From the NCBI GenBank assembly GCA_013334325.1, contig JAAXXT010000023.1, forward strand, positions 1-36,312: a stretch of 36,312 bases of DNA, written 5' to 3'. The first letter of the stretch is position 1, and every line of letters starts with the position of its first letter. Positions 1 through 36,312 of the stretch are shown piece after piece. Below the pieces are notes generated by a model. It was not told where the DNA came from. It saw only the letters and a list, made by a program, of their open reading frames with translations, and ran no database searches. The translations under genes were made by a program, and so were the position numbers. The stretch comes from Erysipelotrichaceae bacterium. Lineage in GTDB: Bacteria; Bacillota_I; Bacilli_A; Erysipelotrichales; Erysipelotrichaceae.

Positions 1-927
1 ATCATCGATATCGATACCGCGGGCAGCGACATCGGTACATACTAAGATGTTTAATTTCTTTTGTTTAAAGCGGTCCATAACGATCGTACGCATTTCTTGC
101 TTAAGATCGCCGTGGATGGCAGCACTGTTGTAGCCTTTAGAGCCTAATAGTGCAGCAACATCATCGACCATTTTCTTCGTATTACAGAAGATCATACAAG
201 AATCCGGTCTATAGAATTCCAAGAGTTGGACCAAAGTATCTGTTTTTGAACCTTGGCTGACTTCATATGCGACCTGTTGGATTGCATTGACGGTCATTTC
301 TTTTTGAGCGGTCTTGATGTGGATCGGAGAATTCAGGTATTCGTCCGTGATGTTTAGGATTTCTCTAGGCATCGTCGCAGAGAACAATAAGAATTGTTTC
401 TCTGACGGTAAAGATTTTAAGATCTCTTCGATGTCTTCTTTAAAGCCAAGCTTCAGCATTTCATCAGCTTCGTCTAGGACGAAAGCTTTTAGATCACTGA
501 AACGTAAGGTTTTACGTTCCATATGATCCATGACTCTTCCTGGGGTACCGACGATGATGTCGACGCCACCTTTAAGATCGCGGATCTGTGAACTGATAGG
601 TTCTCCACCATAGATGGAGACAATACGGATGCCTTCTTTATATTTAGCGAACTTTCTGAGTTCGTTGGTGACCTGTAAGGTTAACTCACGGGTTGGGGTT
701 AGGATCAATACCTGAGGGATCCGTCTTTCGAGCTTTTGAAGATTCTCAATTAACGGGATGCCATAGGCCGCAGTCTTACCGGTTCCGGTCTGACTTTGTC
801 CAATGATATCCTTGCCTTCCAAAATCAAGGGAATTGTCTTCTCTTGAATGTAGGTACAATCTTCGTAGCCCATCTCGTCAATGGCTTTTAACATCTCACT
901 GCTTATGCTTAATTCATTAAATTTCAT
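1..927 (-). CDS. cshA: DEAD-box ATP-dependent RNA helicase, C-terminal part outside window
   Basis: ATP-dependent RNA helicase that remodels RNA duplexes in ribosome assembly, mRNA decay or cold adaptation. Translating the minus strand from ATG 927 gives an unbroken frame of 309 codons to the window edge. It shows the Q-motif region, motif I (GQSQTGTGKT), Ia (PTREL), Ib (TPGR), II (DEAD), III (SAT), and in the second RecA domain the run CTDVAARGIDID. All core motifs except the last (HRxGR, motif VI) are therefore inside the window. Only the C-terminal end, where CshA and DeaD families differ, is missing, so the exact subfamily name is inferred. The Shine-Dalgarno is weak (GAGAAAAA). The start is preceded by a good minus-strand promoter. 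It is divergent from the surface-protein gene at 1149. Confidence 0.93.
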   Translation of the reverse strand, partial: MKFNELSISSEMLKAIDEMGYEDCTYIQEKTIPLILEGKDIIGQSQTGTGKTAAYGIPLIENLQKLERRIPQVLILTPTRELTLQVTNELRKFAKYKEGIRIVSIYGGEPISSQIRDLKGGVDIIVGTPGRVMDHMERKTLRFSDLKAFVLDEADEMLKLGFKEDIEEILKSLPSEKQFLLFSATMPREILNITDEYLNSPIHIKTAQKEMTVNAIQQVAYEVSQGSKTDTLVQLLEFYRPDSCMIFCNTKKMVDDVAALLGSKGYNSAAIHGDLKQEMRTIVMDRFKQKKLNILVCTDVAARGIDIDD

Positions 928-959
928 TTTTTCTCATTTCTGTGCTGACATACCGACAG

Positions 960-988
960 ATTATACACAGTTTAACAGATTAAGTAAA
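960..988 (-). promoter_or_regulatory. Promoter of the DEAD-box helicase
   Basis: On the minus strand there is a -35 TTTACT (983-988), a 17-bp spacer and a perfect -10 TATAAT (960-965). The predicted start is near 953, giving a leader of about 25 nt before ATG 927. Consensus matching by eye only. Confidence 0.55.
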
Positions 989-1093
989 GGAAAAACAGGG
1001 AAGACGTCCAAAGCAGAAGACCATCTATGACTGTTAAATGCAAGTCCAATTCTAAAGAACTAAGATTATGTTTAGAAAGTGCACATAATTAGA

Positions 1094-1122
1094 TTGTATA
1101 AATGTATATATAGTCTTAAAAT
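1094..1122 (+). promoter_or_regulatory. Promoter of the sortase-anchored surface protein
   Basis: -35 TTGTAT (1094-1099), 17-bp spacer and -10 TAAAAT (1117-1122), followed by a GAAGCGAGG Shine-Dalgarno and ATG at 1149. The rest of the 929-1148 divergent intergenic region shows no gene. Confidence 0.5.
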
Positions 1123-1148
1123 AGAGATATCGAAGCGAGGTAATCACG

Positions 1149-3380
1149 ATGAAAAGAATTGGGATATGTTTAGTTGTATTATTGACTTTATTGCTTAATT
1201 TAAAAGGTGTAGGGTTAAGAGTGGTGGGGTATGGTGAAGGACAAGAAGGAACGCCTGATAATCCGTATGTGATCACGACACCTCAAGAATTACAGGACAT
1301 GAATTTAGATTTGGATGCATGTTATGTCTTAGGAAATGATTTGGATATGACGGATTTTTCATGGGAACACATTGGTGAATATGGTGATCCGTTTGTTGGA
1401 GAGCTTAATGGAGCTGGTTACGAAATCACCAATTTAACTTTACCGATCTATGTAACAAACATATTCGAAGAGAATGTTTTCGCTGCTGGGATGTTTGGGG
1501 CTATTGGGCAAAATGCACGTCTATATAATTTCGGTTTACAATATACCATCAGTGCTTTAAATATTGAAACTGGTGATACAAGTATCATGGTTGGTGGATT
1601 ATCAACTTATGTGGAAGGGTATTATGACATCGATATCAACAATATTTGGGTCGATGGGGATATTGAATTGAGTACGACAAGTACCTTTAGATATACCTCT
1701 GTAGGTGGAATCTTTGGGGAAGTTTATCTGGTGGAACATCTAACTGCATTAAGTTTTACAGGATCTATCAAAGTTGACGCAGAAAATAGCGGGATGGGTG
1801 TTGGTGGTATCGTAGGTTATGGGGAAGACTTTAGTATTAATGATTCCCGCGTTTTTGATGCTACCATTGAAACTGGAGCCAGTATTGATGAATCTGGCGT
1901 AGCTGGAATGATCGGGTGGGCAGAATACTATGATAGCTATCTCTCGGATTCAGATGTAATATTTAGAAATTCCGTTGTTGGTACGACGGTTACAAGTGGA
2001 AACTATGTTCATGCTGGTGGCTTAGTGGGTATTATCATCGATGATGATGATAATGATCTATATGCTACTCGTAATTATGTAGAAGACGTCATCGTTATTG
2101 GAGGTCGTGGCGTAGGGGGCTTCGTTGGATACTCTTACTATATGGATTACATCCGTAATGAGATCAAAGGTGTTGACGTTAAAATTTGCGATGATTTCTC
2201 ACAAGAATTTGGGGATGGTTATCTAGGTGTAGGTGGTTTTGTTGGGTATAGTCTTGCTGACTACATTCGTCAATTGGTGATCTCTGAAACCAGAGTGGGA
2301 TTAGGAGGCAGTGTAAATAGAGTTGGTGGTATTGCAGGGACATCAGAAGATGGATCCTATAGATACATAGATTTCAGTGGTGAAGTCAAATCTACCGGAG
2401 ATAGAGTAGGAGGAGTTAATGGACTCTCTCTCAATACTGATATTTATTACGCATTTGTAAATGCTGTCATTGAAGGTGATTCATATGTAGGAGGCATTAT
2501 TGGCCAATCTAATGGTTGGGATTTCCTAAGTTCAGATTCGTTTGTTGGGACCTTGACTGGTTATATGTATGTAGGTGGTTTGGTTGGAGAAAAAGAAGGC
2601 GATATTCTAGAAATCCACAGTTCTTATGCGAGAGGAACCTTTACAGCGGAGCGAGTTGTTGGGGGTCTCATAGGTTTATCTCTAGGAGAAGTTTTGATCG
2701 TACAATCATATTTTGCTGGAACGCTTGATAAACAAGACAGTGTTCCTGCTGGTGGGTTTACCCCAAGTGGATCCTTCCAGACTTTGATCGATCCGATCAA
2801 CTGTTCCAATGTCGAAGTTAGCTTGGTAAATGTTTACTTTGATAATACACTCTATACAGGTTCTTCTTTATTTCCTGATACTGGATATGCAACTATTAAT
2901 TTCAAAGATGTAACCAGTGATGTAGCGGGAAGTCTTGGTACTGATCTAGGCTTTGATGGTGACTATGAATTCTTCTTATTCAGTGGGTTAAATGATGGAT
3001 ACTTCTCATTGTGGGGAGATCGTAACTATATCTTCTTTATCTCAGAAGAAGAAAAAATTCAAATGCAACTGACTTTTGGGAGAATACTAATGGAAGGTAC
3101 CGATGAGTTTTATAACCCCAATGTGAAAGAATATATTTATTGGGAATATAGGATTCTTCCAGTAGTTATTGAAAGAACTGGTTTTGTGCTCAAGGGATGG
3201 TCTACGGATGCCCTGGGTGAAGACATGATTGATGAAGATACATATTACTTCGAAGACAACACAATGCTTTATGCTCAATGGACAGAATCATTACCTGATA
3301 CTGGGGTTGCGTCCAAATCAGGCTTGTCGCTTCTAATTTTAGCCCTATTGGGTTTATTGATAAGTAAGAAAAAAGACTAA
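1149..3380 (+). CDS. Sortase-anchored surface protein with GLUG-type repeats and an InlB-like B-repeat
   Basis: Predicted cell-wall-linked surface protein of 743 residues. The N-terminus is a signal peptide (Lys-Arg then a Val/Leu-rich core, about residues 1-25). The C-terminus is a sorting signal: LPDTG at 715-719, a hydrophobic stretch and the tail SKKKD. Between them lie at least ten spaced copies of a V-G-G-(L/I/F)-(V/I)-G motif, the hallmark of GLUG repeats in adhesin-like and protease-associated surface proteins; these probably form a beta-solenoid. Residues about 640-712 end in LYAQW after GFVLKGWST, matching the Listeria-Bacteroides (InlB B) repeat. No catalytic domain is visible, so an adhesion or matrix role is inferred. 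It is transcribed alone, between its own promoter and a strong terminator. Sortase is not in the window. Confidence 0.85.
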   Translation: MKRIGICLVVLLTLLLNLKGVGLRVVGYGEGQEGTPDNPYVITTPQELQDMNLDLDACYVLGNDLDMTDFSWEHIGEYGDPFVGELNGAGYEITNLTLPIYVTNIFEENVFAAGMFGAIGQNARLYNFGLQYTISALNIETGDTSIMVGGLSTYVEGYYDIDINNIWVDGDIELSTTSTFRYTSVGGIFGEVYLVEHLTALSFTGSIKVDAENSGMGVGGIVGYGEDFSINDSRVFDATIETGASIDESGVAGMIGWAEYYDSYLSDSDVIFRNSVVGTTVTSGNYVHAGGLVGIIIDDDDNDLYATRNYVEDVIVIGGRGVGGFVGYSYYMDYIRNEIKGVDVKICDDFSQEFGDGYLGVGGFVGYSLADYIRQLVISETRVGLGGSVNRVGGIAGTSEDGSYRYIDFSGEVKSTGDRVGGVNGLSLNTDIYYAFVNAVIEGDSYVGGIIGQSNGWDFLSSDSFVGTLTGYMYVGGLVGEKEGDILEIHSSYARGTFTAERVVGGLIGLSLGEVLIVQSYFAGTLDKQDSVPAGGFTPSGSFQTLIDPINCSNVEVSLVNVYFDNTLYTGSSLFPDTGYATINFKDVTSDVAGSLGTDLGFDGDYEFFLFSGLNDGYFSLWGDRNYIFFISEEEKIQMQLTFGRILMEGTDEFYNPNVKEYIYWEYRILPVVIERTGFVLKGWSTDALGEDMIDEDTYYFEDNTMLYAQWTESLPDTGVASKSGLSLLILALLGLLISKKKD

Positions 3381-3387
3381 GGAATAG

Positions 3388-3411
3388 CCGCTTCGAAAGA
3401 AGCGGTTTTTT
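3388..3411 (+). terminator. Intrinsic terminator after the surface protein
   Basis: Perfect 7-bp stem CCGCTTC/GAAGCGG with a GAAA tetraloop, followed by a run of T interrupted once. Confidence 0.9.
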
Positions 3412-3524
3412 ATTGTGAGGGTTAATAAAGTAAGCTAAGTTTATATTGATAAGCGAAAAACTGGGGATTCATCTTATAAAGCGTTAAACTGTGTGTAGTA
3501 AAAGAATCCTTGAAGGAGGCCAAT

Positions 3525-4448
3525 ATGAACAGAATTCCAGTCATTTTGGATGTCGATACAGGTTTAGATGATGCCTTAGCTTTGCTTCTAGTCTCAGATC
3601 TAGCTCAACTACAGCTTATGGGATTAGCCTGTGTAAATGGGAATGCCTCTGTAGAAGACACCTATCGTAATACACGATTTATCGCTAAGCTTTTGAATAT
3701 AAAGGTTCCTGTATCAAAAGGTGCTGCCTATCCGATGATCAATAAGATACTTCACGCGAAAGAAGCTCATGGATCGTTTGGTTTAGGTAATCTAAAAGTA
3801 GAGATGGATGCAGAAAAACATATCTTACCTGCTTCTCAAATGTATATTAAATTATTAACGGAGACTACCGAACCTATTACGATCATCGCCACAGGTCCTT
3901 TGACCAATCTCGCTCATTTGATCGTCAATCATCCTGAGTTAAAACCTAAGATCAAAATGATCAGTTTTATGGGAGGATCTACAACTCAAGGTAATGTGAC
4001 CCCTTATGCGGAATTCAACGCACACGGTGATCCTGAAGCACTCAGTGTGGTCTTGAAGTCAGGGATAGCTTTGATGATGGCAGGACTAAACATCACCAAT
4101 GATTTAAGGATCAAACCTGAAGCAGTTACTAAGATGGTAAAGGATCCTAGTGATACTCAAAAGATCTTCATCGACTTTATAGATTTCTATGCGAATTCTG
4201 CGTTTTATCGTCATGAGAATAGAGGGGCAGCCCTTCATGATTCAACGGCAGTTGCGGCAGTTGCTTTTCCTGAAGCTTTTGAGAAAAGCATGAAGTCGAT
4301 CACCGTGGATGTCTCTAAGGATGCGCGAAGAGGAGAAACCAGAGAAGAAGGCGATTCCAACAATGTCTTGGTCTTGACATCTGTAGATCTGAAGTTTATG
4401 GTGAAATTAACAGTTGAAAGTATCCATCACTTAAGGAGAACTGAATGA
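3525..4448 (+). CDS. Inosine/uridine-preferring nucleoside hydrolase family
   Basis: Hydrolyses the N-glycosidic bond of ribonucleosides to free base and ribose. The product is 307 aa, typical for the family. The N-terminal calcium-binding motif DVDTGLDDA (residues 9-17) carries the signature aspartates, EFNAHGDPEA supplies the central Asn/Asp pair, and ALHDSTA contains the C-terminal His-Asp. I chose ATG 3525 rather than an upstream in-frame TTG at 3510 because GAAGGAGG (3512-3519) is spaced for the ATG. The stop overlaps the ribokinase start by ATGA, so the two are translationally coupled: hydrolase releases ribose, kinase traps it as ribose-5-phosphate. Base specificity cannot be read from the sequence. 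Confidence 0.92.
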   Translation: MNRIPVILDVDTGLDDALALLLVSDLAQLQLMGLACVNGNASVEDTYRNTRFIAKLLNIKVPVSKGAAYPMINKILHAKEAHGSFGLGNLKVEMDAEKHILPASQMYIKLLTETTEPITIIATGPLTNLAHLIVNHPELKPKIKMISFMGGSTTQGNVTPYAEFNAHGDPEALSVVLKSGIALMMAGLNITNDLRIKPEAVTKMVKDPSDTQKIFIDFIDFYANSAFYRHENRGAALHDSTAVAAVAFPEAFEKSMKSITVDVSKDARRGETREEGDSNNVLVLTSVDLKFMVKLTVESIHHLRRTE

Positions 4449-5371
4449 GAAAAATAGTTGTTATTGGATCAGTAAACATAGACATCGTCTTTCATGTGTC
4501 CTACTTCGTTAAACCTAAAGAAACCATTTCCTCTGAATCTATGGATCGTTTTCTAGGAGGCAAGGGTCTTAATCAAGCCATTGCCTTAAGTAAGGCCTAT
4601 CCTGAAGTTAAGCTCTTCGCCAATATCTCCTCAAAAGATACTTCTCTTAAAGAAGAGATCAAAGCGTTTGGGGTAGATACATCGATGATTGAAAGTCTTG
4701 ATGGGGAACCAGGGACAGCGTTTATCCAAGTGGATCCTAGTGGAGAAAACTGTATCATTTTAAATAAAGGGGTCAATCATCAGTTTACGAAAGAACGTAT
4801 CAGTTCAGTGATCTCATCTCTTCATGAAGGAGATCTTATCGTTCTTCAAAATGAGATCAATGAGCTAGAGTTCATCATCGAAAGCGCTAAATCTAAAGGT
4901 CTTAAGATTGCCTTTAATCCATCACCTTTTGATTCTAAGATCTTAGATCTACCTCTAGAAGAAGTAGACTATTTGATTTTTAATGAAGTAGAAGGAAAGA
5001 TGTTGAGCCATTTCTCAGAAGCAGACAAGATCTTAAAGACCCTTCACAATCGATATCCTAATACGACTCTAGTGTTGACCTTAGGCTCATTAGGGGTCAT
5101 GGCTCAACAAGCCAATATGACTTATGAGATGAGTGGATTAAAAGTAGAAGCTGTCGATACTACCGCAGCAGGAGATGCCTTTACAGGGTACTTCTTAGCG
5201 GGAGTTCAAAAAGGACTAAGTGTTGCGGAAGCTTTAGAGATGGCCAATGTGGCTGGAGCTTTGACTGTAACTAAGCGTGGGGCTTCTTCATCTATCCCAA
5301 CGCTTCAAGAAGTGTTTGATGGGGTCATTACCTTTAAAAATTCTTCTCAAAAAATCAAACAAGCGCTGTGA
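4445..5371 (+). CDS. rbsK: PfkB-family sugar kinase, probable ribokinase
   Basis: Phosphorylates a pentose, most likely ribose, using ATP. The 308-residue protein has PfkB signature 1 (GGKGLNQA near residue 38) and signature 2 (DTTAAGDAFTG), whose aspartate is the catalytic base. It opens with IGSVNIDIV, typical of ribokinase. It overlaps the nucleoside hydrolase by 4 bp, which supports ribose as substrate over other PfkB substrates. No ribose transporter is linked, so the supply is probably intracellular nucleoside breakdown. Its stop codon lies in the loop of a hairpin that probably terminates the operon. Confidence 0.88.
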   Translation: MRKIVVIGSVNIDIVFHVSYFVKPKETISSESMDRFLGGKGLNQAIALSKAYPEVKLFANISSKDTSLKEEIKAFGVDTSMIESLDGEPGTAFIQVDPSGENCIILNKGVNHQFTKERISSVISSLHEGDLIVLQNEINELEFIIESAKSKGLKIAFNPSPFDSKILDLPLEEVDYLIFNEVEGKMLSHFSEADKILKTLHNRYPNTTLVLTLGSLGVMAQQANMTYEMSGLKVEAVDTTAAGDAFTGYFLAGVQKGLSVAEALEMANVAGALTVTKRGASSSIPTLQEVFDGVITFKNSSQKIKQAL

Positions 5372-5387
5372 TCAGCGCTTGAATTTT
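5361..5387 (+). terminator. Terminator hairpin spanning the ribokinase stop codon
   Basis: Perfect 8-bp stem AAGCGCTG (5361-5368) / CAGCGCTT (5373-5380) with loop TGAT containing the TGA stop. It is followed by GAATTTTAT, a short T-run, so efficiency may be moderate. Confidence 0.65.
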
Positions 5388-5406
5388 ATAAAAGATGTGC
5401 TACAAT
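5379..5406 (+). promoter_or_regulatory. Promoter of htpG (extended -10)
   Basis: -35 TTGAAT (5379-5384), 16-bp spacer and -10 TACAAT (5401-5406) preceded by TGC, an extended -10. The start point would fall at the left edge of the CIRCE operator. Confidence 0.75.
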
Positions 5407-5409
5407 TAA

Positions 5410-5436
5410 TTAGCACTCACAGTGGTAAAGTGCTAA
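5410..5436 (+). promoter_or_regulatory. CIRCE operator (HrcA site) upstream of htpG
   Basis: TTAGCACTC (5410-5418), a 9-bp spacer and AAGTGCTAA (5428-5436). The CIRCE consensus is TTAGCACTC-N9-GAGTGCTAA, so this matches at 17 of 18 arm positions with exact spacing. It sits over the predicted transcription start, so HrcA would repress by blocking initiation. Confidence 0.93.
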
Positions 5437-5447
5437 AAGGAGAACTC

Positions 5448-7340
5448 ATGGCCCAAAAGAAACAGTATAAAGCAGAAACAAAGCGACTGCTGGATCTCAT
5501 GATCCATTCGATTTACACGCATAAAGAAATATTCCTTAGAGAATTGATTTCTAATGCTTCTGATGCCTTAGATAAGATCTATCATGCATCCTTACATAAC
5601 GAAGTAGAAATCGATCGTACTAAACTAGAAATTAGAATCACCGTTGATGAAAAGGCAAGAACCTTGACCATCACCGATAATGGGATCGGTATGACCGCAT
5701 CTGAGATCGAAGATAATCTAGGTGTGATTGCGAAGAGTGGATCCTTTACCTTTAAGAAAGGTTTAAAGGAGGAAGATAAACAAGATGATATCGATATTAT
5801 TGGTCAGTTTGGGGTAGGATTCTATTCTGCCTTTATGGTAGCTGAAAAAGTTGAAGTCTATTCTCAAAGTGCTAAAGGCGAAGATTCTGTTCGTTTTGAA
5901 TCTGAAGGAGAAGATGGGTATAAGATCGAGACTGTTGAGAAACGTCCGATTGGGACTACCATCGTTTTACATTTAAAAGCAGATGAGGAAGACGAAAACT
6001 ATAGCCTTTATTTAGAAAACTACGAAATCAAAAACCTCATCAAGAAATACTCAGACTATATTCGCTATCCAATCAAAATGAATGAAGAACAAAGCGACTA
6101 TGACGAGAAAGGTGAAGTCAAAGAAACCAAGATCGTAGAAGTCACTTTGAATTCAATGATTCCTTTATGGAAACGTAATAAGAGCGAACTTAAAGATGAA
6201 GACTACAATAGTTTCTATCAAGATAAGTTCAATGATTTCCAAGCCCCTTCAAAAGTCATCCATACCAATCTAGAAGGCGCTCTAAGTTTTGATGCCTTAT
6301 TGTTTGTGCCTTCTCATGTGCCTCCTGCTTTCTACACCCAAGATTATCAAGCAGGTCTACAACTCTATAGTCGAGGCGTCTTTATTCTAGATCACGCGAA
6401 AGATCTTCTACCGGATGCGTTTAGATTCGTACGTGGTTTGGTGGATTCCCCAGACTTATCACTTAATATTTCCCGAGAAATGCTTCAGCATGATCGTCAG
6501 TTGAAAGCCATCGCATCTCGCTTAGAAAAGAAAATCAAAGGCGAATTGTTGGGGATGCTAAAGACGGATCGCGAGAAGTATGAAGCTTTCTATAAAAACT
6601 TTGGTCTACAGATCAAATACGGAGCTTACGCTCAATATGGAGCCAATAAAGAACTCTTAGAAGATTTGATTTTATTTGGATCCTCAAAAGAACTAAAAAT
6701 GGTTTCACTAGAAGAATATGTAGAACGTATGAAAGAAGACCAGAAAGAAATTTTCTATGTATCAGGAGAAAGCTTGGCGAAATGTGATGCCTTACCTCAA
6801 ACTGAATGGGTCAAAGAAAAAGGCTATGAGATCTTATATCTAACCGATGATGTGGATGAATTTGTCCTACAAGCCTTTGGGACCTATAAAGAAAAAGCCT
6901 TCAAAGCCATTAATCAAGGTGATCTTGATTTAGGGACAGAAGAAGAAAAACAAGCTTTAAAAGATAAAGGAGAAGCCAATAAAGACTTACTTGAATCTTT
7001 AAAAGAAGCTTTAAAAGATCAAGTCAGTGATGTGAGACTGAGTGGTCGTTTAAAGAGCCATCCTGTATGTTTGGTTTCTGATGAAGGTCTAAGCTTTGAG
7101 ATGGAGAAGGTCTTGGCTCAAATGCCTGATGGGGCTCCTAATATGAAAGCCAAACGTATCTTAGAACTCAACTCTGAGCATCCTCTGATCGAAGCCTTAA
7201 GTAAAGTATCTCAAGATAAGGTAAAAGATTATGCGGAACTCTTATACAGTCAAGCTCTATTGATTGAAGGCTTTACTTTAGAAGATCCTGTGAAGTTCTC
7301 TAATACCTTAGCCCAATTGATGATCGATGCGTCTAAATAA
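5448..7340 (+). CDS. htpG: HtpG, bacterial Hsp90 chaperone
   Basis: ATP-dependent cytosolic chaperone of 630 aa, the usual HtpG length. The N-terminal GHKL ATPase domain shows ELISNASDAL (Mg/ATP-binding Glu and Asn), TDNGIGM and GQFGVGFYSAFMVA (ATP lid). The middle domain contains YSRGVFILD and the conserved DLSLNISREMLQ segment with the catalytic-loop Arg. The C-terminal dimerisation region is complete. An open frame extends 171 bp further upstream, but ATG 5448 has the AAAAGGAGAA Shine-Dalgarno and lies just after the CIRCE site, which fixes the start. The gene is transcribed alone and should be induced by heat through HrcA release. Confidence 0.98.
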   Translation: MAQKKQYKAETKRLLDLMIHSIYTHKEIFLRELISNASDALDKIYHASLHNEVEIDRTKLEIRITVDEKARTLTITDNGIGMTASEIEDNLGVIAKSGSFTFKKGLKEEDKQDDIDIIGQFGVGFYSAFMVAEKVEVYSQSAKGEDSVRFESEGEDGYKIETVEKRPIGTTIVLHLKADEEDENYSLYLENYEIKNLIKKYSDYIRYPIKMNEEQSDYDEKGEVKETKIVEVTLNSMIPLWKRNKSELKDEDYNSFYQDKFNDFQAPSKVIHTNLEGALSFDALLFVPSHVPPAFYTQDYQAGLQLYSRGVFILDHAKDLLPDAFRFVRGLVDSPDLSLNISREMLQHDRQLKAIASRLEKKIKGELLGMLKTDREKYEAFYKNFGLQIKYGAYAQYGANKELLEDLILFGSSKELKMVSLEEYVERMKEDQKEIFYVSGESLAKCDALPQTEWVKEKGYEILYLTDDVDEFVLQAFGTYKEKAFKAINQGDLDLGTEEEKQALKDKGEANKDLLESLKEALKDQVSDVRLSGRLKSHPVCLVSDEGLSFEMEKVLAQMPDGAPNMKAKRILELNSEHPLIEALSKVSQDKVKDYAELLYSQALLIEGFTLEDPVKFSNTLAQLMIDASK

Positions 7341-7365
7341 AAGTCGAAGAAATTCGACTTTTTTC
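7341..7365 (+). terminator. Intrinsic terminator of htpG
   Basis: 8-bp stem AAGTCGAA/TTCGACTT with a GAAA tetraloop, then TTTTC. It begins directly after the htpG stop. Confidence 0.9.
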
Positions 7366-7408
7366 TTACTTTAAAGAACGAATTAAAAAAATAAGAAATT
7401 ATTTTTGG

Positions 7409-7437
7409 CTTAATATTAACTTAATATACACTATGCT
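7409..7437 (+). promoter_or_regulatory. 11-bp direct-repeat operator and promoter, copy 1
   Basis: CTTAATAT at 7409-7416 is repeated at 7420-7427, exactly 11 bp apart. A weak -10 TATGCT lies at 7432-7437. Repeats with 11-bp period overlapping the -35 region are typical of tandem OmpR/PhoB-type regulator sites. The same arrangement recurs upstream of the paralogue at 8206, and an OmpR-type regulator is encoded directly downstream of that. Confidence 0.65.
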
Positions 7438-7463
7438 AATATGGTTGCAGAAGAGGTAACAGA

Positions 7464-8045
7464 ATGAAGAAAATTACTGTATTACTTATGAGTTTAATGT
7501 TTATAGCTTTTATGGGATTAAGCGTTAGTGCTACATCAGATGAACCTACACCATTGGATCCGATCTTGGTTGATCCTAAACCAGAAGAACCAATCGTTGT
7601 GGATCCTATCATCGTTATCGATGATGGTGAAGTCATTAATCCTTGTGGAGAAAACATCGAAGTATGTATCGCTACCACAGGTGAAGGCTTCTCTGAAGGT
7701 TCTGTAGGAACAGGCGAAGAAGTTAAAGTTTGTTCAATCGATGAGAATGGTGTTGAATCTTGTGTTATCGAAATCGTTCCGTTAGATGGTCAACCTATCG
7801 ACAATACGATCGATGAGACTCCAGTGGATTGCGAAAAAGATCCTACCATTTGTCAGAGAACTGATGATGGGATTGAAACCTTAATGCCTACTGATGGAAA
7901 ATATGAAGATGGGATCTACTATATGACAGGCGATAAGAACTTAGACGCCAAAGACAATAGTATGGTTACAGTATCTGTGGTTGGATCTACTTTAGGTCTC
8001 ATCATATTAGGTTTAGCGATCAATCGCAAAGTAAGAAAAAACTAA
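7464..8045 (+). CDS. Secreted, C-terminally anchored protein with six conserved cysteines (paralogue 1)
   Basis: Unknown function, 193 aa. It has a signal peptide (MKK then a hydrophobic core ending in VSA, about residues 1-23), an acidic Pro/Asp-rich linker, an ectodomain, one C-terminal membrane segment and a basic RKVRKN tail. The ectodomain has three cysteine pairs (NPCGENIEVC, VCSIDENGVESC, DCEKDPTICQ), which could form three disulfides outside the cell. It is a close paralogue of the protein at 8206-8709. The Pro-rich linker (PLDPILVDPKPEEPIVV) and a segment near residue 140 are longer here. A YMTG sequence before the membrane segment faintly recalls a sorting signal but is not LPxTG. 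It has its own promoter and terminator, so is separate from the downstream operon. A sensor-accessory or surface role is inferred. Confidence 0.75.
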   Translation: MKKITVLLMSLMFIAFMGLSVSATSDEPTPLDPILVDPKPEEPIVVDPIIVIDDGEVINPCGENIEVCIATTGEGFSEGSVGTGEEVKVCSIDENGVESCVIEIVPLDGQPIDNTIDETPVDCEKDPTICQRTDDGIETLMPTDGKYEDGIYYMTGDKNLDAKDNSMVTVSVVGSTLGLIILGLAINRKVRKN

Positions 8046-8088
8046 AAAGATTTGAGATGAATTGCTTCATCCTAATGGACAAATCTTT
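8046..8088 (+). other. Nested hairpin in the 3' UTR of paralogue 1
   Basis: AAAGATTTG (8046-8054) pairs with CAAATCTTT (8080-8088). Inside, GATGAA (8056-8061) pairs with TTCATC (8066-8071) around a TTGC loop. There is no T-run after it; the real terminator follows at 8095. Possible mRNA-stabilising or processing element. Confidence 0.4.
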
Positions 8089-8094
8089 AGTGGA

Positions 8095-8125
8095 TAAAAG
8101 CCGATTTCCCTCGGCTTTTATTTTT
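8095..8125 (+). terminator. Intrinsic terminator after paralogue 1
   Basis: Perfect 10-bp stem TAAAAGCCGA/TCGGCTTTTA with loop TTTCCC, followed by TTTTT. It separates paralogue 1 from the next transcription unit. Confidence 0.88.
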
Positions 8126-8149
8126 AGTTCATAATCAAATCTTATTTCG

Positions 8150-8178
8150 CTTAATATTAACTTAATATACGCTATGAT
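8150..8178 (+). promoter_or_regulatory. 11-bp direct-repeat operator and promoter, copy 2
   Basis: CTTAATAT at 8150-8157 and again at 8161-8168, with a -10 TATGAT at 8173-8178. The repeat-to--10 offset (23 bp) equals that of copy 1. The likely regulator is the response regulator encoded in the same operon, giving autoregulation; this is inference. Confidence 0.68.
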
Positions 8179-8205
8179 ATAGTTGAACCATAAGAGGAAA
8201 CATCT

Positions 8206-8709
8206 ATGAAGAAATTAACTGTATTACTTATGAGTTTCGTATTTATTGCCTTTATGGGATTAAGTGTAAGTGCGACATCTGATGAGCCTACACCAGTCGA
8301 TCCTACAGTCACTGTCGATGATGGGACAGTTGTTAATCCTTGTGGAGAAAATCCAGAAATTTGTATGACAACCACAGGAGTTGATGAAGGATCTGTAGGA
8401 ACAGGCGAAGAAGTTAAAGTTTGCACAGTGGATAAAGATGGCGTAGAAACATGCGTTATCGAAGTCGTATTGCCTGATGGAACACCTGTTGATAACACGA
8501 TCGATGAAACACCAGTGGATTGCGAAAAAGATCCTACCATTTGTCAGAGAACAGATGATGGCATTAATGAAGAAGACATCTATACTACGACTGGCGTCAG
8601 AGACTTAGCTGATAAAGGTAAGAGTATGGTTACACTATCTGTATTAGCATCAACCTTAGGTTTGATCATCGTTAGTTTAGCGCTTAATCGCAAACTAAAT
8701 AAGAAATAG
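8206..8709 (+). CDS. Secreted, C-terminally anchored protein with six conserved cysteines (paralogue 2)
   Basis: Unknown function, 167 aa, clearly a tandem duplicate of the 7464-8045 product. The signal peptide is almost identical (MKK...SVSATSDEPTP). The three cysteine pairs are kept: NPCGENPEIC, VCTVDKDGVETC and DCEKDPTICQ. A C-terminal membrane segment is followed by NRKLNKK. The acidic ectodomain would lie outside the membrane. The response-regulator gene starts 7 bp after its stop, so this is the first gene of a three-gene operon with a two-component system. Such an arrangement suggests it is a partner or target of that kinase. No domain family is recognised. Confidence 0.78.
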   Translation: MKKLTVLLMSFVFIAFMGLSVSATSDEPTPVDPTVTVDDGTVVNPCGENPEICMTTTGVDEGSVGTGEEVKVCTVDKDGVETCVIEVVLPDGTPVDNTIDETPVDCEKDPTICQRTDDGINEEDIYTTTGVRDLADKGKSMVTLSVLASTLGLIIVSLALNRKLNKK

Positions 8710-8716
8710 GAAAACA

Positions 8717-9388
8717 ATGAGAATATTACTGGTCGAAGATGAATCTCAACTTCTAAATGCCTATGTGAAGGGTTTAAAACAGGATGGGTATGCGATCGAT
8801 ACTGCAGGAGATGGCGCATCAGCCGTTGAACTGTGTGAGATCAATACCTATGACTTGGTTGTGTTAGATATCAACTTACCTAAACTCAATGGCATCGAAG
8901 TGCTTAAGCAAGTACGCACTTTAAACAAGTCCGTCAAGATCATCATCGTCAGTGCCAATCGTTCTATTGAACAACGTATCGAAGGGCTCGATCTAGGAGC
9001 CAATGATTACCTAACCAAGCCCTTCGATTTCCAAGAATTAAGAGCTCGAATAAGAGCTTTATTGAGAAGAGACTTTATTTCTCAACCCAAAGTATTAACG
9101 ATCAATGATTTCAATATCGATCTTAATCTACATCAGATTACCTATCAAGGTAAGATGATACTTCTTACTTTAAAAGAATATACGATCCTTACTTATTTGA
9201 TCCAAAACAGAGAACGTATCATCAGTTCAGAAGAGTTATTGGAGAAGTGTTGGAATGATGAGGCCGATCCCTTCAGTGAAGCGATGAGGGTCCACATCTA
9301 TGCCTTACGTAAGAAAATTCAAGAAGCGACCCAACGCGATGACGTGATCCAAACTGTCAAAGGCGTAGGATATCGATTCAACCCCTAA
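8717..9388 (+). CDS. OmpR/PhoB-family response regulator
   Basis: Two-component transcription factor of 223 aa. The receiver domain (about 1-115) has the acidic pair E7/D8, phosphoacceptor D51 (VVLDINLP), S79 in the switch position and K101 (LTKPFD). The C-terminal winged helix (about 125-223) ends with the family signature VKGVGYRF. This class usually binds DNA as a dimer on direct repeats about 11 bp apart, exactly what lies upstream of both neighbouring paralogues. ATG 8717 follows TAGGAAAAC. The kinase starts 2 bp after its stop. Confidence 0.95.
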   Translation: MRILLVEDESQLLNAYVKGLKQDGYAIDTAGDGASAVELCEINTYDLVVLDINLPKLNGIEVLKQVRTLNKSVKIIIVSANRSIEQRIEGLDLGANDYLTKPFDFQELRARIRALLRRDFISQPKVLTINDFNIDLNLHQITYQGKMILLTLKEYTILTYLIQNRERIISSEELLEKCWNDEADPFSEAMRVHIYALRKKIQEATQRDDVIQTVKGVGYRFNP

Positions 9389-9390
9389 AC

Positions 9391-10521
9391 ATGAAAAAAA
9401 CCATTCAAGCTAAAACCTTTATCGCATTAACACTCGCCATCTTTATGTGTGGCGTTTTCTACTTGATGAGTGTCGATGCAGCAACCAAGTCATTGGTTGG
9501 GCTATATAAAGCGGAAGTAGCACGAGCGGAACAAAATACCATCGTAGAAAACGATGTCGATTATTCAACAGTCAAAGGGGATACCCTTGGGACAACAGCC
9601 GGAGAAATATTGATTACGGTAGACGTTGAATCTTTTAAAACCAACTTGATCATGAATACAGCCATCATTACCGTTGTGGCGATGTTGATTCTTATTGGAT
9701 CAGCATATTTGATCGTTGCCTATTTTAATCGTCCGATCAAACATCTCACTAAACAAGTCAAAGCAGGCAAACAAGCTGCCATCAACACGACAAGTGATGA
9801 AGTCCAGACCTTATCTCAATCCTACAATGAAATGTTGAGTAAGTTGGATGGAGCACTGAGTGCACAGAAACATTTCAATGTCTCTGTTGCTCATGAACTA
9901 AAAACACCATTGGCAGTTATGAAAGCCCATATCGATGTCTTGAATAATCAAGAAGCAAAAGATATCAAAGATTATCAAGAAACCATAGCCATTATTCATC
10001 AAAGTCTCAACAAGATGAATGCGGTCATAGAAACATTATTAGACAGTAGCGTCTTATCCACAGCTTCCATCGATGACAACATCTGTCTCGATGAGATCCT
10101 CTCTGATGTGATCACCGACATCAAACCTTACGCAACTCAACATCAAGTAAGTCTTGAACTTGAAAGTGTCGATTGTCCTAGTGGAAAAGGCAATCAAGTA
10201 TTACTATATAGAGCCTTTTATAACCTTATCGAAAATGCGATCAAATACAATAACGCTGGTGGAAAAGTCCGCGTTAAATTAGAGTGTTTGAAACATACAT
10301 CAAAGATCACCATCGCAGATACAGGCTGTGGTATCGCTGAAAAAGACATTGACCATATCTTTGAACCATTCTACAGAGTAGAAGGTTCAGATAAGGAAGG
10401 TCTAGGTTTAGGCTTATCCTTGGTTCTTAATATTATCCAACGTCATTCAGGTTTGATCACTGCGATCAGTAAACCTCAAGAAGGCACAAGCTTCGAAATC
10501 GAACTTCCTCACTTAATCTAA
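9391..10521 (+). CDS. Membrane sensor histidine kinase
   Basis: Partner kinase, 376 aa. Two membrane segments (about 10-28 and 89-112) enclose an extracytoplasmic loop of about 60 residues with no recognisable sensor fold. HAMP follows (about 110-160). The H-box is VAHELKTP with phosphoacceptor H168. The catalytic domain has the N-box (YNLIENAIKYN), G1 (ADTGCGI), F-box (FEPFYR) and G2 (GLGLGLSL). The short loop suggests that signal detection may depend on a membrane or extracellular partner, and the cysteine-rich protein encoded first in the operon is an obvious candidate. That link is inference from gene order. Confidence 0.95.
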   Translation: MKKTIQAKTFIALTLAIFMCGVFYLMSVDAATKSLVGLYKAEVARAEQNTIVENDVDYSTVKGDTLGTTAGEILITVDVESFKTNLIMNTAIITVVAMLILIGSAYLIVAYFNRPIKHLTKQVKAGKQAAINTTSDEVQTLSQSYNEMLSKLDGALSAQKHFNVSVAHELKTPLAVMKAHIDVLNNQEAKDIKDYQETIAIIHQSLNKMNAVIETLLDSSVLSTASIDDNICLDEILSDVITDIKPYATQHQVSLELESVDCPSGKGNQVLLYRAFYNLIENAIKYNNAGGKVRVKLECLKHTSKITIADTGCGIAEKDIDHIFEPFYRVEGSDKEGLGLGLSLVLNIIQRHSGLITAISKPQEGTSFEIELPHLI

Positions 10522-10536
10522 GAGGAAGTTTTTTTT
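10502..10536 (+). terminator. Terminator overlapping the histidine kinase stop
   Basis: AACTTCCTC (10502-10510) pairs with GAGGAAGTT (10522-10530), followed by a T-run. The TAA stop (10519-10521) is in the loop, so the last codons of the gene form the left arm. Confidence 0.88.
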
Positions 10537-10565
10537 ATGTTAAAATACAAGCTAGGAGAACTTCT

Positions 10566-11027
10566 ATGAAAAACATTAAAAACTTTAATCCTATCGTCTT
10601 AGCTCGAAATGCCTTAGCCGCATCAGGGCTTATGACTTTATTAAACATCATCGTCGTTGCTTTACATTTCAGTCCTATATTTCCTTTAAGTTTAATGGTG
10701 CCTGTCAATGCGGCTCACTTCGTTTTCAAGTATCCTGAAGCAGTTGTGGATTTCTTTGAATCTTATGAACAATATCAACTGGCGATCCCTTTCTTTACCT
10801 TTGTGATGATTGTCCTGTTATTGCTTCTTGCTTACTCTTATTTTAGAAGTGCGAAGAAACCAGGAGCCATCAAGATAGGCTTCTGGGTCTTGATTCTAGA
10901 TTCCCTCGTTCTCATATCGAGCTTTGAGATCTCAGTTACCTTTATTATTGAATTCATTTATCATGCGATCTTGGTTTATTATGTCTTTAAAGGGATCCGT
11001 GCTTTGAAGGCAGCGAAGAATGTTTAA
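10566..11027 (+). CDS. Multi-pass membrane protein, unknown function
   Basis: 153 aa with about four hydrophobic segments (near residues 17-35, 68-92, 100-118 and 122-145). No family is recognised and there is no signal peptide or catalytic motif. The Shine-Dalgarno is AGGAGAA. It heads a tight three-gene operon: its last 8 bp overlap the next membrane protein, which overlaps a HAD phosphatase by 4 bp. A possible extended -10 (TGTTAAAAT) lies just after the preceding terminator. Confidence 0.75.
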   Translation: MKNIKNFNPIVLARNALAASGLMTLLNIIVVALHFSPIFPLSLMVPVNAAHFVFKYPEAVVDFFESYEQYQLAIPFFTFVMIVLLLLLAYSYFRSAKKPGAIKIGFWVLILDSLVLISSFEISVTFIIEFIYHAILVYYVFKGIRALKAAKNV

Positions 11028-11604
11028 GCGTGAACACGCACTAAGAAACGCCAAAATAACGATCCTTATCGTAGTTATCATTACAGTAGTGAATATTGGC
11101 TTATTGTTGAATGGGATCTTGTTTGGTTTGCCTTATGCGTTATATAGTCCTCAAGTTTTTGCTTTTCTAGCGTCTTATTCATTTAACTCTGGGGATGTGC
11201 TGGGTGGACTCTTTAACTTCCTGCTTTTCTTTTTGATCACTGGAACCTTTATCTATACCTATACAACGATGAACTTGAAACCTAAAATCGTCGTATTGGC
11301 GTTTGTTGTCTTTCTTATCGATACGATCTATTGTCTATGGATGATGTATAGACCTGGGATCTATGATCCCTTGGTAATCATAACGGTGGTCTTTGGCTTA
11401 GTCTCAATCGCAATCTTAAATAAGTATCCAAAGAACTTAATTCTATTAATTGCTTTATCGGTACTTAATTTTACACTTTGGATGATTTCAATCGCAGACA
11501 TTAATAGAACAGTAGTTTTGTTTGATTTGATATTTAAGCTTTGGATACTGGTGTCTTTAGCTTTAGGTGTACAGCTTGCCTATGATAAGGAGAAACTCTC
11601 ATGA
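11020..11604 (+). CDS. Multi-pass membrane protein, unknown function
   Basis: 194 aa with five to six hydrophobic segments and short charged loops. The start ATG lies inside the end of the preceding gene (8-bp overlap), and its end overlaps the HAD gene by ATGA, so all three are co-translated. Its layout (basic N-terminus, short helices, Lys-rich end) is like that of the upstream protein, but I cannot claim homology by eye. A joint role with the phosphatase, perhaps in lipid or envelope metabolism, is only a guess from context. Confidence 0.72.
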   Translation: MFKREHALRNAKITILIVVIITVVNIGLLLNGILFGLPYALYSPQVFAFLASYSFNSGDVLGGLFNFLLFFLITGTFIYTYTTMNLKPKIVVLAFVVFLIDTIYCLWMMYRPGIYDPLVIITVVFGLVSIAILNKYPKNLILLIALSVLNFTLWMISIADINRTVVLFDLIFKLWILVSLALGVQLAYDKEKLS

Positions 11605-12158
11605 ATGTGTATGATTTCGATAAGACAGTTTATTTAAGAGATTCTTCAATAGATTTCTATGTGTATAATCTCAAGAATGATTGGACCATACTAAGATTCT
11701 TTCCTAGACAGATCGTTGCGATGATTCGCTATAAACTGAAGCTTATTCCTAAGACTCAAATGAAACAGACCTTCTATCGATACATGTCTACGATCACCAA
11801 TATGGATGAAAGAGTATCAGGATTTTGGAGCACACATAAGACTTATCTTCAAGACTTCTATATGAATCAAAAGAAGAAAGACGATGTGATCATTTCCGCA
11901 TCTCCTACTTTCCTTCTTCAACCTTTGATCGATGAATGGGGCTGTATCTTGATTGCATCCGTTGTGGATCCAAAAACAGGACATACTGAAGAAAACTGTT
12001 GGGGACCAGAGAAGGTAAAACGTTTCTCACAGAAATACCCACTACATTCGATCGATGAATTCTATTCAGATTCACTTTCAGATACACCTTTGGCAAACCA
12101 TGCGAAATCGGCCTTCTTCGTTACAGGAACAAAAGTCAAAGCATGGCCTAAACAATAG
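11601..12158 (+). CDS. HAD superfamily phosphatase, subfamily IB-like
   Basis: Probable small-molecule or lipid-phosphate phosphatase, 185 aa. Motif I is DFDKT (residues 5-9), with the nucleophile and acid/base aspartates. Motif II is the serine in ISASP, motif III a lysine near GPEKVKRF, and motif IV the acidic SDSLSDTPL. The layout matches the HAD-IB group (phosphoserine phosphatase-like). The helical cap of about 70 residues between motifs I and II is basic and aromatic-rich. It is last in the operon with two membrane proteins. The substrate is not determined. Confidence 0.85.
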   Translation: MNVYDFDKTVYLRDSSIDFYVYNLKNDWTILRFFPRQIVAMIRYKLKLIPKTQMKQTFYRYMSTITNMDERVSGFWSTHKTYLQDFYMNQKKKDDVIISASPTFLLQPLIDEWGCILIASVVDPKTGHTEENCWGPEKVKRFSQKYPLHSIDEFYSDSLSDTPLANHAKSAFFVTGTKVKAWPKQ

Positions 12159-12188
12159 ACAATCGTAAGATTGTCTATTTATTTTTTT
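12154..12188 (+). terminator. Intrinsic terminator overlapping the HAD stop
   Basis: 11-bp stem AATAGACAATC/GATTGTCTATT with loop GTAA, then TATTTTTTT. The TAG stop of the HAD gene is in the left arm. Confidence 0.9.
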
Positions 12189-12196
12189 GATATAAT
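12188..12196 (+). promoter_or_regulatory. Extended -10 promoter of the lipoprotein gene
   Basis: TGA directly precedes a perfect TATAAT (12191-12196). There is no convincing -35 because the upstream terminator occupies that region. Confidence 0.5.
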
Positions 12197-12230
12197 GATG
12201 CTAACGATTGTTATCTATAGGGGGAATACC

Positions 12231-14123
12231 ATGAACACAAAAATAATGAAAGCTTTCCTCGTCTTGCTTCTTCTTGGGACGAGTTTATCAGCATGTACTA
12301 AAAAGGATCCTATCGATGAAGAACCTATCGATGAAGAACCAGTTGTGGTGGCGCTTGATCAAAAGTATCAAGGTGAAATCGGAAATACAGGCGGGAATCT
12401 ATTTAATGGGGGTTTAATCGTTGATAAAGGTGAGTGGCTTTATCTTTCAGAGACCCTCAATTTTAATCGAATCGTCAAGATGAAAGCGGATGGATCAGAA
12501 AGAACACTTCTCACAAATACACAAAATAATTTCCATCTGAATGTAGTTGGAGATTGGATCATTTACCTAGAGTCATCTAGTGTTTGGCTTGAGTCTGGGG
12601 TCATTATGAAAATGAAAACGGATGGGACTTCAAAAACAGCACTTACTGATTTCATTGTGTCTAAATTGTTTGTAAAAGGAAACTACATCTACTATTTAAA
12701 GGAAAGTGATTCCAAGATCTATAGAACTCAACTAGACGGGAAAGATACCGTTTTGCTGGTTAATGATGAAGTGTATGGGATGGGCTTAAGCGGAGAATGG
12801 GTTGTATACACAGATAGGACTTTGGGAAAACTTAGAAAAATAAGATTGGATGGGAAGTATGGGGCTGTCTTAGGAGAAGATCCTTGTGGAGGAAGATATT
12901 TCACAGATGATCTAGCGACCTATTGTGCAACGAATGGGGGGATTGGTGTAACCATCACAAAAACGGATGGTTCAGGCACGAACACTCTTGAGCTTATGAC
13001 AGGGATATTTACCTTCAATCTAGTTGATGATCATTTCTATTTTGGTGGGGTTGGTGGTTTGTATATGAGTGATCTCAATGGAGAGTCGTTGACACAAATA
13101 TCATCGACAAAATTCGCGAATTCACTCAATAGTGGAGGCAATTGGTTATATTACGAAAATGAATATCCTTGGTATGATGTCAATCGAGTTTCGCTTGATG
13201 GAAAAACGAAAGAGAGCCTCATGAGTTTGGTCATGGTTGCTCCAACAAGCATTGCGCCTAAACCTAACGACACTTTAACTCATGATAGCTCTTGGTTACT
13301 TCTGATAGATGGTTGGGCATATCAAAATATATACGCTGGTTATTTGACAAAGACCAAAGGAGATAAAGTTGAATCTATTTATCCTTATGAAACAAGTGAA
13401 TATATCCGAGTTGGAGATTGGATCTATATCCTAGAATGGGATACAGTTTATACGAAAACCCTCTCCAGAATAAAAATAGATGGGACTGAGCTTGGGTTCT
13501 TTGATATAACTAATATTGGTAATCTAGCGATCAAAGATGACTGGATCTACTATACTTCAAGTGGCTTATTTTATCGGATGAAAACGAATGGAAGTCAAAA
13601 AACCAAGTTGACTACAGACGTAGTAAGTTCTTTTGATATCCATCAAGATTCAATCTATTATGTAACCTTAGCAAAAGAAAATGGAGATGAAGATATCCAT
13701 AAAGCCAATTTAGATGGTTCTTCCAATCAAATAATCTTAAGTGGTTCAGTATGGAATATTGATCTAGAAGGAGATGCCTTATTCTTCTCTAGAACGGAGA
13801 ACGAGAAAACATCTATCTATAGAACAGCTCTAGATGGATCCAATCTAAGCTTACTCATCGAAGAAGCATTTTATATACGCTTGGTTCATTTGGATTGGGT
13901 GTATTGGACAAAGGTAGTAGATAGTCATTGTATCATTGTGAGAACTAAGACAGATGGCTCTGTAAGTGAAGAGATCGCTACCTTAAACAGCTCAGATACT
14001 CAAATTGAACTTATCGATGAGAAAATCTACTATACAGACTATATAGATCAAGTTGAAGGCATTCATAAGATGGATCTAGATGGGAAGAATCAAAGCCTAT
14101 TTCTAGTTTCTCAAGTAAGATAA
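12231..14123 (+). CDS. Lipoprotein with DUF5050-like beta-propeller repeats
   Basis: Predicted extracellular lipoprotein of 630 aa. A basic N-terminus and Leu-rich core end in the lipobox LSAC, with lipidated cysteine 22. A 15-bp tandem repeat (12309-12338) encodes a doubled PIDEE linker. The rest is built from about a dozen copies of a unit that reads W(I/V)YY, then R/K-(M/I)-K-x-DG, then a Leu-rich end, as in DUF5050 six-bladed-propeller-like proteins. The frame opens 60 bp earlier, but ATG 12231 is preceded by AGGGGGAA and followed directly by the signal peptide. Function unknown; ligand binding or signalling at the surface is plausible. It is transcribed alone. Confidence 0.85.
   Translation: MNTKIMKAFLVLLLLGTSLSACTKKDPIDEEPIDEEPVVVALDQKYQGEIGNTGGNLFNGGLIVDKGEWLYLSETLNFNRIVKMKADGSERTLLTNTQNNFHLNVVGDWIIYLESSSVWLESGVIMKMKTDGTSKTALTDFIVSKLFVKGNYIYYLKESDSKIYRTQLDGKDTVLLVNDEVYGMGLSGEWVVYTDRTLGKLRKIRLDGKYGAVLGEDPCGGRYFTDDLATYCATNGGIGVTITKTDGSGTNTLELMTGIFTFNLVDDHFYFGGVGGLYMSDLNGESLTQISSTKFANSLNSGGNWLYYENEYPWYDVNRVSLDGKTKESLMSLVMVAPTSIAPKPNDTLTHDSSWLLLIDGWAYQNIYAGYLTKTKGDKVESIYPYETSEYIRVGDWIYILEWDTVYTKTLSRIKIDGTELGFFDITNIGNLAIKDDWIYYTSSGLFYRMKTNGSQKTKLTTDVVSSFDIHQDSIYYVTLAKENGDEDIHKANLDGSSNQIILSGSVWNIDLEGDALFFSRTENEKTSIYRTALDGSNLSLLIEEAFYIRLVHLDWVYWTKVVDSHCIIVRTKTDGSVSEEIATLNSSDTQIELIDEKIYYTDYIDQVEGIHKMDLDGKNQSLFLVSQVR
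12309..12338 (+). repeat. 15-bp tandem repeat in the lipoprotein linker
   Basis: CCTATCGATGAAGAA occurs twice in direct succession (12309-12323, 12324-12338), in frame, encoding PIDEE twice. Copy number could vary by slippage without breaking the frame. Confidence 0.85.
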
Positions 14124-14147
14124 ACCACGAATCTCGTGGTTTTTTTT
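14122..14147 (+). terminator. Intrinsic terminator of the lipoprotein gene
   Basis: AAACCACGA/TCGTGGTTT stem (14122-14142) with loop ATC and a following T-run. Two bases of the stop codon lie in the left arm. Confidence 0.9.
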
Positions 14148-14180
14148 AGGAGAGATGAGATTAAGTTCATACAGATAAGT

Positions 14181-15305
14181 ATGCCTACCTGTGAACGATG
14201 TCTAAATACCGAACTTAAATATTTCGCTAAAATAAATGGGAATTGGGTATGTCGACGATGTATAGGATTTCAAGGTGAAGACGCTCAAGAAGTATTTACA
14301 GTAGACGCTGTGGATTATCATCTGAATTTTAAATTAACTCCAGCTCAAAATGAAATCTCAAAGGCTTGTCGAGAATTATCTAGGGAAAACGATATCTTGA
14401 TCAACGCGGTGTGTGGGGCAGGAAAAACTGAGCTCGTTATGGAGACCATCAAAGATCATCTTAATCGATCATTAAATGTAGGGGTTGCGGTAGCGAGAAG
14501 ACAAGTCGCCTTACAGTTATATGAAAGATTCAAAACGGCATTTCCTTCAATCAAAGTAACAGTCGTATGTGAAGGACATACCCAAGACATCAGTGGAAAT
14601 CTTATCATCACGACAACACATCAACTTTATCGATATAGAAAGCATTTTGATTGTTTGATCCTCGATGAACCAGATGCCTTCCCCTTTAGAAATAATCCTG
14701 TCTTAAACGGATTTATGAAACAAGCAGTCAAAGGTCACATCATCTATTTGACTGCGACTCCAGATCCTAGCTTACTTAAACAAGTAAGACAAGGTAAGTT
14801 AACATTACTGTCACTCAACGTGAGACCTCATCACGTCCCCTTACCAATCCCAAAACTCATTTATTCTCCTTTTTGGGTCCAAGTGATTGTGTTATGGTGG
14901 ATCTTGAGACGGTCTAAAAAAATGTGGTTGATTTTTGTCCCTAGTGTAAAACGAGGAAAAGTCTTATCTAAGATCCTTAGGCTACCTTTCGTATATGCCT
15001 CAAGTGATCGCTTAGATGAATTCATTCAATCTTTCAAAGATAAAAAGATTCCTCGATTATTAAGCACCACCGTTTTAGAAAGAGGGGTCACGTTTAGTGA
15101 TATACAAGTGGCAGTCCTACAAGCTGATCATCAAGTCTTTGACACAGCTGTATTGACTCAGATTGCGGGGAGAGTAGGAAGAGATCCTGCTTTCCCAAAA
15201 GGAGAGGTGAAGTTTCTATGTTTCAGATCGACGAGCGCCTTAAGAAATTGTCTGAAAGATTTATCCAAAGCCAACCAGTCTGTCTTAACTGCTTCTGTGA
15301 CCTAA
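14181..15305 (+). CDS. comFA: ComFA-like DNA translocase/helicase for competence
   Basis: ATP-driven superfamily-2 helicase-like motor thought to pull transforming DNA through the membrane. At the N-terminus a four-cysteine zinc motif (C4, C7, C24, C27) is as in ComFA. Walker A is GAGKT (about 79-83), motif II is DEPD followed by AFPF (about 162-168), motif III is TATP and motif VI is QIAGRVGR. At 374 aa it is shorter than typical ComFA. The start is uncertain: ATG 14181 has no Shine-Dalgarno. AGGAGA at 14148 lies 6 nt before an in-frame ATT (14160), while a seven-codon ORF (14155-14178) ends just before the ATG and could couple translation. The 3' end overlaps comFC by 88 bp. Confidence 0.88.
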   Translation: MPTCERCLNTELKYFAKINGNWVCRRCIGFQGEDAQEVFTVDAVDYHLNFKLTPAQNEISKACRELSRENDILINAVCGAGKTELVMETIKDHLNRSLNVGVAVARRQVALQLYERFKTAFPSIKVTVVCEGHTQDISGNLIITTTHQLYRYRKHFDCLILDEPDAFPFRNNPVLNGFMKQAVKGHIIYLTATPDPSLLKQVRQGKLTLLSLNVRPHHVPLPIPKLIYSPFWVQVIVLWWILRRSKKMWLIFVPSVKRGKVLSKILRLPFVYASSDRLDEFIQSFKDKKIPRLLSTTVLERGVTFSDIQVAVLQADHQVFDTAVLTQIAGRVGRDPAFPKGEVKFLCFRSTSALRNCLKDLSKANQSVLTASVT

Positions 15306-15919
15306 CGGATGGCTTAAGTTTAATTGATCTTTTTAGAAAAGAAGATAACTTATGTGGGGTATGTCGACACTTGTTGATTCCTTTAAGAAAAACTGTTTCT
15401 GTCTTAGACTTTGAAGTGTATGCGTTTTATCGTTATGAGTCGTTCTTTGAGAAAATGATCTTTCAGGTCAAAGAAAATAAAGATGTAACACTGGCCCCTG
15501 TTTTTCTTCATCCTTATGTATCATATTTACAAAAAATCTGTGAAGAGAAAACCATCGTATTGGTTCCTTCATCTGAAAAGAAAACTAAATCTAGAGGATT
15601 TGAACCGCTTAGGGAGTTTTATAAAGAACTTGGATTAGAGATGGTGAGTCCTTTTGAGAAGGATGACATTAAACAAAGTCTAAGAAGTGCTACCCAGCGT
15701 TCTAAAATAAAAAATCATTTAAGATTGGCTCATCTTGAGATGATCATCGATAAAGAGATCATTCTTTTAGATGATGTCTGTACTACTGGATACTCTCTAA
15801 AAGCCTGTATTGATCTACTAAAACCGCACTCAAAGTCCATAAAAGTTGTGGTTTTAGCCCTTAATCCGGGACACCTGAAAGGTGATTCATATCGAAAAAG
15901 CGAATATTCTTGCAATTAA
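15218..15919 (+). CDS. comFC: ComFC-like phosphoribosyltransferase-fold competence protein
   Basis: Competence accessory protein, 233 aa, thought to work with ComFA in DNA uptake. The N-terminus has a cysteine cluster (CLNC at about 22-25, CGVC near 49). The C-terminal domain has the PRPP-binding loop signature IILLDDVCTTGYSLKA and an upstream VPSSEKKTKSRGF segment typical of the ComF/GntX family. ATG 15218 is preceded by AAAGGAGAGGTGA at good spacing, so the 88-bp out-of-frame overlap with comFA seems real. A promoter for the next gene begins inside its last codons. Confidence 0.9.
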   Translation: MFQIDERLKKLSERFIQSQPVCLNCFCDLTDGLSLIDLFRKEDNLCGVCRHLLIPLRKTVSVLDFEVYAFYRYESFFEKMIFQVKENKDVTLAPVFLHPYVSYLQKICEEKTIVLVPSSEKKTKSRGFEPLREFYKELGLEMVSPFEKDDIKQSLRSATQRSKIKNHLRLAHLEMIIDKEIILLDDVCTTGYSLKACIDLLKPHSKSIKVVVLALNPGHLKGDSYRKSEYSCN

Positions 15920-15937
15920 AGTAAATTGTGTTAATAT
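15910..15937 (+). promoter_or_regulatory. Promoter of the cold-shock gene
   Basis: -35 TTGCAA (15910-15915, inside the end of comFC), 16-bp spacer, and -10 TAATAT (15932-15937) preceded by TGT, an extended -10. The leader would be about 40 nt, short for a cold-shock mRNA. Confidence 0.65.
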
Positions 15938-15985
15938 GAACTCGTAGTGTAGGAATAGTTCTACATGGGAAAGGTATAGGATTAG

Positions 15986-16183
15986 ATGCAAGGAAAAGTT
16001 AAGAAGTTCAACAAAGAAAAAGGCTTCGGTTTCATCGTCAACAATGACGGTAAAGATGTGTTCTTCCATTATTCACAATTGAAGATGGATGGATTCAAAA
16101 CAATCGAAGAAAACGCTGACGTTGAATTCGAACAAGTCGAGACAGATCGCGGCTTGCAAGCTCAAAATATCACTAAGATATAA
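15986..16183 (+). CDS. cspA: Cold-shock domain protein
   Basis: 65-residue single-stranded nucleic-acid-binding protein, the standard CSP length. RNP1 is KGFGFI (residues 12-17) and RNP2 is DVFFHYS, both with the stacking aromatics. It acts as an RNA chaperone in the cytoplasm. It has its own promoter and terminator. The Shine-Dalgarno is AAAGG or AGGA upstream of ATG 15986. Which csp paralogue this is cannot be told from sequence alone. Confidence 0.95.
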   Translation: MQGKVKKFNKEKGFGFIVNNDGKDVFFHYSQLKMDGFKTIEENADVEFEQVETDRGLQAQNITKI

Positions 16184-16189
16184 GCTCAT

Positions 16190-16217
16190 AAAGGTTGGAC
16201 GAAAGTCCAACCTTTTT
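16190..16217 (+). terminator. Intrinsic terminator of the cold-shock gene
   Basis: 11-bp stem AAAGGTTGGAC/GTCCAACCTTT with a GAAA tetraloop and a T-run. Confidence 0.92.
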
Positions 16218-16241
16218 GTTGTCTAAATGAGGCTGAATCGG

Positions 16242-16276
16242 TTGCCATAATGTACACATAATTATAATGCTATAAT
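16242..16276 (+). promoter_or_regulatory. Promoter region of secA-prfB
   Basis: TTGCCA (16242-16247) is followed by two perfect TATAAT boxes at 16263-16268 and 16271-16276. The second is preceded by TGC, an extended -10. Spacing from TTGCCA (15 and 23 bp) is not ideal for either, so the extended -10 is the likelier core. The secA Shine-Dalgarno GGAGG follows. Confidence 0.55.
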
Positions 16277-16300
16277 AACTATGCAATTTCGGAGGTTCAC

Positions 16301-18643
16301 ATGGGAATCATAGAAAAACTGTTTAACGGAGACGGTAAACAAGTAGAAGTCATAAAGAAGCAAGCCTTGGAAGTGGATGCCTTATCAGCGCCAATGGCTG
16401 TCTTATCAGATGATCAACTTAAGGCAAAAACATTAGAATTTAGAAGTAGACTCACCCAAGGAGAAACCTTGGATGATTTATTGGTGGAAGCCTTTGCGGT
16501 AGCGCGAGAAGCAGCTAAACGTGTCATAGGAGAATATCCTTACCTCGTTCAAATCATGGGGGGTATCGTTCTACATAAAGGCGATATCGCTGAGATGAAG
16601 ACTGGCGAAGGTAAGACCTTGACTTCAGTGCTTCCTGTGTATCTTAACGCCTTAGGTGGACAAGGGGTCCACATTATTACAGTCAATGAATACTTGGCTG
16701 AACGTGACTCTAAATGGATGGGATCCATCCATCGTTTCTTAGGCTTAACAGTAGGGCTCAATCTAAGAAGATTGGTTCCTAGTGAAAAAAGAGCTCAGTA
16801 TCTTTGCGATATCACCTATACGACCAATGCGGAATCTGGTTTCGATTACTTAAGAGACAACATGGTGACCAAGGTCAACGATAGAGTCTTACGTCCACTT
16901 AATATGGCTTTAGTCGATGAAGTGGATTCCATCTTGATCGATGAATCTAGAACACCTTTGATTATTTCTGGTGGACAAAGACAGACTGCCAATCTCTATT
17001 TAAATGCGGATCGTTTCGTTAAATCATTGAAAGAAAATGAAGGTTATGAGATCGATCTAAAAGCACGTACTGTCCAGTTGACAGAAAAAGGTGTCGCTTT
17101 AGCTGAGAAATTATTCAAAGTCGAGAACTTGTATCATATTCAACATACCAATTTGGTTCATCATCTACACCAAGCTTTAAAGGCGAATTATGTCATGGGT
17201 CTAGATGTGGATTATGTGGTTCAAGATAAACAAGTCGTTATCGTCGATCAATTTACAGGTCGTATGATGACAGGGCGTGTCTTCTCAGATGGCTTGCATC
17301 AAGCCATTGAAGCCAAGGAAGGTGTTCCTATTAAACAAGAAACATCGACAATGGCAACGATCACTTATCAGAATTACTTTAGATTGTATAAGAAGCTATG
17401 TGGAATGACAGGGACAGCCAAAACTGAGGAAGAAGAATTCCTATCTATCTACAACATGCGTGTCTTAGCGATCCCTACCAACAAACCAGTCGTACGTATC
17501 GATATGCCTGATGCGGTCTTTGGGAGCCGTAAATCTAAATTCCAAGCCTTATTAGCTGAAGTCCAAGAAAGACATGCGATGGGACAACCTATGTTGATAG
17601 GGACCATTGCGGTAGAGACTTCAGAATTCATCTCTAAGATCTTGACTCAAAATCATTTAAGACATGAAGTACTTAATGCGAAGAATCATGCTCGTGAAGC
17701 TGACATCATCGCTAAAGCAGGTCAAAAAGGATCCATTACGATCGCTACCAATATGGCTGGTCGTGGTACTGATATTAAATTAGGAGAAGGTGTACGTGAG
17801 TTGGGTGGCTTAGCCGTCATCGGTTCAGAACGACATGAATCACGTCGTATCGATAATCAGTTAAGAGGAAGATCAGGTAGACAAGGAGATCCAGGTTATT
17901 CAAGATTCTTTGTCTCTGTTCAAGATGAACTGATGGTTCGATTCGGATCTGAACGTTATGAAAGTCTATTCGCAAGACTAGGCGATCAAGCTGTAGAATC
18001 CAAGCTCGTTACCAATTCGATCACCAATGCACAGAAACGTGTAGAAGGCGTCAACTTCGATGTCCGTAAGACACTCTTAGAATACGATGATGTCTTAAGA
18101 CAACAACGTGAGATCATTTATGGTCAAAGAAACTATATCCTTGAGCATGATGATGTCCATTCGTTGATTGAAGATATGTTTACTCGTGTTATCGATAATC
18201 TCGTCAATGCCCATATCATTCGTGATGGGAAAGATAAGCTTCACGCTGAAGATCTAATCAATGCCTTTGAGAAGATCGGTTTTAAAGATCTAAATATCTC
18301 GGAAGCTGATCTCAACGGATTGGAACTTGAAAAGATCCATAGCTATTGTAAAGACAAGGCTTGGGCTGCTTATGAAGCTAAACTAGAACCTATTCGTCAA
18401 TATGGTTTAGGGTTTGAAAAGAACGTTGTCTTAACGATCGTAGATCGTTCTTGGCAAGAACACATCGATACGATGAGTAAACTAAGAGAAGGTATCCATT
18501 TAAGATCGTATGCACAGTCTAAACCACTTCAAGCTTATGTTGAAGAAGGATATCAGTTGTTTGAGGAAATGATGAATACGATCGCATCTGAAGTCTTGAA
18601 CTTCTGTATGAGAATGCGTATTGAGATAAAGGAAAACAAATAA
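16301..18643 (+). CDS. secA: SecA preprotein translocase ATPase
   Basis: Motor ATPase that drives unfolded preproteins through SecYEG. 780 aa. Walker A is MKTGEGKT (about 99-106). Motif II is DEVDSILIDESRTPL, the preprotein-crosslinking region follows, and NBD2 contains TNMAGRGTDI and the arginine finger run RGRSGRQGDPG. The C-terminus ends at RMRIEIKENK and lacks the zinc-binding SEC-C tail found in many SecA proteins. The normal GTNNEFGFDYLRD is replaced by TTNAESGFDYLRD. Gene order with prfB (ATG 1 bp after the secA stop) supports this being the housekeeping SecA, which would export the signal-peptide proteins in this window. Confidence 0.97.
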   Translation: MGIIEKLFNGDGKQVEVIKKQALEVDALSAPMAVLSDDQLKAKTLEFRSRLTQGETLDDLLVEAFAVAREAAKRVIGEYPYLVQIMGGIVLHKGDIAEMKTGEGKTLTSVLPVYLNALGGQGVHIITVNEYLAERDSKWMGSIHRFLGLTVGLNLRRLVPSEKRAQYLCDITYTTNAESGFDYLRDNMVTKVNDRVLRPLNMALVDEVDSILIDESRTPLIISGGQRQTANLYLNADRFVKSLKENEGYEIDLKARTVQLTEKGVALAEKLFKVENLYHIQHTNLVHHLHQALKANYVMGLDVDYVVQDKQVVIVDQFTGRMMTGRVFSDGLHQAIEAKEGVPIKQETSTMATITYQNYFRLYKKLCGMTGTAKTEEEEFLSIYNMRVLAIPTNKPVVRIDMPDAVFGSRKSKFQALLAEVQERHAMGQPMLIGTIAVETSEFISKILTQNHLRHEVLNAKNHAREADIIAKAGQKGSITIATNMAGRGTDIKLGEGVRELGGLAVIGSERHESRRIDNQLRGRSGRQGDPGYSRFFVSVQDELMVRFGSERYESLFARLGDQAVESKLVTNSITNAQKRVEGVNFDVRKTLLEYDDVLRQQREIIYGQRNYILEHDDVHSLIEDMFTRVIDNLVNAHIIRDGKDKLHAEDLINAFEKIGFKDLNISEADLNGLELEKIHSYCKDKAWAAYEAKLEPIRQYGLGFEKNVVLTIVDRSWQEHIDTMSKLREGIHLRSYAQSKPLQAYVEEGYQLFEEMMNTIASEVLNFCMRMRIEIKENK

Positions 18644-18644
18644 A

Positions 18645-19746
18645 ATGGAATTTTATGAATTAAAACAAGGAGTCATCAGTACCAGGGACAAACTCAAGCA
18701 GTTGGGTGACTCACTTTGACTTCGCTAGTTATGATGCAAGAATAAAAGAAATCGATGAGATGATGATGACAGACTCCTTCTACAATGATCGTAGAGGAGC
18801 CCAAGTCTTGATCTCAGAGAGAAATAGTCTTAGTGAATTGGTAAAGTCTTATCGATTCTTAGTAGAATCTACTGCTGAACTAGAAAGCACCATAGATGTC
18901 TTTAAGGATGCTTTTGATGATGATATGAAAGCTTTAGTCGAAGAAGAATATAAAACTACGCAAGCAGCTTTTGATGCCTTTGAGATCAAGCTACTATTGT
19001 CTCATCCTTATGATCACTCCAATGCGATCTTGGAACTACATCCAGGGGCAGGTGGAACTGAATCCCAAGATTGGGCTGAAATCCTATATCGGATGTATAC
19101 ACGTTTTGCGGAAAAACGAGGATGGAAAGTAAAGGTCCTCGATTATCAAGAAGGTGAAGAAGCAGGCATCAAATCCGTTTCTTTCTTAATAGAAGGTGAT
19201 ATGGCTTATGGTTATTTAAAAGCTGAACGAGGAGTTCATCGTTTAGTACGTGTCTCCCCATTTGATTCCTCAGGAAGAAGACATACTTCGTTTTGTTCAT
19301 TGGATGTCATGCCTGAATTCAATGAAGAAATAGAGATCGTTATCGATCCTAAAGACATCGAACTTGAAGTTCGTCATGCCTCAGGAGCAGGTGGACAAAA
19401 CGTTAATAAAGTTTCATCTGCGGTTAGATTGAAACATTTACCTACAGGTATCGTCGTCAACTGTCAAACTGAGCGTTCTCAACTCAATAATCGTGAAACT
19501 GCGATGAATATGTTGAAATCAAAGCTTTATCAGTTAGAGATCGAAGCTCAAGAATCTAAAGTTAAAAACATCAAGGGTGAACAAAAAGCCATTGAATGGG
19601 GATCTCAGATCAGATCCTATACCTTTATGCCTTATACCTTGGTCAAAGATCATCGTACAGGTTATGAAGAAGGCAACCTTCAAAAAGTAATGGATGGAAG
19701 CCTTGATGAGTTTATTTACGCCTATTTAAAGTCATTGATCTCATAA
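18645..19746 (+). CDS. prfB: Peptide chain release factor 2 with programmed +1 frameshift
   Basis: RF2 terminates translation at UGA and UAA. Translation starts at ATG 18645 and runs 24 codons to CTT (18714-18716), then meets TGA (18717-18719). A +1 shift lets reading resume at GAC (18718), and the merged protein is about 366 aa, the normal RF2 length. The slip site CTT-TGA-C is the canonical one, and GGGTGA just upstream can act as the stimulatory Shine-Dalgarno-like element. The body has the GGQ peptidyl-hydrolysis motif ([10 protein letters not shown]) and the stop-recognising [13 protein letters not shown] segment containing the SPF tripeptide. Without the shift the only start is a GTG at 18706 lacking the N-terminal helix. 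Production is autoregulated by RF2 level. Confidence 0.96.
18714..18720 (+). promoter_or_regulatory. RF2 +1 frameshift site
   Basis: CTTTGAC: the P-site CTT slips to TTT when the TGA is decoded slowly because RF2 is scarce. The GGGTGA stretch (18704-18709 region) is the probable anti-SD contact. Confidence 0.93.
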
Positions 19747-19753
19747 AATAGAT

Positions 19754-19786
19754 AAGGAACTCTTCTTAAGGAAGAGTTCCTTTTTT
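19754..19786 (+). terminator. Intrinsic terminator of secA-prfB
   Basis: 12-bp stem AAGGAACTCTTC/GAAGAGTTCCTT with loop TTAAG and a T-run. Confidence 0.92.
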
Positions 19787-19871
19787 AATGTTTTTTTAGG
19801 TATAACTAATACTAAGGTAGGTTGTAAGGATAATAATCATAAATAAGAAGTTTTATTGATAAATCACAATG

Positions 19872-19915
19872 TGAAAGACCTTTCATCAAAAAATGCACAC
19901 TATAAGTGTCATTTT
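19872..19915. promoter_or_regulatory. Two inverted repeats upstream of the small-RNA promoter
   Basis: TGAAAG-AC-CTTTCA (19872-19885) is a perfect inverted repeat. ACACT-ATA-AGTGT (19897-19909) is another, flanked by AAAATG and CATTTT (19890-19915). They lie just upstream of the probable -35 and have no coding role, so they may be operators. The cognate regulators are unknown. Confidence 0.4.
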
Positions 19916-19917
19916 AC

Positions 19918-19945
19918 TATACATTTTAAAATAATCATTTATAAT
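19918..19945 (+). promoter_or_regulatory. Promoter of the candidate small RNA
   Basis: -35-like TATACA (19918-19923), 16-bp spacer and a perfect -10 TATAAT (19940-19945). Start is expected near 19951-19954. Confidence 0.55.
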
Positions 19946-19950
19946 ATTAA

Positions 19951-20050
19951 GTAGGAACGAAAGTTCCACCTTCAGTAAGATATCCCCCACCCATTTTTAA
20001 CTTACTGAGGGTATACCGGCTCTTCCCCCAATTTAGGCCGGTATTTTTTT
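19951..20050 (+). ncRNA. Candidate trans-acting small RNA with C-rich loops
   Basis: About 100 nt without a reading frame, between a TATAAT promoter and a terminator. Three stem-loops are visible. Hairpin 1 is GGAAC-GAAA-GTTCC (19954-19967). Hairpin 2 pairs CCTTCAGTAAG (19969-19979) with CTTACTGAGGG (20001-20011), 11 bp with one G-U, around a 21-nt loop containing CCCCCACCC. Hairpin 3 is the terminator with ATACCGGC/GCCGGTAT around a 16-nt loop containing TCTTCCCCC. Unpaired UCCC-type loops that pair with Shine-Dalgarno sequences are known from staphylococcal Rsa sRNAs and Bacillus RoxS. I do not recognise it as 6S, SRP, tmRNA or RNase P RNA. The last two bases overlap the convergent pepQ stop. 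Confidence 0.68.
20013..20050 (+). terminator. Terminator of the small RNA
   Basis: 8-bp stem ATACCGGC/GCCGGTAT with a 16-nt C-rich loop, then seven T. It has no T-run on the other strand, so it does not serve pepQ. Confidence 0.82.
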
Positions 20051-21086
20051 ATGGGATAATGATTTCTTGATCTTTAGGATAAGCATTTAAAACATCACAA
20101 CCATCTTTAGTCACCAAGACTAGATCTTCTATTCTTATTCCACCACTTCCAGGAAGATAGATCCCAGGTTCAATAGAAAAAATCATGCCTTCTCTACAGA
20201 TGATTTGAGAATCTGAGGAGACAGGATAGGGCTCATGAACGGAAGATCCTATCCCATGACCTGTTCTATGAATGAAGTATTGTCCATAGCCTGCTTCTTC
20301 TATAACGCTTCTAGCGGCTTTATCGATGTCGCTTAAGCTTACACCAGGTTTAACTTTCTTAATCGCAGCCATATTGGCCTTATAAACCGTCTCATAGACC
20401 TCTTTCATTGAGTTATGTCCAATAAAGAAAGTACGGGTCATATCAGAACAGTAGCCTTTGTATTTACATCCCATATCGACCACAATGGCTTCGTTGGCTT
20501 TAAGAGCTCGATCTGTAGGATTTGCGTGAGGATCAGAAGCGTGATCCCCAAACGCAATAATAGGTTTAAAACTGATCCCATCTGAACTTGTATTAAACAG
20601 CTCTACGATCTTAGATGCGACTTCGCTTTCTAAGACACCAACTCTTAATAGATCAGGTACCTTACTCATCACTTCATCGTTTAAACGACTGGCTTCTCTC
20701 ATAAAGTTGATCTCTTCATCATCTTTGATGGATCTAATCTGATCCATCGTCGTATCGATATGATAATCCGCTAAAGGTTTAAGTCTCATCAATTTTAGAA
20801 GGAAACCACTCGCTAGATTATGGTCTACTTTTAAAGTGTCCTCATCCCAAACCTTCGCAAGCATATGAATGGGATCTTCTTCATCACTAAATCTAATGAT
20901 CTTTATCTGATCATTCTCATAAGGGAAAAGCTTATTTAGAAAGAGCCTTACTTCATTGCGTTGAAGAAGTAGACCTAGAAATCTTTCACCTACCTCAAAA
21001 TGAGCTCCAATCAAATACTGGATCATTTTAGGATCAGAAACCAATACAGGGTGACGCGATAGCGTCAATGCGTGTGTGACTTTCAT
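20049..21086 (-). CDS. pepQ: Xaa-Pro peptidase, M24 family
   Basis: Metallopeptidase that cleaves Xaa-Pro bonds in peptides (prolidase or aminopeptidase P), 345 aa. The M24 pita-bread domain carries all five metal ligands: Asp in VVDMG, Asp in CSDMTRTF, His in TGHGIG, Glu in SIEPG and Glu in RIEDL. An N-terminal creatinase-like domain covers about the first 120 residues. The start is preceded by GAGGTGAAG on the minus strand. It is divergent from ppiB and convergent with the small RNA. Dipeptidase and aminopeptidase activities cannot be separated by sequence alone. Confidence 0.93.
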   Translation of the reverse strand: MKVTHALTLSRHPVLVSDPKMIQYLIGAHFEVGERFLGLLLQRNEVRLFLNKLFPYENDQIKIIRFSDEEDPIHMLAKVWDEDTLKVDHNLASGFLLKLMRLKPLADYHIDTTMDQIRSIKDDEEINFMREASRLNDEVMSKVPDLLRVGVLESEVASKIVELFNTSSDGISFKPIIAFGDHASDPHANPTDRALKANEAIVVDMGCKYKGYCSDMTRTFFIGHNSMKEVYETVYKANMAAIKKVKPGVSLSDIDKAARSVIEEAGYGQYFIHRTGHGIGSSVHEPYPVSSDSQIICREGMIFSIEPGIYLPGSGGIRIEDLVLVTKDGCDVLNAYPKDQEIIIP

Positions 21087-21128
21087 ACTTCACCTCAATA
21101 AAATAAGTGTATCATAAAACCATCAGGC

Positions 21129-21157
21129 TTGTATTTATCGACTTGTTTGGGTATCAT
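21129..21157 (+). promoter_or_regulatory. Promoter of the cyclophilin gene
   Basis: -35 TTGTAT (21129-21134), 17-bp spacer and -10 TATCAT (21152-21157). AAGGAG and ATG 21184 follow. Confidence 0.55.
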
Positions 21158-21183
21158 AAGAAGGCACACTCAAGGAGAAAAAC

Positions 21184-21699
21184 ATGAATAACCCTATCGT
21201 TACGATCACTATGGGAAGTGGTCAACAGATTACCTTAGAATTGTATCCAAGCATCGCACCGATTACTGTCGCGAATTTTGTTTCGTTGGTTCAAAAAGGA
21301 TTCTATAATGGGCTCATCTTTCATAGAGTCATACCTGGATTTATGATCCAAGGTGGAGATCCTGAAGGTAAGGGAACTGGTGGACCAGGTTATCGCATCA
21401 AAGGTGAATTCTTAGGCAACAAGGTAAACAATGATCTTAAACATACTCGTGGGGTCATCTCTATGGCTCGTAGTGGTCATCCAGATTCAGCGGGTTCACA
21501 ATTCTTTATCATGCATAAAGATTCAAGCCATCTAGATGGACAATACGCTGCTTTCGGTAAAGTATTGACTGGTCTAGAAGAAGTCGATCGTATCGCTGCT
21601 GTCTCAACCGGAGCTCAAGATAGACCTAAGGAAAATCAAGTCATGACCTTAGTTACTGTAGAGACCTTCGGCGAAGTCTATACCGCTACAACCTTATAA
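21184..21699 (+). CDS. ppiB: Cyclophilin-type peptidyl-prolyl cis-trans isomerase
   Basis: Cytosolic proline isomerase, 171 aa, with no signal peptide. Core cyclophilin motifs: FHRVIPGFMIQGGDPEGKGTGG (catalytic Arg, Phe, Met and Gln), ISMARSGHPDSAGSQFFIM and LDGQYAAFGKVLTG. The start ATG follows AAGGAGAAAAAC. It is a single-gene unit with its own promoter and terminator. The pairing with the prolyl peptidase across a shared divergent region may be chance. Confidence 0.96.
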   Translation: MNNPIVTITMGSGQQITLELYPSIAPITVANFVSLVQKGFYNGLIFHRVIPGFMIQGGDPEGKGTGGPGYRIKGEFLGNKVNNDLKHTRGVISMARSGHPDSAGSQFFIMHKDSSHLDGQYAAFGKVLTGLEEVDRIAAVSTGAQDRPKENQVMTLVTVETFGEVYTATTL

Positions 21700-21704
21700 A
21701 CAAG

Positions 21705-21730
21705 AAAAAGGAGAAATATCTCCTTTTTTG
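21705..21730 (+). terminator. Intrinsic terminator of ppiB
   Basis: 10-bp stem AAAAAGGAGA/TCTCCTTTTT with loop AATA, continuing in T. Confidence 0.88.
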
Positions 21731-21795
21731 TTTGATGTCGATGTTTATTCCATATGTTTTGATTTCAATTCTTATTTGATACAAAACAACGCAAC

Positions 21796-21814
21796 TTGCA
21801 CGAACTTCGTGCAA
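21796..21814. promoter_or_regulatory. PTS-cluster operator A
   Basis: TTGCACGAACTTCGTGCAA, a 19-bp inverted repeat with perfect 9-bp arms. It is 31 bp upstream of a -10-like TATCGT (21846-21851) and belongs to a set with sites at 22907 and 24929. Confidence 0.7.
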
Positions 21815-21879
21815 AATTTGACATGTATCTTCATAGTTTTTTCGTTATCGTAGTAAAGGACAGAGATGAGGAACACAAC

Positions 21880-22902
21880 ATGTTCGGACAAAACCCAAGA
21901 GAGATAAAATCAAACCTGAAAACCAAAAAGTTGGTGTGGGAGGAAGAAAAGCCGATTCGTTGGTCCTATTTAAAGATTCTTCGCGAGCACAGCGATCTTA
22001 AACAAGAATTTCCTGAGTTGAATCCATATGTAGAATCATATAAGATGCGTGATAATCTGTTTTGTCTTTATACAGAAAGCTTGGATGGTGCTGGAGATCC
22101 GTGGATGTACTTGATTGTTGGTCCAAAAAAGGCACTTCTAATAGACACCGGTTTTGGATTGGGAGATCTTAAGGCATTATGCAATCATCTGAGTGAAAAC
22201 AAGGAATTGATCGTTGTGAACACGCATGCGCATTTTGACCACGCATATGGTAATGGACAATTTGATCTTGTATATTGTCATGAAGCAGAAGTCTCTAATC
22301 TAGAACAGAAAAATAATCCAGATATTTGGAATTATCTATTTGATAAGGAAACGGGTAAACCGCTTTTTACCGACTTCGATCGTAGAGACTTAATCTCACC
22401 AAAACACTATGAGATTCATGGGATTCCAGATGGGTATGAATTTGATTTAGGGGATGGTTATATTGTTGAGGCGGTCCATATCCCAGGCCATACCTCTGGA
22501 CAATGTGCATACTATGACCGCAGAAATAAAACAATTTTCATAGGAGATGTAACTGGCATCGGATCTGCCCCCAAAGGTCATCCATATCGAGATTTTTATA
22601 CTGTTGAAGCTATGTATGATGCGCTCAAACGTTTGAAACCGAGGTTTCCAGAAATTAATGGGGTGTTTCCAGGTCATGGGATGATTGATTTAACGAATTC
22701 ATATCTTCAGTATTTGTTGAATTGTACTGAGAGCATTCTAAGAAATCCAAGTTGGTATGATGATTCGAAAATAGTTGAACGCTGGGGAAATGTTAGATCT
22801 ATATACTTTAAGAATATTCATCAAGGTACTTCCATCAGATATTCTGAAGATAGTATCTATAAAAGCCTGAATTCATCCTTTGAGAAAAAATCTGTAAAAT
22901 AG
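21880..22902 (+). CDS. Metallo-beta-lactamase-fold hydrolase
   Basis: Probable zinc-dependent hydrolase, 340 aa. Metal motifs are THAHFDHAYG (HxHxDH), HIPGHTSGQ, IGDVTG and the final FPGHG. The sequence LIDTGFGLGDL before the first motif is typical. I chose ATG 21880 because TGAGGA lies 7 nt upstream; the frame is open back to 21796 but that part covers the operator and promoter. It sits next to a sugar PTS and under the same apparent operator, so a carbohydrate-derived ester or lactone is a possible substrate, but this is inference. The N-terminal 60 residues look extra relative to the core fold. Confidence 0.88.
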   Translation: MFGQNPREIKSNLKTKKLVWEEEKPIRWSYLKILREHSDLKQEFPELNPYVESYKMRDNLFCLYTESLDGAGDPWMYLIVGPKKALLIDTGFGLGDLKALCNHLSENKELIVVNTHAHFDHAYGNGQFDLVYCHEAEVSNLEQKNNPDIWNYLFDKETGKPLFTDFDRRDLISPKHYEIHGIPDGYEFDLGDGYIVEAVHIPGHTSGQCAYYDRRNKTIFIGDVTGIGSAPKGHPYRDFYTVEAMYDALKRLKPRFPEINGVFPGHGMIDLTNSYLQYLLNCTESILRNPSWYDDSKIVERWGNVRSIYFKNIHQGTSIRYSEDSIYKSLNSSFEKKSVK

Positions 22903-22906
22903 TTAA

Positions 22907-22926
22907 TTGCACAAAACATCGTGCAA
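22907..22926. promoter_or_regulatory. PTS-cluster operator B
   Basis: TTGCAC-AAAACATC-GTGCAA; with flanks the arms are AATTGCAC/GTGCAATT (8 bp). It lies 30 bp upstream of an extended -10 for the regulator gene. Confidence 0.7.
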
Positions 22927-22953
22927 TTTTCTGCATGAATAAAGATATGTAAC

Positions 22954-22962
22954 TGATATGAT
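22954..22962 (+). promoter_or_regulatory. Extended -10 promoter of the PRD regulator
   Basis: TGA directly before TATGAT (22957-22962), with no evident -35, as in activator-dependent promoters. The predicted start near 22969 supports the translation start at 23006. Confidence 0.55.
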
Positions 22963-23005
22963 GTTATTGAAAACACGGAATGGGTTGGTTTTAGTGAGGG
23001 CTAAC

Positions 23006-24943
23006 ATGTTATCTGAAAGACAGTTTAAGATTCTTAGTGAGTTATCAGAGGATAATCGTTCTTATCTCACGGCGAATTTTTTGGCTGAGAAATTCCAACT
23101 CAGTGTAAGAACAATAAAGAGTGAATTGAGCATCATTAAGAGGGAAATCGATTTCTTTGATTTTGTCGACTTTATATCTTTTCCATCAAAAGGATATAGA
23201 CTAGAAATACATGATAAGAAACAATTCAAATCTTATATCGATAAACAAATGGAAACATTGTATCGAGATGTGCTTGGGACCCCAAAAGATCGAGTCAACA
23301 AAATCATTGCGTTATTATTTGAGTCAAAACAAGGGATGGATGTTCAGCATATGGCTGATCGGCTTTTTGTGTCAAAATCCACTCTAGCTAATGACTTAAA
23401 AAATGCAAAAAATCTGCTTAACCAATACAATATCGAAATCATTCATAAACTCAATCATGGTCTAGCAATTAAAGCCAAAGAAACGGACATTCGAGTTTGT
23501 ATCAACAACGAGAATATCGACTTGTTTTATGCATATAACGAGTTTATGACCATAGGTCAAATTTCAATGAACTTAGGTCAAATCGGTGAAATCCTAGTCG
23601 ACACTCTTACCAAACACAAATATGGAATATCAGATATTGCTTTACAGAATCTTATCGTTCATATCGATATCATCATACGACGGATCATGATCGGATTTTT
23701 CCTTGAAGAGGTTCACGATGAAGCATTAAGTAGAGATTTCTCTGAGGAAATCTTGATTGCAAATGAAATTTTCCAAAAATGTCATCGTGCATTTGGAATT
23801 CCTAGAATTGAATCTGAAATCAATCGATTGGCGGTTTATCTAAGAGGGAAATCAAATTATCCAGAGAGTTCTTATATTACAAATGATATTGATGAGTTTG
23901 TAAGCCAATCATTGAATGCAATCAAAGATAATTTCGGAATCGATCTTTCAGATAATGTTCAACTTAGAATATCGTTGTCTCTTCACATCATACCTTTGAT
24001 TACACGTTTGAAATACAACATGCAATTGAAAAACAATGTGTTGGAGCACGTGCGAAAGTCCTATCCACTTGCGTATGATATAGCATCCTTTGTAGCGTAT
24101 CGTATACAAGAAAAATATGGTTATAAGATTAATGAAGATGAAATAGCCTACTTTGCGATATACTTTAATACTTCGATTTTATCCATTCAAAAAAACGACT
24201 ATACCAATAAAATCATCATCATTAGTTCTTTAAAGAGAAGTGAAACACTACTCTTGAGAGAAAGGATTTACTCTTGGTTTGCAGACTCCATTTCTGAACT
24301 CAAGATCATTGACGCTTTTGAAACAGTGAATGTCGACTTTAGTCAGTATAAAGTTATATGTACAACTGAAAGCAATGTGTTTAGAGATAGAGATGACACG
24401 ATTTTGATATCGCAATTTCCAACAGACACCGATCATCGAAATATTCGGATGATACTGGATGGATTTAATGGGAAGGAAGATATTTTAGCCTTGTTTAAAG
24501 AAGAAATGACGTATATCGGGAAAACAAATTTAAAAGGAGAACTTTTAGATAAATTAATCAAGTATGTGGAAAATGCAGATGGATGCAATGATCAGCTTAT
24601 GAAAGAAATTCATAAAAGGGAGATTATGGGTGGTACTTATTTCGGCAACTTCATAGCGATGCCTCACCCAATGACTCCTGTCACGAAGAAAACACATATT
24701 GCTTTAGCCTTACTTGAGAACGAGTGTAATTGGGATAAATATGGGAGTCATGTTCGAATAATACTTTTAGTTAGTATTGAAGCGGAAAATCCACGGGCTT
24801 TCCAATTGTGGTCTTACCTATCAGAGTTTATTACCAATGAAGCCTTTGTAAATTCTGTTTTGCAGGATCTGACTTTAGAAAACTTCAAAGAGCAAGTATC
24901 AAAAGCGTTGGACCATCTAACTTACAATTTGCATGAATATTGA
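23006..24943 (+). CDS. PRD-containing PTS-dependent transcriptional activator (LicR/MtlR type)
   Basis: DNA-binding activator controlled by PTS phosphorylation, 645 aa. Two N-terminal helix-turn-helix regions (about 5-60 and 90-150; SVRTIKSEL and VSKSTLANDL) are followed by two PRD domains with phosphorylatable histidines in NLIVHIDIIIRR and SLSLHIIPLITR. Next is a degenerate EIIB-like segment (IIIISSLKRSE, without the usual cysteine). Last is a fructose/mannitol-type EIIA domain with active His in FIAMPHPM. The expected second PRD2 histidine appears as Tyr in YFAIYF. ATG 23006 has GTGAGGG upstream; an in-frame ATG at 22958 overlaps the -10 and is unlikely. It probably binds the three TTGCAY inverted repeats of this cluster, including its own promoter. 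Confidence 0.92.
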   Translation: MLSERQFKILSELSEDNRSYLTANFLAEKFQLSVRTIKSELSIIKREIDFFDFVDFISFPSKGYRLEIHDKKQFKSYIDKQMETLYRDVLGTPKDRVNKIIALLFESKQGMDVQHMADRLFVSKSTLANDLKNAKNLLNQYNIEIIHKLNHGLAIKAKETDIRVCINNENIDLFYAYNEFMTIGQISMNLGQIGEILVDTLTKHKYGISDIALQNLIVHIDIIIRRIMIGFFLEEVHDEALSRDFSEEILIANEIFQKCHRAFGIPRIESEINRLAVYLRGKSNYPESSYITNDIDEFVSQSLNAIKDNFGIDLSDNVQLRISLSLHIIPLITRLKYNMQLKNNVLEHVRKSYPLAYDIASFVAYRIQEKYGYKINEDEIAYFAIYFNTSILSIQKNDYTNKIIIISSLKRSETLLLRERIYSWFADSISELKIIDAFETVNVDFSQYKVICTTESNVFRDRDDTILISQFPTDTDHRNIRMILDGFNGKEDILALFKEEMTYIGKTNLKGELLDKLIKYVENADGCNDQLMKEIHKREIMGGTYFGNFIAMPHPMTPVTKKTHIALALLENECNWDKYGSHVRIILLVSIEAENPRAFQLWSYLSEFITNEAFVNSVLQDLTLENFKEQVSKALDHLTYNLHEY

Positions 24944-24948
24944 TGCAA
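24929..24948. promoter_or_regulatory. PTS-cluster operator C
   Basis: TTGCAT-GAATATTG-ATGCAA with 7-bp arms when flanks are counted. It overlaps the last codons of the regulator gene and lies 31 bp upstream of TATGAT (24980-24985), as in sites A and B. Confidence 0.68.
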
Positions 24949-24976
24949 AAACTCAATCCATAAGCAAATAATCTAA

Positions 24977-24985
24977 TGTTATGAT
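24977..24985 (+). promoter_or_regulatory. Extended -10 promoter of the PTS operon
   Basis: TGT followed by TATGAT (24980-24985), without a clear -35, matching the promoter of the regulator gene. The start would be near 24990-24992. Confidence 0.55.
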
Positions 24986-24989
24986 TACA

Positions 24990-25098
24990 GTGCGAATGAA
25001 GCATAACATGATTTGATCGGACGGCCGCTGATCAAATTAGACTAGCTGATATAGGTTCGCACATGAATTTGTGAATTAATTTTCGCGTAGGAGGATTT
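24990..25098 (+). promoter_or_regulatory. Structured 5' leader of the EIIB-EIIC-EIID operon
   Basis: The 5' end GTGCGAA (24990-24996) can pair with TTCGCAC (25056-25062). Enclosed is a strong hairpin ATTTGATC (25011-25018) / GATCAAAT (25030-25037) capped by a GC-rich loop. TTCGCG just before the Shine-Dalgarno (AGGAGG, 25089-25094) could compete for the same 5' GCGAA. No T-run follows the hairpin, so this is not a simple terminator. Translational control is inferred. Confidence 0.45.
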
Positions 25099-25578
25099 AT
25101 GATCAGAGGTTTCAGAATTGATGAAAGACTCATTCATGGTCAAGTTGCGGTAGCATGGTGTACGAGTTTGGGAGTTGACAGTATTGTCATAGCTGATGAC
25201 CAAACCGCGACCGATGATATTGCAATGCTGTCTCTTAAAATGGCTGCGCCTACTGGCGTCAAAGTTGTGATAAGGACAGTAGAAGAAGCAATTCCACTCT
25301 TGAATGATCCTCGCATTGCAACCAAGCAAGTATTGATATTAGTTAGAAAAGCTCAAGCAGCTTTAAAACTAATAGAGAGTGTTGAGGCGATCCCAGAAGT
25401 TAATGTGGGTAATTTTGGAATGATTGAAAACGGAAGAGGTCGGAAAATAATCGATACCTCGTTTGCTGTTAATGACGAAGAGAAAAACATCTTTAAGAAG
25501 ATTGTTGAACTTCGTCCCCAAAGTTATTATCAAATGACCCCAACCCTTCCTCAGAAGAAAATCAGTGAACTTATCTAA
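25099..25578 (+). CDS. PTS mannose/sorbose-family EIIB
   Basis: Cytosolic phosphotransfer subunit, 159 aa, that passes phosphate from EIIA to the incoming sugar. The signature RIDERLIHGQVAVAW contains the phosphorylated histidine (His14 by count). AGGAGG precedes ATG 25099. It is first in the order EIIB-EIIC-EIID-chbG-EIIA, all co-directional with short gaps. The mannose family handles diverse hexoses and amino sugars, so specificity cannot be read directly. Confidence 0.95.
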   Translation: MIRGFRIDERLIHGQVAVAWCTSLGVDSIVIADDQTATDDIAMLSLKMAAPTGVKVVIRTVEEAIPLLNDPRIATKQVLILVRKAQAALKLIESVEAIPEVNVGNFGMIENGRGRKIIDTSFAVNDEEKNIFKKIVELRPQSYYQMTPTLPQKKISELI

Positions 25579-25601
25579 AAAGAAAGAAAGGAATTCATAA
25601 T

Positions 25602-26369
25602 ATGACAACCGCATTAATTGTTGCGTTTACGTATTGGTTAGTCTATTGGATCGATGAATCGTTCTCGTGGCAAGCATTGGTCAGACCTATCGTGGCTGGA
25701 CCGATCTTTGGTTTAGTTTTGGGAGATGTTAAAACTGGCATCATCTTAGGTGGGATGCTAGAAGCTATCTACATGGGCGTCGTCAGTATTGGCGGAGGAG
25801 CGCCGGCGGATGCTTATGTTGCAACAGCACTTGTTGTAACCTACGTTATTCAAGGAGGGATCTCTTTAGAAGCTGGGGTTGCATTATCTTTCCCGATTGG
25901 GACTTTAGCACGTAACATTAATACATTGGTTCTTCCAATGCACGCCTATCTCATACGTTGGTTTGAAAAGTTTGCAGCAGCAGGGGACTATAAGAGTTAC
26001 TCTTTCTTGCAACAAATCTATCGTATTGTCTTCTCTCGTTTATTCCATACGATTGTTATCTTCTTAGGCGTTTGGTTGGGTGGAGATGCTGTTGTTTCAT
26101 TCTTTAATGTACTGCCTCCATATATTCTCAAAGGTTTGACCGTCGCCGGAGCATTATTCCCAGCAGTAGGTTTGGGGATTCTCTTAACGATGATCTACAA
26201 AAAAGAACTTACAGGTTTCATGATCATCGGGTTTGTTCTTGTTGCGTATTTGGGTATTGGTACAATGGGTATTGCCCTCATTGCTGGCGCAACAGCCTTA
26301 ATCTTTTACTTCATCGATGCTGAAAAGAAAGCCAATGCATCATCTTCAAAAGGGGAGGAACTATTCTAA
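25602..26369 (+). CDS. PTS mannose/sorbose-family EIIC permease
   Basis: Membrane subunit that, with EIID, forms the sugar channel. 255 aa with six to eight hydrophobic segments. The characteristic LGDVKTGIILGGMLEAIYMGVVSIGG segment (about residues 40-65) and ADAYVATALVV follow the EIIC-sorbose family. The Shine-Dalgarno is AAAGGAA. Its stop overlaps the EIID start (TAATG), indicating coupled translation. Confidence 0.95.
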   Translation: MTTALIVAFTYWLVYWIDESFSWQALVRPIVAGPIFGLVLGDVKTGIILGGMLEAIYMGVVSIGGGAPADAYVATALVVTYVIQGGISLEAGVALSFPIGTLARNINTLVLPMHAYLIRWFEKFAAAGDYKSYSFLQQIYRIVFSRLFHTIVIFLGVWLGGDAVVSFFNVLPPYILKGLTVAGALFPAVGLGILLTMIYKKELTGFMIIGFVLVAYLGIGTMGIALIAGATALIFYFIDAEKKANASSSKGEELF

Positions 26370-27193
26370 TGACACAAGTTGTTAAAGGTTTAACACCTCA
26401 AGAAAAAAAGACACTTTTTAGAATTACAATGCGTTCGAACTTAATGAATGGATCGATGCAAGCGATAAAGCGTCAAGCAATGGGATTCACCTATGCATTG
26501 ATTCCCGCACTTGCCGATTTATACAAAGGCGATAAGAAGAAAATGGCTGAAGCACTTCAGCGTCATGATACCTTTATTAACACGCATGCTAGTTTTGGAG
26601 CCTTCTTACTCGGTTTGGTTTATGCATTAGAAAAACAAAAAGCAGAAGGTAAACCTGTCTCAAGTGAGATGATTACGAACATCAAGGCTTCACTGATGGG
26701 ACCTCTAGCCGGTATTGGAGATTCAATCTTCCATATCACGTTGAGAGTCATCGGTGCTGGTATTGGTATCAACTTTGCACTAGAAGGAAATATCGTTGGG
26801 GCTTTAATATTCTTACTAATCTATGGCGGAACTTTCTTAGCTATTAAGTATCCGTTGTTGAAGGCTGGCTATACCTTAGGCACGAACTACCTTAAGGATT
26901 TGTTTGAGAAAGGTCTTGTTCAGAGTTTGACCAAAGCAGCTTCCATTCTTGGTTTAATGATGGTTGGTGGTCTTGTCTCTTCTCTGATGAATGTGACTAC
27001 GCCATTGGCAATCAAATTCGGAGAAACTTCAGTAGCCCTTCAGACGATGCTTGATCAGATTGTTCCAGAAGCATTGTCCATTATCACAGTGTTTGTTGTC
27101 TATAAATTGATCAAACGTAAAGTATCGATCACAATGATCGCCTTTGGAATGATCGTGTTTGGAATTGCAATGTCGTTCTTGAAGATTATGTAG
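26369..27193 (+). CDS. PTS mannose-family EIID
   Basis: Second membrane subunit, 274 aa. A long cytosolic N-terminal part includes RSNLMNGSMQ and the MGPLAGIGDSIFHITLRVI motif typical of EIID. Membrane segments follow at the C-terminus. It overlaps EIIC by one base and is followed 15 bp later by the deacetylase gene. It is found only in mannose-family PTS, which fixes the transporter class. Confidence 0.95.
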   Translation: MTQVVKGLTPQEKKTLFRITMRSNLMNGSMQAIKRQAMGFTYALIPALADLYKGDKKKMAEALQRHDTFINTHASFGAFLLGLVYALEKQKAEGKPVSSEMITNIKASLMGPLAGIGDSIFHITLRVIGAGIGINFALEGNIVGALIFLLIYGGTFLAIKYPLLKAGYTLGTNYLKDLFEKGLVQSLTKAASILGLMMVGGLVSSLMNVTTPLAIKFGETSVALQTMLDQIVPEALSIITVFVVYKLIKRKVSITMIAFGMIVFGIAMSFLKIM

Positions 27194-27208
27194 TCATTAG
27201 GAGTTGAA

Positions 27209-28069
27209 ATGAAACTTATCGTAAGAGCAGATGATGTTGGTTATACTAAGGCTCATAATGATGGAACATTCGAAGCCATCGACAATGGTATAGTAACCTC
27301 TGTCGATTTGATGTTTGATACCCCAGGAACTATGGATGCCTTGATTCGTATGAAGGAATATCCTTGGATTAGTATAGGCTGGCATGCCCATTTTTGGGGA
27401 AAGCCATTGCTAGATCCAAAAGATGTTCCATCTATGGTTAATACCGATGGGAGATTTAAGTTCAGAAAAGACCAATCTCTCAAAAAAACCTGCTCTTACG
27501 ATGATGTCTTAAGAGAATCGAGAGCACAAATCGAATTATGCTTGTCTGTGCTCGGTCGTGCCCCTGATTCAACATGGATTCAGGACACAAACAGTAACTT
27601 TGAAAGAGCAAGAATACAAGTATGTAAAGAATACGGAATTGCGATAAATTTTGCTGATAAACCTGATCGCGACGGGAAAATTATCCCAGCACTTGAACAT
27701 TATCGGGATTTGAAAATTTACATGCCGAATCAACCTGCAACCGTATATCGAATTTGTTATCATGATTCTTATGAAGAACGAAAAAAATATGACCCAGTTA
27801 CCTATTATGTCAATGATGATGATGGTATTATGGATAAAGAGATCGTACTAACTGCGTGGCATCCTGGATATTTAGACCCATATGTCATGAATGAATCCAG
27901 CTTAACTGAAGCCAGGGTTATCGATGTCAAAGCACTCACTTCTGAAGAAATAAAAGACTGGGTAATAAAAAATAAAATTGAACTGGTAAACACGCGAGAC
28001 GCTTTATTTGGAACCCGTGAGTATCAGAACCACCTGCATATTGTTCATAGTAAATTGGAAGTAATTTAA
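27209..28069 (+). CDS. chbG: ChbG/YdjC-family carbohydrate deacetylase
   Basis: Metal-dependent deacetylase of N-acetylated sugars such as chitooligosaccharides, 286 aa. The N-terminal motif VRADDVGYTKAHNDG gives the metal-binding Asp pair, and IGWHAHFW and TAWHPGYLD supply histidines. The start follows TTAGGAGTTGAA. Placement between EIID and EIIA suggests that the sugar entering through this PTS is N-acetylated and is deacetylated inside the cell after phosphorylation. No 6-phospho-glycosidase or deaminase is in the cluster, so the downstream path is unknown. Confidence 0.92.
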   Translation: MKLIVRADDVGYTKAHNDGTFEAIDNGIVTSVDLMFDTPGTMDALIRMKEYPWISIGWHAHFWGKPLLDPKDVPSMVNTDGRFKFRKDQSLKKTCSYDDVLRESRAQIELCLSVLGRAPDSTWIQDTNSNFERARIQVCKEYGIAINFADKPDRDGKIIPALEHYRDLKIYMPNQPATVYRICYHDSYEERKKYDPVTYYVNDDDGIMDKEIVLTAWHPGYLDPYVMNESSLTEARVIDVKALTSEEIKDWVIKNKIELVNTRDALFGTREYQNHLHIVHSKLEVI

Positions 28070-28097
28070 TTACTAATCTAAAGAGAGGGGCGACCAT

Positions 28098-28520
28098 ATC
28101 AAAAAAATAGTAATTGCGACGCATGGATCGCTTGCGGAAGGATTCAAGAATACACTAGAAATGGTTTGTGGCCCTCGTGAAAATTTGATTGCACTTTGCT
28201 TTTACAACGGAAATCATAAAGAGTCAGATATTGAAGATTTATTCAATCAACTCAAGAAGGATGACCAACTCATTGTATGTACTGATATACAATATGGTAG
28301 TGTAAATCAAAACTTCGTAAAAACAGCGATGAATCGGAACTTGTCAAATGTCATGATCATCAGTGGAATCAATCTACCTATTTTACTTGAAATTGTATTG
28401 AGACCAGATGAATTAACATTCGAGGACTTAAATGATATTGTTGAGAAGTCCAAGAATCAGATTTCCAACATTGATTGGCATTTAAAACCAAATAGTGCGA
28501 CCGAAGATAATTTATTCTAA
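28098..28520 (+). CDS. PTS mannose-family EIIA with apparent AUC start
   Basis: Phosphocarrier, about 140 aa, that takes phosphate from HPr. The frame reads KKIVIATHGSLAEGFK, with the active-site histidine in ATHG. The first in-frame ATG (28161) would delete it, and the frame is closed by TAA at 28074-28076. No ATG, GTG or TTG exists between. ATC at 28098 lies 7 nt after AGAGAGGGG and gives the normal length, so I take it as a rare AUC start (ATG to ATC change). A sequencing error or a weakly expressed allele is the alternative. It is the last gene of the PTS operon. Confidence 0.8.
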   Translation: MKKIVIATHGSLAEGFKNTLEMVCGPRENLIALCFYNGNHKESDIEDLFNQLKKDDQLIVCTDIQYGSVNQNFVKTAMNRNLSNVMIISGINLPILLEIVLRPDELTFEDLNDIVEKSKNQISNIDWHLKPNSATEDNLF

Positions 28521-28690
28521 AAGAAAATTAAAGTAGAGCATTTTGATCGAGCTATTGTCTAAATCATGTCTTCAATAAATTAAGTATATGTCAAAACAAG
28601 AAAGACAGGAACTAATCCTTTAGCTAGACTTGATTTTAGTTATTCTGTAAAAACGAAGGTTCTTGAAACACAAGTTCTAAAAATATGTAA
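28521..28690. other. Spacer after the PTS operon, no clear gene
   Basis: About 170 bp between EIIA and the shared terminator. A 41-codon open frame without a start (ending TGA at the terminator, reading GTNPLARLDFSYSVKTKV in its middle) could be the tail of a lost gene, but it matches no family I know. Nothing else is recognised. Confidence 0.35.
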
Positions 28691-28695
28691 AGAAA

Positions 28696-28722
28696 AAGGA
28701 GTTCAATGAACTCCTTTGTTTT
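28696..28722. terminator. Bidirectional terminator between the PTS operon and the ABC operon
   Basis: AAAGGAGTTC/GAACTCCTTT stem with an AAT loop. T-rich sequence follows on the plus strand (TTTGTTTTATT) and on the minus strand (TTTTTCTTT), suiting the two convergent units. Confidence 0.8.
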
Positions 28723-29548
28723 ATTCTATTTCTAATTTATGTTCTAATAACCACCAAGAACCATAACCTAAACCTGCGATATAAACGACCATACCTATGA
28801 ATTGGATCATATAACTGACCCAGTTGATCGAATAACCGAAGTTGGTCAAGTAGTCAAAGGGTCCTGTGATAAACATCGGATCTCCTGTAGAGAAAACGAT
28901 GGCTGCCCCATGGAAGATGGCTAGGATTGAGCTAAGAAGTCCACTGATGACCATATAGATGGCGATACCTACTGGAACTCTATACTTCTTGATTAAAGAA
29001 GTATTGATCAAGGTCATAACGAAGACCAATAATACTAAACTATAAATAGAGTCTAGGATCGTAAGTGGTAAACCTACGAAGACAGATTGGATCACAGTCC
29101 ATACAGCACCTGTATCCGTAATCATTTCAATTATGTCCATTAAAGCGAGATAATCTACAGACTTAAACGCCCCATTGGTCCAATAATAGATCAAACCAAA
29201 GATAAGCATAGAGATCCCAAATACAATTACTGTTAAGGTTGACCAAATAAAGCCTGTCACTACTTTCGCGATGATGGTGGTTGAAGTCTTCACTGGAAGG
29301 GTCAAAGTCAAATAGCCTTCAGCTGAAAATAAACGTCTATTGTATAAACGAATGATGGTTAGAAAGGTAATGACGAAAGTCGCTACACTGAAACCAAAGA
29401 TACCTAAGAAAAGAATTGCGATCATCCATTCAACCCCAGAATTAACGATGAAGGGTCCTATTAGAGCGATGACCAAGAGGGCTGAATACACACTCAAGAA
29501 GTCTCTGTAGGTGGATAATAGATCGTGTTTAATAGATTTAATTAACAT
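28721..29548 (-). CDS. ABC transporter permease (ABC-2 type)
   Basis: Membrane subunit of an ABC transporter, 275 aa with six predicted membrane segments and a longer extracytoplasmic loop near residues 115-150. It overlaps the ATPase gene by 7 bp on the minus strand. In YtrA-type operons such permeases serve export or envelope-stress functions; no antibiotic specificity is readable. There is no substrate-binding protein, which favours export. Confidence 0.88.
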   Translation of the reverse strand: MLIKSIKHDLLSTYRDFLSVYSALLVIALIGPFIVNSGVEWMIAILFLGIFGFSVATFVITFLTIIRLYNRRLFSAEGYLTLTLPVKTSTTIIAKVVTGFIWSTLTVIVFGISMLIFGLIYYWTNGAFKSVDYLALMDIIEMITDTGAVWTVIQSVFVGLPLTILDSIYSLVLLVFVMTLINTSLIKKYRVPVGIAIYMVISGLLSSILAIFHGAAIVFSTGDPMFITGPFDYLTNFGYSINWVSYMIQFIGMVVYIAGLGYGSWWLLEHKLEIE

Positions 29549-30231
29549 CTGAAGACCTCCTTGAAGTATTCTTCTATGGATTTGCCTTGAGTTTGTCTGA
29601 TCGTATCGACATCTTCAAACAAGACGACTTGACCTTCTTTTAAGAAGACCACAGAATCAAAGATCTGTTCAATATCAGCGATCAAATGAGTTGAGATGAG
29701 GACTAAAGATTCAGGCGCATAATTCTCTAAGATGGTTTTTAAAATCAATTCACGAGCGGCAGGATCGACACCTCCGATGGGTTCATCTAGGATATAGATC
29801 TTCGCATTACGACTCATGACGAGAGCCAATTGGAATTTTTCTTTCATTCCTTTAGACATCTTCTTTAAGGGTTGTTTAGGATCGAGATTAAGTTTCGCAA
29901 ATAAGCTTCTCATCTTTTCCTCATCGAAGTCTTGATAAAGATCCTTGAAGATCTTTATGGCGCCTTCAGCGTTGGTCCAATTGGGTAAATAATTACGATC
30001 TGGTAGATATGATACCAATGATTTAGAGATCTCATTGACAGGGTTCCCATCGATGAGGACCTCTCCTTTATAGTCTCTAAGTAGTCCGTTTAAGATCTTG
30101 ATGAGGGTCGTCTTACCTGATCCATTAGGACCTAATAAGCCAATGATCTTTCCGGTCTGAAGGGAAAGGTTGACATTGATCAGGGCTGGTTTACCATCAT
30201 AGGTCTTGGTTACATTTTTGATTTCAATCAT
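29542..30231 (-). CDS. ABC transporter ATP-binding protein
   Basis: ATPase subunit, 229 aa. Walker A is GPNGSGKTT, the signature is the variant MSKGMKEK, Walker B with Glu is IYILDEP, and H-loop is STH. The D-loop reads GGVDP. It starts within the last codon of the GntR-like gene (ATGA-type overlap at 30228-30231) and overlaps the permease, so the three are one operon. YtrB-like by context. Confidence 0.93.
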   Translation of the reverse strand: MIEIKNVTKTYDGKPALINVNLSLQTGKIIGLLGPNGSGKTTLIKILNGLLRDYKGEVLIDGNPVNEISKSLVSYLPDRNYLPNWTNAEGAIKIFKDLYQDFDEEKMRSLFAKLNLDPKQPLKKMSKGMKEKFQLALVMSRNAKIYILDEPIGGVDPAARELILKTILENYAPESLVLISTHLIADIEQIFDSVVFLKEGQVVLFEDVDTIRQTQGKSIEEYFKEVFRC

Positions 30232-30596
30232 GTGTTGTCTCCTTTCAATCGGCTCTTGACCGTGGTGAGAATCTCTTCTGGGCTCAAATGTAGTTCTAAG
30301 ACATTGTTGATGTAGGTGCTTGTAGCCTCGTCGACAAGGTTTTGATGCAACTGAGCGATGGCTGCTTCGTCTTTGGTGATGTATCGTCCTATGGTTCTTT
30401 CACTACGAACCAAGCCTTCACGTTCTAGCTCACTCAGAGCTCTTTGAACGGTATTTGGATTGACTTGATAGATCATGGCTAACTCTCTAACGGATTCTAA
30501 GAGCTGTCCTGGATTGAAAACGGAAGTCGCGATCTGTTTTTTGATTAAATTCATGATTTGAAGATAAATCGGTTGGGTATTCTGGAATGACTCCAT
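30228..30596 (-). CDS. GntR-family repressor, YtrA subfamily
   Basis: Small DNA-binding regulator, 122 aa. The winged-helix domain covers residues about 8-75 (PIYLQIMNLIKKQI, ESVRELAMIYQVNPNTVQRALSELEREGLV), followed by a short helical tail instead of a large effector domain. This size and the adjacent ABC genes define the YtrA subgroup. The start has AAAGGAGGAACC upstream. It probably represses its own operon through the inverted repeats at 30613-30646; cell-wall-active compounds are the inducers in known relatives. Confidence 0.92.
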   Translation of the reverse strand: MESFQNTQPIYLQIMNLIKKQIATSVFNPGQLLESVRELAMIYQVNPNTVQRALSELEREGLVRSERTIGRYITKDEAAIAQLHQNLVDEATSTYINNVLELHLSPEEILTTVKSRLKGDNT

Positions 30597-30612
30597 GGTT
30601 CCTCCTTTGTAT

Positions 30613-30646
30613 TACTGTATTAAGCACCTAATACAATAATACAGTA
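30613..30646. promoter_or_regulatory. Nested inverted-repeat operator of the GntR/ABC operon
   Basis: Outer arms TACTGTATTA (30613-30622) and TAATACAGTA (30637-30646); an inner TAATACA (30629-30635) also pairs with the left arm. It covers the -10 and the region downstream, fitting repression by the YtrA-like protein. Confidence 0.7.
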
Positions 30647-30663
30647 GAAATTATAGATGTCAA
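30636..30663 (-). promoter_or_regulatory. Promoter of the GntR/ABC operon
   Basis: On the minus strand: -35 TTGACA (perfect, 30658-30663), 16-bp spacer and -10 TATTAT (30636-30641). Confidence 0.75.
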
Positions 30664-30793
30664 GAGTATTTTTGAAGAAAATCCATTAAGGTTAAAACTT
30701 GCCCTAAGATATGGTGAAAATTACGAAAGGATAGAAGAGGAAAGCCTTGATAGAATAAAGTGGTATTTATACGAAACTAAGAGGATCAAGCAG

Positions 30794-31987
30794 ATGGAAA
30801 ATAAGAAGATATTCAATCGTAGTTTCGTTTTGATGTTGATCACAGGTTTTCTCTTGTTTATGTCGATTATGATGATCTCTCCTATTATGGCGAGTTATGC
30901 GACCTCATTAAATGTGACTGGATCAGTGGTTGGATTATTGGCGGGTATCTTTTCTATTGCCTCATTGATCATTCGGCCTATCTCAGGAAATGCGATCGAT
31001 CTAAAAAACAAAAAGAAATTACTTATGGGTTCTATAGGGATCGTTTCTATTGCGATGTTGGGCTATACCTTCACTAACTCAATAGGAGCTTTGTTTTTCT
31101 TTAGGATACTTCATGGATTAGGATGGGGCTTTGCCTCAACCACAAGTATGGCGATTGCGACAGATGCGATACCTCATAAACGTTTAGCGACAGGGATCGG
31201 TTATTACGGGATGATGCAGATGATGACATCAGCGATAGCGCCTTCACTAGGATTAGCCATTGCGAACCAATGGGGCTATCAAAGCACTTTTCTATGTGCG
31301 TCTTGTTTAGCATTAGGTAGTTTATTGATGACTCCTTTTGTGATGACTAAGGCACCTAGAAATGGTCATTTAAGTTTATTAAAGTCGATTAAACTAGAGA
31401 ATCTACTAGAGAGAAGTGCGATCATGCCGGCATTATTGACGATGTGTAATGCGATGGCAGGAGTCGCTGTAGGAACCTTTTTAGTGATGTATGCGAATAA
31501 ATATGGAATAGTGGATATAGGACTCTATTTTACAGTGAATGCGTTGATTATGGTTTCGGTTAGACCGTTGATGGGCTACCTAACTGAAAGAATAGGGATA
31601 TCTAAAGTAATCATACCTTGCGAGATCATGATCGCTTTATCAGTGATTGGATTAGGTTTCTCAAGATCCTTAAGTGCAGTAATTGTGGTGGCTGTTTTCA
31701 TGGGCATAGGAAATTCAGGAGCAGGTCCTGCTTTGATTGCGGAGTGTATCCATTCAACCAAAACAGAACGAAGAGGCATTGCGACCTCAACCAACTACGT
31801 AGGTCTAGATGGGGGCAACTTCCTAGGTTCTTTAATTTCTGGTAGTTTAGTAACACTCGTAGGTTATACAGGTATGTTTTCATTCTTTGCCTTACCGATC
31901 CTTATAATGATCCCATTCTATCTTCACACCAAGAAAAGGAAGCATATTGCCAATCAACATTTAGAACCCATTAATCTTATCTCATAA
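30794..31987 (+). CDS. Major facilitator superfamily transporter
   Basis: Twelve-helix secondary transporter, 397 aa. The loop after helix 2 reads GNAIDLKNKKKLLMGS, a degenerate form of MFS motif A; helix 4 has RILHGLGWGFA, close to drug-efflux-type motif B. The second half repeats the pattern (GYLTERIGISKVII). Likely a drug or metabolite exporter of the DHA1-like group, but substrate is unknown. The Shine-Dalgarno is AAGAGGA. The reading frame is open for 54 codons upstream without a start codon, so ATG 30794 is used. Confidence 0.92.
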   Translation: MENKKIFNRSFVLMLITGFLLFMSIMMISPIMASYATSLNVTGSVVGLLAGIFSIASLIIRPISGNAIDLKNKKKLLMGSIGIVSIAMLGYTFTNSIGALFFFRILHGLGWGFASTTSMAIATDAIPHKRLATGIGYYGMMQMMTSAIAPSLGLAIANQWGYQSTFLCASCLALGSLLMTPFVMTKAPRNGHLSLLKSIKLENLLERSAIMPALLTMCNAMAGVAVGTFLVMYANKYGIVDIGLYFTVNALIMVSVRPLMGYLTERIGISKVIIPCEIMIALSVIGLGFSRSLSAVIVVAVFMGIGNSGAGPALIAECIHSTKTERRGIATSTNYVGLDGGNFLGSLISGSLVTLVGYTGMFSFFALPILIMIPFYLHTKKRKHIANQHLEPINLIS

Positions 31988-31992
31988 AAGAA

Positions 31993-32011
31993 AAACCAGC
32001 TGTGCTGGTTT
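31993..32011. terminator. Shared hairpin between the MFS gene and rmuC
   Basis: AAACCAGC/GCTGGTTT stem with a TGT loop. On the minus strand it is followed by TTCTTTT, so it chiefly terminates rmuC; on the plus strand the T-run is poor. Confidence 0.7.
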
Positions 32012-33314
32012 ATTCGTTTGTGTCTTCTTTATCTTCTTCCGTCTCAAGGAGTTGAGATTTTCCGACATCTAAGACAGAGACATCTTTAAGCTTCTTATTG
32101 ATCTGACGGGTTCTGACCCCAACCAATTTATCGAGTTCTTCACCTGTCTTGGTAAGTTTATCTTGAGCGCTTTGTAGGACATTACCGAATTCTTGGAACT
32201 CCGTTTTGACTGCGGATAGGATACTCCATACTTCACCACTTCGTTTTTGAATGGCCAAGGTCTTAAAGCCCATTTGAAGACTATTAAGCAAAGCAGCCAT
32301 TGTGGTTGGTCCTGCGATGTTGATCTGATAATCACGTTGAAGGGCTTCAACCATGCCTCCTCTAACGACTTCCGCATACAGGCCTTCGGTTGGGAGAAAG
32401 AGGATCCCAAATTCAGTCGTATAAGGAATCTTGATGTACTTGTCGTGGATGTCTTTGGCGAACTTACGAATATTAGTTTCTAGAGCTTTTAAGTGGAAAT
32501 CAACCAAGGTCTTATCACCCGCATCATAGGCATCCATCAACTTCATGAAATCTTCAGTTGGGAATTTAGAATCGATAGGAAGCAAGACATGACCTCGTTC
32601 ATCACCAGGTAATTTTACGGCGAACTCTACGCGATCACGAGATCCAGGATAAGTCGATGTATCTCTAAGGTATTGTTCTGGAGAGAGGATCTGTTCTAAG
32701 ATGGCACCGAGTTGGATCTCTCCTAAGATGCCTTTCGTCTTCACATTAGACAATACTTTCTTAAGGTCTCCTACTTCTAGACCTATATTTTTCATTTCAC
32801 CTAAGCTCTTATAGACGGATTCTAATTGTTCAGAGACTTGTTTAAAGGATTGAGAGATACGTTCTTCTAAGGTCTTTTGAAGTTTCTCATCGACGGTCAT
32901 TCTCATCTCATCGAGTTTCTTACTGTTTTCTTCTTGAAGAAACTGAAGACGTTTCTCAACGGTCTCTCTGATTTGATTAAGTTTCTGTTCATTTTGGATC
33001 GCATGATTATTGAGAAGATTTTGGATCTGAAGCAATGATTCAGAGACTGTTTTATTTAGAGCTTGTTGATTGCTATGAAGAAGATTGGTCAATTCGTACA
33101 ATCGTTTGTCGATGATGGAATTGGTGCTTTGATTCGATGACACAAAGACATCATTAAAAGTCTTGATGGTTCTTTGATTCTCATTGGCAAGTTCATTTCT
33201 AAAGGCTTTTAGTTCTCCTGATAATGAATCTTTTCGTTTTGAGAATAAAGATAGAATAACTAAAATTAAAATGAGAGCGAGTAAACCTAGTGTTAAGATT
33301 TGTAAAGGATCCAT
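32010..33314 (-). CDS. rmuC: RmuC-family protein
   Basis: Predicted membrane-tethered nuclease-like protein that limits recombination at inverted repeats, 434 aa. One N-terminal membrane helix (about residues 5-24) is followed by a long coiled coil rich in Gln, Glu and Lys (about 30-190), then the RmuC domain with GSRDRVEFAVKLPG, LPIDSKFPTEDF and FLPTEGLYAEV. I chose ATG 33314, which has AGAAGAGGTAAC upstream, rather than the in-frame ATG at 33350. No operon partner. Confidence 0.93.
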   Translation of the reverse strand: MDPLQILTLGLLALILILVILSLFSKRKDSLSGELKAFRNELANENQRTIKTFNDVFVSSNQSTNSIIDKRLYELTNLLHSNQQALNKTVSESLLQIQNLLNNHAIQNEQKLNQIRETVEKRLQFLQEENSKKLDEMRMTVDEKLQKTLEERISQSFKQVSEQLESVYKSLGEMKNIGLEVGDLKKVLSNVKTKGILGEIQLGAILEQILSPEQYLRDTSTYPGSRDRVEFAVKLPGDERGHVLLPIDSKFPTEDFMKLMDAYDAGDKTLVDFHLKALETNIRKFAKDIHDKYIKIPYTTEFGILFLPTEGLYAEVVRGGMVEALQRDYQINIAGPTTMAALLNSLQMGFKTLAIQKRSGEVWSILSAVKTEFQEFGNVLQSAQDKLTKTGEELDKLVGVRTRQINKKLKDVSVLDVGKSQLLETEEDKEDTNE

Positions 33315-33440
33315 AGTTACCTCTTCTAATGATATTAGTGTATCACTCAAAATGAGTTTGTTGTTTTAAGTGTCCAAAAAAAGACCAATTGATGTAAAAT
33401 GAGAGTATAAAGAGCCAAACTTAGGCATAAGAGGAACATT

Positions 33441-33752
33441 ATGAACAAAAAGAACTTTCTTGTATTGGGATTCATACTAATCATTGTCTATATTGCTTAT
33501 TTGAAAACAGTTGGATTAAATACTATCGATATGAACAATCTATTAGAAAGCATTCGTCCTTATCTTTTACATTCAATATTTTTGATGGGAGCTTTTGTGT
33601 TTAATCTACTTGCGATAATTAAGAAGACCCAAGGATTTATCTTAGGTTCTGCACTACTTTGTGGGCTTTCAGCACTAACGTACTTCCCAATGAGTCTGAT
33701 CATGTTGGTTCCAGGATTGGTCTTAGCTTATACCTATCTCAAGTTAAAATAA
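33441..33752 (+). CDS. Small membrane protein, unknown function
   Basis: 103 aa with three to four hydrophobic segments (about 6-23, 40-60, 65-80 and 83-100). A central KKTQ loop splits the pairs. The start follows AAGAGGAAC. It ends in a clear terminator, so is a single-gene unit. The next gene encodes another small four-helix protein of similar layout; possible distant paralogues. Confidence 0.7.
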   Translation: MNKKNFLVLGFILIIVYIAYLKTVGLNTIDMNNLLESIRPYLLHSIFLMGAFVFNLLAIIKKTQGFILGSALLCGLSALTYFPMSLIMLVPGLVLAYTYLKLK

Positions 33753-33771
33753 AACTTAGAACGTAACAAAG

Positions 33772-33811
33772 AAAGGCATCATTTTCAAGATAGTATAGAT
33801 GATGCCTTTTT
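33772..33811 (+). terminator. Intrinsic terminator
   Basis: 11-bp stem AAAGGCATCAT (33772-33782) / ATGATGCCTTT (33799-33809) with a 16-nt loop and five T. Confidence 0.85.
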
Positions 33812-33889
33812 GTTTAGGTATGGTATGATATCACTATTAAGTTTAGTTATGATCATTCAAGAATAAACTTCATCAAAAGGGAAACAGAT

Positions 33890-34267
33890 ATGGACGGGAA
33901 AACAGCCCTTCGCTATGCACTGATCACTGGTGGTCTCCTTTATGCTTATGTAATATTACATCAGTTTTTGAATCAAGGAGATACACCCTTATTACACATG
34001 CTGATATCATTGGTTGTTTTTATGGTGGTTATTTCTCCTGCGTATATTTTTAATATACTTGCTTATAAATTTGATAGTAGGGTCTTTACCTTATTGGCGG
34101 CTTTTAGTTATCTTAATAGTGCTTTTAAGTTTATTTTGACGATGCTGATGTTTATCATTCCAGCAGGGCTTTGTATCTATGCTTTTTTTAACTTAGAGAA
34201 TTTATACAAATACAATAAGGATAAAAAGAAAGCACAAAAGGCAGCTAAGCTTCAACAAAAATCATAG
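33890..34267 (+). CDS. Small membrane protein, unknown function
   Basis: 125 aa with four hydrophobic segments and a highly basic C-terminal tail (KYNKDKKKAQKAAKLQQKS), probably cytoplasmic. AAAGGGAAAC lies before ATG 33890. No family is recognised. The 34268-34374 gap before the next gene shows no terminator. Confidence 0.68.
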   Translation: MDGKTALRYALITGGLLYAYVILHQFLNQGDTPLLHMLISLVVFMVVISPAYIFNILAYKFDSRVFTLLAAFSYLNSAFKFILTMLMFIIPAGLCIYAFFNLENLYKYNKDKKKAQKAAKLQQKS

Positions 34268-34374
34268 TTATCTAAATCTATGGAGTGTATAAGATCCATC
34301 ATTTTATACTTGTCATGTGTCATGAAAAGTTGTTAAATAAGGATTGTACAAAACGAAGAGATTAAGGGAGCACT

Positions 34375-34575
34375 ATGAAAGACATGTATGGATGTAAGAA
34401 TTGTCAAACGATTTGGGCAATCAAACATAAGGATAAAGGGATTTGTCCTCAATGTGGTTCATCTATGATCACACTGAAGATGACAGATGAAAAATGGGAT
34501 GATCTATCAGAGTCTGATCGTAGATCCCACATCATCAAGATACTCTCTGAAGACGCAGCCAAAGCAGACAAATAA
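34375..34575 (+). CDS. Small zinc-ribbon protein
   Basis: 66 aa. Two CxxC knuckles (GCKNCQ at 7-10 and CPQCG near 30) form a zinc ribbon; the rest is an acidic helical tail. AAGGGAG precedes the ATG. Such tiny proteins often bind RNA or other proteins, but no function can be assigned. It ends before a bidirectional terminator. Confidence 0.75.
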   Translation: MKDMYGCKNCQTIWAIKHKDKGICPQCGSSMITLKMTDEKWDDLSESDRRSHIIKILSEDAAKADK

Positions 34576-34599
34576 TATTAGGATAAACCATAAGAAAAC

Positions 34600-34633
34600 A
34601 AATGTCTTCTCTAATTAAGAGAAGACATTTTTT
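34600..34633. terminator. Bidirectional terminator
   Basis: 13-bp stem AAATGTCTTCTCT/AGAGAAGACATTT with loop AATTA; a T-run follows on the plus strand and TTTGTTTTC on the minus strand. It separates the zinc-ribbon gene from the convergent asparagine-synthetase-like gene. Confidence 0.85.
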
Positions 34634-36312
34634 AAGGGTACTTTTCCCATTTAAGGAAGTAGTGATAAAGAATCAAGGTTTTCATTAAAAGATGAACTTC
34701 TGGATTTAGATAATCATTGGGATCAGGATAAGTTGTAAGTTCAAGAGCTTTCTTAAGTCTAGGGATATCAAAATAACGTTGAATAAGAGGATGATTTAAA
34801 GCAATATTCAGTTCAAAACGGATTTCAGACCAATGAGGCAATAGTCGATATATAAAGTCGAAGCCTTGATATCCTTCTTTTTCATTAATACTGATTTCAG
34901 AAGGGATCACATCATCAAATCCTTCTCGGGCTATTCTACGCTCAACTCCATTATGGACAAAAGCTGTAGGAGGGAATGATTTTACTAAATCTACTAAACG
35001 ACTGTCAAAAGTGATATCGAATATATTGATCCCATAAGCCAAAGACATTTTTGTATTAACGGCCCCAATCCTAGATAAAACAGTATCGCTCCTCATAGAA
35101 TTCAATTGTTTTCTTAAGGGAAGAGTCTGAGATTGAGCACTAGTTTTTCTTAAGTGATTATGACTCTTATTCATCTTCATTCGTTTATAGAAGTCAGGAT
35201 TGATGATCGTATGAACTTCAGATTTGTTTCTAATATTAGGTTGTAGGATCTGAGAAAGTTGATGAGGTAAAGATCTCAATAAGATAGGAATCATGATTTT
35301 AAATTTGGATAAGTTGGTTCTTTGGTGTCTATGTTTGAGTTCTTTCCATAAAGTGATCCAATGAAAACCATAAAAGAGTTCAGAGGCAGCACTTTCGAAA
35401 GATCCAAAGGATAGAGTCGTACTTCCGAAATTAGCGCATACTAAATCATCACAAGCCTCATTAACGGCTCTTTGACTAATACTGTTGATCCAATGAGAAT
35501 TTATAAAGTCAGTATAGGGGCTTTCTAAACAATCCAGATAACGATCAAGGATGGTATAGGCACTTGATCCTTTACTTGATTCAAAAGCAGGATGAATATT
35601 CAGATGATAAGGAATGAAAGCTTTTACTAAGGATTCCTCATCTGGATTAATATTCGTTGGTATTTTATTAGGAATAAATAGTGGGACTTGGGTATATGAA
35701 TAAACTTCTCTACTTTGAGTACTTAATAGACCTCCTACGATCGTAGAGGATAAACCCCCACTAAGCATAATGCCTGTTTTAACTGAATGTTGAGTGGATT
35801 CATGTATCACTTGATCTAAAGTCTTTCTAAAGAGTTTAATCGCTAAAGTTGAATCTGTGATCTTATCAAGCTCAGGTCTTTGGATCTGTTCATAATATTT
35901 CCCATCAACCTCAAAGGTCCAACGATTCTTTGGGGGAAGTAAACTTATGGAATCTATTATTGTATTTGTAGCTCTTGAATATTGAGTTTCAGAATGTAGA
36001 GTTAAATATTCAGCGATAGTGGTCTCATTTAGAGCCTTAGGAAAATACCCGGTTTTTAAAAGAGGTGACATAAGTGTACTAAAAGCGATGTTACTTCCGT
36101 TTTGAGCGACATATAAACAAACTGAAGATAAAGGATCACTTTGTAGAATAAGCTTCTTGGTTCTTTCTTGATAAAGAACCAAAGAGTAATGACCTTCTAA
36201 ACGATCTAAAGTCTTGATGCCTTTTCGTAGTACAGCATCTAGTATCGTTTTAGCGGGATCTAATGAACGAGGAAGATCAGCACTAGGCCACCTTAAAGTA
36301 AGAGGATCTGTG
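34632..36312 (-). CDS. Asparagine-synthetase-like protein, N-terminus outside window
   Basis: About 559 residues are visible; the frame stays open to the window edge, so the true start lies beyond it (the apparent start at 36182 is an internal TTG). The first part, with LEGHYSLVLYQERTKKLIL, is the end of a class II glutamine amidotransferase domain. The rest is an Asn_synthase domain, including a C-terminal segment (DSRLVDLVKSFPP, IPSEISINEKEGYQGF) that matches the family well. The ATP-pyrophosphatase loop reads SGGLSST where the family has SGGxDS, so the key aspartate is serine. The usual GxGxDE loop is also altered (FGSTTLSFGS). It may be an inactive or repurposed relative, for example of cyclases that modify peptides or sugars. 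Not annotated as AsnB for this reason. Confidence 0.82.
   Translation of the reverse strand, partial: TDPLTLRWPSADLPRSLDPAKTILDAVLRKGIKTLDRLEGHYSLVLYQERTKKLILQSDPLSSVCLYVAQNGSNIAFSTLMSPLLKTGYFPKALNETTIAEYLTLHSETQYSRATNTIIDSISLLPPKNRWTFEVDGKYYEQIQRPELDKITDSTLAIKLFRKTLDQVIHESTQHSVKTGIMLSGGLSSTIVGGLLSTQSREVYSYTQVPLFIPNKIPTNINPDEESLVKAFIPYHLNIHPAFESSKGSSAYTILDRYLDCLESPYTDFINSHWINSISQRAVNEACDDLVCANFGSTTLSFGSFESAASELFYGFHWITLWKELKHRHQRTNLSKFKIMIPILLRSLPHQLSQILQPNIRNKSEVHTIINPDFYKRMKMNKSHNHLRKTSAQSQTLPLRKQLNSMRSDTVLSRIGAVNTKMSLAYGINIFDITFDSRLVDLVKSFPPTAFVHNGVERRIAREGFDDVIPSEISINEKEGYQGFDFIYRLLPHWSEIRFELNIALNHPLIQRYFDIPRLKKALELTTYPDPNDYLNPEVHLLMKTLILYHYFLKWEKYP

Follow-up and report, generated by a model that had tools for sequence, protein, structure and literature searches.

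Positions 19951–20050 of the DNA analysed here, a 36,312-nt stretch (the window) from the 1.95-Mb assembly of an Erysipelotrichaceae bacterium, very probably hold a genuine gene for a small RNA, to judge from comparison with related genomes, and its family, not yet described, sets constant loops on exchangeable scaffolds. Conservation, structure, covariation and loop invariance support this reading directly. We further consider it probable, though well short of certain, that the gene is independently transcribed and that its product acts in trans through C-rich loops that pair with G-rich sites, chiefly ribosome-binding sites. Transcription, mRNA pairing and repression are what we infer here, the pairing by analogy with LhrC, RoxS, B11/6C and sX13.

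The RNA folds as three abutting hairpins with a minimum free energy of −35.9 kcal/mol (z −6.7 relative to dinucleotide shuffles, which averaged −17.7; none of 200 shuffles equalled it), as a first-pass annotation had proposed from the letters of the window, and folding confirmed both of the large loops (21 and 16 nt) that it had described as displaying CCCCC. The loop of hairpin 2 carries CCCCCACCC, and that of hairpin 3 carries UUCCCCC and is followed by U7. The TATAAT box and the T-run between which the annotation had placed the RNA were both recovered, and no + strand frame has a start codon inside it. By Pfam, the neighbouring genes encode release factor RF2 (PCRF, RF-1), an M24 peptidase and a cyclophilin; prfB lies upstream of the RNA, and pepQ lies on the opposite strand and ends in the T-run. 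The TATACA hexamer at 19918 and the TATAAT box together match 10 of 12 positions, with a spacer of 16; promoter matches of this kind are frequent by chance (5 found vs 6.1 expected), and the promoter call therefore rests on conservation in a congener (G002, an Erysipelotrichaceae MAG). The terminator scan left hairpin 3 unflagged because it permits loops of 3–8 nt only. As a separate observation (18645–18720), the coding region of prfB opens with ATG 18645 and meets an in-frame TGA at 18717; this codon lies within CTTTGAC, the classical site of programmed +1 frameshifting in RF2. The start of prfB was placed too late, at 18706, in the ORF lists.

Within the genus, G002 carries the window RNA at 97% identity, and 93 consecutive positions (19961 to 20053) are identical between the two genomes. 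The differences are confined to hairpin 1 and the positions just before it; the G002 hairpin preserves the stem and has TTAA as its tetraloop. The flanking DNA is far more diverged (69.5% identity in pepQ, 82% in prfB and 44% at pooled fourfold-degenerate sites), a contrast that points to strong purifying selection on the RNA. Recent transfer between the window species and G002 is a less likely account, but a conceivable one; the position of the RNA behind pepQ is retained in G002. The promoter and the block back to approximately 19880 are conserved there as well, and homology fades further upstream. About 6 kb of other genes lie between prfB and the RNA in G002; by names assigned by eye from sequence (L175, ~3900–9700), this interval encodes a GntP-like transporter, an acetyl-CoA acetyltransferase, a CoA-transferase-like protein and a LysR-type regulator, and the window has none of these in the corresponding place.

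Features of the window RNA and of a candidate target site (positions are those of the window)
Feature	Position	Strand	Basis
Small RNA, ~100 nt	19951..20050	+	fold z −6.7; 97% identity in G002
Hairpin 1, GGAAC-GAAA-GTTCC (GGAAC-GAAA-GUUCC in RNA)	19954..19967	+	fold; stem kept in G002
Hairpin 2: stem 12 bp, loop 21 nt at 19980–20000	19968..20012	+	fold
Loop A motif TCCCCCACCCAT	19983..19994	+	invariant, five genomes / four genera
Hairpin 3: stem 8 bp, loop 16 nt at 20021–20036; terminator stem	20013..20044	+	fold
Loop B motif TCTTCCCCCA	20021..20030	+	invariant, five genomes / four genera
Intrinsic-terminator T-run, overlapping pepQ stop codon of other strand	20044..20050	+	sequence
−10 box TATAAT	19940..19945	+	sequence, pattern scan, identical in G002
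Conserved upstream region: TGCACACTATA at 19894–19904, −35-like TATACA at 19918–19923; possible regulator site	19880..19939	+	G002 conservation, −35 match
Candidate target site, not confirmed as target: GGGGGAA (12220–12226) + ATG 12231, DUF5050 lipoprotein gene	12220..12233	+	sequence

Comparison of prfB-pepQ spaces across the genus, which the first-pass annotation had proposed as a check, gave a divided result. A further congener, G007 (prfB 78% identical), carries a different three-hairpin RNA in this space (z −7.7). Behind a TATAAT come GACAAG-UUUU-CUUGUC, a second hairpin in which 10 bp hold ACUUCCCCCCCCAAAAAUAUAAC, and a terminator hairpin; the stems are new, and the RNA displays a C8 loop. 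When the pattern TATAAT-N25..55-CCCCC-N35..65-TTTTT was applied genome-wide, this place was the sole match in G007, and in G000 (the window genome) and G002 the matches were the RNA and one other site each. In G004 and G005 the same space holds plain terminators, and the RNA is absent from this place; the G001 contig breaks inside prfB and thus falls outside the comparison. Two neighbouring genes may be recorded in passing. The gene right after the G007 RNA (L174 / L045), a possible target in the neighbourhood, has a ribosome-binding stretch, AAAGGGGGGCCTTATG, that is complementary to the C-run. In the G005 space (L046), the place that the RNA occupies in the window is taken by a short gene for a lipoprotein (MDKIVRSVLIGLLIIFSLSACTVKSS), whose ribosome-binding stretch reads GGGGGACC.

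Outside the genus, the TATAAT-CCCCC-TTTTT pattern, applied across the family, pointed to G013. A pattern built from the loops only, TCCCCCACCC-N6..36-CTTCCCCC, gave exactly five matches in 316 genomes of the order, namely G000, G002, G013, G109 and G065, which represent four genera; its reversed control gave none in the same 316 genomes, and the chance expectation by composition is 0.01–0.2. No position of loop A (UCCCCCACCCAU) or loop B (UCUUCCCCCA) varies among the five. The RNAs of G013, G109 and G065 have a 13-bp closing stem, with a T-run at its end, around two hairpins, one bearing loop A and the other, the short AUCU-UCCCCC-AGAU, bearing loop B. An alignment of these three sequences has 92.6% of its cells paired, with six pairs altered on both sides (shuffled mean 2.0; as many in one of 500 shuffles) and no more than one such pair in the control with slid partners, and RNAalifold returned a nearly identical structure. 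In this comparison, small at three sequences, the loops stay constant while the stems covary. In all three, promoter-like sequences (TTGATT, 17 nt, TATATT or TATACT), identified by eye, end approximately 7 nt before the closing stem. The neighbouring genes in the three other genera are unrelated (a NERD nuclease; a MerR regulator and a lipase-like protein; a Fur-type regulator and rubrerythrin), and no pepQ-adjacent homolog was seen in other genera among the loci read. We place the window type and the three-way-junction type in one family because 22 loop positions agree between them and keep their order; convergence seems the less likely account. The five sequences thereby part function (the loops) from scaffold (the stems) through natural variation, a separation that eases the design of loop mutants and partner-capture experiments.

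The first-pass annotation did not recognise the RNA as a known family, and the Rfam search that it had recommended (Rfam 15) agrees: in the whole window no family reached gathering score, and matches near the RNA up to E = 10 were at chance level and to other families. The reading as an unlisted small RNA also draws on the conservation in G002, the counterpart in G007 and the invariant loops and covarying stems in three genera. Model R1 was run against the 273 genomes of the family set and matched once in G000 and once in G002; a weak match in G175 (23.7 bits) lacks the C-rich loops. The remaining BLASTN matches are chance, the one in G001 being coding. No homolog was found in viral, phage and plasmid collections, where the single viral pattern match is unrelated. 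Of 37 pattern matches in a GTDB scan, only the G002 contig is the RNA, and a C8 candidate in G010 overlaps open frames and folds differently. Only two loops of 10–12 nt persist outside the genus, and BLAST and the covariance model recovered the congener alone; small-RNA families can evade alignment-based searches in this way. A small RNA of this kind in Erysipelotrichaceae was found neither in Rfam nor in the open literature, both searches being limited in reach.

Pairing of C-rich loops with G-rich ribosome-binding sites has been demonstrated in experiments on several RNAs (PMC8079631, PMC4409812, PMC10470900, PMC3771888), which makes the first-pass analogy to loops that bind Shine-Dalgarno regions a reasonable one. 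In Listeria, LhrC is induced by LisRK and carries UCCC motifs in loop A, in a single-stranded stretch and, in LhrC1-5, in the terminator loop, which pair with the AG-rich ribosome-binding sites of mainly surface-protein mRNAs (PMC8079631). The window RNA resembles it in length (~100 nt) and in placing UCCC both in the loop of a hairpin and in that of the terminator; unlike LhrC, it has hairpins 2 and 3 directly abutting, with no unpaired stretch and hence no UCCC between them, it is present in single copy rather than multiple copies (one R1 match each in G000 and G002), and its structure is distinct, with no Rfam match. RsaE/RoxS of Staphylococcus and Bacillus has several C-rich regions able to pair with Shine-Dalgarno sequences, a repeat (CCCCUUUGUU in RoxS), an upstream ResD/SrrA site and induction by nitric oxide (PMC4409812). 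It is likewise a Firmicute small RNA with several C-rich regions, and trans action is proposed for the window RNA too; the latter, however, lacks the CCCCUUUGUU repeat and any Rfam sequence or structure match, and its C-rich regions are placed in two large loops. Mycobacterial B11/6C has two unstructured loops with C-runs, either of which can act on G-tracts near ribosome-binding sites (PMC10470900); the window RNA shares the two C-run loops but differs in phylum (B11/6C is from Actinobacteria and has two hairpins), in the length of the runs (C5 vs C6) and in having no Rfam match. The sX13 RNA of Xanthomonas has three stable stems with 4C and 5C loops, does not need Hfq, and represses mRNAs with G-rich motifs near their starts (PMC3771888); compared by description, it shares the three stems and differs in phylum and in its three C-rich loops vs two. 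The tests made place the window RNA outside LhrC, RsaE/RoxS and B11/6C, although its mode of action is probably like theirs. As in these RNAs, the loops of the new family are held open and conserved; candidate G-rich sites exist, with no conserved target found.

In the mechanism we favour, the gene's own promoter and intrinsic terminator would yield a separate RNA of approximately 100 nt, in which the stems would act as a replaceable scaffold that keeps both C-rich loops open. Loops A and B would be the working parts. Their most likely partners are G-rich stretches, above all those of ribosome-binding sites, and the pairing would either prevent translation or leave the mRNA open to RNases. Counted against this account are the lack of a conserved target, the lack of a favoured gene class among those tested in G013, the invariance of ACCCAU, the absence of the RNA from the prfB-pepQ space in G004 and G005, and a covariation signal drawn from three sequences. 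The conservation of ACCCAU beyond the C-run exceeds what generic Shine-Dalgarno pairing would need, and suggests at least one more specific partner. It is tentatively conceivable that two short loops alone carry the function in this family, fixed by one specific partner, while the architecture is freely exchanged: one genus would use tandem hairpins, and three others a three-way junction whose closing stem is the terminator. A related proposal, that the loops bind one specific conserved partner (an RNA, or a protein for C-rich single strands) and that the RNA serves as a decoy or dedicated regulator, we regard as doubtful: the loops have remained constant over four genera despite rewritten stems, and no broad target class emerged, yet the known C-rich-loop RNAs act on many mRNAs, and no candidate partner is at hand.

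Candidate targets were examined by searches and in samples drawn by a fixed rule (0.4 Mb each of G000 and G002, and 0.8 Mb of G013). The first-pass annotation had singled out the ribosome-binding stretch of the lipoprotein gene at 12231 as complementary to the loop of hairpin 3 over 7 nt, and the site is indeed complementary to UUCCCCC. The annotation's view of the RNA as unlisted, with C-rich sequence in two of its loops, has held up well; the lipoprotein as its target is not established and stands as a candidate only. GGGGGAW precedes ATG about 30 times per genome, 33 times in G000 and 30 times in G002 (9 and 10 in the reversed control), no orthologous genes with the motif in both genomes were found in the material compared, and in G005, a genus member without the RNA, GGGGG starts are no fewer than in others. 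We consider it unlikely that the RNA is an LhrC-like repressor of lipoprotein or surface-protein mRNAs acting through GGGGGA(A/T) sites such as that of gene 12231. Lipoproteins do account for 5 of the 23 GGGGGA(A/T) starts accepted by a simple gene caller in G000 and G002, vs 22 of 772 sampled genes (p = 7e-4, post hoc, the trend having been spotted before the test), and LhrC, with UCCC in loop A and the terminator loop, has mainly surface-protein targets (PMC8079631). In a prospective test on the 0.8 Mb of G013, where the loops are identical, however, lipoproteins paired no better than cytoplasmic proteins (p = 0.24), a GGGGG site was present in 0 of 19 lipoproteins, and no gene class tested showed stronger pairing with the loops; in unselected samples of G000 and G002, the lipoprotein difference was absent or lost after correction for Shine-Dalgarno strength. 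It is highly improbable that the element is a mere transcription terminator or 3′ untranslated region of prfB or pepQ: it does lie at the 3′ end of pepQ, whose stop codon (minus strand, 20049–20051) overlaps the T-run alone, but prfB has a terminator of its own at 19754–19782, the T-run serves the + strand only, which also folds better than its opposite (−35.9 vs −30.8), the promoter region is conserved in G002, and the same loops adjoin unrelated genes in other genera.

The strongest start in G013, that of csoR, has a G-run that belongs to a palindrome resembling a CsoR operator and was thus not counted. At this locus (L294, 6220–6260), csoR is followed by a copper-type P-type ATPase gene, and the palindrome, CCACCACCGGTGGGGGG, overlaps the csoR ribosome-binding site and is probably the CsoR operator.

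Further intergenic candidates running from promoter to T-run were seen in other genomes. In G075 (L168, ~1424–1526, minus strand), a single terminator hairpin has the loop AUUCCCCCACCAUAUAU, which is nearly loop A. The C-loop RNAs of G253 (L170, ~1463–1563, minus; z −5.0), in which a short tetraloop hairpin, a C-loop hairpin and a terminator follow one another in the same order as in the window RNA, and of G124 (L169, ~1430–1517, minus; z −4.1) are weaker cases, perhaps no more than analogous. Two other genera have a second candidate C-rich RNA, in G052 (L171, ~1481–1581, minus) and G066 (L172, ~1383–1490, plus), which consists of a 5′ hairpin, the identical single-stranded stretch TTTCTTTCCCCCGTTAA and a terminator. 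TTTCACA-like repeats approximately 20 nt apart lie upstream in both, and the G066 candidate lies immediately upstream of a two-component system operon.
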